A program made the position numbers and the translations under genes. Below, piece after piece: positions 1-45,803 of a stretch of DNA of 45,803 bases. The first letter of the stretch is position 1. Every line of letters begins with the position of its first letter. The notes beneath the pieces were generated by a model. The model saw nothing but the letters and a program-made list of their open reading frames with translations, was not told the DNA's origin and made no database searches. Origin of the DNA: Yinghuangia seranimata (lineage in GTDB: Bacteria; Actinomycetota; Actinomycetes; Streptomycetales; Streptomycetaceae); the NCBI RefSeq assembly GCF_029953285.1, contig NZ_JASAOI010000043.1, positions 1 to 45,803 of the forward strand, given 5' to 3'.

Positions 1-126
1 CAACCGGCTCAAGCAGTGGCGCGGCATCGCCATGCGCACCGACAAACTCGCCACCAACTACCAAGCCGCACTCAACGTCGCCGCGATCTTCCTTTGGCTC
101 AAGTCTTGATTCGTAAGACAGGCCCT
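1..126 (+). mobile_element. 3' end of an IS5-type insertion sequence, cut by the window edge
   Basis: The window opens inside an insertion sequence. A transposase C-terminus runs to the stop at 107-109, and directly overlapping it is GATTCGTAAGACAGGCCC (108-125). Its reverse complement begins GGGCCTGTCTTAC, which resembles the terminal repeats of actinobacterial IS5-family elements. The left end and most of the transposase lie outside the window, so the exact IS and its target duplication cannot be determined. Confidence 0.65.
2..109 (+). CDS. IS5-family transposase, C-terminal fragment (partial at window edge)
   Basis: The frame starting at base 2 is open from the window edge and ends in TGA at 107-109. 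It gives 35 residues reading NRLKQWRGIAMRTDKLATNY followed by QAALNVAAIFLWLKS. The R-x-K-x-W-R-G-I/L-A-x-R-x-D-K-L-A-x-x-Y pattern followed by a hydrophobic tail is the usual C-terminus of IS5/DDE-type transposases in Streptomyces; the Arg/Lys/Asp residues lie close after the catalytic Glu of the DDE triad. The upstream part is outside the window, so whether the gene is intact is unknown. The use of AAG/AAA, TCT and CTT codons is slightly less GC-biased than in the neighbouring chromosomal genes, as expected for a mobile gene. Confidence 0.7.
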   Translation, partial: NRLKQWRGIAMRTDKLATNYQAALNVAAIFLWLKS

Positions 127-402
127 AACCCCGACGAGCCGGTGACGCAAGTGTGACGCGAACACCCCCTGATGAGGGAGTTCTGGTGATTCGCATACGT
201 GACGGCAAAGTGATGGGGGGTCGAGGCCGTGCCCCCAACCGACTTAAGCAGGCGCGGCCCCACGCTGGCACGAAGCCCGGCAGCGCAACGAACCCCAGCA
301 ACAAAGCCCGCCCGCACCCCACGCAAACCGCAGCCCGGCGGAGCAAAGCAAACAAAGTGCGTCCACACCCCGCGCCCCTCCCGCCAGGTGCGAGGTGGTT
401 CA

Positions 403-501
403 GCGCGGACGGCCCGCGGGTCAAGCCGCCCCCTCAACCCCGGGACAGGCCGCCGCTGAAAGTGATGGTTCGGCGCGGCTTGAGGCGCGGGCCGTCCGCG
501 C
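403..501. repeat. Long imperfect inverted repeat (27-nt arms, 45-nt loop)
   Basis: Positions 403-429 pair with 475-501. Base-by-base comparison gives 25 of 27 complementary positions; the two mismatches are 419/485 and 420/484. The loop (430-474) contains no recognised element. No U-tract follows the right arm, so a classical terminator is unlikely. It could be a recombination scar, a binding site or an RNA hairpin. Confidence 0.7.
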
Positions 502-514
502 GCAAAATCCCAGA

Positions 515-631
515 GCGGGAGGGGCGGGAGGCCTCCATCCGCGGTTCAGGTCACGCACGGTGCAGACCAAGCCGCGGGAGGGGCGGGAGGCCTCCATCCG
601 CGGTTCAGGTCACGCACGGTGCAGACCAAGC
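515..631. repeat. 59-bp direct tandem duplication, two copies
   Basis: The block beginning GCGGGAGGGGCGGGAGG at 515 is repeated from 574. The second copy matches exactly through 631 and the unit length is 59 bp. Because the period is not a multiple of three, the duplication shifts any reading frame across it. That argues against this stretch being coding and suggests a recent replication-slippage or recombination event. Confidence 0.9.
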
Positions 632-961
632 GCAGTCCACACGAGCCGTTCGGCCAAAACACACGTCAACGCACCGAGCGGTTGGGTCACAGCCCTTCGC
701 CAAGGGATGGGCCAACCGCCCCGCAGCCCCGTATGCTCGCCCCCGCCGCCGGGGTCTTCCCGTCGGTCGCCGGCACCCGGTAGAGGATCAGGATTCCGCG
801 ACGAGACCGACCACGCGACGGCTTTTCACCTCACGCACCCCGCGTGTCCCGGAAAACCGCCCGCCGGACGCCACCCGGCGTTCACGTGGTTGAAATCCTG
901 TTGCCCCCTGATCCGGCACATCGGATGCTGGCGACATGTTCGAGCCAGCCAGGACCAAGTC

Positions 962-2497
962 ATGACCAGTCGGGCACGCGCCGCAAACGAGCCGGCCGCC
1001 GGCAAGCCCGCCGGCGCCGCGAGCGGCCCGTCCGGTCCCCCGCCGAGCGACCTGATCGCGCAGCTCCGCAGCGGCCACGGAGAGGGTGCCCGCCGGGCGC
1101 TCGCCGTCCGTGAGCCCGACGCGCGCGCCGCTGTGGTCGCCGCTTTGGACTCCTGTGTGTTGCGGGATCCGCGCGCCGTACCGGCGACCGAATCCCGCTC
1201 CCTTTATTACGCGCGGCTATACGCCGAGCTGGGCGTCAGCCTCGACGCCCTCACGTCGCACCTGATCTGCGACGAGGACTGGACCGACGAGGACGCGGAC
1301 CGTACCGCGCTCCCGTTGGCGGTCCTGGGCGTCCTCGCCAGAGCCGGCCGCTCCGACGCGACGGGGCTCTTGCGCCGCTACGCCGCCGAGGGCCGCGACT
1401 GGACGCTCGCCCTCGACCAGCTCGCCCGCGCCGCCGACCCCCGGGCGTTGGACGGCATGCTCGCCGTCGCGCTGGAACGCGCCGACGACGACGAGTTGTA
1501 CGACTGCGTCCGGCAAAGCTCCGGCATGCGCCCGTGGCGCACCTGGGCCGTCACCGACCCCCGCATGCGGGCCATCGTCGAGCAGGTCGACCTGGACTGG
1601 TGGCGCTGGGAGCTCGCGCGCGGCAAGTCCGACTCCGGCGACACCCCCGGGAGCCCGGAGAGCACAAACCACACCCCCCGAACCGCGCCCGCACCCGGCG
1701 GGCAATCCGAGACCGGTCACGAGACCGGTCAACAGAACGTCACCGTCGACCAGGTCCTCTCCGAGGCCGCCGCCAGCCCGCGTCGGAGCATGGTGTGCGG
1801 CAGGAGACTCGCCTCCGTCGCGACCGCCGAGCACCGAGGCCTCATCCTCGCGACCGCCTGGTCGGGCGCGGCGGGCGCGAGAGTCGCAGCGCTGCGCTAC
1901 CTCGGCGAGGTCGGCGATCCCGCGCTGCTGGATCTGGCGGAGAGCGCTCTGGCGCCCGAGACGCCCGTCCAGGTGCGTCAGGTCGCCGTCCAGGCCGTCG
2001 GCGCTCTCCGTACGGGCGAAGCCGTCGCCCGGGCACGCGGCTGGGTCGCCGCCGGAGGCGTCCTCGAGCAGGCCGCCGTCCGGATACTGGCCGGAGCCGG
2101 AGAGCCGTCGGACGGACCCGCGTTGATCGCCGCCCTGCGTCGAGGCCTGCGCACCGTTCAGCAGGAGCGTTTCACCTTGCTGGACGTCGTCGACGGCATC
2201 GGAAGGCTGGGCCTGGTCGAGGCCCTGGAGCCGGTCCGCGACCTGTACCGGGTCAGCCCGTGCGCCGGTGTCCGGTCCCGTGCCGTGGAGACGCTCGCCC
2301 GCATAGATCCCGGCTTCACCGTCACCACGGCGGTGGACTGCCTGTGGGACTGCGAGGCAGGCACCCGCATGGTCGGTGTCGACTCGGCGGACACCGCCGT
2401 CGACGGCGTGCCGGAGCGGCTGCGCGAACTCGCCCGGGACCCCGCCGAGGACGACGACGTCCGGGCCGCCGCACGCCGCAGACTGGCCGCCCTGTGA
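962..2497 (+). CDS. HEAT-repeat domain protein
   Basis: A 511-residue protein predicted to be largely alpha-helical. Two helical-repeat blocks (about residues 30-215 and 270-511) are separated by a Ser/Thr/Pro/Gly-rich linker near residues 220-262. The second block shows Ala/Leu/Val/Arg-rich helix pairs (for example around VAALRYLGEVGDPALLDLAE) typical of HEAT/PBS-lyase-like repeats, which act as protein-interaction scaffolds. No catalytic motif, signal peptide or membrane segment is visible. The ATG at 962 is chosen because AGGA (951-954) lies 7 nt upstream and the in-frame extension further upstream is low complexity and crosses the 59-bp duplication. It stands alone 193 bp before the SMC operon on the same strand; a functional link to that operon is possible but not shown. 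Cellular role unknown. Confidence 0.75.
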   Translation: MTSRARAANEPAAGKPAGAASGPSGPPPSDLIAQLRSGHGEGARRALAVREPDARAAVVAALDSCVLRDPRAVPATESRSLYYARLYAELGVSLDALTSHLICDEDWTDEDADRTALPLAVLGVLARAGRSDATGLLRRYAAEGRDWTLALDQLARAADPRALDGMLAVALERADDDELYDCVRQSSGMRPWRTWAVTDPRMRAIVEQVDLDWWRWELARGKSDSGDTPGSPESTNHTPRTAPAPGGQSETGHETGQQNVTVDQVLSEAAASPRRSMVCGRRLASVATAEHRGLILATAWSGAAGARVAALRYLGEVGDPALLDLAESALAPETPVQVRQVAVQAVGALRTGEAVARARGWVAAGGVLEQAAVRILAGAGEPSDGPALIAALRRGLRTVQQERFTLLDVVDGIGRLGLVEALEPVRDLYRVSPCAGVRSRAVETLARIDPGFTVTTAVDCLWDCEAGTRMVGVDSADTAVDGVPERLRELARDPAEDDDVRAAARRRLAAL

Positions 2498-2676
2498 CCG
2501 CCCCGCCCCCGCCCCCTTCGACCCCCACCGACCACCGCTGAACCCTCGCCGATCCGCCGCGACCCCCCTACCACGGCGGCCGGTCCCGATCGGGTGACGC
2601 CCGCACACCGCCGACCGGCGCAACGAACCCCGCGCGCCGTCGGCGATGCGTGGCGAGGGCTGTCGGCCGGACCCCC

Positions 2677-2682
2677 TACTCT
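2677..2682 (+). promoter_or_regulatory. Candidate -10 element for leaderless transcription of the SMC operon
   Basis: TACTCT fits the actinobacterial TANNNT -10 consensus and ends 8 nt before the GTG at 2691. There is no Shine-Dalgarno sequence between them, which fits a leaderless transcript. A convincing -35 box is not visible. Confidence 0.4.
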
Positions 2683-2690
2683 TGTCGACC

Positions 2691-4409
2691 GTGACCGTTT
2701 CCGCCCATGCTGCCCCCGTTGGCGCCCAGCCCCTTCCCGGGGCGTCGCCGTACCGGTCGGGGGTCACCGAGGACGGACTCGCGCGCCGCCTCAAAGCGCT
2801 GGCCTGCACCGCGCCCCTCCACGACCTGGAGGCCCGCAAGGCCAACCTCGCCGGCGAGTACACGGTCTACGCGATGGCCGAGCTCGGGCTGACCGCGATC
2901 GACCTGGTCACCGTGACGATGGACTTCGACACGGGCGCCGACCACGAGGACGTCGTCTCCCGCCTGCGCCCGCGCGTCGCCGCGCAGGCGCCGGAGCGCA
3001 GCCCGGCCGAGCACGAGCGGGTGGCCCGCTGGGTGCTGGAGAACCTCATCAACGTCGGCAGCGTCGACCGCGGCTTCCGCGCCGTCTACGGCACGTGGAC
3101 GCAGGGCGAGGGATACGTCCGCCGCGACTACGACTTCAAGCTGCTCGAAGAGGTCCCGGGGCCGGACGGCGACATCTTCCTGCGCGCCACCGACGAGGCG
3201 GTCAACGTCCTCGTCGGCGCGCTCGACACCGACGTCACCAGCGCGCAGATCGCCGCCGAGGTCAAGCTCGAACACCTGATCCGCCGCGGCCGCCTCGCCG
3301 AGGCCCGGTTCGCCGCCGAACAGGCCCGCTACCGCACCGTGCAGTACGCCGAAACGCTGCGCCGCGCGCTTGAGGCGACCCGCCGCAACGTGCGGGCCGT
3401 CGACTGGCTGCGCGCGGTCCCCGACCTGATAGACGAGGCGCTCGACCACGTCGCCGAGCGGTACCGGCACGAGAACGCGATCCTGACGAACATCCGGCGG
3501 GCGCGCGACGAGGCCGAGGAGCCCGACCACAAGCGCAGCGCGGCCGAGCTGGTCGACATCGTGCAGGACTGCATCCGCCGCCACACCCAGCTGCAGACCC
3601 GGCTCATGGAGGCCGGCCCGCTGTTCCGCGCCGAGCAGGACCGGCAGGCGTTCGCGGCGCGGCCGCAGCGCCCGGGGCTCGACCTGTACGGGCAGTTGCT
3701 GCGCCCCGTCCTCGAACTCGGCGTCGGGGACGCCCGCACCGTCACGGACCGGTTCTTCGCGACCGGCGTCGGCCTGCGCACACCGGTGTCGGTGCGCCTG
3801 TACGACCTCACCGAACTGCTGCTCACACCACCCGTCGAGCGCGAGCACCTCGGGGCCGAACTGCCCGAGCCCGACCTGGTGGAGAAGGCCGACGACAGCC
3901 GGTTCAGCGAGGCGCAGCACGATGCCGCGGCGGCCCTGCTCGACCTGCCGCCGGACGCGCCGCGGCGGCTGTCCGGGCTGCTCGCCGAGGCGCGCGCGAA
4001 CGACCCCGATCTGCCGTACCTGGTCGCGCTGCTCGCGTTCCACGCCGCGTCGCCGCCGGTCGGTACCGCGTTGCGGCAGGGCGACACGTCGCTGCTGGTC
4101 GCGGTCGACGACGGCGCGGTCCTCGACGACCCGGAGGTGGGCGGCGCGGACCTGATCGTCGGCACCGCGCTGCTGACCGGCGACGGCGGCTCGGCGGCGG
4201 GCGAACCGCCAGTAGTATCCGACGCGTTGGGCGGCCTCGGAGGCGACCTGCGCGACGCGCTCGCCGACGGCATCGACCTCCTCGACCCCGTGGCGGCCGC
4301 CCCGCCGCGCCCGGCCGCCGAACCGTCGGCACCGGTTGCACAGGCGGCACCGGCCGCCACGCCGCAAGCACCGCACATCACGCACCCCAGGGACGGGCAG
4401 GACGCATGA
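2691..4409 (+). CDS. Kleisin-like (MukF/MksF/JetA-type) subunit of an SMC complex
   Basis: A 572-residue, mostly helical, acidic protein heading a three-gene operon with a small MukE-like protein and a giant SMC-like ATPase. In MukBEF, MksBEF and Wadjet JetABC systems this position is held by the kleisin that bridges the ATPase heads and binds the MukE/JetB dimer. The N-terminal ~120 residues could form a winged-helix module, the middle (about 170-330) is a long charged helical region, and the C-terminal third ends in an Ala/Pro-rich tail (from about residue 530). It does not show the opening motifs I associate with DUF3375, the type I JetA family, so the assignment rests on operon architecture, size and helical character rather than a recognised signature. 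GTG at 2691 is preferred because it follows a TANNNT box directly; the in-frame ATG at 2646 would start 45 nt further upstream. Its stop overlaps the next start (ATGA). Confidence 0.6.
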   Translation: MTVSAHAAPVGAQPLPGASPYRSGVTEDGLARRLKALACTAPLHDLEARKANLAGEYTVYAMAELGLTAIDLVTVTMDFDTGADHEDVVSRLRPRVAAQAPERSPAEHERVARWVLENLINVGSVDRGFRAVYGTWTQGEGYVRRDYDFKLLEEVPGPDGDIFLRATDEAVNVLVGALDTDVTSAQIAAEVKLEHLIRRGRLAEARFAAEQARYRTVQYAETLRRALEATRRNVRAVDWLRAVPDLIDEALDHVAERYRHENAILTNIRRARDEAEEPDHKRSAAELVDIVQDCIRRHTQLQTRLMEAGPLFRAEQDRQAFAARPQRPGLDLYGQLLRPVLELGVGDARTVTDRFFATGVGLRTPVSVRLYDLTELLLTPPVEREHLGAELPEPDLVEKADDSRFSEAQHDAAAALLDLPPDAPRRLSGLLAEARANDPDLPYLVALLAFHAASPPVGTALRQGDTSLLVAVDDGAVLDDPEVGGADLIVGTALLTGDGGSAAGEPPVVSDALGGLGGDLRDALADGIDLLDPVAAAPPRPAAEPSAPVAQAAPAATPQAPHITHPRDGQDA

Positions 4410-5272
4410 CCGACCCCACCGTGCTGGACCGCCAGGCCCCGGCACCTCCCGCACTCACGCCCGCGGACGTCAGCGACGCGGCGCGCCTCGTGGCGTTCGG
4501 CCTGCAGCCCAAGCTGCTCCCGGCCCGGGACGCCGAGTACGCCGAACTCGTGCGCCGGCACCGCGAGGACCCGCGCTTCGCCGCGCTGTCCGACGCGGTG
4601 GCCGCCGGGCTCGGCCTCGTCGTGCTCGAGGTGTCGCCGCGCGCGGGGATGGCCGTGACCGCCGCCGAGGACTCGGTGTTCGCGGTCCGCATGAGCGACT
4701 ACGCGCGGCGCGCCTCCAGCGAGTCCGCCGACCGGTTCCTGCACGGCCTGGCCCATCTGGCCATAGCGGCACTGGCGTTCCCGCGCCCGGAGGACCTGGC
4801 CGAGGACGCGTACGTCGGCCGGATCAGCGTGCACGGCGTCGACGCGTTCGTCCGGCAGGCCTGCCGCCGCCTCGAACAGCGCGCCGAGGAGACCGGCGAG
4901 AACGCCGACCCGGCGACCGACGCGCCAGGCCTCGAGGCCGCGTGGCGGGTGTACGCGCGGCGCAGCGCGACCGGTGCGACCAAGGACGCGCGCCGGCTGT
5001 CGGCGTCCACCATCGGCATCGTCGGCAAGGCGGTCGCGTTCCTCGTCGACTCGGGCTTCCTGCAGCGGGTCTCGGACGAGGCCGGCGGCACCTACCGCAC
5101 GACCGCCCGCTACCAGCTCCAGGTGCGCGACATGGCGGGCAGCGCGGCGATGAGCGAGCTGCTCGAACTGGGCGTCGTCCCGGTGTCGGACGGCAGCGCC
5201 ACGCTGGTACCGCCGAGCGACGACGCGGGGGAGCTGGCGCCCGGCGCGGGGCTGCCGTTCCACGGGATCTGA
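4406..5272 (+). CDS. MukE/MksE/JetB-like subunit of an SMC complex
   Basis: A 288-residue protein translationally coupled to the kleisin-like gene (ATGA at 4406-4409). It is rich in helix-strand patterns consistent with tandem winged-helix domains. The segment near residues 200-245 (SASTIGIVGKAVAFLVDSGF, then a beta-hairpin ending in YQLQVRDM) looks like the recognition helix and wing of such a domain. In MukBEF-type complexes the E subunit dimerises, binds the kleisin and DNA, and modulates ATPase activity. Position and size (about 220-290 aa in the family) support this, but there is no single diagnostic motif. A 106-bp gap separates it from the ATPase gene, long enough for an internal promoter or processing site, although all three genes are codirectional. 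Confidence 0.6.
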   Translation: MTDPTVLDRQAPAPPALTPADVSDAARLVAFGLQPKLLPARDAEYAELVRRHREDPRFAALSDAVAAGLGLVVLEVSPRAGMAVTAAEDSVFAVRMSDYARRASSESADRFLHGLAHLAIAALAFPRPEDLAEDAYVGRISVHGVDAFVRQACRRLEQRAEETGENADPATDAPGLEAAWRVYARRSATGATKDARRLSASTIGIVGKAVAFLVDSGFLQRVSDEAGGTYRTTARYQLQVRDMAGSAAMSELLELGVVPVSDGSATLVPPSDDAGELAPGAGLPFHGI

Positions 5273-5378
5273 CCCGCTCTCCCGACGCACGCGAAGCACC
5301 CGCCGCACCACCGCGCCACCGCGCGGCACCCTCCAAGACCGTCCCCGGCCCGGCCGAACCGAGAGAAGACCGCCACCG

Positions 5379-8300
5379 ATGTACGAGCTGTCCCGCGTCC
5401 GCCTGTTCTCCATCGGGCCCGCGGGTGCGCGCTACGCCGACACCGTGCTCGACCTGCGCGGCGTCGGCGAGCCGGTGCCCGACCCGGCGCCGCGCCAGGC
5501 CCAGCTGTTCGAGGGCGAACCGGTCGGCCCGCCGCGCCGGCCCGCGCCCGCCGGCGTGCTGTTCCTGGAGAACGGCGGCGGCAAGTCGGTGCTGCTCAAG
5601 CTGATCTTCTCGGTCATGCTGCCCGGCCACCGCAACACGCTCGGCGGCGCGAGCTCGGGCGTGCTGCGCAAGTTCCTGCTCGCCGACGACTGCGGGCACG
5701 TGGCGCTGGAGTGGCAGCACACGCAGACCGGCGAACTGGTCGTCGTCGGCAAGGTCAGCGAGTGGCGCGGCCGCCAGGTCTCGTCCGACCCGCGCAAGTT
5801 CGCCGAGGCCTGGTACTCGTTCCGGCCCGGGCCCGGGCTCACGCTCGACGACCTGCCGGTGGTGTCCGCCGGACGCCGCCGCACCATGCGCGGGTTCCGC
5901 GACGCGCTCGCCGAGACCGTCAAGCTCTACCCCGACGTCGACGTGGTGTGGGAGGAGATCCACGAGAGGTGGAACGACCACCTCAACCACCTCGGCCTCG
6001 ACCCCGAGCTGTTCCGCTACCAGCGTGAGATGAACGCCGACGAGGGCGAGGCCGCGGGTCTGTTCGCGGTCAAGAACGACGCCGACTTCGTCGACCTGCT
6101 GCTGCGCGCCGTCACCGACACCGCCGACACCGACGGACTCGCGGACCTCGTCGACGGGTTCGCCGCCAAGCTGTCGCAGCGCGCCGAACTCATGGCCGAG
6201 CGCGACTTCGTCGAGGGCGCCACCGGTCTGCTGCACAGCCTCGCCGACACCGCGGACCAGCGCGGCCGGGTACGCGCCGCGCACCAGGCCGCGGAGCACG
6301 AGGCCCGCGAGCTCGGCCACCGCCTCGCGCTGCGCGCCGAACGCGAACGCGGCCGCGCCGCCGACCTGTCCGACCAGGTCGCGGCCGCCGCCGAAGCCGT
6401 CGACGCGGCGCAGCGGCAGCGCGCGCACACCTCGCTCGTCACCGCCGAGATCACCCACCGGCACGCGGCGATGCGGCTCGCCGCCGCGGAGGCGGACGGC
6501 GCCGCGCTCAAGCGCGAACTCACCGAGGCCCGCGGCCTGCACGCCGCCTGGCTCGGCACCGAGGCCGTGCTGCGGCAGCGCACCGCCGCCGACCGCGCGG
6601 AACGGGTCGCCGCCGCCATCCAGGCCGCCGAACGCGACGCCGCCCCCGCCCTCGCCGCCCGTCAGGCCGCCGCCGGGGCGCTGGTGCGCGCGCTGCACGC
6701 CGCCGCCACCGTCGCCGAGGAGCGGGCCGACGAGGAAGAGGCCCGCGCCGCCGAACTCCAGGACCGCGGCGAGGCCGCGCAGCGCGCCGCGACGGTCGCC
6801 GCGACCGAGTCGCAGCGCACCCGCAGTGAGGCCGTCCACCTGCGCGCCCGGCTCAGCGAGGTCGGCAGCGAGCTCGGCCAGGCCGTGGAGGCCGGCTGGA
6901 TCGCCGAGCACGACGACCCGGCGGAGGCCGCCGAACGCGCCGCCGCCGAGGAGAAGTCCGCGTCCGCCGCGTGGGGCGAGGCCCGTGCCGCCGTCGAGTC
7001 CGCCACCGGCGCGGTCCGCGACGCCGAGGCCGAACGCGGCCGCGCCCAACTCGCCGCCGCGCGCGCGTCGGACAAGCTGGCCGCCGCCGAACACGAGCTG
7101 GCGGGCGTGCAGGCGTCCGCGCGCGAGCTGCTCGACGAGCCGCGGGTGCGGGAACTGCTGAGCCTGGAAGGCGCGTTCGACGGGGCCGACGAGGGCCGTG
7201 GGCGAGGTGGCCGCGGCTCGGCGGGCGACGGTGCCGGGCGGGGCGACGGTCGCAACAGCGCGGACGGTGCGGACGACAGCGACGCCGGCGGGTACGGCGA
7301 GGGCGCGTCGGGCGAGTCCGCCGCGATGCGCGGTCGCAACGGGCGAACCGGCTTCGCGGGCCAGGCCGGTGACCTCGACGCGGACCAGGCCGCAGCCGAC
7401 GCCGAGTGGCCGAACGGGGCGTCGGGTAACGGGCGGCGCGGGGGCGCGGACCGGCGCCGTGCCGGGCGGCTGGACGCCTTCGGCCGCCGCGCCGACGACC
7501 CCGCGGGCCCCGCCGGTGTGCTCGACCGGGCGGCGGGCGTCCTCGCCGGGCTGCTCACCGACGCCGTGGCCGACGGCGAGCGCGCGTTGTTCGCGCTGCG
7601 CACCGAGGCCGCCGAGGACGCCCGGATCCTGGCCGCGCTCGGTGACGGGGGCCTGCTGCCGCCGAGCGCCGACGTGCTGGCCACCGTCGAGTACCTCGGC
7701 GAGCACGGCATCCCCGCGCTGCCCGGCTGGCGCTACCTCGCGCAGTCGGTGCCGGCCGAGCGGCACGCCGCCGTCCTGGCCGCGCACCCCGACCTCGTCG
7801 ACGGCGTCATCGTCACCTCGCCCACCGAAATGCCGCGCGCCCGCGAGGCGTTGGCGGAGGCCGCGCTGCTGCCCCGCTCGGCGGTCGCGGTCGGCACGCC
7901 CGACGCGCTGCTCGCCGCCCGCGAGTCCGCCGCGCCCGGCACCGAGGAGACGTTCCTCGTCCCGCCGAACCCCGCCATGCACGACGAACGCGCCGCCGAC
8001 ACCGAGCGCACCGCGCTGCGCCGCCGTGCCACCGACCGCGACGACGCCATCCGCGGCCGCGCCGCGCGCCTCGAGGGCGACAGGGCACTCGCCGGGCGCC
8101 TGGCCGCGTGGCGTGCCGCGTGCCCCGAGGGCCGGGTCGCCGAACTCGTGGGCGCCGTCGAGGCCGCCACCACCGCACTGGTCGACGCGCGCGCCGCGGG
8201 CAACGCCGCCGAGGCCGCCGCGGCCGCGGCCGAGACCGTGCGGGCCCGCGCCGTCGACCAGCGCGACCGCCGGATGGACGCCGCGCAGCTGGCCCGCCGC

Positions 8301-10283
8301 CGCGCCGACACGCTCGCGGGTCTCGCGTTCCGGCTGCGCGAACGCGCGGGCTGGACCCGGCGTATCCGCGAACTCGACCAGGAGACCGGCGAACACGAGC
8401 GTGCCGCCGAGGCCAACCAAGCGCACGCCCGCGCCGCCGACCAGGACCGCCGCCAGGCGCAGCGGGCCGCCGACGACGCCCGCCGCACCGCGCGCGCCCT
8501 GCGTGAGGAACGTGCCGCCATCAGCGGCGCGCCCGACGACGCCGACGCGGCAGAGACCGGCGAGCCGCCCGCCGCGCTGCCGGCGCTGCGCGAGGCGTAC
8601 CGGACCGCGTCCGTGCTGTACGACAAGGTCGGTGTCGGCGCGGACCTGCGCGCCGAGCAGGCCCGGGCGGAGAGCGAACAGGCCGCCGCGCAGGCGGCGT
8701 TGGACCGGCTGTCCGCGCGCGTGCGCAAGCACGCGGGCGAGCTGCTGGCCGGGCCGGACGGCGCCGACGGGCCGTCCCGGCTCGCCGCCGCGACCCGCGC
8801 CGAGGAGCACGTCCGGACGATCGAGGGCCGCGCCGACGCGGCCAACGAACTCCTCGGCCGGCTCCGCGGCGAGGCCGAGCGGCACGCACCCGGCGACGGC
8901 CGCGAGGCGCACGTCGAGCTGCCCGAGAGCCGTGTTCCGCGCGACCCGGAGCACGCGCAGGAGCTGCTGCGCGAGGCCGCGGCCGAGCAGGCCGCGTGCA
9001 CCGAGCGCGTCGACGCCGCCCGTGACACGCACACCCGGCTCGTCCGCGGGCTGTCCGACGCGGAGTCCGGCGCGGCGACGTTCGCCGAGATCTCGGTGTC
9101 GCTGACCGACACCCTGCCTGCCGCCGAGACGCCCGACGACGAGGACGCGGTGCCGTACGAGGGCGCCTCCACCGAGGCACGTGAGGCCGCCACCGGGTGC
9201 CGCCGCGCGCTGCGGGCCGCCGCGGGCGAGCTGTCGGCCGCCGAGGGGCAGGTCCGCGAACGCGCGGAGGCCGTCGTCCGGCACGCGGGCGCGGGCCGCT
9301 TCGAGCAGGTCCGCATGCCGGCCCGCCAGCAGATCCGCGAACTGCCGCTGTCCGCGCTGCCGGAGCACGCGCTGGCGTGGGCGGCGGCGTTCGAGCCGCG
9401 GCTGCGGGTGCTGACCGACGAGCTGGCGCAGATCGAGCGCAACCGCGACAGCATCGTCGACCGGCTGCGCGGCATGGTCGAGGCGTCGCTGACGACCCTG
9501 CGCGCGGCGCAGCGGCTGTCGCGGCTGCCGGAGGAGCTCGGCGAGTGGTCGGGCCAGGAGTTCCTGCGGATCCGGTTCGACGACCCGGACGCGGCGCACC
9601 TGTCCGACTGCCTCGGCGAGGTCGTCGACGAGGCCACCAAGGCGGCCCGGCGGACGGGCGCGGCGGCGGTGCGGCGCGACGGCATGACGCTGCTGCTGCG
9701 CGGCGTCCACGCGGGCCTGGCGCCGCGCGGCGTGCAGGTGGAGATCCTCAAGCCGGACTCGGTGCTGCGGGCCGAGCGTGTGCCGGTCGGTCAGATGGGC
9801 GACGTGTTCTCGGGCGGCCAGCTGCTGACCGCGGCCATCGCGCTGTACTGCACGATGGCGGCCCTGCGCTCGAACGACCGCGGGCGCGCGCGGCACCGGC
9901 ACGCGGGGACGCTGTTCCTGGACAACCCGATCGGCCGCGCGAACGCCGCGTACCTGTTGGAGCTCCAGCGGGCCGTCGCGGACGCGCTCGGCGTCCAGCT
10001 GATCTACACGACGGGCCTGTTCGACACGACGGCGCTGGCCGAGTTCCCGCTCGTCGTGCGCCTGCGCAACGACGCCGACCTGCGCGCGGGCCTGAAGTAC
10101 ATCTCCGTGGAGGAGCACCTCCGCCCTGGCCTGCCGCAGCCGAACCCGGAGATCCCCGAGGGCCTCGGCCAGATCCACGCGACACGGGTCTTCCGCAAGC
10201 CGGCCGACGCTCCGGGGGAGCCCTCGGCCGCCGAGCCGACGGTCGTCCACCCCCGCGACACCCCGGGCGTGAGCGTCCCCTAG
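5379..10283 (+). CDS. Giant SMC/MukB-like coiled-coil ATPase
   Basis: A 1634-residue protein with SMC layout. The N-terminal ATPase half has a P-loop LENGGGKSV (Lys69-Ser70). Long Ala/Glu/Arg-rich coiled coils follow at about 260-600 and 890-1350. A compact central region (about 735-870) is probably the hinge. The C-terminal ATPase half has the ABC signature FSGGQ (1477-1481) and a Walker B-like TLFLDNP (Asp1515, Asn1516). The usual catalytic Glu after the Walker B Asp is Asn. A Gly/Asp/Arg-rich low-complexity insertion (about 601-704) sits before the hinge. Together with the two upstream genes this forms a MukBEF/MksBEF/JetABC-like condensin, expected to extrude or entrap DNA using ATP. No topoisomerase-VI-like nuclease gene (JetD/MksG) is adjacent. 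RecN- or SbcC-type functions are less likely given the partners. The stop codon shares CTAG with the stop of the convergent gene. Confidence 0.8.
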   Translation: MYELSRVRLFSIGPAGARYADTVLDLRGVGEPVPDPAPRQAQLFEGEPVGPPRRPAPAGVLFLENGGGKSVLLKLIFSVMLPGHRNTLGGASSGVLRKFLLADDCGHVALEWQHTQTGELVVVGKVSEWRGRQVSSDPRKFAEAWYSFRPGPGLTLDDLPVVSAGRRRTMRGFRDALAETVKLYPDVDVVWEEIHERWNDHLNHLGLDPELFRYQREMNADEGEAAGLFAVKNDADFVDLLLRAVTDTADTDGLADLVDGFAAKLSQRAELMAERDFVEGATGLLHSLADTADQRGRVRAAHQAAEHEARELGHRLALRAERERGRAADLSDQVAAAAEAVDAAQRQRAHTSLVTAEITHRHAAMRLAAAEADGAALKRELTEARGLHAAWLGTEAVLRQRTAADRAERVAAAIQAAERDAAPALAARQAAAGALVRALHAAATVAEERADEEEARAAELQDRGEAAQRAATVAATESQRTRSEAVHLRARLSEVGSELGQAVEAGWIAEHDDPAEAAERAAAEEKSASAAWGEARAAVESATGAVRDAEAERGRAQLAAARASDKLAAAEHELAGVQASARELLDEPRVRELLSLEGAFDGADEGRGRGGRGSAGDGAGRGDGRNSADGADDSDAGGYGEGASGESAAMRGRNGRTGFAGQAGDLDADQAAADAEWPNGASGNGRRGGADRRRAGRLDAFGRRADDPAGPAGVLDRAAGVLAGLLTDAVADGERALFALRTEAAEDARILAALGDGGLLPPSADVLATVEYLGEHGIPALPGWRYLAQSVPAERHAAVLAAHPDLVDGVIVTSPTEMPRAREALAEAALLPRSAVAVGTPDALLAARESAAPGTEETFLVPPNPAMHDERAADTERTALRRRATDRDDAIRGRAARLEGDRALAGRLAAWRAACPEGRVAELVGAVEAATTALVDARAAGNAAEAAAAAAETVRARAVDQRDRRMDAAQLARRRADTLAGLAFRLRERAGWTRRIRELDQETGEHERAAEANQAHARAADQDRRQAQRAADDARRTARALREERAAISGAPDDADAAETGEPPAALPALREAYRTASVLYDKVGVGADLRAEQARAESEQAAAQAALDRLSARVRKHAGELLAGPDGADGPSRLAAATRAEEHVRTIEGRADAANELLGRLRGEAERHAPGDGREAHVELPESRVPRDPEHAQELLREAAAEQAACTERVDAARDTHTRLVRGLSDAESGAATFAEISVSLTDTLPAAETPDDEDAVPYEGASTEAREAATGCRRALRAAAGELSAAEGQVRERAEAVVRHAGAGRFEQVRMPARQQIRELPLSALPEHALAWAAAFEPRLRVLTDELAQIERNRDSIVDRLRGMVEASLTTLRAAQRLSRLPEELGEWSGQEFLRIRFDDPDAAHLSDCLGEVVDEATKAARRTGAAAVRRDGMTLLLRGVHAGLAPRGVQVEILKPDSVLRAERVPVGQMGDVFSGGQLLTAAIALYCTMAALRSNDRGRARHRHAGTLFLDNPIGRANAAYLLELQRAVADALGVQLIYTTGLFDTTALAEFPLVVRLRNDADLRAGLKYISVEEHLRPGLPQPNPEIPEGLGQIHATRVFRKPADAPGEPSAAEPTVVHPRDTPGVSVP

Positions 10284-10768
10284 GCGGCGGTCGGCTGGAG
10301 CTCGTCGCGTGCGGCGGGCTCCGCGCCGTGTGCCTCCGCGGCGGGGAGCAGGGCGCCCGCGAGGACGACTGCGGTTGCGGCGAGGTGGGCCTGGGCGGCC
10401 AGGGTGGGGGTCAGGGCCAGGCCTGCGGTCGTCGCGCCGAGGCGTTCTGCGGCTTGGACCGCGGCGGCGAGGAACGGGGTGCCCAGCGCCAGCAGGAGCG
10501 TGATCTCGCGGTTGGTCAGCGAGCGGGTGCGCAGCAGGCGGAGCGGCGCGCAGCAGGCGAGCGCCAGGGTGGCCGTCAGGTAGAGCAGGGTCATGGCGAC
10601 GGCGTCGGGCCCGTGCGGCATCCACACGGCGAACGCGGCCGGAGCGGCGGCGAGCAGCCAGACGCGCGAGAGGGCATGGGCGCCGGGGTCGGCGAGGCGG
10701 CGGACGGCCCACGGAGTCACGGCCAGAAGTTCCGCCGTGGTCAGCAGGTTGAGCAGGAGCGCGGGCAC
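10280..10768 (-). CDS. Small multi-pass membrane protein, possibly YndJ-like
   Basis: 162 residues with about five hydrophobic helices (near residues 1-18, 36-50, 55-75, 88-105 and 118-145) and a short hydrophilic C-terminus rich in Ala/Glu. It starts at GTG (complement of 10766-10768). The pattern resembles the membrane part of YndJ-family proteins, of unknown biochemical role, but the similarity is a recollection of style rather than a defined motif. It is convergent with the SMC gene, the two stop codons overlapping in CTAG (10280-10283). The region directly upstream of its start carries two perfect 14-bp palindromes, so expression is probably under a dimeric repressor not encoded in this window. 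Confidence 0.65.
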   Translation of the reverse strand: MPALLLNLLTTAELLAVTPWAVRRLADPGAHALSRVWLLAAAPAAFAVWMPHGPDAVAMTLLYLTATLALACCAPLRLLRTRSLTNREITLLLALGTPFLAAAVQAAERLGATTAGLALTPTLAAQAHLAATAVVLAGALLPAAEAHGAEPAARDELQPTAA

Positions 10769-10782
10769 TCGGTCCCCCCGAG

Positions 10783-10827
10783 TTGAACGTGTTCAAAGTC
10801 TGACAGGGGAGATTTGAACACGTTCAA
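10783..10827 (-). promoter_or_regulatory. Double operator: two perfect 14-bp palindromes TTGAAC-N2-GTTCAA
   Basis: TTGAACGTGTTCAA (10783-10796) and TTGAACACGTTCAA (10814-10827) have identical half-sites and differ only in the central dinucleotide. Their centres are 31 bp apart, close to three helical turns, so two dimers would bind the same face. They lie immediately upstream of the GTG start of the membrane-protein gene on the minus strand. Palindromes of this type are typical TetR-family operators; the regulator is not nearby. Confidence 0.75.
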
Positions 10828-10837
10828 GAGAGGAGGG

Positions 10838-11362
10838 TCAAGATTCGTTCGCGAACGGCGCGTAGACGGGGTCGGTGCGGTCCCGCCGTCCGGTCGACAC
10901 GCCGTCGGGGACCGGCCACCACCCCTCCGGGTCGTCCACCCGCACCCACTCCGTCGTGGCCACCCGCCGGGCGATCCGCCACACGCCGTCCCGCCGCGCG
11001 AAGTCGTCGACGTACCGGAACCCGATCGTCAGGTTCCCCCGCGGATCGGGCGACGCGCTGCGGTGGAAGGCGATCCCGTACGTCTCCGCCCGCGCCAGGT
11101 CGGCCGAGTCCTCCGGGAACTCCGCCAGATGGTTCGCGACCAGGTGCATCGTCGTCTCGTAGCGCGGCAGCAGCCGCCCCACCCACGCCACGAACTCGTC
11201 GGCCGTCCCCGTGAACGACCCGTGGTCGTCGGTCGCGTCCGGGTGGTAGCAGGAGCGCACCAGGTCGAGGTCCATCCGGTCGATCCCCCGGCAGTAGCGC
11301 AGCACCACGTCGTGGATCTCCTGCCGCGCGAGCAGCCGCGAAACCGCGTGATCGTTTTCCAT
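10838..11362 (-). CDS. SnoaL-like / NTF2-fold nuclear transport factor 2 family protein
   Basis: 174 residues with the cystatin-like alpha+beta cone pattern of SnoaL-type proteins. It opens with the helix SRLLARQEIHDVVLRYCRGI, has the acidic DLVRSCYHPDATDDHGSF loop, and ends in beta strands IGFRYVDDFARRDGVWRIARRVATTEWVR. Family members include aromatic-polyketide cyclases, limonene-epoxide-hydrolase-like enzymes and ring-hydroxylating dioxygenase beta-like proteins. The pair Tyr/Arg in the first helix plus the His-Pro-Asp-Ala loop is common in the uncharacterised scytalone-dehydratase-like subset. The ATG at 11360-11362 (MENDHAV) is chosen because the fold begins right after it; an upstream in-frame ATG would add an unstructured tail. 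It is divergent from the serpin gene (107 bp between starts). Substrate unknown. Confidence 0.8.
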   Translation of the reverse strand: MENDHAVSRLLARQEIHDVVLRYCRGIDRMDLDLVRSCYHPDATDDHGSFTGTADEFVAWVGRLLPRYETTMHLVANHLAEFPEDSADLARAETYGIAFHRSASPDPRGNLTIGFRYVDDFARRDGVWRIARRVATTEWVRVDDPEGWWPVPDGVSTGRRDRTDPVYAPFANES

Positions 11363-11469
11363 CCCCGGATTGTCGCGGCCGCGCATCGCGGCGGCCACCC
11401 CCGTCCTTTGGGTAGCGTCGAAGGGGAGGGACGGACCTCCCACCGGCGGACGAACGTGAGGCGGAGCGC

Positions 11470-12612
11470 ATGGCTTACGGCGAGTTGGATCTGACCGTCC
11501 AGGAGTACGCGGGCGAGATCCGCGAGCTCGGCTCCCGCTGGCTCGACGCCGTGCTGTCCGACCCCGCGGTGCGCGGCGCCGGCGGGAACGCCGCGTGCTC
11601 GCCCGCCGGGCTGTGGCTCGCCCTCGCGGCCGTCGCCTGCGGCGCGCTCGGCGACACCGCCGAGGAGCTCGCCGACCTGCTCGGCGCCGCCGGCGAGGAG
11701 GCCGCGCCGCTCGTCACCGCGGTGGCCCGCGACCTCGCGGCGACCGACGCGCTCGCCGTCGCCACCGGCGTGTGGAGCCGCACCCCCGTACGCCCGTCGT
11801 ACAGCGCCGCGCTGCCCGACCTGGAGACCGCCGAACTGGCCGACGTCTCCCGCATCGACGCCTGGGTCGCCGAGCACACCGACGGAATGATCGAACGACT
11901 GCCGGTCGACGTCACCGCCGAGACCCGGCTGTTGCTGGTGAACGCCCTGGCGATCAAGGCCCGTTGGGCGTTCCCGTTCGACCCGGCCAAGACCGTCGAC
12001 CGGCTCTTCACCGCCGCCGACGGCACCGCCGAAGCCGTCCCGTTCATGTTCCGCGAGGTCTCGCCCGTCGACGTCTGGACGGTCGGCGCCCACGGCGGCT
12101 CCGTCCACGTCGCCGAGCTGCGCTGCGCGGGCACGCACGGCGCCGTCGTGCGGTTCGCCCTCGGCCCGCAGGGTGCACCGCCCGCCCCCGTCATGAGCGC
12201 CGCCTGGGCGCCCCGCAGCACGGGGAACCCGGTGCCGCCGAACACCAAGGTCGTGCTGCGCCTGCCCCGCTTCGCGCTGCGCACCACCCTGGACGTCACG
12301 CGCCACCTGGGGGCGCTGGGCGTCGCGCTGGCGACGGATCCGCACGGCGCGGAGTTCGGCGGCATCTCCTCCGAGCAGCTCTACATCGACGCGGTCGCCC
12401 AGGAGTCGCTGCTGCGGGTCGCGGAGGAGGGCGTGGAGGCCGCCGCGGTCAGCGCGATCGCGATGGCGCCCGCGGGTCTGGTGCGGCCGCCCGAGAACCG
12501 CCTGGAGCTCACCTTCGACCGGCCGTTCGCGTGCGCCGTCCTCGACGCGTCGGGCGCGGTACCGCTGTTCGCCGGCTACCAGGCCGCCGTGCCCAGCCAC
12601 CCGGGCGCCTAG
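11470..12612 (+). CDS. Serpin family protein (serine protease inhibitor fold)
   Basis: 380 residues matching serpin landmarks in order: IDAWVAEHTDGMIERL (helix F-like region), LLLVNALAIKARWAFPFDP (strand 3A, the most conserved serpin stretch), VVLRLPRFAL (strand 3C), the hinge EEGVEAAAVSAIAM (about 319-332), then RPFACAVLDASGAVPLFAGYQ (351-371, strands 4B/5B). Inhibitory serpins trap proteases by inserting the reactive-centre loop into sheet A; the small-residue hinge is compatible with insertion, although P14 is Val rather than the usual Thr/Ser. The loop from the hinge Glu (319) to the RPF motif (351-353) is about six residues longer than in alpha-1-antitrypsin. There is no signal peptide, so the protein should act in the cytoplasm. 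A GAGG-type ribosome site (about 11458) precedes the ATG. Confidence 0.88.
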   Translation: MAYGELDLTVQEYAGEIRELGSRWLDAVLSDPAVRGAGGNAACSPAGLWLALAAVACGALGDTAEELADLLGAAGEEAAPLVTAVARDLAATDALAVATGVWSRTPVRPSYSAALPDLETAELADVSRIDAWVAEHTDGMIERLPVDVTAETRLLLVNALAIKARWAFPFDPAKTVDRLFTAADGTAEAVPFMFREVSPVDVWTVGAHGGSVHVAELRCAGTHGAVVRFALGPQGAPPAPVMSAAWAPRSTGNPVPPNTKVVLRLPRFALRTTLDVTRHLGALGVALATDPHGAEFGGISSEQLYIDAVAQESLLRVAEEGVEAAAVSAIAMAPAGLVRPPENRLELTFDRPFACAVLDASGAVPLFAGYQAAVPSHPGA

Positions 12613-12671
12613 AGCTCGCGCGCGCCCGTCCCGGAGCGGAAAACCGCCGCGACCGGGACGGGCCGCTCCGC

Positions 12672-12677
12672 TAACGT
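12672..12677 (+). promoter_or_regulatory. Candidate -10 element, leaderless start of the DinB-fold gene
   Basis: TAACGT fits TANNNT and ends 7 nt before the ATG at 12685, with CGCCCCT and no ribosome binding site in between. This spacing places transcription initiation at or next to the start codon. The -35 region (about 12649-12654) is not a good match to TTGACN. Confidence 0.4.
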
Positions 12678-12684
12678 CGCCCCT

Positions 12685-13356
12685 ATGCCTGAAACCGACG
12701 CCTCACGTACCCCTGTGACCGCCGCCGACGTCGAATACGCCGTCTCCCTGGCCAACGCCGCCTTCCGCCGTGCCCCCGCCGACGCCTCGTGGGACGCCCT
12801 GGCCGGACCCCTCACCTGGACGTGCTGGGAAACCGCCGAGCACCTGATCGACGACCTGTTCTTCTACGCCGCGCAGATCGCGCCCGCCAAGCCGTGGACG
12901 AACACCTACATCCCGTTCACGTACGACCAGAAGAGCCCCGAAGGCCCCCACAACTCGCTGTGGGCCGACCGCGAGGCGGGCGTCGACGGCCTGCTGCACC
13001 TGCTCGAGGTCGGCGCCGGGATGCTCGCCGCCGTCGTCACCGTGAAGCCCGCCACGGTGCGCGGCTTCCACTCGTACGGCGTCGCCGATCCCGAGGGCTT
13101 CGCGGCGATGGGCGTCATCGAGACGCTCGTCCACGCCGACGACATCTGCAAGGGCCTCGGCATCGAGTTCACGCCGCCCGTCGACCTGTGCGACCGGGTG
13201 ATGGCCCGGCTGTTCCCGGACGCGCCCGCCGACACGCACCGCTGGCAGACGATGCTGTGGGCCACCGGCCGCGCCGAACTCCCCGGGCACGGCAGGCGCG
13301 AGGGCAAGTGGCGCTGGCACAGTGCGCCGCTGGGCGAGGAGTCGGTCGAGGCGTAG
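12685..13356 (+). CDS. DinB-superfamily / mycothiol-dependent maleylpyruvate isomerase-fold protein
   Basis: 223 residues with the four-helix DinB/MDMPI pattern. LTWTCWETAEHLIDDLFFYAA supplies the first putative metal ligand His53, and GVIETLVHADDICKGLGI supplies Glu146 and His150. The His...Glu-x3-His arrangement and spacing match the zinc site of actinobacterial mycothiol-dependent maleylpyruvate isomerases. Such enzymes and relatives transfer or isomerise with mycothiol, the low-molecular-weight thiol of actinobacteria, in the cytoplasm. Whether this copy acts on maleylpyruvate is unknown, as no gentisate-pathway genes are nearby; many paralogues are uncharacterised S-transferases. The C-terminus is basic and Trp-rich rather than a clear sterol-carrier-like domain. 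It ends 49 bp before the convergent isomerase gene. Confidence 0.8.
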   Translation: MPETDASRTPVTAADVEYAVSLANAAFRRAPADASWDALAGPLTWTCWETAEHLIDDLFFYAAQIAPAKPWTNTYIPFTYDQKSPEGPHNSLWADREAGVDGLLHLLEVGAGMLAAVVTVKPATVRGFHSYGVADPEGFAAMGVIETLVHADDICKGLGIEFTPPVDLCDRVMARLFPDAPADTHRWQTMLWATGRAELPGHGRREGKWRWHSAPLGEESVEA

Positions 13357-13404
13357 CCGACGGACGGACGCGGGGAGCGGGCCGGCCGCGCGCGGTACGG
13401 CCCC

Positions 13405-14220
13405 TCAGCCCCACACCCGTCCGACGGCGGCCCACGCGTCCCGCGCGAACGCGGCCGGGCCCGCCGCGGCGAGCGCGGGGTTGATCACCTCGACGCTCAC
13501 CACCCCGTCGAAGCCGATCCCGTCCAGCACCCCGCGGAACCCCGCGAGGTCGAAGACGCCGTCGCCGGGCATCACCCGCCGCTCCATGCACTCGGTGTAC
13601 AGGTCGGCGTCGGCCGGAAGCGCGTGCGGGTGGTCGTCGACCTGGACGTACGCCAGCTCCTCCAACGGCAGCGCGGCCAGCCCCTCCAGCGTCTCCGGCC
13701 CGTTGAACACGTGCCACGAGTCGACCACCACGCCCGCGCGGTCGGTCCCCGCGTGCCGCACCAGCGCCCGCGCCTGCTCGACGGTCGCGACGGGGCTGAA
13801 CGGCAGGAACTCCACCGCGGCCTTGGCGCCCGCCTCCGCGAGTATCTCGGCGCAGCCCGCGAACAGGTCGAGGCACCGGTCGTCCGGCGGCGTGGTCACC
13901 ATGCCGAGCACGTACGACGCGCCGAACGCCGCCACCGCGTCCGCGACCGTCCGCGCGCCGTCCAGGACCGACGCGGGGTCGTCCTCGGTGACCATGAAGC
14001 CGAGCATCTCCGGGCAGACCAGGCCCGCTTCGCGCATCCGCCGGGCCAGCGCCCCGTAGGTGTGCCCGGCCTCGGCGTACGCCGCCAGCGTGAACGCGTC
14101 CAGGCTCAGCGCCGGGAACCCGGCCTCCGCCACACCGTCGAGCAGTTCGCCGAAGTCGACCGGCTCCTTGGCGCCGGCGAACGGCGAGAACGTGAAGGTG
14201 TTGAGGCAGAACACGGGCAC
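13405..14220 (-). CDS. Sugar phosphate isomerase/epimerase-like TIM-barrel protein
   Basis: 271 residues with the xylose-isomerase-like (AP endonuclease 2) TIM barrel. Candidate divalent-metal ligands occur in the expected order on successive strands: Glu in KAAVEFLPFSP (about residue 138), Asp and His in GVVVDSWHVFNG (about 167-169), Asp/His in AYVQVDDHPHA (about 197-200) and Glu in GVVSVEVINP (about 243). Family members include inosose dehydratase, hydroxypyruvate isomerase and ketose epimerases; the substrate cannot be read from sequence. The start at 14220 (MPVFCLNTFTFSP) fits the usual first barrel strand. It is divergent from the F420-type oxidoreductase across a 278-bp region that carries a palindrome, so the two may share a regulator and a catabolic pathway. 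Confidence 0.82.
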   Translation of the reverse strand: MPVFCLNTFTFSPFAGAKEPVDFGELLDGVAEAGFPALSLDAFTLAAYAEAGHTYGALARRMREAGLVCPEMLGFMVTEDDPASVLDGARTVADAVAAFGASYVLGMVTTPPDDRCLDLFAGCAEILAEAGAKAAVEFLPFSPVATVEQARALVRHAGTDRAGVVVDSWHVFNGPETLEGLAALPLEELAYVQVDDHPHALPADADLYTECMERRVMPGDGVFDLAGFRGVLDGIGFDGVVSVEVINPALAAAGPAAFARDAWAAVGRVWG

Positions 14221-14310
14221 GCGGCGGCTCCGATCACGGGCGTGAGGGGCGGACGGGCGGCTGAAGGCGGCCTGACGCTATCTCAGAACGCGGTGATTTT
14301 CGACGCCTTC

Positions 14311-14326
14311 GTTCGGCTAACCGAAC
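14311..14326. promoter_or_regulatory. Palindrome GTTCGG-N4-CCGAAC between divergent genes
   Basis: GTTCGGCTAACCGAAC has perfect 6-bp arms around CTAA. It lies in the 278-bp intergenic region between the minus-strand sugar isomerase (start 14220) and the plus-strand oxidoreductase (start 14499). It is a plausible operator for one or both genes; the cognate regulator is unknown. Nothing else definite was seen in this gap. Confidence 0.4.
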
Positions 14327-14498
14327 AACGGCCGGTCGGCGGACGGCGTTCCGGACACCGCTCCCCGCACGCCACGCCCCCGACGCACCCTTGGGGTTCG
14401 CCACACCCCCGCGCCGACCCCGACGACCCCGCACGGCCGGTGTGGTAGTTGTGAGAGCGCCCCGAGACCACCACGATCACCCCCACACGGAGGCCGAC

Positions 14499-15479
14499 GT
14501 GACCAGCGAGCGCCCGAACCGGTACGGCATCACCGTCCCGCTCAACGCCCCGCTGGGCGACCATCCGCGCCTCGTGCGGGAACTCGCCGACGTCGGCTAC
14601 ACCGACATCTGGTCCGCCGAGGTCGACGGCCTCGACGGCTTCACCCCGCTGACCGTCGCGGCCCTCGCCGACCCGCGCGTCGAACTCGGCACCGCCATCG
14701 TCTCGCCCTACACGCGCGGCCCCGGCGTGCTCGCCATGACCGCCGCCTCGCTCGCCGAACTCGCCCCCGGGCGCGTCACCCTCGGCGTGGGCTCCGCGTC
14801 GCAGCTCATCGTCGAGTCGTGGAACGCCGCCGAGTTCGACCGCCCGTACCAGCGGGTCCGCGACACCGTCCGGTTCCTGCGCGCCGCGTTCACCGGCGAG
14901 AAGGTCACCGAGCAGTACGAGACCTTCTCCGTGCGCGGCTTCCGCCTCAGCCGCCCGCCGCAGACCCCGCCGCGCATCCTCGTCGCGGCGCTGCGCGAGG
15001 GAATGCTCCGGCTCGCCGGGCGCGAGGCCGACGGCGCGATCATCAACTGGCTGTCCGCGGAGGATGTGCGCACCGTCGTGCCCTACGTGCACGCGGGCGG
15101 TCCCGACAGAGACATCGTCGCGCGGATCTTCGTGTGCCCCGTCGACGACCCGGTCCTGGCCCGGTCGATCGGGCGCCGCATGATCACCTCGTACCTCAAC
15201 GTCCCCGTGTACGCCGAGTTCCACCGCTGGCTCGGCCGCGGCGAGGTGCTCAAGCCGATGTGGGACGCGTGGGCGGCCGGGGACCGGAAGAAGGCCCTCG
15301 AACTGGTCCCCGACGAGCTCGTCGACGACCTCCTCGTGCACGGCTCGCCGGAGCGCTGCCGCGCGCACGTCCAGGCGTACGTCGACGCCGGGGTGACCGT
15401 CCCGGTTCTGGCCGTCATCGACCCGCGCCCGGACGCCGACCCGATCGAGGCCGCGCTGGCGCTTGCCCCGCGGGCCTGA
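14499..15479 (+). CDS. LLM-class F420-dependent oxidoreductase
   Basis: 326 residues with the luciferase-like TIM barrel. The start is RYGITVPLNAPLGDHPRLV, followed by YTDIWSAEVDGLDGFTPLTVAALAD, GTAIVSPYTRGPGVLAMTAASLAELAPGRV and LGVGSASQLIVESWNA, all hallmark segments of F420/FMN-dependent LLM enzymes. The C-terminal half keeps the HGSPERCRAHVQAYVDAGVTVPVLA segment that closes the barrel. Actinobacterial members mostly use the deazaflavin F420 for hydride transfer; the substrate is unknown. The GTG at 14499 is preferred because CGGAGG (14488-14493) sits 5 nt upstream; the longer in-frame start at 14391 would add a His/Arg/Pro-rich tail. It is convergent with the FGLLP gene 24 bp downstream. 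Confidence 0.87.
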   Translation: MTSERPNRYGITVPLNAPLGDHPRLVRELADVGYTDIWSAEVDGLDGFTPLTVAALADPRVELGTAIVSPYTRGPGVLAMTAASLAELAPGRVTLGVGSASQLIVESWNAAEFDRPYQRVRDTVRFLRAAFTGEKVTEQYETFSVRGFRLSRPPQTPPRILVAALREGMLRLAGREADGAIINWLSAEDVRTVVPYVHAGGPDRDIVARIFVCPVDDPVLARSIGRRMITSYLNVPVYAEFHRWLGRGEVLKPMWDAWAAGDRKKALELVPDELVDDLLVHGSPERCRAHVQAYVDAGVTVPVLAVIDPRPDADPIEAALALAPRA

Positions 15480-15503
15480 CCCGGGGATCCCGCCGACCCG
15501 TCG

Positions 15504-17810
15504 CTACTGCGCCGGACCGGACTGCCCAGTCTGGTCCGGCCGCGGCTGCGGCTGCGGTGCCGGGCCCGCCTGCGGCGGCAGCGTCGGAAGCGGCGGAGCC
15601 GGCGGCACCTGAGGCGGCTGGACAGCCTGCGGCGCCTGCGGAGGCTGGGGAATCCACGGCGCCGCCGGAGCCGTCGCGTGCGGGTCGGGCGTGAACGCGA
15701 ACCACGCCCAGAACGCCGCCGTCGCCACGAAGAACACGCCGAACGCGACGCCCGCCCGCAGCAGCATCGTGCGCGAGCCCCCGTCCGTCGTGCCCTGCGG
15801 GTCGACCAGCACCAGCACGAACAGGAACGCCGTCACGGCGTAGACGAGCGCCCACGCGGTACGGCTCCACTCCCACAGGTCGCCGCCGTCGGTCCCGCGC
15901 AGCGGCAGCAGGCCGAACACCAGGCCCACCACACCCGCGACGAACGCCTGCGTCAGCACGTCCTCGGCGAGCACCAGCCCGAACCCGGGGTGCGCGACGC
16001 CGTCCAGGTGGTCGCTCAGCGGCACGCGGGCCAGCCACGCCGCGCCGGAAAGCGCCGCGAGCAGCACCGACCCGAGCGCCACCGCCCGACCCTCCTGGGC
16101 CGGTGTCAGGCTCCGCGCCTTCACCGCACCGAACGCGAGCACCAGCCCGAACACGTAGCCGGGCGTCAGCTCCGCCAGCCGGGACACCGCCGCGACGACG
16201 ACCGCCACGGCGACCGCGCCGGGAATCAGCGAGGGCAGCGCCGGAATCCCGCTCACCCGGCGCCGGTACAGCTCGGCGCTGCCCGAGTACGCGAGCACGC
16301 CCAAAGGCACCGTCACCACCAGCGCGAGCGCCAGGGCCAGCGAGCCGCGGTCGAGCCCGGCTCCCGGGTCGGCGACCACCGTGAACACCGCCGACAGCAC
16401 CACGAACACGGCCACCTGCAACGCCGGGACGCGCGGCCGGGAGCGCGGCGCCGTGCCGCCCGGCCGCAGCCACCGGCGGATCCGCGCCCGGTTCCGCTCC
16501 ACCGTCTGGTTGAACACCTCGGCGCCGAACCCGATGATCGGCAGCGCGACGGCGGTCGCGGCCGTCGCCGCCACGACCGGCGCCGGATCGTCGAACACGT
16601 CCGCGGGCCGCGGCAGATCCAACGACGCCGCCGACCGCCCCGCGGCGAGCGCCTCCGAGCGCGACACCGTGCCGCTGTGGGACGCGGCGGCCCCCGCGCC
16701 GGGCGCGCCGACCCGCACCACGGCCTGCGCCGTGCCGTCGAACCGCTCCTGCGCGCAGGCGGCGGTCAGGGTCGTGTCGCCCTGGGCGTCCTTCGGGACG
16801 GTCACCTCGCCCGTGACCGACCCGTCCGGTGCGACGGGCAGCCGGGCCAGTTCCCGCCCGGCACGGTTGACGGCCAGCTCGGCGCGGGTGCCGGGCGGGG
16901 CCGCGGCGCAGCCGGTGAAGTAGCGGCCCTGCACCCGGGCGGTGGAGCCGGCGGCCGGCTGCTCGGGGGTGACGGTCAACTCGGGAGGGGAGACGGTGAA
17001 GGTGGCGGTGAGCCAGCTCTTCACACCGGACGTGTCCACCTCGCACGGCACCTTGACGGTGTGCGGGCCGCGCTTGCCGTCGACGGGCACGGTGAACGCC
17101 ACCGCCGTCGGCGGCCCGTCGGTCGGGGCGCCGACGACGGGAACGCGCGTCGGCGTGAAGGGCATCTGGTCCCACTGAACGCTTCTGCTGAAGCTCAGCT
17201 CGACCTGCGACTGACCTTGCGGACACGTCTTCCCGGTCCACAGCACCGCCTCGGTGCCGGGCGGCCCCGACGCGGGCTCGACGACGACGTCGGCCCCCGC
17301 CGCGCGGAGCGATGAGGGTGGCGTGGCCGGCGCGTGCCGCGGGTCGCCGGCCGCCTCGTCCGGCTCCGCGAACGACGCGCTCGCGGAGGTGTGCCGGTAC
17401 GACACGAACTCGCCCTCGCAGGATGCCTCCACCGAGTTCTGGCCGGCCGCCCCGAAGCCCGTGCGGGCCAGGGTGTGCCGCAGCGTGAACGCGTAGCCGT
17501 TCGCGTCGTTCATCGGGAGCCCGGCGGCGACCAGGGTCACCGTCGGCGAGGCGTTCCCGCCGCGCGCCGGCCCCTGCACCAGCACGACGTCGACACGGCC
17601 GGTCGGGCAGCCGCGCATGCCCGTGCCCTTGATCTCCATGGTGTCGCCCCGTCCGACCGTCGCGGGGGCGACCTCGAGGCGCGCCCCGCGGTCGAGGGAC
17701 GAGTCCGCCCCGGACGCCGGGTTCGGGGCGGCCGCGGCGAGTCCCGCCGCGAACACCGCCGCCAGCGCGCCGTAGGCGAACCTCCGTCGCCGCACGCCGA
17801 ATACGCCCAT
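15504..17810 (-). CDS. FGLLP motif-containing membrane protein with secreted Ig-like region
   Basis: 768 residues. An Arg-rich N-terminus and hydrophobic helix (about 8-34) form a signal peptide or anchor. Then come extracytoplasmic beta-rich segments with paired Cys and PxxVxxGDxxxI patterns (about 45-380), a Ser/Ala linker and a cluster of about ten transmembrane helices (about 415-720). The motif VFGLLPLRG lies between membrane helices (about 640), and the C-terminal tail (about 725-768) is Pro/Gln-rich and probably cytoplasmic. The FGLLP motif names a known actinobacterial membrane family of unknown function. The extracellular part resembles IPT/TIG- or bacterial Ig-like adhesion modules, so a sensing or cell-surface role is plausible but not shown. 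No close operon partner is seen; the next minus-strand gene upstream starts over 1 kb away. Confidence 0.78.
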   Translation of the reverse strand: MGVFGVRRRRFAYGALAAVFAAGLAAAAPNPASGADSSLDRGARLEVAPATVGRGDTMEIKGTGMRGCPTGRVDVVLVQGPARGGNASPTVTLVAAGLPMNDANGYAFTLRHTLARTGFGAAGQNSVEASCEGEFVSYRHTSASASFAEPDEAAGDPRHAPATPPSSLRAAGADVVVEPASGPPGTEAVLWTGKTCPQGQSQVELSFSRSVQWDQMPFTPTRVPVVGAPTDGPPTAVAFTVPVDGKRGPHTVKVPCEVDTSGVKSWLTATFTVSPPELTVTPEQPAAGSTARVQGRYFTGCAAAPPGTRAELAVNRAGRELARLPVAPDGSVTGEVTVPKDAQGDTTLTAACAQERFDGTAQAVVRVGAPGAGAAASHSGTVSRSEALAAGRSAASLDLPRPADVFDDPAPVVAATAATAVALPIIGFGAEVFNQTVERNRARIRRWLRPGGTAPRSRPRVPALQVAVFVVLSAVFTVVADPGAGLDRGSLALALALVVTVPLGVLAYSGSAELYRRRVSGIPALPSLIPGAVAVAVVVAAVSRLAELTPGYVFGLVLAFGAVKARSLTPAQEGRAVALGSVLLAALSGAAWLARVPLSDHLDGVAHPGFGLVLAEDVLTQAFVAGVVGLVFGLLPLRGTDGGDLWEWSRTAWALVYAVTAFLFVLVLVDPQGTTDGGSRTMLLRAGVAFGVFFVATAAFWAWFAFTPDPHATAPAAPWIPQPPQAPQAVQPPQVPPAPPLPTLPPQAGPAPQPQPRPDQTGQSGPAQ
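15512..15539. terminator. Strong hairpin in the convergent gap region
   Basis: CCGGACCGGACT (15512-15523), a GCCC loop and AGTCTGGTCCGG (15528-15539) form a 12-bp stem with one G-T wobble. It lies 33 bp after the stop of the oxidoreductase and inside the last codons of the minus-strand FGLLP gene. It could stop transcription of the plus-strand gene; there is no U-tract, as is common for actinobacterial terminators. Confidence 0.5.
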
Positions 17811-18322
17811 GGACCGCCGCTCCCCGTTCGCCCGCGCCCGGCCGGCCGCGCTCCCCGCGCGTCCGAATGATCTTCGGAGAGTCGTATATCAGAACGGCGG
17901 CGCCGCTGTCGTGCCGTTCGCGGGGCGCCCGGCGCCGCGCGGCCCGTAGGGCACGGCCGGGACGACCCACGCGTGCGCCGAGACGCCGGTCGGCGTCCGG
18001 CGGCGGCGTACCGGGACGACGTCGTGGGGCTTGCGCGTCGCGCGTCGGGCGGGCGTCGGGGCGGTCGGCCGCGCGTGGGGCGCGCCCGCGGCCGGTCGGG
18101 TGGACGGGGGAGCGGTGGGGGTCTCGGACATGGGCTTCGCTCCGAACTCGGGCGCTGCGCGCGGGCGGTGCGCGACCCGGCCCGGACCGCGCTTGCCGCC
18201 GGGCTTGCCTGGAGCCGACCGGTCAGACGGACGTGCGACCGCTTTCATTCGTCCGGCCGCGCGCCCGCACCGGCTCGGACGCGCCCGAACGGGCGTGCGG
18301 CTCCACGCGCGGCCCGCGCGGC
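17811..18322. other. 512-bp stretch with no secure gene
   Basis: It lies between the FGLLP gene start and the 3' end of the amidohydrolase gene, both on the minus strand. AT-rich bases near 17870-17890 could include the FGLLP promoter. Open frames here are Arg/Pro/Ala-rich. Only the short minus-strand frame listed separately (17889-18131) is worth noting, at low confidence. Confidence 0.4.
17889..18131 (-). CDS. Possible small protein, 80 aa, low confidence
   Basis: ATG at 18129-18131 begins an 80-residue frame (MSETPTAPPSTRPAAGAPHA...) that ends at 17889. It is Pro/Ala/Thr-rich at the start and Arg/Val/Pro-rich later. It shows no domain, signal peptide or membrane segment and no good ribosome binding site. 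It fills part of an otherwise empty 512-bp gap, the main reason to mention it. It may equally be chance open frame in high-GC DNA. Confidence 0.2.
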   Translation of the reverse strand: MSETPTAPPSTRPAAGAPHARPTAPTPARRATRKPHDVVPVRRRRTPTGVSAHAWVVPAVPYGPRGAGRPANGTTAAPPF

Positions 18323-19195
18323 TCAGCCGTCGAGCCCCAGCACCCGCAGCGCGTTGCCCCGCAGGAACTTCGGCCAGACCTCGTCCTTGAACGGCACCTG
18401 CGGCAGTTCCCCGAAGATCCGGTCCAGCGTCAGCCCGTACGGGAAGTAGCCCGCGTACATGACCTTGTCCGCGCCCCGGCTGTTCGCGTAGTCGACGATC
18501 TCGCGCGGGTAGTGCCGGGGCGCGAACGCCGACGACGACCAGTGCAGGCCCGGCCACTTCAGCATCAGCTTGACCGCGAGGTCGCACCACGGCTCGCCGC
18601 CGTGCCGCATCACGACCGTCAGCTCGGGGAAGTCGTAGCAGACCTGGTCGAAGCGGATGACGTCCTGCGCGGTCGCCGGGACGCGCGGCCCGGGGATGCC
18701 GGCGTTCACGAACACCGGCAGGCCGAGGTCGACGCACGTCGCGTACAGCGGGTAGGCCAGCCGGTCGTCGACCGGGACCGGGGGAGTGCAGCCGCACGGG
18801 AAGAACGAGGCCGCGACCACCCCGGCCTCCTCGCGGGCCCGCCGCAGGGCGCGGACGCCGTCCATGACGCGCGTCGGGTCGACCTGGAAGCTCCCGAGCA
18901 GCCGGTCGGGGTGCCGGCGGACCGCGTCGAGGGTGCCCTCGTCCTCGAACGCGACGGGGACCAGCGCCTTCTCGATCCCGAAGCGGTCCATCTCGCGGAG
19001 CAGGTCGTCGGCGGAGCTGTCGGAGCGCTCGACCTCGGGGAGGTCCTTGTACATGTATCCGGCCGGGTGGGTCATGCCGCTGCGGCTGTCCTCGTCCCGC
19101 AGCGTCCCGGCCATCGCGGTCGCCCACCACCGGCGGTCCTTGTTCGGCAGGCCCATCAGCAGGTCGACGACGCCGATGTCGGACGGGAATCCCAT
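18323..19195 (-). CDS. Amidohydrolase-fold protein lacking canonical metal motifs
   Basis: 290 residues with the amidohydrolase-2 TIM-barrel pattern: MDRFGIEKALVPVAFEDEGT, RHPDRLLGSFQVDPTRVMDGVRALRRAREEAGVVAASFFP, PVFVNAGIPGPRVP, FPELTVVMRHGG, and the C-terminal FKDEVWPKFLRGNALRVLGL. The N-terminal HxH that binds metal in this superfamily is absent (GVVDLLMGLPNKD), and the usual GSDYP of strand 8 is replaced by YAGYFPYG. The enzyme may therefore be metal-independent, noncatalytic or use another site. It lies directly downstream of an Ltp-type thiolase and an OB-fold protein on the same strand, an arrangement typical of actinobacterial lipid/sterol-catabolism clusters, so it probably handles a CoA-linked or ring-derived substrate. 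A 103-bp gap separates it from the thiolase stop. Confidence 0.78.
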   Translation of the reverse strand: MGFPSDIGVVDLLMGLPNKDRRWWATAMAGTLRDEDSRSGMTHPAGYMYKDLPEVERSDSSADDLLREMDRFGIEKALVPVAFEDEGTLDAVRRHPDRLLGSFQVDPTRVMDGVRALRRAREEAGVVAASFFPCGCTPPVPVDDRLAYPLYATCVDLGLPVFVNAGIPGPRVPATAQDVIRFDQVCYDFPELTVVMRHGGEPWCDLAVKLMLKWPGLHWSSSAFAPRHYPREIVDYANSRGADKVMYAGYFPYGLTLDRIFGELPQVPFKDEVWPKFLRGNALRVLGLDG

Positions 19196-19298
19196 GTGCG
19201 CACCTTCCGGAAACGCCGGTGCCCCGAAGGCCGGCAGGCCCCCGGGACACCGGTGATATGTCGCTTTACATGCAGATCGGTCTACGGCCGGCGTACGG

Positions 19299-20492
19299 CT
19301 ATCGCGTCACGATGATCGACGACCCGTGCCCGAACAGGCCCTGGTTCGCCGTGATCCCCACGCGCGCGCCCTCGACCTGGCGGGCGCCCGCCTGGCCGCG
19401 CAGCTGCCACGTCAGCTCGCACACCTGGGCGATCGCCTGCGCCGGCACCGCCTCGCCGAACGAGCCGAGGCCGCCCGACGCGTTGACCGGGATCCGGCCG
19501 GTGATCTCGGTCTCGCCGTCGCGCAGCAGCTTCTCCGCCTCGCCGCGCCCGCAGATCGCCAGGTCCTCGATCCAGTCGAGCTCCAGCGCGGTGGACAGGT
19601 CGTACACCTCGGCGAGGCTCAGGTCCTCGGGGCCGAGGCCGGCCTCCTCGTAGGCGGCGTGCGCCAGCGACGCGCGGAAGGACAGCTCGTTAGGCTTGAC
19701 CGCCGCTGAGGAGTCCGTCGCGATGTCCGGCATCTCGATGACCGCGCTGGGGAACGTCGGGGTGACCGTGGAGACCGCCGAGATCCGCACCGGGTTCGTC
19801 GTCCGCTTGGCCGCGAACTCCTTGCTGCACAGCACCACCGCGGCCGCGCCGTCGGAGGTCGCGCAGATGTCCATCAGGCGCAGCGGGTCGGCGACGACGG
19901 GGGAGGCCGCGACGTCCTCGAGCGTGAACGCCTTCTTGTAGCGGGCGTTCGGGTTGTGCAGGCCGTTCTTGGCGTTCTTCACCTTGACCTTGGCGAAGTC
20001 CTCGACCGTCGCGCCGTACAGGTCGATGCGGCGGCGCGCGTACAGGCCGAAGTACGTCGGGTTGGTCGCGCCGAGCACGTGGAAGCGCACCCAGTCCGGG
20101 TCGTCCGGGCGGTCGCCGCCGACGGGCGCGAAGAAGCCCTTCGGCGCGGCGTCGGCGCCCACGACCAGGGCGACGTCGACGAGGCCGGCCAGGATCTGCG
20201 CGCGGGCGTTGGCGATGGCCTGCGAGCCGGACGCGCAGGCAGCGTAGGCGCTGCTGATCCGCGCGCCGGTCCAGCCGAGCGCCTGGGCGAACGTGGCGCC
20301 CGCGACGAAGCCCGGGTAGCCGTTGCGGATGGTGTCCGCGCCCGAGACGTACTGGATGTCCTGCCACTCCAGGCCGGCGTCGGCCAGCGCGTCCTGCGCC
20401 GCCTTGATGCCGTACTCGACGAAGTTGCGGCCCCACTTGCCCCACGGGTGCATGCCCGCCCCGAGGACGACGACCTCGCGCTCGCGGCTCAT
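19299..20492 (-). CDS. Lipid-transfer (Ltp)-type thiolase-fold protein
   Basis: 397 residues of the thiolase superfamily, SCP2/Ltp branch. The N-terminal half contains SSAYAACASGSQAIANARAQ with Cys86 at the acyl-carrier position. The C-terminal half reads LAEVYDLSTALELDWIEDL where ordinary thiolases have an HxAF motif, and NASGGLGSFGEAVPAQAIAQVCELTWQLRG where they have GHPxGxxG. The loss of the second catalytic His/Cys block is typical of Ltp proteins, some of which act as aldolases on steroid side chains or with DUF35 partners. The ATG at 20490-20492 overlaps the stop of the Zn-ribbon OB-fold gene (ATGA), so the two are made together and probably form one complex. The gene pair resembles mycobacterial Rv1627c-Rv1628c. 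Substrate unknown; a lipid or steroid acyl-CoA is inferred. Confidence 0.85.
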   Translation of the reverse strand: MSREREVVVLGAGMHPWGKWGRNFVEYGIKAAQDALADAGLEWQDIQYVSGADTIRNGYPGFVAGATFAQALGWTGARISSAYAACASGSQAIANARAQILAGLVDVALVVGADAAPKGFFAPVGGDRPDDPDWVRFHVLGATNPTYFGLYARRRIDLYGATVEDFAKVKVKNAKNGLHNPNARYKKAFTLEDVAASPVVADPLRLMDICATSDGAAAVVLCSKEFAAKRTTNPVRISAVSTVTPTFPSAVIEMPDIATDSSAAVKPNELSFRASLAHAAYEEAGLGPEDLSLAEVYDLSTALELDWIEDLAICGRGEAEKLLRDGETEITGRIPVNASGGLGSFGEAVPAQAIAQVCELTWQLRGQAGARQVEGARVGITANQGLFGHGSSIIVTR

Positions 20493-20932
20493 GCCGCACC
20501 TCCCGCCGGCTTGAACTTCCAGGTCGTGTAGACCTGCTCGTCGGTCTCGTACAGCACGCCGGGGACGATCTCCACCTCGGCGCCGACCGTGAGGTCGTCG
20601 ACGGTGACACCGGGCTCGGCCTGGCCGAGCACGATCATGCCCTCCTCGGCGAGCTGCACGGCGACGATGGTGAACGGCACCCACTCGGCGTCCGGGTCCG
20701 AGACGTACGGCGCCGGCGGCCGGTAGCCGGCGTTCGTGTACGACCACACGGTGCCGCGCCCCGAGAGCCGCACCTCCTCGAACTCCCGGCCCGCGCACGC
20801 GGGGTTCTTGCAGAACGTGTCCTGCCGGGGGAAGAACACGGTCCCGCAGGCGGTACACCGGGTGCCGAGGAGGCGGAAGTCCTCGTCGTCCTGGGTGAAC
20901 CAGCCGGGGACCACAGGCTTGTGGTCCTTCAT
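20489..20932 (-). CDS. Zn-ribbon OB-fold (DUF35) protein, Ltp partner
   Basis: 147 residues. The N-terminal zinc ribbon has Cys26, Cys29, Cys41 and Cys46 (RCTACG ... FCKNPAC), followed by a beta-barrel OB-fold (GRGTVWSYTNAGYRPPAPY, FTIVAVQLAEEGMIVLGQAE, VGAEVEIVPGVLYE). DUF35 proteins bind Ltp thiolase-fold enzymes and acyl-CoA hydratases in actinobacterial cholesterol and lipid degradation, where the OB-fold helps carry or channel the CoA substrate. The stop overlaps the thiolase start by 4 nt. It is the first gene of the minus-strand set; its promoter region (20933-21075) contains a perfect TetR-type palindrome. Confidence 0.88.
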   Translation of the reverse strand: MKDHKPVVPGWFTQDDEDFRLLGTRCTACGTVFFPRQDTFCKNPACAGREFEEVRLSGRGTVWSYTNAGYRPPAPYVSDPDAEWVPFTIVAVQLAEEGMIVLGQAEPGVTVDDLTVGAEVEIVPGVLYETDEQVYTTWKFKPAGGAA

Positions 20933-21026
20933 CGCCTGGGCCTCCTTAGCGTCTCGGGGGCAGTCCTCTCCGCACCGCGGTCGAGGCTGCTGCTCGGGCA
21001 GGGGCCGAGCGGGCCCCCGCCCTATT

Positions 21027-21041
21027 CTGACGGTACGTCAG
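21027..21041. promoter_or_regulatory. Operator palindrome CTGACG-N3-CGTCAG
   Basis: CTGACGGTACGTCAG is a perfect inverted repeat in the 143-bp gap between the AurF-like gene and the OB-fold/Ltp/amidohydrolase set, about 95 bp upstream of the OB-fold start. TGACG-N3-CGTCA-type sites are typical TetR-family operators in fatty-acid and steroid gene clusters. It may control the downstream catabolic genes. The regulator is not in the window. Confidence 0.6.
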
Positions 21042-21075
21042 TTACCCGGGGCAAGGTGGTGGGCAGTAGCGATGC

Positions 21076-22005
21076 TCACACGGCCTTCGCCGGCGGCCGG
21101 TAGTCGGGCGCGACCAGGCCCGAGCGCCGCCACAGCGCCAGGCCGGGACCGCCCATGAGGTCGTTCTCCTCGAAGAACGCGACCAGGCGGCGCCCCCACT
21201 CGCGCATCGTCTGGTTGCGGTGCGGATTGGCCAGCGCCTCGCGCCGGGCGAGCTTGGGGTCCAGGCCGACCGACGCGTAGACGTTCGGGTGGATCAGGTG
21301 GTTGGCGATGATGTGCGCCGACCGGGCGATCACCAGGCGGGTGAAGGCCGTCTCGGCGGCGTTCAGGCGCGGCGCCCGGCGCACGACCTCCTCGCGCGCG
21401 TAGCGGACGTGCCGGGCCTCCTCGATCACGTGGATGCGGGAGACGCCGCGCACCAGCGGCTGGATCGTCTCGTCCTGCATCATCTCGCGCTGCGCGGTGT
21501 CCAGGATCTCCTCGGCGATCAGCGCCGCCGCGAAGGTCTGGATGCCCCAGCCGATCGTCTTCATGATCCGGCCGAGCTCGTGGGCGTGCTTGCCCGGCCC
21601 GTAGTTCGGCGCCTCGAACTTCTCGACCATCCGGCCGAACATCGTCGAGTGCCGGCACTCGTCGGCGATCTCGGTGAACGCGTACTGCACGTGACGGCTC
21701 GTCATGTCCTGGTCGTACGCGTGCCGGATGAGCAGCTGCATGAGGATGACCTCGAACCAGATGCCGACGCTGGCCGTGCTGGCCACTTCGTGCCGGGTCA
21801 GGTCGACGCGCTGCTGGTGGCTCATGCGCTCCCAGGTGCGGGTGCCGTACAGCGTGGCGCGCTTCTCGTTGATGAAGAAGGTGTCCGGCAGCAGGGGCGC
21901 GTCCCAGTCGATCTCGGTGAGCGGGTCGAACGAGTTCTTCGCGGAGGCGGCGAGCAGGCGCTCCGCGACCAGCTCGCGGTCCTTGGCGGCGTACTTGACC
22001 GGCAT
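21076..22005 (-). CDS. AurF-like diiron oxygenase
   Basis: 309 residues with a complete ferritin-like diiron site. The spacing Glu116-x2-His119 (DECRH), Glu165/166 (AEEIL) and His192-x3-Glu196-x2-His199 (HVIEEARH) reproduces the ligand pattern of the arylamine N-oxygenase AurF; Glu85 or Glu73 supplies the first carboxylate. Homologues in mycobacteria and Streptomyces are annotated as AurF-type oxygenases, mostly with unknown substrates. The soluble helical bundle should sit in the cytoplasm and need iron, oxygen and an electron donor. ATG at 22003-22005 is preferred because AGGAGGG lies 6-12 nt upstream; an in-frame upstream extension to 22113 is Arg/Pro-rich. It is divergent from the acetoacetyl-CoA synthetase gene, with a palindrome in the shared gap, and lies upstream of the OB-fold/Ltp set on the same strand. 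Confidence 0.85.
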   Translation of the reverse strand: MPVKYAAKDRELVAERLLAASAKNSFDPLTEIDWDAPLLPDTFFINEKRATLYGTRTWERMSHQQRVDLTRHEVASTASVGIWFEVILMQLLIRHAYDQDMTSRHVQYAFTEIADECRHSTMFGRMVEKFEAPNYGPGKHAHELGRIMKTIGWGIQTFAAALIAEEILDTAQREMMQDETIQPLVRGVSRIHVIEEARHVRYAREEVVRRAPRLNAAETAFTRLVIARSAHIIANHLIHPNVYASVGLDPKLARREALANPHRNQTMREWGRRLVAFFEENDLMGGPGLALWRRSGLVAPDYRPPAKAV

Positions 22006-22095
22006 GCCCGGCCCTCCTCGTCGTCCTTGCTGAAACCAGGGATGGCGTGCAGGTGTGGCCCGGCGGGGCGCGGGCAGGCGCGCCCCGCCGGGGGG

Positions 22096-22112
22096 TGTTA
22101 CCGCAAGTAACA
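22096..22112. promoter_or_regulatory. Operator palindrome TGTTAC-N5-GTAACA in a divergent promoter
   Basis: TGTTACCGCAAGTAACA has perfect 6-bp arms, extended on both sides by G-run/C-run pairing to an almost continuous 11-12 bp stem. It lies 36 bp before the acetoacetyl-CoA synthetase ATG (22148) and 91 bp before the divergent AurF-like start (22005). The position suits a repressor site controlling both genes, probably for a TetR- or GntR-type regulator responding to an acyl-CoA. Confidence 0.6.
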
Positions 22113-22147
22113 TCCCCCCTGAGGTGCCCCCGTGTCAACATGTGGCC

Positions 22148-24139
22148 ATGTCTGACGTGCCCCGGCCGCCGGCCGTCCCGGAGATCCTCTGGCAGCCCTC
22201 GGACGAGCGCGTGCGCGCCGCGCGCGTCACCGCGTTCGCGGACTACGTCGCCACCCGCCACGGCCTCGCGCCGTTCGCCGACTACGCCGCGCTGTGGGCG
22301 TGGTCCGTCGCCGAACCGGAACGCTTCTGGTCGGACGTCTGCGACTACTTCGACGTCGCCTTCAGCACGCCGCCCACCGCCGTCCTCCCCGACCCCGCGA
22401 TGCCCGGCGCCCGCTGGTTCCCCGGCGGCCGGCTCAACTACGCCGAGCACGCGCTGCGCCGCGCCGACACCCACCCGGACGAGGCCGCGATCGTCCACCT
22501 GGACGAGGCCCTCGAACCGCGCACCGTCACCTGGGGCGAGCTCGAACGCGCCGTCGCCGCGGTCGCCCACCACCTCGACGCGCTCGGGGTGCGCCGCGGC
22601 GACCGCGTCGCCGGCTACCTGCCCAACATCCCCGAGGCCGTCGTCGCCCTGCTCGCGTGCGCGAGCGTCGGCGCCGTCTGGTCCTCCTGCGCGCCCGACT
22701 TCGGGGCCCGCAGCGCCCTCGACCGCCTCCAGCAGATCGAGCCCGTCGTCCTCGTCGCCGTCGACGGCTACCGCTACGGCGGCAAGGAGATCGACCGCCG
22801 CGCCGAGGTCGCCGAGCTCACCCGCGAACTGCCCACACTCCGGCACACCGTGCACATCCCGCTGCTCGGCACCGACGCCCCCGAGGGCGCGCTGCTGTGG
22901 GACGACCTCGCCAAGGGCGACCACGCCCCCGCCTTCGCCCAGGTTTCCTTCGACCACCCGCTGTGGATCCTGTACTCCAGCGGCACCACCGGCCTGCCCA
23001 AGGCGATCGTCCAGGGCCACGGCGGCATCCTCGTCGAGCACCTCAAGCACAACGCCCTGCACCTCGACCTCGGCCCCGGCGACCGCTTCTTCTGGTACAC
23101 CTCCACCGGCTGGATGATGTGGAACCTGCTGGTCGGCGGCCTGCTCGTCGGCGCCACCGTCGTGCTCTACGACGGCAGCCCCGGGTACCCGAGCCCCGAC
23201 GCGCAGTGGACCGTCGCCGAACGCAGCGGCGCCACCGTCTTCGGCACCTCCGCCGCCTACGTCATGGCCTGCGGCAAGCGCGGCCTGCGCCCCCGCGACA
23301 CCCACGACCTGTCCCGCGTGCGCGCGGTCGGCACCACCGGCTCACCGCTGCCGCCCGACGGCTTCCGCTGGGTGTACGACGCGGCGGTCCCGGACGTCTG
23401 GCTCGCCTCCGTCAGCGGCGGCACCGACGTGTGCAGCGCCTTCGTCGGCGGCGTCCCGACCCTGCCCGTCCACCTCGGCGAGCTCCAGGCCCGGCTGCTG
23501 GGCTGCGCCGTCGAGGCCTGGGACGAGGCCGGCCACCCGGTCGTCGACGAGGTCGGCGAACTCGTCATCACCGCGCCCATGCCGTCCATGCCCACGCGGT
23601 TCTGGAACGACCCCGACGACGCCCGCTACCGGGCCTCGTACTTCGACACCTATCCCGGCGTGTGGCGGCACGGCGACTGGATCACGCTCACCTCGCGCGG
23701 CACCGTCGTCGTCCACGGCCGCTCCGACTCCACCCTCAACCGGCAGGGCGTCCGCATGGGCTCCGCCGACATCTACGAGGCCGTCGAGCGCATCCCCGAG
23801 ATCGCCGAGTCCCTCGTGGTCGGCATCGAGCAGGAGGACGGCGGCTACTGGATGCCGCTGTTCGTCGTCCCCGCACCCGGCGTCGAGCTCGACGACGCGC
23901 TGCGCGACCGCATCAACGACGCCATCCGCACCCAGGTCTCGCCCCGGCACGTCCCCGACGAGATCATCGCGGCCCCCGGCGTCCCGCACACCCTCACCGG
24001 CAAGCGCATCGAGATCCCCGTCAAGAAGCTCCTCCAGGGCCGGGCCCTCGACGAGGCGGTCAACCCCGGGTCCGTCGACGATGTGGAGATCCTGCGCTTT
24101 TACGCCCGGGTCGGGGCCGAGCGTATGAAGAGAAGTTAA
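22148..24139 (+). CDS. Acetoacetate--CoA ligase (acetoacetyl-CoA synthetase)
   Basis: 663 residues, the normal length for this ANL-superfamily enzyme (about 650). It begins with the family-typical PEILWQPSDERVRAARVTAF and ARWFPGGRLNYAEHALR segments. The AMP-binding P-loop YSSGTTGLPKAIVQGHGG lies near residue 277, SGGTDVCSAFVGG near 420, the hinge-adjacent GVWRHGDWITLTSRGTVVVHGRSDSTLNRQGVRMGSADIYEAVE near 505-550, and the catalytic Lys in LTGKRIEIPVKKLLQG near 622. It activates acetoacetate to acetoacetyl-CoA with ATP in the cytoplasm, feeding ketone bodies or breakdown products into central metabolism, in keeping with the neighbouring lipid-type genes. ATG 22148 is chosen because conserved sequence begins there and a palindromic operator sits just upstream. 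Confidence 0.92.
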   Translation: MSDVPRPPAVPEILWQPSDERVRAARVTAFADYVATRHGLAPFADYAALWAWSVAEPERFWSDVCDYFDVAFSTPPTAVLPDPAMPGARWFPGGRLNYAEHALRRADTHPDEAAIVHLDEALEPRTVTWGELERAVAAVAHHLDALGVRRGDRVAGYLPNIPEAVVALLACASVGAVWSSCAPDFGARSALDRLQQIEPVVLVAVDGYRYGGKEIDRRAEVAELTRELPTLRHTVHIPLLGTDAPEGALLWDDLAKGDHAPAFAQVSFDHPLWILYSSGTTGLPKAIVQGHGGILVEHLKHNALHLDLGPGDRFFWYTSTGWMMWNLLVGGLLVGATVVLYDGSPGYPSPDAQWTVAERSGATVFGTSAAYVMACGKRGLRPRDTHDLSRVRAVGTTGSPLPPDGFRWVYDAAVPDVWLASVSGGTDVCSAFVGGVPTLPVHLGELQARLLGCAVEAWDEAGHPVVDEVGELVITAPMPSMPTRFWNDPDDARYRASYFDTYPGVWRHGDWITLTSRGTVVVHGRSDSTLNRQGVRMGSADIYEAVERIPEIAESLVVGIEQEDGGYWMPLFVVPAPGVELDDALRDRINDAIRTQVSPRHVPDEIIAAPGVPHTLTGKRIEIPVKKLLQGRALDEAVNPGSVDDVEILRFYARVGAERMKRS

Positions 24140-24152
24140 CCGGCTTGTGACC

Positions 24153-24175
24153 CTCCGGACCGGGGTTTCCCGGAG
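24153..24175 (+). terminator. Weak GC hairpin after acetoacetyl-CoA synthetase
   Basis: CTCCGG (24153-24158) pairs with CCGGAG (24170-24175), and an alternative inner pairing CGGG/CCCG is possible. It begins 14 nt after the stop codon at 24139. It lacks a U-tract; assignment as a terminator is tentative. Confidence 0.3.
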
Positions 24176-24262
24176 TGCGTCGGACCGGGCGTGGGGCCTG
24201 CCGATATCCTGACCGGCGGCCGTACCTCCGGCCCTTCCGTGTCACAGGAGTCTCCAACACCC

Positions 24263-25696
24263 ATGTCCTTCCACCGCGTGCTTGTCACGTCCTGCCGCGA
24301 GCTCCTCACCCTCGCGCTCCGGACCCCGTACAACGCGGAGAAGGACAAGGACGCACCGCGTAGCCGCCGGTTCCTCGTCGTCGCCGTCGCGGCGGCGCTG
24401 CTGACCCTCGGCGTGTGGATCTGGTGGTCGATCGCGCAGCACCGGGTCTTCTGGAACATGATCGACCTGAACGTCTACTACGACGCCGCGCACAAGGAGC
24501 ACCTCAACGGCGAGGACGTCCTCTACGAAGCGAACTTCGGGGGCAAGTTCGGAAGTGCGGACGGACTCCCCTTCATCTACCCGCCGTTCTCCGCACTGGT
24601 CTTCATCAAGCTGCTCCCGCTCGGCTTCGGCGGCCTCAAGTGGCTCATGACGATCACCAGCTTCGCGTCCGTGCTCGCGGTCAGCTGGGCGTCCTGGGGC
24701 ATGCTCGGCTACCGCAAGAGCGCGGGCCGGCTCGGCATGGCGCTGCTCACGTTCGCCGCCGTCGTGTGGCTCGAACCGGTGTCCTGGACGCTCATCTGGG
24801 GCCAGGTCAACCTCGTGCTCCTCGCGGTCATCATGCTCGACCTCGCGCAGCCAGACTCCCGCTGGTGGAAGGGCATCGGCATCGGTATGGCCGCCGGCTT
24901 CAAGCTCACCCCGGCGATCTTCATCGTCTACCTGGTGATGACCCGTCGCTTCCGCACGGCCGCCGCCGCCGTCGTCGGCTTCGCCGCCACCGCGCTGCTC
25001 GGACTCGCCCTGCTTCCCCACGCGTCGACGAAGTACTGGACCCACATCGGCGAGATCAGCGGCCGGGTCAACTCCACGCTCAGCGTCGGAACGCTCAACA
25101 ACCAGTCGCTCAAGGGCATGCTGACCCGCTGGCTGCACAACGACACCGCGGTGTCCGTCGTGTGGCTGGTGCTGGTCGCCGCGATCGTCGTGATCGCCAT
25201 GGTCGCCGCCGCGAAGGCCTCGCTCGCGGGACGCGAACTGCTCGGCGTCGTGATCGTCGGCACGCTGAGCCTGATCGTGTCGCCCATCGCCTGGTCGCAC
25301 CACTGGGTGTGGGTGATCCCGGCGTTCATCCTGCTCGTGGACGCCGCGCTCCGGCACCGCACCCGGCTGTGGTGGTGGGCCACCGCCGCGTTCTTCGTCT
25401 TCTACGCCTCGTGGCCGATGAAGATCAACCAGCAGGGCCACTGGGACGACCGCTGGGCGCTGCAGCCGTTCGGCCTGATGTGGCTCGTCCCGCGCGACGG
25501 CAACCGCGAGCGGCGCTGGAACGTGTGGCAGTTCTTCGTCGGCAACAGTTATGTGCTCGCCGGCATCGCGCTGCTGCTTGTCGTGTCCTGGTGGGTCCTG
25601 CGCAACCTCAGCGCCGCCACCGCCGCGGTTCCCGAGGTCTCCGAGGCCGCCGACGGGCGCCTTCCCGAACCCGCCAGCGTCGCCCCTACGGGGTAG
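24263..25696 (+). CDS. GT87-family (GT-C) polyprenol-linked mannosyltransferase, copy 1
   Basis: 477 residues with about 10 to 11 transmembrane helices. After a cytoplasmic N-terminus and first helix (about 35-55) comes the GT-C signature region MIDLNVYYDAAHKEHLNGEDVLYE with catalytic-type Asp (DLNVYYDA, about 70-76), then LPFIYPPFSALVF, and membrane segments with IWGQVNLVLLAVIMLDL and GFKLTPAIFIVYL. SPIAWSHHWVWVIPAF is a conserved membrane motif. GT87 enzymes include mycobacterial alpha-1,2-mannosyltransferases (PimE-like) that use polyprenyl-phosphate mannose outside the membrane to build lipomannan-type glycans. It is followed 47 bp later by a clear paralogue. AGGAG (24246-24250) precedes the ATG by 12 nt. 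Exact acceptor unknown. Confidence 0.85.
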   Translation: MSFHRVLVTSCRELLTLALRTPYNAEKDKDAPRSRRFLVVAVAAALLTLGVWIWWSIAQHRVFWNMIDLNVYYDAAHKEHLNGEDVLYEANFGGKFGSADGLPFIYPPFSALVFIKLLPLGFGGLKWLMTITSFASVLAVSWASWGMLGYRKSAGRLGMALLTFAAVVWLEPVSWTLIWGQVNLVLLAVIMLDLAQPDSRWWKGIGIGMAAGFKLTPAIFIVYLVMTRRFRTAAAAVVGFAATALLGLALLPHASTKYWTHIGEISGRVNSTLSVGTLNNQSLKGMLTRWLHNDTAVSVVWLVLVAAIVVIAMVAAAKASLAGRELLGVVIVGTLSLIVSPIAWSHHWVWVIPAFILLVDAALRHRTRLWWWATAAFFVFYASWPMKINQQGHWDDRWALQPFGLMWLVPRDGNRERRWNVWQFFVGNSYVLAGIALLLVVSWWVLRNLSAATAAVPEVSEAADGRLPEPASVAPTG

Positions 25697-25743
25697 TCGC
25701 TCGTACGGGTTAAGCGCATGGCGGGCCCGGCCCGCCCGGCGCC

Positions 25744-27078
25744 ATGATGCGTCGCATGTCCCTCTCGGCGCGGATCTGGCTCCCTGTCGGCGTGCTCATC
25801 GCGGGCATCGCCGGAGCGGCCTGGGTGTGGACCGTGCGCCACCACCCCGACCTGCTGTGGCGCCTCCTCGACCTCCAGGTCTACGACGACGCCGCGGCGT
25901 CCCTGTCCCGCGCCCAGCACCGGCTCTACACGCACCGCTTCGGCGACGCCGGGCTGCCGTTCATCTACCCGCCGTTCGCCGCGCTCGTCTTCTACAAGCT
26001 GCCGCTCGGCTTCGCCGCCCTCAAACTGCTGGTCACCGGGCTCACCCTCGGCGGGCTGGCCGCCGTCGTGTGGGTGTCCTGGGGGATGCTCGGCCACCGG
26101 CGCGACGCCGGGCGCGTCGGGGCCACACTCGCCGTCACCGGGGCCGCCCTGTGGCTCGAACCGGTCCAGCAGACGCTCGCCTTCGGCCAGGTCAACGTGA
26201 TCCTGATGGCCGCCGTCGTGCTCGACCTCGCCCAGCCCGACCGGCGCCCGTGGAAGGGCGCCGGCGTCGGACTCGCCACCGGCTTCAAGCTGACCCCCGC
26301 GATCTTCATCGCCTACCTGCTGGTCACCCGCCGGTTCCGCGCCGCCGCGGTGGCCACCGGCACCTTCCTCGCCACCGTCGCGGCCGGCTGGGCGCTGATC
26401 CCGGGCGCGTCCCGCACCTACTGGTTCGGCGCGATCGACGTCGGCGACAACGTCGGCCAGGACTTCATCTCCAACCAGTCGTTCAACGGCATGCTGCGCC
26501 GTCTGCTCGGCAGCGGCCCCGCCGAGCAGGCTCTGTGGCTGCTGCTCGCCGGGGCGACGGCCGTCGTGGGCCTCGCCGCCGCCGCGCTGCTGTCCCGCCG
26601 CGGCCGCGAGCTGGCCGGCGTCGTCACCTGCGGCGTCACCGGGCTCCTGGTCTCGCCGATCTCCTGGACCCACCACTGGGTGTGGGCCGCGCCGCTCCTG
26701 GTGCTGCTCACCCACACGGCGCTGGTACGCGGCGCGCGGGCCGCGGGACCGGCCCGGCGGGCCCTGTGGGCGGCCCTTCCGGTCGGCCTCGTCCTCCTCG
26801 CCTTCGCGTGGCCCATGGCCCGGCCCGGCACCGCCGCGCTCACCCCGCAGGGGCTGCTGTGGCGGCTGCCGTACGAGCAGGGCCGCGAGCACCGGTGGAC
26901 CGCCCTCCAGACCCTGCTCGGGAACGGCTACCTGCTGGCCGGCGCCGCGCTCGTCGCCACCGCCGCCGGGCTCGCCGCGCGCGCCGCACCGCGCACCTCC
27001 GAGGGGGATGCGGTGGCCGCCCGGCCCCGCACCGATACGGTGGGAGCGTCCGTAAACGGCGGCGGGAGCCCGCCCTGA
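25744..27078 (+). CDS. GT87-family mannosyltransferase, copy 2 (tandem paralogue)
   Basis: 444 residues, clearly homologous to the preceding gene: DLQVYDDAAASLSRAQHRLYTHRF, LPFIYPPFAALVFYKLPLGF, LAFGQVNVILMAAVVLDLAQP, TGFKLTPAIFIAYLLVTRRF, SNQSFNGMLRRLL and SPISWTHHWVWAAPLLVLL align with the same motifs in order. About ten transmembrane helices; the C-terminal tail after about residue 425 is hydrophilic and ends GGGSPP. The pair probably arose by tandem duplication and now modifies different positions of a membrane glycan. Several ATGs (25744, 25747, 25759) could serve as the start and none has a strong ribosome site. It precedes the CDP-alcohol phosphatidyltransferase by 23 bp, suggesting cotranscription with envelope-lipid synthesis. 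Confidence 0.85.
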   Translation: MMRRMSLSARIWLPVGVLIAGIAGAAWVWTVRHHPDLLWRLLDLQVYDDAAASLSRAQHRLYTHRFGDAGLPFIYPPFAALVFYKLPLGFAALKLLVTGLTLGGLAAVVWVSWGMLGHRRDAGRVGATLAVTGAALWLEPVQQTLAFGQVNVILMAAVVLDLAQPDRRPWKGAGVGLATGFKLTPAIFIAYLLVTRRFRAAAVATGTFLATVAAGWALIPGASRTYWFGAIDVGDNVGQDFISNQSFNGMLRRLLGSGPAEQALWLLLAGATAVVGLAAAALLSRRGRELAGVVTCGVTGLLVSPISWTHHWVWAAPLLVLLTHTALVRGARAAGPARRALWAALPVGLVLLAFAWPMARPGTAALTPQGLLWRLPYEQGREHRWTALQTLLGNGYLLAGAALVATAAGLAARAAPRTSEGDAVAARPRTDTVGASVNGGGSPP

Positions 27079-27101
27079 GCTGGAGTAACCGGGAGTAGCG
27101 A

Positions 27102-27761
27102 GTGGTCGAGGCGCCCGCGCCCAACGCATCCGGCGGGTCGCAACCCCCGTCCGGCACCACGGTCACCACCGACCGGGTCTTCACGATCCCGAACCTGCTC
27201 AGCTTCGGGCGGCTGCTCGGCGTGCCGGTCTTCCTGTGGCTGATCCTGTGGCCGCGCTTCGGCGGGCCCAAGCACGACGTCATCGCGCTGGTCATCCTCA
27301 TGGTGTCCGGCTTCACCGACTGGCTCGACGGCAAGCTGGCCCGCAAGTGGAACCAGGTCAGCCGGGTCGGCCAGATCCTCGACCCCGCCGCCGACCGGCT
27401 CTACATCCTGTCCACCCTGGTCGGCCTCACCGCGCGGGACATCCTGCCGCTGTGGGTCACCGGCCTGCTGGTCGCCCGCGAGCTGTTCATCGCCGCGCTG
27501 TTCCCGTACCTGCGGGCGTACGGCTACGGCCTCCTGCCGGTCAGCTTCGTCGGCAAGGCGGCCACGTTCAACCTCATGTACGCCTTCCCGCTCCTGCTGC
27601 TGAGCGACAGCACGGGACGTGTCGCAACTCTCGCGGCGATCTTCGGCTGGGCGTTCGCGTGGTGGGGTATCGCCCTGTACTGGTGGGCAGGAGTCCTGTA
27701 CGCGGTGCAAGCCAGACGCCTGGTGGCCGCGGTGAAACAGGCCGGGACCGGGTACGCGTAG
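27102..27761 (+). CDS. CDP-alcohol phosphatidyltransferase (PgsA-like)
   Basis: 219 residues with the full catalytic signature of the family: D76-G-x2-A80-R81-x8-G90-x3-D94-x3-D98 ([20 protein letters not shown], then PAAD). About six membrane helices surround it. The enzyme transfers a phosphatidyl group from CDP-diacylglycerol to an alcohol such as glycerol-3-phosphate. Conserved position near the DUF881/Sbp/gcvH/garA genes corresponds to mycobacterial pgsA2, whose exact acceptor is less certain than that of pgsA3. A Pro/Ser-rich 25-residue N-terminus precedes the first helix. GTG start with GGGAG about 8 nt upstream. Downstream, a sugar-nucleotide-type gene follows after 91 bp. Confidence 0.88.
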
Positions 27762-27852
27762 CACGGCTCCCGCGCCTGCCGGCCCGCGCCGGCCCCCTCG
27801 CTCAAGGAGGCCGCACCGCGCGGGCAACGAAGCGATAGGAGGACGTGACTCG

Positions 27853-30348
27853 ATGAAGGCCGTCGTCATGGCCGGTGGTGAGGGAACCCGGCTGCGCCCG
27901 ATGACCTCCAGCATGCCCAAGCCGCTCCTGCCGGTGGTCAACCGGCCGATCATGGAGCACGTGCTCAGGCTGCTGAAGCGCCACGGGTTCTCCGAGACCG
28001 TCGTCACCGTCCAGTTCCTCGCCTCGCTCGTCCGGAACTACTTCGGCGACGGCGAAGAGCTCGGCATGAGCCTGACGTACGCCAACGAGGAGACCCCGCT
28101 CGGAACCGCGGGAAGCGTCAAGAACGCCGAGGAGGCGCTGCGGGACGACACCTTCCTCGTCATCTCCGGCGACGCGCTCACCGACTTCGACCTCACCGAG
28201 CTCGTCGAGTACCACCGCGCCAAGGGCGCCATGGTCACCGTGTGCCTCACACGCGTGCCCGACCCCGTCGAGTTCGGCATCACGATCATCGACGAGGAGG
28301 GCCGCGTCGACCGCTTCCTCGAGAAGCCGACCTGGGGCCAGGTCTTCTCCGACACCGTCAACACCGGCATCTACGTCATGGAGCCGGAGGTCTTCGACTA
28401 CGTCGCCCCCGGCGTCAGCGTCGACTGGTCCGGCGACGTCTTCCCCAAGCTCCTCGAAGAGGGCAAGCCGATCTACGGCTACGTCGCCGAGGGCTACTGG
28501 GAGGACGTGGGCACCCACGAGTCCTACGTCAAGGCGCAGGCCGACGTCCTCGACGGCAAGGTCGACGTCGACATCGACGGCTTCGAGCTCGCGCCCGGCG
28601 TGTGGGTCGCCGAAGGCGCCGAGGTCGACCGCGAGGCCGTCCTCAAGGGCCCGCTCTACATCGGCGACTACGCCAAGGTCGAGGGCGGCGTCGAGATCCG
28701 CGAGCACACCGTCCTCGGCAGCAACGTCGTCGTCAAGCGCGGCGCGTTCCTGCACAAGGCCGTCGTCCACGACAACGTGTACGTCGGCCCGCAGACCAAC
28801 CTGCGCGGCTGTGTCGTCGGCAAGAACACCGACGTCATGCGCGCCGCCCGCATCGACGAGGGCGCGGTCATCGGCGACGAGTGCCTCATCGAGGAGGAGT
28901 CGCTGGTCGCGGCGGGCGTGCGCGTCTACCCGTTCAAGACCATCGAGGCCGGCGCCGTCGTCAACACCTCGGTCATCTGGGAGTCGCGCGGGCAGAAGAA
29001 CCTGTTCGGGCCGCGCGGCGTGTCCGGCATCCTCAACGTCGAGATCACCCCCGAACTCGCCGTCCGCCTCGCCGGCGCCTACGCGACCACGCTGAAGAAG
29101 GGCGCCACCGTCACCACGGCGCGCGACCACTCGCGTGGCGCGCGTGCGCTGAAGCGCGCGGTGATCTCCGCGCTCCAGGCCAGCGCGATCAACGTGCGCG
29201 ACCTGGAGAACGTGCCCATGCCGGTCGCCCGCACCGAGACCGCGCGCGGATCGGCGGGCGGCATCATGATCCGCACCACGCCGGGCGTCCCGGACTCCGT
29301 CGACATCATGTTCTTCGACGAACGCGGCGCCGACCTGTCCCAGGCCGCGCAGCGCAAGCTCGACCGTGTCTTCGGACGCCAGGAGTACCGCCGCGCGTTC
29401 CCCGGCGAGATCGGCGAACTCACCTTCCCGGCACGGCCCTTCGACAGCTACTCCGGCACGCTGCTCAAGACCGTCGACATCTCCGGCGTCTACGACTCCG
29501 GGCTCAAGGTCGTCGTCGACGCGGCGCACGGCAACGCGTCGCTGCTGCTGCCCAGCGTGCTCGGCCGGCTCGGCATCGACACGCTGTCCGTCAACACCGG
29601 ACTCGACGACGCCCGCCCCACCGAGACCGCCGAGGACCGCGCCGCCGGCCTGATCAGGCTCGGCGAGATGGTGTCCTCCGCGCGCGCGGCCTTCGGCGTC
29701 CGCTTCGACCCCGTCGGCGAACGCATGTCGCTCGTCGACGAACGCGGCCGCATCATCGACGACCACCGTGCGCTGCTGGTGTTCCTCGACCTGGTCGCCG
29801 CCGAACGACGCGGCGGGCGCATCGCGTTGCCGGTCACCACGACGCGCATCGCCGAACAGGTCGCCGCGTACCACGGGGTCCAGGTGCGGTGGACCACCAC
29901 GTCGCCCGACGACCTCGCGCGCGTCGCCGCGCAGGACGGCACCGTGTTCGGCGGCGACGGCCGCGGCGGCTTCGTGGTCCCGGAGTTCAGCACCGTCTTC
30001 GACGGCACCGCCGCGTTCGTGAGGCTCATCGGCCTCGTCGCCCGCACTCAGTTGACGCTCAGTCAGATCGACGCGCGCATCCCGCGTGCGCACGTGATGC
30101 GCCGCGACGTCCCGACGCCGTGGGCCGCCAAGGGCATGGTCATGCGTTCCGTCGTCGAAGCGGCGGGGGAGCGCGGCATCGACACCACCGACGGCGTCCG
30201 CGTCGTCGAGTCCGACGGCCGCTGGGTACTCGTGCTCCCCGACGTCGCCGAAGCCGTCACCCACCTGTGGGCCGAAGGCCCCGACGACGACGCGGCACGC
30301 GAACTCCTCGACGAATGGGCCGCGGTGGTCGAGCGCGCGGGAGACTGA
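27853..30348 (+). CDS. Sugar-1-phosphate nucleotidyltransferase fused to a degenerate phosphohexomutase
   Basis: 831 residues. Residues 1-235 form a nucleotidyltransferase with [11 protein letters not shown] (8-18), [11 protein letters not shown] (23-33), SGDALTDFD and [12 protein letters not shown]. Residues 250-370 show left-handed beta-helix hexapeptide repeats. Residues 390-831 follow the alpha-D-phosphohexomutase layout, but its three active loops are eroded: the phosphoserine loop TASHNP reads RTTPGV (474-479), the metal loop DGDGDR reads DPVGER (619-624), and the sugar loop GE(M/Q)SGH reads GDGRGG (701-706). The family is annotated as mannose-1-phosphate guanylyltransferase in Streptomyces, so it probably makes GDP-mannose or a related nucleotide sugar feeding the GT87 mannosyltransferases just upstream. 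The mutase part is likely structural or regulatory. A strong AGGAGG (27837-27842) precedes the ATG. Confidence 0.88.
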
Positions 30349-30387
30349 CCGGGCCCTCGAGGCGGCGACCAGGGCCGACATGGAACG

Positions 30388-31518
30388 ATGGCCCCCATGA
30401 CGCCGAGATCGACGCCCGAGGACGCCCGCTACCGGCGTCCCGACGCCTCGATGTCGCTGCTGATCAACATCATGGATCACAGCCTCGACGAGGGGTACGC
30501 CGAGGCCACCGCCCGCCGCGCCGTCCGCGGCGAAGGCGGCGCCCTCAGCAAGGCGCCCGCCGCCAAGCTCCTGGTCGCGCTCGGCGTGGGCCTGATCGCG
30601 ATCGTGGTCACCATGGCCGCGATCCAGGTCCGCGCCGCGGCACCCCAGGCGGAGAAGGAGCGCCAGGACCTCATCAACCGCATCCACACCCGCGAGGACG
30701 CGGCGGACAAGCTCCAGGACGACGTCAGCGCCCTGCGCGACCGCGTCGACGGGCTCCAGGACCGCAACCTCACCCCCGAGGCCGTCAAACGCGTCGAACT
30801 CCTCGCCATGGTCACCGGCGCCGACCCCGTCGAAGGCCCCGGCCTCAAGGTCGTCGTCGACGACGCGCCGCAGTCCACCGACCAGGACGGCGCCAACAAG
30901 GACCCGCGCGCCGCCGAATCGCTCGCCAACGGCCGCGTCCTCGACCGCGACCTGCAACGCGTGGTCAACGGGCTGTGGGAGGCCGGCGCCGAAGCCATGG
31001 GGATCAACGGGCAGCGCCTGACCGCGCTTTCGGCGATCCGCGCGGCCGGCGCGTCCATCCTCGTCGACAACCGGCCGCTGTCCCCGCCGTACACCGTCCT
31101 CGCGATCGGCAACGGCAAGAAGATGCAGGTCGCCTTCCAGGACGGCAAGGACGGCCGCTACCTGCACGCGCTCAGCGAGCGGTACGGCATCCGCGCCACC
31201 ATCGGCACGCAGAAGACCATCAAGTTGCCCGCGGCCATCGGTTTGACACTCCACGTCGCCCAACCGGAAGGCGCGGCACCGCCGCCGAGCACCACACCCA
31301 CACCCCAGCCGGCGCCCGCCCCGAGCGGGACGCCGACTACCGGTACGGTGTCCCCCACCCCCACGCCGGGGGCCACCGGCGGCAAGACCCCCACGGGCAC
31401 CGCCACACCGCGTACGCCCACCCCGTCCAAGACCGGGAAACCCACCGGCAGCGGACGCCCGTCGAACAACGCGGCGGCACGGACGACCGTGCCGGCGCCG
31501 GAGGAAGGACAAGCGTGA
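30388..31518 (+). CDS. DUF881 family membrane protein, first copy
   Basis: 376 residues. A cytoplasmic N-terminus (about 1-55) is followed by one transmembrane helix (LLVALGVGLIAIVVTMAAIQV, about 60-82), a short coiled coil (about 85-130, EKERQDLINRIHTREDAADK...), and the DUF881 domain (about 140-290, with GPGLKVVVDDAP, VNGLWEAGAEAMGINGQRL, ILVDNRPLSPPYTVLAIGN). A Pro/Thr-rich outer tail (about 290-376) looks like a cell-wall spanning linker. Function is unknown, but the DUF881-Sbp-DUF881 trio is conserved in actinobacteria near cell-division and envelope genes. The start is either ATG 30388 or ATG 30397; neither has a strong ribosome site. The stop overlaps the Sbp start (GTGA). Confidence 0.85.
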   Translation: MAPMTPRSTPEDARYRRPDASMSLLINIMDHSLDEGYAEATARRAVRGEGGALSKAPAAKLLVALGVGLIAIVVTMAAIQVRAAAPQAEKERQDLINRIHTREDAADKLQDDVSALRDRVDGLQDRNLTPEAVKRVELLAMVTGADPVEGPGLKVVVDDAPQSTDQDGANKDPRAAESLANGRVLDRDLQRVVNGLWEAGAEAMGINGQRLTALSAIRAAGASILVDNRPLSPPYTVLAIGNGKKMQVAFQDGKDGRYLHALSERYGIRATIGTQKTIKLPAAIGLTLHVAQPEGAAPPPSTTPTPQPAPAPSGTPTTGTVSPTPTPGATGGKTPTGTATPRTPTPSKTGKPTGSGRPSNNAAARTTVPAPEEGQA

Positions 31519-31847
31519 TCGCGGTACTCGGCCTGGTCTTGGGCGTCGTGGTCGGGTTCTTCGCCCGCCCGGTGATCCCCCACGAGCTTGAGCCGTACCT
31601 GCCCATCGCGGTCGTCGCCGCCCTGGACGCCGTGTTCGGCGGCCTCCGGGCGCTGCTCGACGGCATCTTCGACGACAAGGTCTTCGTCGTCTCCTTCCTC
31701 TCCAACGTCGTTGTCGCGGCACTCATCGTGTTCCTCGGCGACAAACTCGGCGTCGGCGCGCAGCTCTCGACGGGTGTGGTGGTCGTGCTCGGCATCCGGA
31801 TCTTCTCCAACGCGGCCGCGATCCGCCGGCACGTCTTCCGGGCCTGA
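31515..31847 (+). CDS. sbp: Small basic protein Sbp (DUF1290)
   Basis: 110 residues with three transmembrane helices: IAVLGLVLGVVVGFFARPVI, LPIAVVAALDAVFGGLRALL and VVSFLSNVVVAALIVFLGDKL, plus a fourth hydrophobic segment ending in GIRIFSNAAAIRRHVFRA. The conserved DAVFGGLRA and RIFSNAAAIRRH segments identify the DUF1290 family, known as Sbp in Bacillus subtilis where the gene lies next to division genes. The protein should be an integral membrane partner of the flanking DUF881 proteins. The GTG at 31515 overlaps the upstream stop (GTGA), implying translational coupling. It ends 15 bp before the next ATG. Confidence 0.9.
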   Translation: MIAVLGLVLGVVVGFFARPVIPHELEPYLPIAVVAALDAVFGGLRALLDGIFDDKVFVVSFLSNVVVAALIVFLGDKLGVGAQLSTGVVVVLGIRIFSNAAAIRRHVFRA

Positions 31848-31862
31848 CGGGAGACCGACGAC

Positions 31863-34800
31863 ATGCGCGACGAGCCCCGCGAGCCCCGCGACGAGGACCG
31901 CCCCGACGAGCGACGGGCCGACCACGCCTCCGACGCGTCGCAGGCCGACCACCGGTCAGACGCGCCGCGGGCCGACCGACGGGCCGACCGGCGCTCGCGC
32001 CCGGAGCCGCCCGCCTTCCGGACCTTCCGCGACCGCGCTGAAGCCGACGAGACCCCCGACCCGGAAACCGACCCGTCGCTCGACCCGTCGTCGGACCAGC
32101 ACCACCCCGTCGACCTGTACCACCGCGACCGCGACCTGCGGGAACAGCTGTACGCCGACGATGACGAGGACGAGTCGACACCGCCCGGAGGCACCGCCCA
32201 ACTGCGCGCCCAGCGCCCCCTGCCGCCCCCTGACCCGACGGGCGGCACGGCCCAACTGCGAGTCCCGAGGCCCGGCGCCGGCCGCCCCGACGACCCCTAC
32301 GCCCCGACCGCAGGCACCGGCCCGAGCGGCAGCACCGCCCCGAGCGCGGGGACAGGTCTGAGCGGCGGCACCGGCACCGGTGCCGGCCTGAGCGGCGGCA
32401 CCGGCCTGAGCGGCGGCATCGAGCCCCAGGCCCCCCAAGCCACCGGCTTCGGCGGAGCCTCGGACCGCCCCGCGCCCAGCGGCGCCAGCGGCCCGGCACC
32501 CACCCCCGCCCCCGGCAACGGCCTGGGCCCCCTCCCACGCCGCCCTGTAGGCGCCTCCCTGGGCCCGGCCTACACGGCCCCCTTCGACAACCCGCCTTTC
32601 CTCGACGACCCGGAGGACTTCGACCCCGCCGACGACCCAACGGACGACCCGGACGCCCCCGACCAGGGCCCCGACGACCTGGCCAACCGCCCCTCCCCGT
32701 ACTGGAACGCCCCGTCGTCCCCGCGCAGCACCACGACGCCACCGCGCCACCCGGCGCAACCCGGCGCCCACCCCGGCCCCAGCCTGCCCGGCCCCGACGG
32801 CACGGCTGCGCCCAACACGAGTGCGGACCCCGCACAGCGTGGGCCTGAGGGGGGTGCTCCCGCGCCTGGTGTGCAGCATGGAGCGCACCCTGGTGGCCTC
32901 CTGCTGCCAGGTGCCCAGCGTGGCCCCCAGCCCGCCGATGGCCTGCGCGGCCCCGACGGTACGGGCGCGCCCGACGCGAGTGCGGGCCCGGTTCAGCGTG
33001 GGCCGTGGCCTGGGGAAGGCGCGGGTTCCAGCTCTGCGCAGCCTGGAGGGCGTCCGGAGGGTGCACCGCGCGGCGGGGGCGCCCCGTCGGGGCAGGTACC
33101 GCAGCAGCCTGGCGCCGGCGAGTCGCCGGGTTCGGCGGGCTCTGTAGCCGACCCGCGGCAGCATGGCCGACACACCCCGGGCGCGGTCGGCCCCGCGCAG
33201 CCTGGTGGTGCTGGTGCCCCGGGTGCGCAGCGAGGTTCTCAGCGGCCGGGTTCCGCCGGCGCGGGGGAGCAGGGTTCCGTGGTCGACCCGTTCCAGGTCG
33301 GTGGCGTGCCGGGAGCTGCCCAGGGCGGGCCCGGGGGCGGTCCGTCGGGTGCCTCCGGTGTGCCCCGGCAGCCCGACGCCGACGGGTCGCCGCGTTCGGG
33401 CTCTACGGCCGACCTGAGGCATCACGGTCGCCACGCTCCGGGGGCCGCTGGCCCGGCGCAGCGTGGGCCGCAGCCTGGTGGCGCTTCTACGCCTGGTGCG
33501 CAGCGTGGGCCTCGGCGGTCCGGGGCCGACAACATGGGCGTGCCTGAGGGCGGCTCGCGGGCGTCTCAGCAGCCTTCCGCCGCTGACGGCGGGGGGTCGG
33601 CCCGTTCGGGGGACACCACCGCCAACCTGCGGCATCACGGTCGTCATGCTCCGGGTGCGGGTGGTCCCGCGCAGGCCGCGGGCGCTGGTGCGCCCGGTGG
33701 GCCTGGGTCCGCCGACGGTCCTGTCGGCCCGCAAGGTCCCGGCCCGCACGGTCCCGGCGCGGACCTGCGGCACCGGGGGCGGCATGCTCCGGGTGCGGGC
33801 GGTCCCGTGCAGCTTGGGCCGCAGCCAGGTGGTGGGCCTCGGGGCGGAGGCGCTGCCTCCGGTGGCTCGCAGGTGCCTCAGCAGCCGGGCGTTGCCGGTG
33901 GGCCTGGTGCCCCGTCGGGGCCCGGGCAGCCGGGGCCGCGTGGTGGCGGTCCTGTGCCGCCTGGCACGCAGCGTGGGCCGCAGCGGGCTGATCTTGGTGA
34001 CACCACTGAGCTGGGTGCCGTTGCCGATCCTCGGCGCGGTCGTCGCGCGGGTGGTGGGCAGGGGGTGTCCGACGGGTCCGTTGGGCCCGGTGCGGGTGTG
34101 GGGTCCGGACCGCGTGGGGCTCAGCGGTCGGATCTTGGTGACACCGCGGAGTTGGACACCGTCGCCGACCCTCAGCGTCGTCGGCACGCCCCGGGCACCG
34201 GCGGTCCCGGGCAGCGGGGGCGGCATACGCCTCGGGCGATCGCGGAGAGCAATGCCGGGGCCTCGTCGGAGGCGCCGGATGGTGCTGCCGACGGTGGGGC
34301 GTCGGAGGAGGGTTCCGGGCGGCGGTCCGGGCGTCGGTTGTTCGGGCGCCGTGCCGCGGACAGCGGGTCGGGGGAGTCCGGCTCGTCGGAGGGCGGTGCG
34401 CCGCAGCGTCGGCGGCATGCGCCTGGGGCCCAGGCTGCCCGTGGCGCGTCGGGTCTCGCCGCCGATGCCACCGTCAGCGCCTCCTCGGAGACCGGTGGCG
34501 GGCCTTCCTCGGCGTCCGAGGGTGGCGACACGCCCGGGGCGGCGGAACGTGACAAGGATCGCTCCGGGGGCGTTCCCGCCTCCGATCCCGCGTCCGATCC
34601 CGTGTCCGAGGAGGCGCCTCCCGTCGACGCCGGCGGCCCGTCGGAGCCAGGTGGGCCGGGCGACGGTGACGGCGGTGTGCCGGCCGAGGATCCGAACACG
34701 CCGGAGCCGAGCGGTCGTCGGAGGCTCGGGATCGCGTTGTGGCCCCCGCGCGTCAGTCGGGCCCAGCTCGTCGTCGGGGTGCTGCTCTTCGCGCTCGGTG

Positions 34801-35441
34801 CGGGCCTTGCCATCCAGGTGCGGACGAACACCGAGTCGGACCCCCTGCGAGGTGCCCGCGAGTCCGACCTCGTCCGGGTGCTGGACGAGTTGGAGCAGCG
34901 AACGCAGCGGCTCGAAGCCGAAAAGCACCGGCTCGAGGTCAGCCGCGACCAGCTGGAGAGCAGCAACAACCGTGCGGAGGAGGCCCGTCAGCAGACGGAC
35001 CAGCGCGCGCAGGTGCTGGGCATCCTGGCCGGCACGGTGAAGGCGACGGGACCCGGCATCACGTTGACGATCAACGACCCGCAGGGCAACGTCCGTCCGG
35101 ACATGCTGCTCGACACGTTGCAGGAACTGCGCGCGGCCGGCGCGGAGGCGATCCAGATCAACCAGGTCCGGGTCGTCGCGTCGACGTGGTTCGACGAGCC
35201 CGTCCAGGGCCAGATCACGATCGACGGCCAGCGCGTCACCGCGCCGTACGTCTTCAAGGTCATCGGCAACCCGCAGGATCTGCAGCCCGCGTTGAACATC
35301 CCGGGCGGCGTGATCCGCACGCTGGAGAAGAAGCAGGCGCAGGCCGTCGTCGTCCCCTCGCAGCAGGTGCTGGTCGACGCCTTGCGGGCGCCGACGGCGC
35401 CTGACTACGCTCGCTCGGCACCCGGCGCGGGCAATGGCTGA
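31863..35441 (+). CDS. DUF881 family protein with giant disordered N-terminal region
   Basis: 1192 residues. The C-terminal ~240 form an ordinary DUF881 protein: one membrane helix (AQLVVGVLLFALGAGLAIQV, about 972-991), a coiled coil (VLDELEQRTQRLEAEKHRLE... about 1008-1045) and the DUF881 domain (GPGITLTINDPQGN, TLQELRAAGAEAIQINQVRV, APYVFKVIGNPQDL). The ~950 residues before it are cytoplasmic and disordered: an acidic/Arg-rich start (1-120), GGTAQLR motifs, a Gly/Pro/Ser region, then degenerate repeats with the core H-x-G-R-H-A-P-G-A near residues 436-870, separated by Gly/Pro/Gln-rich linkers. Most DUF881 proteins are about 250-400 residues. Codons with T in third position are more frequent in the repeat part. 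The frame stays open throughout and starts 15 bp after sbp with GGGAG upstream of ATG. Role unknown. Confidence 0.82.
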   Translation: MRDEPREPRDEDRPDERRADHASDASQADHRSDAPRADRRADRRSRPEPPAFRTFRDRAEADETPDPETDPSLDPSSDQHHPVDLYHRDRDLREQLYADDDEDESTPPGGTAQLRAQRPLPPPDPTGGTAQLRVPRPGAGRPDDPYAPTAGTGPSGSTAPSAGTGLSGGTGTGAGLSGGTGLSGGIEPQAPQATGFGGASDRPAPSGASGPAPTPAPGNGLGPLPRRPVGASLGPAYTAPFDNPPFLDDPEDFDPADDPTDDPDAPDQGPDDLANRPSPYWNAPSSPRSTTTPPRHPAQPGAHPGPSLPGPDGTAAPNTSADPAQRGPEGGAPAPGVQHGAHPGGLLLPGAQRGPQPADGLRGPDGTGAPDASAGPVQRGPWPGEGAGSSSAQPGGRPEGAPRGGGAPSGQVPQQPGAGESPGSAGSVADPRQHGRHTPGAVGPAQPGGAGAPGAQRGSQRPGSAGAGEQGSVVDPFQVGGVPGAAQGGPGGGPSGASGVPRQPDADGSPRSGSTADLRHHGRHAPGAAGPAQRGPQPGGASTPGAQRGPRRSGADNMGVPEGGSRASQQPSAADGGGSARSGDTTANLRHHGRHAPGAGGPAQAAGAGAPGGPGSADGPVGPQGPGPHGPGADLRHRGRHAPGAGGPVQLGPQPGGGPRGGGAASGGSQVPQQPGVAGGPGAPSGPGQPGPRGGGPVPPGTQRGPQRADLGDTTELGAVADPRRGRRAGGGQGVSDGSVGPGAGVGSGPRGAQRSDLGDTAELDTVADPQRRRHAPGTGGPGQRGRHTPRAIAESNAGASSEAPDGAADGGASEEGSGRRSGRRLFGRRAADSGSGESGSSEGGAPQRRRHAPGAQAARGASGLAADATVSASSETGGGPSSASEGGDTPGAAERDKDRSGGVPASDPASDPVSEEAPPVDAGGPSEPGGPGDGDGGVPAEDPNTPEPSGRRRLGIALWPPRVSRAQLVVGVLLFALGAGLAIQVRTNTESDPLRGARESDLVRVLDELEQRTQRLEAEKHRLEVSRDQLESSNNRAEEARQQTDQRAQVLGILAGTVKATGPGITLTINDPQGNVRPDMLLDTLQELRAAGAEAIQINQVRVVASTWFDEPVQGQITIDGQRVTAPYVFKVIGNPQDLQPALNIPGGVIRTLEKKQAQAVVVPSQQVLVDALRAPTAPDYARSAPGAGNG

Positions 35442-35560
35442 GCCCCGGGTGATCGGGACCTGACAGAATCAGCGCACGGACCGGCCGTGGCGGAGAATCG
35501 CCGCACCGGACCGCGCGGCACGGTGGCTTCGAGCGGCAAGGAAGGCAGGGCGGATCCGGC

Positions 35561-35947
35561 ATGTATCCCGAGGACCTCACATACACGGCGGAGCACGAGT
35601 GGGTGCGTTCGCTCGCGGTCGAGGACGGGACCGTGCGGATCGGCATCACCGAGTTCGCGCAGGACTCGCTCGGTGACATCGTGTTCGTGACGCTGCCTCA
35701 GGTCGGCGCCGAGGTCACCGGCGGCGAGCCGTGCGGCGAGTTGGAGTCGACCAAGAGCGTCAGCGACGTCTACGCACCGGTGACCGGTGTCGTGGTGGCC
35801 GTCAACGACGCGCTGGAGACGTCGCCGGAGCTGGTCAACTCCGATCCGTACGGGGATGGTTGGATGTTCGAGGTGCGCCCGGCGGATCCGTCCGCCGCGG
35901 GCGCGCTGTGGGACGCCGCGGCGTACGTCAAGAGCCTGGATTCCTGA
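35561..35947 (+). CDS. gcvH: Glycine cleavage system H protein
   Basis: 128 residues, the normal length. It carries the lipoyl attachment site ESTKSVSDVYAP with Lys65 on the beta-hairpin turn, and the family-typical YTAEHEWVR start and ITEFAQDSLGDIVFVTLPQVG. GcvH shuttles the aminomethyl group from glycine between the P, T and L proteins in the cytoplasm. The P-protein gene lies about 7 kb downstream behind a glycine riboswitch; T- and L-protein genes are not in the window. No riboswitch is visible in the 119-bp gap upstream of gcvH, so this gene is probably expressed with its conserved neighbours rather than in direct response to glycine. Confidence 0.96.
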   Translation: MYPEDLTYTAEHEWVRSLAVEDGTVRIGITEFAQDSLGDIVFVTLPQVGAEVTGGEPCGELESTKSVSDVYAPVTGVVVAVNDALETSPELVNSDPYGDGWMFEVRPADPSAAGALWDAAAYVKSLDS

Positions 35948-36057
35948 CCGCCGATGCGAGGAATCCCGCGCACACTGCATCGGCACAACACCGTTACTAC
36001 GACGACTTGTACCTGCCCCACGACGGGCGGGCCAGGCTTTCTCGGGGAGGTTCTCGC

Positions 36058-36798
36058 GTGAAGTTGTTCGCGAGGCTGTTCGGACGTTCACGCCGCGCCG
36101 AGGAGGAGACGCCGCAGGCGCCCGCCGGCGTGCCGTACCCCGGCCCCGGACAGGTTCCGCCCGGCCCCGGTCAGGTTCCGTCGGGCCCGCCCGCGCTCGG
36201 CGACGTCGAGAACACGGTCGGTTTCCCGGCGATCCAGTTCGGCGCCGCGCCGGGCGCCGGCGACGGTGTCACGTGTGCCAACTGCGGCAACGTCAATCCG
36301 GCGGGTGCCCGGTTCTGCTCGAACTGCGGCCACCCGCTGCGCCCGGACGTCGAACGTCCGTCCGAGCAGACGTCGACGATCTCGATCACCGGCATCGAGG
36401 CGCTGGACGCCGAGCCGGCGCCGCGCGAGGTGCTGAGCCCCGAGGCGCAGGCCGCCGTCGAGGCGCTGCCGCCGGGCACCGCGCTGCTGGTGGTGCGCCG
36501 CGGCCCGAACTCGGGCAGCCGGTTCCTGCTGGACTCGGACCGGACGACCGCGGGCCGCCACCCGGAGAGCGACATCTTCCTGGACGACGTCACGGTCTCC
36601 CGGCGGCACGCCGAATTCCGGCGCGGCCCGGGCGGGTTCACGGTCGCCGACGTCGGCAGCCTGAACGGCACGTACGTCGGCCGCCAGCGCATCGACGAGG
36701 TGCCGCTCACGGCCGGCGACGAGGTGCAGATCGGCAAGTACCGGCTGGTGTTCTTCCCGAGCCGCCACGCGCAGATCGGCAGCGGGGAGTACGCGTGA
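36058..36798 (+). CDS. garA: Zinc-ribbon FHA-domain protein, GarA/OdhI-like
   Basis: 246 residues. A Pro/Gly-rich N-terminus leads to a zinc ribbon (Cys73, Cys76, Cys87, Cys90), then a Thr/Ser-rich strip EQTSTISITGIEAL (104-117) at the place where GarA/OdhI carry their ETTS kinase site. The C-terminal FHA domain (about 150-235) has TAGRHPESDIFLDDVTVSRRHAEFRR and VGSLNGTYVG, with the Arg, Ser, His and Asn needed for phosphothreonine binding. GarA and OdhI inhibit 2-oxoglutarate dehydrogenase and affect glutamate enzymes until phosphorylated by Ser/Thr kinases. The gene's place between gcvH and ftsR matches mycobacterial garA. GTG at 36058 follows GGGAGG. The zinc ribbon is an addition relative to short GarA proteins. 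The stop overlaps ftsR (GTGA). Confidence 0.85.
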   Translation: MKLFARLFGRSRRAEEETPQAPAGVPYPGPGQVPPGPGQVPSGPPALGDVENTVGFPAIQFGAAPGAGDGVTCANCGNVNPAGARFCSNCGHPLRPDVERPSEQTSTISITGIEALDAEPAPREVLSPEAQAAVEALPPGTALLVVRRGPNSGSRFLLDSDRTTAGRHPESDIFLDDVTVSRRHAEFRRGPGGFTVADVGSLNGTYVGRQRIDEVPLTAGDEVQIGKYRLVFFPSRHAQIGSGEYA

Positions 36799-37541
36799 CC
36801 TCGGCCCCGCCGCGCACCGGCGGCGGGCGCGCGCTGGTCGGCATCGGCGACGTCATGGCGATGCTCCGTGCCGAGTTCCCGGACGTGAGCATCTCCAAGA
36901 TCCGTTTCCTCGAGGCGGAGGGGCTGGTCGAACCGCAGCGGACGCCGTCGGGCTACCGCAAGTTCGGCCCGTCCGACATCGACCGGCTGCGGTTCGTGCT
37001 GCGCGCGCAGCGCGACCAGTACCTGCCGCTGAAGGTCATCAAGGACCAGCTCGACGCGATCGACCGCGGCCTGGAGCCGGACGGCGACGGCGCCGGGTTC
37101 CCGGCGCCGGGCGGGCCCGACGGCGCCGGGCCTGACGGCGAGCCGCGCGAGCCGGCCCCCGTCGTGTTCGACCGCGCCGAACTGCTGGCGGCGGCCGGAA
37201 TAGACGAGGCGGCGCTCGCCCGGCTGGAGGAGTTCGGCCTGATCGAGCCGGAGGCCGGCCCCGACGGCGCCCCCGGCTACGGCGGGGACGCACTGGTCGT
37301 GGCCCGCCTGGTCACCGCGCTCGGCGAGTACGGCCTCGAACCGCGCCACCTGCGGCAGGTCAAGGCGGCCGCGGACCGCGAGGCCGCGCTGGTCGAGCAG
37401 ATCGTCGCGCCGCTGCTGCACCGGCGCGGCGCAGGCGCCAAATCGGGAGCCGAGGAGACCGTCCGCGACCTGTTGTCGCTGACGTCGCGGCTGCACACGG
37501 TGCTGGTGGGGGCGGCCCTGAGGCCGCTCCTCGGCCGCTGA
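36795..37541 (+). CDS. ftsR: MerR-family regulator FtsR
   Basis: 248 residues. The N-terminal MerR DNA-binding domain (about 14-90: IGDVMAMLRAEFPDVSISKI, RFLEAEGLVEPQRTPSGYRKF, DIDRLRFVLRAQRDQYLPLK) is followed by a Pro/Gly-rich linker and a second winged-helix-like region (about 130-200). This two-part layout and the position after the FHA gene match Rv1828 and the corynebacterial FtsR, an activator of ftsZ transcription. It therefore probably tunes cell division. Its GTG start overlaps the garA-like stop by 4 nt, so the two are coupled. The C-terminal helix carries no recognisable ligand site such as the metal Cys of classical MerR. Confidence 0.86.
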   Translation: MTSAPPRTGGGRALVGIGDVMAMLRAEFPDVSISKIRFLEAEGLVEPQRTPSGYRKFGPSDIDRLRFVLRAQRDQYLPLKVIKDQLDAIDRGLEPDGDGAGFPAPGGPDGAGPDGEPREPAPVVFDRAELLAAAGIDEAALARLEEFGLIEPEAGPDGAPGYGGDALVVARLVTALGEYGLEPRHLRQVKAAADREAALVEQIVAPLLHRRGAGAKSGAEETVRDLLSLTSRLHTVLVGAALRPLLGR

Positions 37542-37710
37542 GCCGGGCCGCGCGGCGGCGGTTTCCGGCCGTCCCGCGGTCGCCTTCCGGACGTCTTACC
37601 GGTGTCCCGCCCGAAATCCGGCGCGCGCCGGTTTATCCGGGACGAAGAAAATGCGACGAATCACGGCGCGAATGGGCCCGGGGGGATCTGTGCTCCTCAC
37701 TCGGGCGCGC

Positions 37711-37716
37711 TAGTGT
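37711..37716 (+). promoter_or_regulatory. Candidate -10 element, leaderless start of the DUF151 gene
   Basis: TAGTGT fits TANNNT and ends 6 nt before the GTG at 37723; no ribosome binding site lies between. The 181-bp gap upstream is relatively AT-rich near 37640-37665. The -35 position lacks a clear TTGAC. Confidence 0.4.
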
Positions 37717-37722
37717 GGCGAT

Positions 37723-38196
37723 GTGAACGAGCTTGAGGTCGTGGGCGTCCGGGTGGAGATGCCTTCCAACCAGCCGATCGTGCTCCTGAAGGAAACAGGA
37801 GGCGACCGGTACCTCCCCATTTGGATCGGACCGGTGGAGGCGACGGCGATCGCCTTCGCCCAGCAGGGCGTCGTGCCCGCCCGCCCGCTGACCCACGACC
37901 TGTTCCGCGACGTGCTCGAGGCGCTCGGCCAGGAGCTCACCCGCATCCGCATCACCGACCTGCGCGAAGGCGTGTTCTACGCCGAGCTGGTGTTCGCCAA
38001 CGGCACCGAGGTCAGCGCGCGTCCGTCCGACGCGATCGCGCTGGCGCTGCGCACGGGGACGCCGATCTTCGGCGCGGAGGCGGTGCTCGACGAGGCCGGC
38101 ATCGTCATTCCCGACGAGCAGGAGGACGAGGTCGAGAAGTTCCGGGAGTTCCTGGACCAGATCTCGCCCGAGGACTTCGGCACCACCAGCCAGTAA
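37723..38196 (+). CDS. DUF151 (bifunctional nuclease) domain protein
   Basis: 157 residues covering one complete DUF151 domain: LEVVGVRVEMPSNQPIVLLKE, YLPIWIGPVEATAIAFAQQG, RPLTHDLFRDVLEALGQELTRI, FYAELVFANGTEVSARPSDAIALALRTGTPIFGAE. The WIGPxEAxAI and ARPSDAIALA motifs are diagnostic. Plant and bacterial relatives are reported as bifunctional nucleases, but the actinobacterial protein's biochemical role is unsettled. The C-terminal acidic tail (about 128-157) is common in actinobacterial members. Position between two MerR regulators matches mycobacterial Rv1829. GTG start; no leader, apparently transcribed from its own promoter. Confidence 0.92.
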   Translation: MNELEVVGVRVEMPSNQPIVLLKETGGDRYLPIWIGPVEATAIAFAQQGVVPARPLTHDLFRDVLEALGQELTRIRITDLREGVFYAELVFANGTEVSARPSDAIALALRTGTPIFGAEAVLDEAGIVIPDEQEDEVEKFREFLDQISPEDFGTTSQ

Positions 38197-38294
38197 GTGG
38201 CACCCGGTAGCGCTCCGGAAGTCGTCCGACGCGTCGTCCGCCGTGCCGCCCGGCCGCGGAGCCGGGAGGGACGGCCGGTCCGGCGTGTCGCTCA

Positions 38295-38353
38295 CCCGTT
38301 CGGCCGGGTCGGGCGGTTCGTCTGAGTGGCCGAGACGGCGCCACTCGAACGGG
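38295..38353. terminator. Nested inverted repeats downstream of the DUF151 gene
   Basis: An outer pair CCCGTTCG (38295-38302) / CGAACGGG (38346-38353) encloses an inner pair GAGTGGC (38324-38330) / GCCACTC (38340-38346), sharing one base at 38346. It begins about 100 nt after the DUF151 stop and lies about 120 nt before the promoter of the next gene. It could be a rho-independent terminator or a small structured RNA. Confidence 0.35.
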
Positions 38354-38474
38354 CCGATTCGATCACGGCGCGACAGGAACCGACAGCAGGGCGGTCGGCA
38401 TGCGTACCCGGGTTGTCGCGACTTCAAACCGCAGTTGAGAGATGCGTCACTCGGCGTGCCGAACGTGCCGGTCG

Positions 38475-38503
38475 TTGACGCGCTGTGGGTGACTGCCTAC
38501 CGT
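38475..38503 (+). promoter_or_regulatory. Vegetative-type promoter for the second MerR gene
   Basis: TTGACG (38475-38480), a 17-bp spacer and TACCGT (38498-38503) closely match the principal-sigma promoter (TTGACN, N16-18, TANNNT). It points to the MerR gene at 38620. Confidence 0.6.
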
Positions 38504-38619
38504 CGAAATCGACAGTTCCGGGGGTGATCCGTGCGCGTTGCACTCCGCCGCTTGCGGCCCGGAACTCACGGCATTCCTCTCGCCGCAGGCAGGTGCGGAG
38601 AGACGAAACGGAGGTCGGC

Positions 38620-39231
38620 GTGAGCAGCACCGGCGACATCACGGCCCAGGGCCGTGCCCGCGCGGCCCGCCCACTGCCGTCCGCGTCCCCGCAGGGGGTG
38701 CCCCGCGACGAGGCGGCGACGACGACACCGGGCGCCGACGAGATCGGCTACCGCGGCCCCACGGCGTGCGCGGCGGCCGGCATCACGTACCGCCAGCTCG
38801 ACTACTGGGCGCGCACGGCGCTGGTCGAGCCCAGCATCCGGCCCGCGCACGGGTCGGGCACGCAGCGGCTCTACAGCTTCCGCGACATCCTCGTCCTGAA
38901 GATCGTCAAGCGGCTGCTCGACACCGGCGTAGGCCTGCAGAACATCCGCGTCGCCGTCCAGCACCTCCGCGGCCGCGGCGTCGCCGACCTGGCCGGAATG
39001 ACCCTCATGAGCGACGGCGCGAGCGTCTACGAGTGCACCTCGTACGACGAGGTCGTCGACCTGGTCCAGGGCGGCCAGGGCGTCTTCGGCATCGCCGTAG
39101 GCGCCGTCTGGCGCGAGGTCGAGGCCTCCCTCGGCTGCCTCCAGGGCGAACGCCCCGACACCGGCGAGGTCCTCTACCGCCACAACCCCGACGACGAACT
39201 GGCCCGCCGCCGCCGCGAACGCGCCGGCTGA
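38620..39231 (+). CDS. MerR-family regulator (Rv1830-like)
   Basis: 203 residues. A Ser/Thr/Pro-rich N-terminus (1-42) precedes a MerR winged helix (about 43-118: YRGPTACAAAGITYRQLDYW, ARTALVEPSIRPAHGSGTQR, LYSFRDILVLKIVKRLLDTG) and an effector-like C-terminal part (VYECTSYDEVVDLVQGGQGVFGIAVGAVWREVEASL). The TYRQLDYWARTxLVxPS motif is typical of the actinobacterial division-linked MerR protein found two genes after ftsR, as in mycobacterial Rv1830. It may act with or against FtsR. GTG at 38620 follows GGAGG (38610-38614) with ideal spacing. It is convergent with the small HEAT-repeat gene. Confidence 0.88.
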   Translation: MSSTGDITAQGRARAARPLPSASPQGVPRDEAATTTPGADEIGYRGPTACAAAGITYRQLDYWARTALVEPSIRPAHGSGTQRLYSFRDILVLKIVKRLLDTGVGLQNIRVAVQHLRGRGVADLAGMTLMSDGASVYECTSYDEVVDLVQGGQGVFGIAVGAVWREVEASLGCLQGERPDTGEVLYRHNPDDELARRRRERAG

Positions 39232-39347
39232 CCGGCGGAATCGTCGGAACATCCAGGACCGGCCCGCGGGTAGGCCGGGACTGCCGCACGCGCAGGCCCG
39301 GCCCGGGGCGCAGGTCCGTGGCGGCGTCGGACGGGTCCGGGTGACGC

Positions 39348-39791
39348 TCAACGGCCACGTGGCGTGGGCGGGCATAAGGCGCATGCATGCGTGTCGATCG
39401 CCGTGCCCAGATGCCGCGCCGCGGCCGCGACGGCGGGCAGGGGATCCGCCGTGAGCCGGTCCACGACCGCCCGCGTGCCGAGGACGGCGGCGTGCACGGC
39501 CCGCCGAGGGTCGGGCACGGTCCCGGCACCCGCCCACAGCGCACACAACACCAGGTCGAGCAGCTCGCGGCGGCAGGTCACACGTTCGTCGGCGGCAAGC
39601 GCCACGAGGAACGGCACGGCTGCGGCGGTCGCGGGGGAGACGCCCGGCTCGATCAGCAGGGCGGACAGTTCGCGCAGGGCTCCGGAGGCCTCGCGTGAGG
39701 TCGGCGCGCGGGCCAGGCGGCGGAGCTGGGCAGGGACGTCGGCGGCGGTGCCGTGGGTGGTGGGGAGGTCGGGCCATGGGAGGGCGTCCAT
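39348..39791 (-). CDS. Small HEAT-like repeat protein
   Basis: 147 residues beginning MDALPWPDLPTTHGTAADVP. The middle is helical and Ala/Leu-rich (ASGALRELSALLIEPGVSPA, TAAAVPFLVALAADE), a pattern seen in streptomycete HEAT-repeat proteins that open with a LPW...HGxAxDVP segment. It probably acts as a small scaffold; no catalytic residue is evident. The ATG at 39789-39791 has only a weak AAGGG upstream. A diverged copy of its 5' end and flank lies 137 bp upstream (39830-39928). It sits between the MerR and SanA-like genes and interrupts the gene order shared with mycobacteria, so it is probably an insertion. Confidence 0.6.
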   Translation of the reverse strand: MDALPWPDLPTTHGTAADVPAQLRRLARAPTSREASGALRELSALLIEPGVSPATAAAVPFLVALAADERVTCRRELLDLVLCALWAGAGTVPDPRRAVHAAVLGTRAVVDRLTADPLPAVAAAARHLGTAIDTHACALCPPTPRGR

Positions 39792-39829
39792 GCCCTTGTG
39801 CGGTTTTCGCGTTGGGGTCGCCTCCTCCG

Positions 39830-39928
39830 TCAAGTGCTCGCGCGGTCGTTGGAGCGCCGGAGCAGGACCGGCACGTCGGCGGCGGTGCCGCGCGCGGTGG
39901 CGAGGCCGGGCCACGGCACGGCGTCCAC
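39830..39928 (-). pseudogene. Truncated duplicate of the small HEAT-protein 5' end
   Basis: A GTG (complement of 39926-39928) opens 32 codons reading VDAVPWPGLATARGTAADVP... then stops at 39830. This aligns with the start of the downstream HEAT-like gene. At DNA level 39873-39966 matches 39736-39832 at about 79 of 94 positions with one 3-bp gap. After the shared part the sequences diverge. It looks like the remnant of a partial tandem duplication or of a deleted paralogue. Confidence 0.6.
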
Positions 39929-40157
39929 GCCCTTGAGCGGTCTGCGCGTCGCGGTCACCTCCGTCAGCCGAACGGGCCGGGCCCGGCGGGGCCGTCGCGT
40001 CGGTGGAGACCACCGCGTCGACTCCGCCGCCGCCCGCCGGGAGCCCCCTCGAGCCGGCGGCGGCGCGGCCATTGCAGCGCCCGGGCCGGGGAAAGGCAAG
40101 GGTGTGGGATCTGTGAGCGCGGGAACCGGTCGGGGTGGTTGGGTCGTCACTGCCCAC

Positions 40158-40844
40158 ATGGGGTCTCGGGTGGGGCGGTTCGTGCGGACGCGGCGGGGGC
40201 AGCGGGTGGTGTTCCAGCTGACCGCGGTGCTGACCGTGCTGGGGCTGACTCCGGTGACGTGGGTGTACCTGGTCGGGAGCGGGCGGATGCGGGGCGTGGA
40301 CGACGTGCCTGCCGCGCCCGTGGCGCTGGTGCTCGGCGCGGGCATCGACGGGGACCATCCGTCGCGGCTGCTCGCGCGGCGGCTGGACGTGTCGCTGGCG
40401 CTGTACCGGGCAGGCAAGGTGAAGGTGCTGCTGGTGTCAGGCGACAACGGCCGTGAGGGCTACAACGAGCCGGACGTGATGCGCCGCTACCTTGTCGCGC
40501 GCGGGGTGCCGGAAGCGCAGGTGGTGTCCGACTATGCGGGATTCTCCACGTGGGACTCCTGCGTCCGGGCCAAGAAGGTGTTCGGTGTCGACCGGGCGAT
40601 CATCGTCAGCCAGACGTTCCACCTGCGGCGCGCGTTGGCGCTGTGCGACGCGGCCGGGCTCGACGCTTACGGCGTGGGCGACGACTCGTTGTCCGGAGAC
40701 ACGGTCGGTGTCACGTTGTTCGGCGGCGCGCGGGAGATCCTGGCCGCCTACAAGGCGCTCGGCGAGGCGGTGCTGACGCCGGACCCGAAATTCCTCGGCC
40801 CGAAGGAACCCGGCGTCGAACGGGGCCTCGCGGCTGCGGGCTGA
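40158..40844 (+). CDS. SanA/YdcF-like DUF218 membrane-anchored protein
   Basis: 228 residues. One N-terminal membrane helix (about 15-38, VFQLTAVLTVLGLTPVTWVY) is followed by a Rossmann-like DUF218 domain: PVALVLGAGIDGDHPSRLLARRLDVSLALYRAGKVKVLLVSGDNG, YNEPDVMRRYLVARGVPEAQV, DYAGFSTWDSCVRAKKVFGVDRAIIVSQTFHLRRAL, CDAAGLDAYGVG. The Gly-Asp/Asn, DxAGxxTxDS and QxFHLRRA motifs match SanA/YdcF proteins, linked to envelope integrity and vancomycin exclusion in Escherichia coli. The domain should face the cell exterior. ATG 40158 is used; a GTG at 40113 would add 15 residues and remains possible. It ends 30 bp before dinB. Confidence 0.88.
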   Translation: MGSRVGRFVRTRRGQRVVFQLTAVLTVLGLTPVTWVYLVGSGRMRGVDDVPAAPVALVLGAGIDGDHPSRLLARRLDVSLALYRAGKVKVLLVSGDNGREGYNEPDVMRRYLVARGVPEAQVVSDYAGFSTWDSCVRAKKVFGVDRAIIVSQTFHLRRALALCDAAGLDAYGVGDDSLSGDTVGVTLFGGAREILAAYKALGEAVLTPDPKFLGPKEPGVERGLAAAG

Positions 40845-40874
40845 TGTCACCCCGATGCGCCATCATCGGAGGAA

Positions 40875-42311
40875 ATGCGAAAGACGTCGGCCATCCTCCA
40901 CCTCGACATGGACGCCTTCTACGCGTCCGTTGAGCAGGCCGCCAAGCCCAGTCTCAAAGGCAAGCCGGTCATCGTCGGCGGGGTCGGCGGCCGCGGTGTC
41001 GTGGCCACCGCGTCGTACGAGGCCCGGAAGTTCGGCGTGCGGTCCGCGATGCCGACCGGCGAGGCCCGCAGGCGGTGCCCCAACGCGGCGTTCCTGATCC
41101 CGCGGTTCAGCGCCTACCGCGAGGTCAGCGACCAGGTCATGGGGCTGCTGTCAGAGCTGTCGCCGCTGGTCGAACCGCTCAGCCTCGACGAGGCGTTCGT
41201 CGACCTCGAGGCCGGACCCTACGGCGAGGGGCTCGACACCGAGCGGGCCACGGAGCTCGCGGTGGAGCTGCGCGCCGAGATCCACGCCCGCACCGGGCTC
41301 ACCGCGTCGGTGGGGCTGGCGCCGTCCAAGCTCATCGCCAAGATCGCCTCGGAGGCCGCCAAGCCGGACGGCCTCGTGGTGGTGCCGCCGGGCGGCGAAC
41401 GCGCGCTGTTGGACCCGCTCCCCGTACGCGCCCTGTGGGGAGTCGGGCCGGCGACGGCCGAGACGTTGCGCAAGGTCGGCATCACGACGGTCGCCGGCAT
41501 CGCCGCCGCCGACCCCGACGAGCTGGTACGCATGTTCGGCCAGGCCCACGGGCGCGGCCTGCACGCCCACGCGCTGGGCCTCGACGACCGGCCCGTCGTC
41601 GCCGAACGCGACGCCAAGTCGGTCTCCGTCGAGGACACCTTCGAGGTGGACCTCGTCGACCGCGTCCGGATCACCGCCGAACTCGACCGCCTCGCCGCCC
41701 GCTGCGTCGAACGCCTGCGCGGCGCGGGCCGCTCCGGCCGCACCGTGGTGGTGAAGATGCGGCGGTACGACTTCAGCACGCTGACCCGCTCCGAGACCCT
41801 GCGCGCCCCCACCGACGACCTGGCGGTCGTGCGCGAGACCGTCCACCGGCTCGTGGCCCAGGTCGACTTCACGGGAGGCCTGCGGCTGCTCGGCGTGGGC
41901 GTGGCGTCGCTGGCGGACTTCGCGCAGCAGGACCTGTTCGGGACGGCGGACGAGGCGCCGGCGGACGAGGCGGGCGACCAGACCGGCGAGGCAGCGGACG
42001 CGCCGACGGAGCGACCCGACTCGGGCGACGCCGACGCCGCCGACCCGGAGGCCGCCGCCTACGGCAGCGTCCCGGTCTTCCACCCCGGCCGGTTCGGCAA
42101 CGCCCGCTGGCTCCCGGGCCAGGACGTCGAGCACACGGAGTTCGGCCCGGGCTGGGTCCAGGGCAGCGGCGTGGGCCGGGTGACGGTCAGGTTCGAGACC
42201 CCGGGATCACCCCCGGGCAGGATCCGCACCTTCCCGGAGGACACCCCGGACCTCAAGGCCACGCCACCGCTGCCCCTGGTCCCGCCGGGCAACACCGAGG
42301 CCACGACGTAG
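40875..42311 (+). CDS. dinB: DNA polymerase IV (Y-family) with extra C-terminal domain
   Basis: 478 residues. Catalytic carboxylates are Asp11 (HLDMDAFYASVE) and Asp105-Glu106 (SLDEAFVDL), with Tyr16 as the likely steric gate. The thumb (GVGPATAETLRKVGITTVAG) and little-finger region are intact. QQDLF (351-355) is a beta-clamp binding motif. After an acidic linker (about 358-398) comes an additional compact segment, residues about 410-460 (WLPGQDVEHTEFGPGWVQGS...RVTVRFETP), resembling a DUF3553/tudor-like module found at the ends of some helicases and polymerases. Translesion synthesis across damaged templates is expected; the extra module may bind protein or nucleic acid. GGAGG (40868-40872) precedes the ATG by 2 nt, an unusually short gap. 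Ends 166 bp before the glycine riboswitch. Confidence 0.94.
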   Translation: MRKTSAILHLDMDAFYASVEQAAKPSLKGKPVIVGGVGGRGVVATASYEARKFGVRSAMPTGEARRRCPNAAFLIPRFSAYREVSDQVMGLLSELSPLVEPLSLDEAFVDLEAGPYGEGLDTERATELAVELRAEIHARTGLTASVGLAPSKLIAKIASEAAKPDGLVVVPPGGERALLDPLPVRALWGVGPATAETLRKVGITTVAGIAAADPDELVRMFGQAHGRGLHAHALGLDDRPVVAERDAKSVSVEDTFEVDLVDRVRITAELDRLAARCVERLRGAGRSGRTVVVKMRRYDFSTLTRSETLRAPTDDLAVVRETVHRLVAQVDFTGGLRLLGVGVASLADFAQQDLFGTADEAPADEAGDQTGEAADAPTERPDSGDADAADPEAAAYGSVPVFHPGRFGNARWLPGQDVEHTEFGPGWVQGSGVGRVTVRFETPGSPPGRIRTFPEDTPDLKATPPLPLVPPGNTEATT

Positions 42312-42453
42312 CCGACCGAGTCGACCGACGAAGTGGGCGAACGACCCGCGAAACGAAGCGCACGGGACCCACGAGACCCCCGGGACGCGTGTGAGATCGA
42401 ATACGACAGAACACGACGGGGATCATGCTTCCCAGCGACCGCTCCCGCACTGG

Positions 42454-42459
42454 TAGCGT
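42454..42459 (+). promoter_or_regulatory. Candidate -10 element upstream of the glycine riboswitch
   Basis: TAGCGT fits TANNNT and ends about 19 nt before the first aptamer. No convincing -35 is seen. It is the best-placed promoter for the riboswitch-gcvP transcript. Confidence 0.4.
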
Positions 42460-42477
42460 TGAGGCTGCACCAACAGT

Positions 42478-42680
42478 CGTGCGGGAGAGTCCCGGTCCCC
42501 GAGCCGGGCGCCGAAGGAGCAACCCCTCCCCGGAATCTCTCAGGCACCCGTACCGCGCGACCATGGGCACTCTGGAAAGCAGTCCCGGCGCGTTGTCGGC
42601 GGGGCTCACCGACGGTGAAAGCCTCCGGCCGGCGCTACCGGCCACGGGGTGAAGCTCTCAGGTACCGATGACAGAGGGGG
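42478..42680 (+). promoter_or_regulatory. Tandem glycine riboswitch controlling gcvP
   Basis: Two glycine aptamers are recognised by their conserved segments. Aptamer 1 has GCGGGAGAG (42481-42489), GCCGAAGGAGCAA (42511-42523) and AATCTCTCAGGCACC. Aptamer 2 has CACTCTGGAAAGC (about 42569), CACCGACGGTGAAA and GAAGCTCTCAGGTACC, ending with GACAGAGGGGG (42670-42680). The spacing between aptamers is short, as in cooperative tandem switches. Binding of glycine normally turns on glycine cleavage genes; here the next gene is gcvP, 61 bp downstream. The expression platform is not resolved; CCTCC in GGAGGCCTCCACGTG near 42730 could mask the ribosome site. Confidence 0.95.
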
Positions 42681-42741
42681 AGGCCTACCGAGGCCACGCG
42701 TCCCTGCGTGGTCTCGCCGGAGCGATCCTGGAGGCCTCCAC

Positions 42742-45642
42742 GTGAGTTCGTCGTTCACTCCCCGGGTTTCCGGGCCCGGCAGCCTTGCCGGCCTGGAATC
42801 GGCCGCGCCGTTCACCGGTCGGCACATCGGCCCGGACACCGACGAGCAGGCCAAGATGCTCGCCCACATCGGCTTCGGGTCGCTCGACGAGCTGACCGAC
42901 GCCGCCGTGCCGGGCGCCATCCGCACGCTCGACCGGCTCGCGCTGCCCGAGGCGGTCAGCGAGGCCGCCGTCCACGACCAGCTGCGCGCGCTCGCCGCCC
43001 GCAACACCGTGCTGCGCTCCATGATCGGCCTCGGCTACTACGGCACCCACACGCCGCCGGTCATCCTCCGCAACGTGCTGGAGAACCCGGCCTGGTACAC
43101 CGCGTACACGCCGTACCAGCCGGAGATCTCGCAGGGCCGCCTGGAGGCGCTGCTCAACTTCCAGACGATGGTCTGCGACCTGACCGGCCTCGACGTCGCC
43201 GGCGCCTCGCTGCTCGACGAGGGCACCGCGGCCGCCGAGGCGATGACCCTCGCGCGCCGCTCCGGCCGCGCCAAGAGCAACGTCTTCCTCGTCGACGCCA
43301 CCGTCCTGCCGCAGACGATCGAGGTCGTGCGCACCCGCGCGGAGGCGCTCGACATCGAGGTCCGGGTCGTCGACACCTCCGCCGGGCTGCCCGAGGGCGA
43401 GTTCTTCGGCGCGCTGCTCCAGTACCCGGGCGCCGACGGCCGGGTCCGCGACCTGACCGCGCTGGTCGAGGACGCGCACGGCCGCGGCGCGTTCGTCGCC
43501 GTCGCCGCCGACCTGCTCGCGCTCACGCTGCTGACCAGCCCGGGCGCGATGGGCGCCGACATCGCCGTCGGCACCACGCAGCGCTTCGGCGTCCCGATGG
43601 GCTTCGGCGGTCCGCACGCCGGATACCTGGCGGTCCGCGACAAGCTCGCCCGCTCGCTGCCCGGCCGCCTCGTCGGCGTCTCCGTCGACGCGGACGGCGA
43701 CCAGGCGTACCGCCTCGCGCTCCAGACCCGCGAGCAGCACATCCGCCGCGAGAAGGCGACGAGCAACATCTGTACGGCGCAGGTCCTGCTCGCCGTCATG
43801 GCCGGCATGTACGCGGTCTACCACGGCCCCGAGGGCCTGACCGAGATCGCGCGCCGCACCCACCGCTACGCCGCGATCCTCGCGGCCGGCCTGCGCGCCG
43901 GCGGCGTCGAGATCGTGCACGAGCACTTCTTCGACACCGTCCACGTGCGCGTGCCGGGCCGGGCCGCCGCGGTCCGCGAGTCGGCGCGCGGCGAGGGCGT
44001 CAACGTCTTCCAGCCCGACGCCGACCACGTCACCATCAGCTGCGACGAGACCACCACGCGCGCCGACCTGGCCGCCGTGTGGCGGGCGTTCGGGGTCGCC
44101 GAGGCCGACGTCGAGGTGCTCGACGCCGCGACCGCCGACGCGCTGCCCGACGGGCTCGAGCGCACCGGCGAGTTCCTCACCCACCCGGTCTTCCACGAGC
44201 ACCGCTCCGAGACCGACATGCTGCGCTACCTGCGCCGCCTCGCGGACAAGGACTACGCGCTCGACCGCGGCATGATCCCGCTCGGCTCGTGCACGATGAA
44301 GCTCAACGCGACGTCGGAGATGGAGCCGGTCACCTGGCCGGAGTTCGCGAACATGCACCCGTTCGCGCCCGCCGACCAGGCCGCCGGGTACCTCGAGCTG
44401 ATCCACGGCCTGGAGGACGCGCTCGTCGCCGTCACCGGCTACGACAAGGTGTCGATCCAGCCCAACGCCGGGTCGCAGGGCGAGCTCGCGGGCCTGCTCG
44501 CGGTGCGCGCCTACCACCGGGCGAACGGCGACACGGCGCGCGACGTCTGCCTGATCCCGTCCTCCGCGCACGGCACCAACGCGGCCAGCGCCGTGATGGC
44601 CGGCATGCGCGTGGTCGTCGTCGGCACCGGCGAGAACGGCGACGTCGACCTCGACGACCTCAAGGCCAAGATCGAGAAGCACCGCGACAGCCTCGCCGTG
44701 CTCATGGTCACCTACCCGTCCACGCACGGCGTGTTCGAGGAGCACATCGGCGACGTGTGCGCGCTCGTGCACGACGCCGGCGGCCAGGTCTACGTCGACG
44801 GCGCGAACCTCAACGCGCTGGTCGGGCTCGCCCAGCCGGGCAAGTTCGGCGCGGACGTCTCGCACCTGAACCTGCACAAGACGTTCTGCATCCCGCACGG
44901 CGGCGGCGGCCCCGGCGTCGGCCCGGTCGCGGTGCGCGAGCACCTCGCCCCGTACCTGCCGAACCACCCGCTGCAGCCGACCGCGGGGCCCGCCACCGGC
45001 GTCGGACCGATCTCGGCCGCGCCGTGGGGCTCGGCGGCGATCCTGCCGATCTCGTGGACGTACATCCGCCTGATGGGTCCGGACGGCCTCAAGCGCGCCA
45101 CCCAGGTCGCGGTGCTCAGCGCGAACTACATCGCGCGTCGCCTCGCGCCGCACTTCCCGGTGCTCTACACGGGTCCCGGCGGGCTGGTCGCGCACGAGTG
45201 CATCGTCGACCTGCGCGGCATCACCAAGGCGACCGGCGTGACCGTGGACGACGTGGCCAAGCGCCTCATCGACTACGGATTCCACGCCCCGACCATGTCG
45301 TTCCCGGTGCCGGGCACCCTCATGATCGAGCCGACCGAGAGCGAGAACCTGGTCGAGATCGACCGGTTCTGCGACGCGATGATCGCCATCAAGGGCGAGG
45401 TCGACCGCGTCGGCGCCGGCGAACTGCCCGCCGACGACAACCCGCTGTGCAACGCCCCGCACACCGCCGCGATGGTCGCCGGCAACGACTGGGCGCACGC
45501 CTACAGCCGCGAAGAGGGCGCCTTCCCCGGCGGCGTCAAGGCCGCCGGGAAGTACTGGCCGCCGGTCCGCCGCATCGACGGCGCGTACGGCGACCGCAAC
45601 CTGGTCTGCTCCTGCCCCTCCCCGGAGGCCTTCGAGAGCTGA
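42742..45642 (+). CDS. gcvP: Glycine dehydrogenase (decarboxylating), glycine cleavage P protein
   Basis: 966 residues, the single-chain type. The N-terminal half shows [40 protein letters not shown] and [20 protein letters not shown]. The C-terminal catalytic half has [48 protein letters not shown] and the PLP-binding Lys713 in [18 protein letters not shown]. It decarboxylates glycine and passes the aminomethyl group to lipoylated GcvH in the cytoplasm. GTG at 42742 follows GGAGG (42730-42734); the longer frame upstream overlaps the riboswitch. Expression is governed by the tandem glycine riboswitch. Its partner gcvH is in this window, but gcvT is not. Confidence 0.97.
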
Positions 45643-45743
45643 CCCCACGGTCCTGGGCCGGCCACAGCACACTCACACCCGGCCGGCCCACGGCCGCACC
45701 GCGCGCCACAAGCACGCGGCCGAGCCTGAACACACGGGAGGGC

Positions 45744-45764
45744 GGCCCCCCCATCAGGGGGGCC
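45744..45764 (+). terminator. GC-rich hairpin downstream of gcvP
   Basis: GGCCCCCC (45744-45751), loop CATCA and GGGGGGCC (45757-45764) form a perfect 8-bp stem, about 100 bp after the gcvP stop. No U-tract follows, but a further C-run does. It is probably the gcvP transcription terminator. Confidence 0.7.
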
Positions 45765-45803
45765 CCCCGTCCGCGCTCCCCCGGCCCGGGGGGCGCCGCG
45801 GCG

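Follow-up and report, generated by a model that had tools for sequence, protein, structure and literature searches.

A Wadjet type III-like jetABC operon without JetD is present across the Streptomycetaceae and may encode a second condensin-like complex

Wadjet is described in a review as cleaving DNA after measuring a small circle. The MksBEF complex of Pseudomonas aeruginosa, a chromosomal and Wadjet-like motor that is thought to have lost its nuclease, and likely also MukBEF, have been proposed to derive from Wadjet through the loss of JetD (PMC10586767). Moreover, a 2025 study (PMC7617805) counts several members of the Wadjet group without MksG/JetD, MukBEF of Escherichia coli among them, which folds the chromosome. 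The loss of JetD as such is already known, and what appears to be new in the present analysis is a family-wide, nuclease-less type III operon in Streptomycetaceae. No description of a JetD-less type III operon in this family was found, and none is mentioned in the available text of PMC10586767, PMC10482375, PMC13121528, PMC8410768, PMC10123090, and PMC10512200; the Wadjet operons listed in the supplement of PMC7617805 may include the lineage. The complex is likewise unmentioned in the available text of two papers on Streptomyces Smc.

The window, a stretch of 45,803 nucleotides from Yinghuangia seranimata (contig NZ_JASAOI010000043.1), carries at positions 2691-10283 three same-direction open reading frames in the order jetA-jetB-jetC, of the Wadjet type III kind. 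The three codirectional genes with products of 572, 288, and 1634 amino acids that a first-pass annotation had reported correspond to these frames. The jetA-like gene (2691..4409, forward strand), for which both GTG at 2691 and ATG at 2646 are possible starts, encodes a predicted kleisin of 572 amino acids that matches the PADLOC JetA3 model (PDLC00567, E=2.8e-187). Between jetA and jetC sits the jetB-like gene (4406..5272, forward strand), encoding a predicted KITE subunit of 288 amino acids and overlapping jetA through an ATGA at 4406, as expected from the coupling claimed for the first two genes; the overlap is present in only 22 of 113 loci, with starts chosen mechanically, and is thus not general. 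The jetC-like gene (5379..10283, forward strand) encodes an SMC ATPase of 1634 amino acids that matches PADLOC JetC3 (PDLC00588, E=0, 1421 bits). The gap between jetB and jetC has a median of 63 bases (n=112 loci), the largest being that of locus L066 (genome G036), where about 5.3 kb and four other predicted genes lie between the two.

By PADLOC, JetA and JetC of the window match type III models only and none of type I or II. JetB gives no direct PADLOC match and no meaningful match in Pfam or NCBIfam, and shares 53% identity with JetB from a complete JetABCD on a plasmid of Rhodococcus pseudokoreensis, a protein that itself matches PADLOC JetB3 weakly (E=4e-4); JetA is also 53% identical to its counterpart in that system. 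The JetA and JetC models, the gene order, and these identities are common to the window operon and Wadjet type III. Pfam and NCBIfam give nothing useful for the three proteins, with no match to the MukB, MukE, and MukF families, none to Smc or ScpA families, and no Pfam family at a meaningful score for JetA, in line with the remark that the first protein lacks DUF3375 features. The proposal of a new SMC class finds no support, since JetA and JetC fall within the known type III models. No kleisin or KITE protein related to JetA or JetB came out of a sequence search of solved structures, and JetC alone returned nothing; the matches of a JetC profile were of low complexity, a coiled coil of Smc (E=4.3e-5) among them. 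Predicted structures of JetA and JetB were unusable (mean pLDDT 41.5 and 49.4, respectively). JetA and JetB are thus designated as predicted kleisin and predicted KITE subunit by their family names, and an SMC ATPase, a kleisin, and a KITE subunit would, by analogy, be common to this operon and Smc-ScpAB. At least 439 of 588 candidate stretches encode a relative; among the best 80 of them, the closest named one is JetB of Yinghuangia soli (93% identical), and the remaining 79 comprise 78 from Streptomyces and one from Streptantibioticus. A scan of viral contigs with JetB found no relatives.

The ATPase motifs of JetC agree in alignment with those of nuclease-bearing relatives. The Walker A motif ENGGGKS (residues 64-70; 5568..5588, forward strand) is identical in 113 of 114 core JetC proteins, and both the ABC signature FSGGQ (residues 1477-1481; 9807..9821, forward strand) and the Walker B-like strand LFLDNP (residues 1512-1517; 9912..9929, forward strand) are identical in 103 of 105. 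A conserved block at about residues 715-870 fits a hinge, and a Gly/Asp/Arg-rich insert (approximately 7173..7517, forward strand) lies 5' of this hinge-like block and, in the six other rows compared, is either missing or not as long. Thus, of the features that had been ascribed to the 1634-residue protein, the P-loop, the signature, and the Walker B strand are borne out and the hinge-like centre fits, while for the coiled coils there is just the Smc profile match given above. In SMC ATPases, the residue that usually follows the Walker B Asp is the catalytic Glu. In JetC, this position holds an Asn, and neither D1515 nor N1516 varies among the 13 JetC rows of alignment A7; since 11 of these rows are nuclease-bearing, the Asn is a trait of the type and not of the nuclease-less branch.

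JetB was found in 389 of 394 Streptomycetaceae genomes, representing 17 of 17 genera, and in 385 of these 389 at E<=7e-121. The weaker matches are those of G011, G013, G479, and G489, of which G013, G489, and G479 hold JetA at 70-75% identity. Among the five genomes without a JetB match, G538, G541, and G624 have JetA at 76-78% identity and G480 and G616 have no JetA match; as JetA was found in the other genomes with weak or missing JetB, the core form is without evidence in G011, G480, and G616 alone among the 394. In another set, JetA matched in 36 of 36 family genomes other than that of Y. seranimata, in 35 of them at 72-86% identity and in G011 at 29%. The sole JetA and JetB matches of G011 (L078), an assembly that is 93% complete and without a ScpA match, belong to a divergent complete JetABCD. 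Among 116 fetched loci, 112 keep the A-B-C arrangement with all three genes on the same strand. Outside the family, JetA is sporadic (two of 24 genomes), and in a sample of 396 genomes from the phylum it occurs in 17, namely 12 Streptomycetaceae and five others. Matches to ScpA, which is part of the standard condensin, were obtained in 22 of 23 family genomes, including Y. seranimata, in which the ScpA gene is separate and lies on another contig, and in 35 of 37 genomes overall, with G011 and G050 giving none.

Upstream of the operon in the window lies a gene for a HEAT_2-like protein, which falls 0.5 bit short of the Pfam cut-off (E=4.9e-6), and a convergent gene for a YndJ-like protein (E=9e-13) follows downstream; this agrees with the flanks described earlier, a fourth nuclease gene being absent from both. 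The HEAT cluster is present in 22 loci; common neighbours of the core operon are 5-oxoprolinase, LamB/YcsF, carboxyltransferase, MFS, and GntR proteins (one representative scanned per cluster), and in many species a NIT/HAMP histidine kinase and a roadblock protein are found downstream. The surroundings of the core operon are largely metabolic and are not a defence island. Elsewhere in the window, all on the forward strand, are genes for a 380-amino-acid protein that presumably resembles a bacterial serpin (11470-12612), a nucleotidyltransferase-phosphomannomutase fusion (27853-30348), a Y-family DNA polymerase (40875-42311), and a glycine dehydrogenase (42649-45642). In 33 single-contig genomes, with positions transcribed by hand and sizes mostly rounded to 0.1 Mb, the operon has a median position 16% inward of the closer contig end, and three of these genomes have it in the outer 10%; for Lamassu and Wadjet systems of Streptomyces, more than 43% have been placed within the outer 10% (PMC10482375).

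The near-universal presence of the operon, its largely conserved place, its occurrence beside Smc-ScpAB, and the large linear chromosomes of its hosts make a second chromosome organiser the best account of these observations, and the "actinobacterial condensin" that the first-pass annotation listed among three alternatives is the one that fits best. It is thus probable, with appreciable room for doubt, that the operon encodes a domesticated Wadjet III motor, which lost JetD before the Streptomycetaceae genera split, has been retained ever since in a housekeeping role, and now acts as a second condensin-like loop extruder beside Smc-ScpAB. Streptomycetaceae meet many conjugative plasmids, a circumstance that counts for a defence that does not cut, in which JetABC would extrude and compact small circular plasmids and thereby silence them or block their segregation, in the manner proposed for Smc5/6 acting on viral circles. 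The presumed ancestor restricted plasmids, the motor is intact, and Smc5/6 is described as restricting extrachromosomal circles of DNA, possibly by compacting them (PMC10586767). Nevertheless, JetABCD operons are sporadic, whereas this one is nearly universal and lies among largely metabolic genes, and a non-cutting anti-plasmid role is considered unlikely, though it is the foremost of the alternatives.

An alternative in which cutting is maintained is that the complex recruits an unrecognisable nuclease encoded elsewhere. The core proteins retain almost every position that is conserved at >=90% in nuclease-bearing rows (43 of 44 in JetA, 18 of 19 in JetB, and 88 of 93 in JetC), which would also suit a nuclease acting in trans. 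However, the JetD_C family (PF09983) gives no match in the Y. seranimata genome with E allowed to reach 10, although two control genomes do match, and among 37 family genomes it was found in three, in one of them weakly. JetD3 profiles were built from JetD proteins adjoining JetABC genes (A1 with four rows and A6 with eight rows); the first four seeds match PADLOC JetD3, and the profile matches MksG among solved structures weakly (E=0.068). Neither profile found anything in the Y. seranimata genome, where 33 of 105 and 5 of 108 first-look candidates were scored, respectively, and the suggestion of a nuclease encoded elsewhere in this genome is thus supported by neither JetD3 nor JetD_C profiles. 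Across the family, JetD3 was found in 35 of 394 genomes and gave no match in 359, the five best candidates being scored per genome, so that a very divergent JetD could be missed. At the locus itself, 101 of the 116 core loci, the window included, have a complete JetC and >=1.5 kb downstream, and JetD3 is present in none of them; loci L041-L075 and L087-L166 are without JetD3 by the four-row profile, not the later eight-row one, and L041/L087 and L048/L102, two pairs on contigs of equal length, are probably duplicate records. When a replacement fourth gene was sought with a crude GC-frame gene caller, the commonest next gene was convergent and without a Pfam match (cluster 5, 61 loci), and the histidine-kinase/roadblock genes (cluster 6) were co-directional further downstream and directly next in some loci; by this crude gene calling, no nuclease-like gene conserved at the locus was seen. 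A nuclease supplied in trans is, on these grounds, even less probable than a compaction-based defence, with roughly one chance in eight.

Nuclease-bearing relatives do exist in the same family. A second JetB occurs in 31 family genomes, 29 of which, as counted by hand, also hold JetD3, G604 and G756 being the two without it; G013, G479, and G489 are excluded from the 31, as in each of them the three to four matches seem to be fragments of a single gene. One contig of 8.0 Mb in G248 carries both a complete JetABCD (L174) and the nuclease-less core operon (L178). From the 35 genomes with JetD3, 19 loci were fetched, of which 13 carry JetA, JetB, JetC, and JetD3, two are cut by a contig end, and four (L206, L218, L219, and L220) have JetD3 without intact JetABC, L206 with a short JetC match; the latter four are possible orphan nucleases. 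Strong JetD_C matches without JetA3, JetB3, or JetC3 nearby were seen in L179 (G030) and L180 (G036), which are probably other Wadjet types. Without JetD as bait, 11 non-core JetA loci were found (L172-L177, L078, L182, L183, L081, and L082, with plasmid matches H2, H4, and H5 outside this set), of which seven adjoin JetD3, two are at a contig edge, and two look decayed; L078, L081, and L082 among the seven also seeded the JetD3 profile. In L175 (G441; 8680-11984), another of the seven, JetA and JetC matches share one frame adjoining JetD3 and there is no JetB, as if an internal deletion had taken out the middle of the operon. L172 (G334; 2699-6311), from outside the family, has a truncated JetC followed by a reverse-strand, TetR-looking frame and no JetD3; it is a decayed system and, its JetC being truncated, was not counted as a further nuclease-less operon.

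In an unrooted JetA tree of 58 rows, from which the fragment L075 is omitted, all 35 core rows fall into a single group (SH-aLRT 97) adjacent to nuclease-bearing rows, each genus with two or more rows groups together, and a single change of the JetD label is needed, four rows of uncertain JetD state being left uncounted. A JetC tree of 38 rows, which uses 21 of 114 core rows and omits L078 and L177 for their long branches, agrees with it, with a support of 100 for the core group. Both trees are unrooted and quick, with long branches among the nuclease-bearing rows, most of which were found through JetD itself. Given this single nuclease-free group next to nuclease-bearing type III systems, the simplest account is that JetD was lost once and that the motor was then vertically inherited. 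A loss is preferred to a late gain of JetD because JetD is also part of Wadjet types I and II, for which PADLOC holds JetD1 and JetD2 models. An even chance is given to the broader reading that, at the root of Streptomycetaceae, nuclease loss independently converted an SMC complex for plasmid restriction into a chromosome organiser. For eight pairs and three genes, dN/dS is 0.06-0.21, indicating purifying selection; together with intact motifs and family-wide presence, these values refute a decaying Wadjet remnant left by a recent loss of JetD, for which a parallel could be drawn with the decayed type III loci L172 and L175 and which retains hardly any probability. A recent deletion, which would leave JetD linked to the operon in relatives, was checked and is rejected on account of the JetD-free core loci and the family-wide JetB matches, as relatives across Streptomycetaceae are without JetD at the locus.

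In the proposed second chromosome organiser, JetC would dimerise at its hinge, JetA would bridge the JetC heads with JetB bound, and ATP hydrolysis would power DNA loop extrusion, by analogy with type I Wadjet and MukBEF. As no nuclease is present, extrusion would end without cleavage and the complex would act on chromosomal DNA, perhaps in the compaction or segregation of large linear chromosomes in multigenomic hyphae. Compared with Wadjet type III, the operon is without JetD, chromosomal, and family-wide, whereas JetABCD is sporadic and partly plasmid-borne; as the defining nuclease was searched for and not found, it should not be classed as a Wadjet defence system. With its co-directional jetA, jetB, and jetC, its Walker motifs, and no JetD at its flanks, it has the features of a JetD-less SMC complex of the Wadjet group. 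From MksBEF it is set apart by family models alone, which place it on another branch, only type III being matched here. Unlike MukBEF, which according to a review apparently replaced Smc-ScpAB, the window operon coexists with ScpA.

If this reading is true, the operon would have followed the route suggested for MukBEF and MksBEF as a second, cleanly traceable example, and intact JetABCD relatives survive in some of the same genomes. That chromosome organisers such as MukBEF arose from defence systems through nuclease loss is an open proposal (PMC10586767). In the present family, a tree can locate the loss, nuclease-bearing relatives allow a comparison, and both versions occur together in some genomes, such as G248. 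For genome surveys, JetA or JetC matches alone would score nearly every Streptomyces as Wadjet-positive. The family would gain a second, unstudied condensin, and should this complex shape the linear chromosome, a component would be missing from models that explain Streptomyces chromosome folding by Smc-ScpAB alone.
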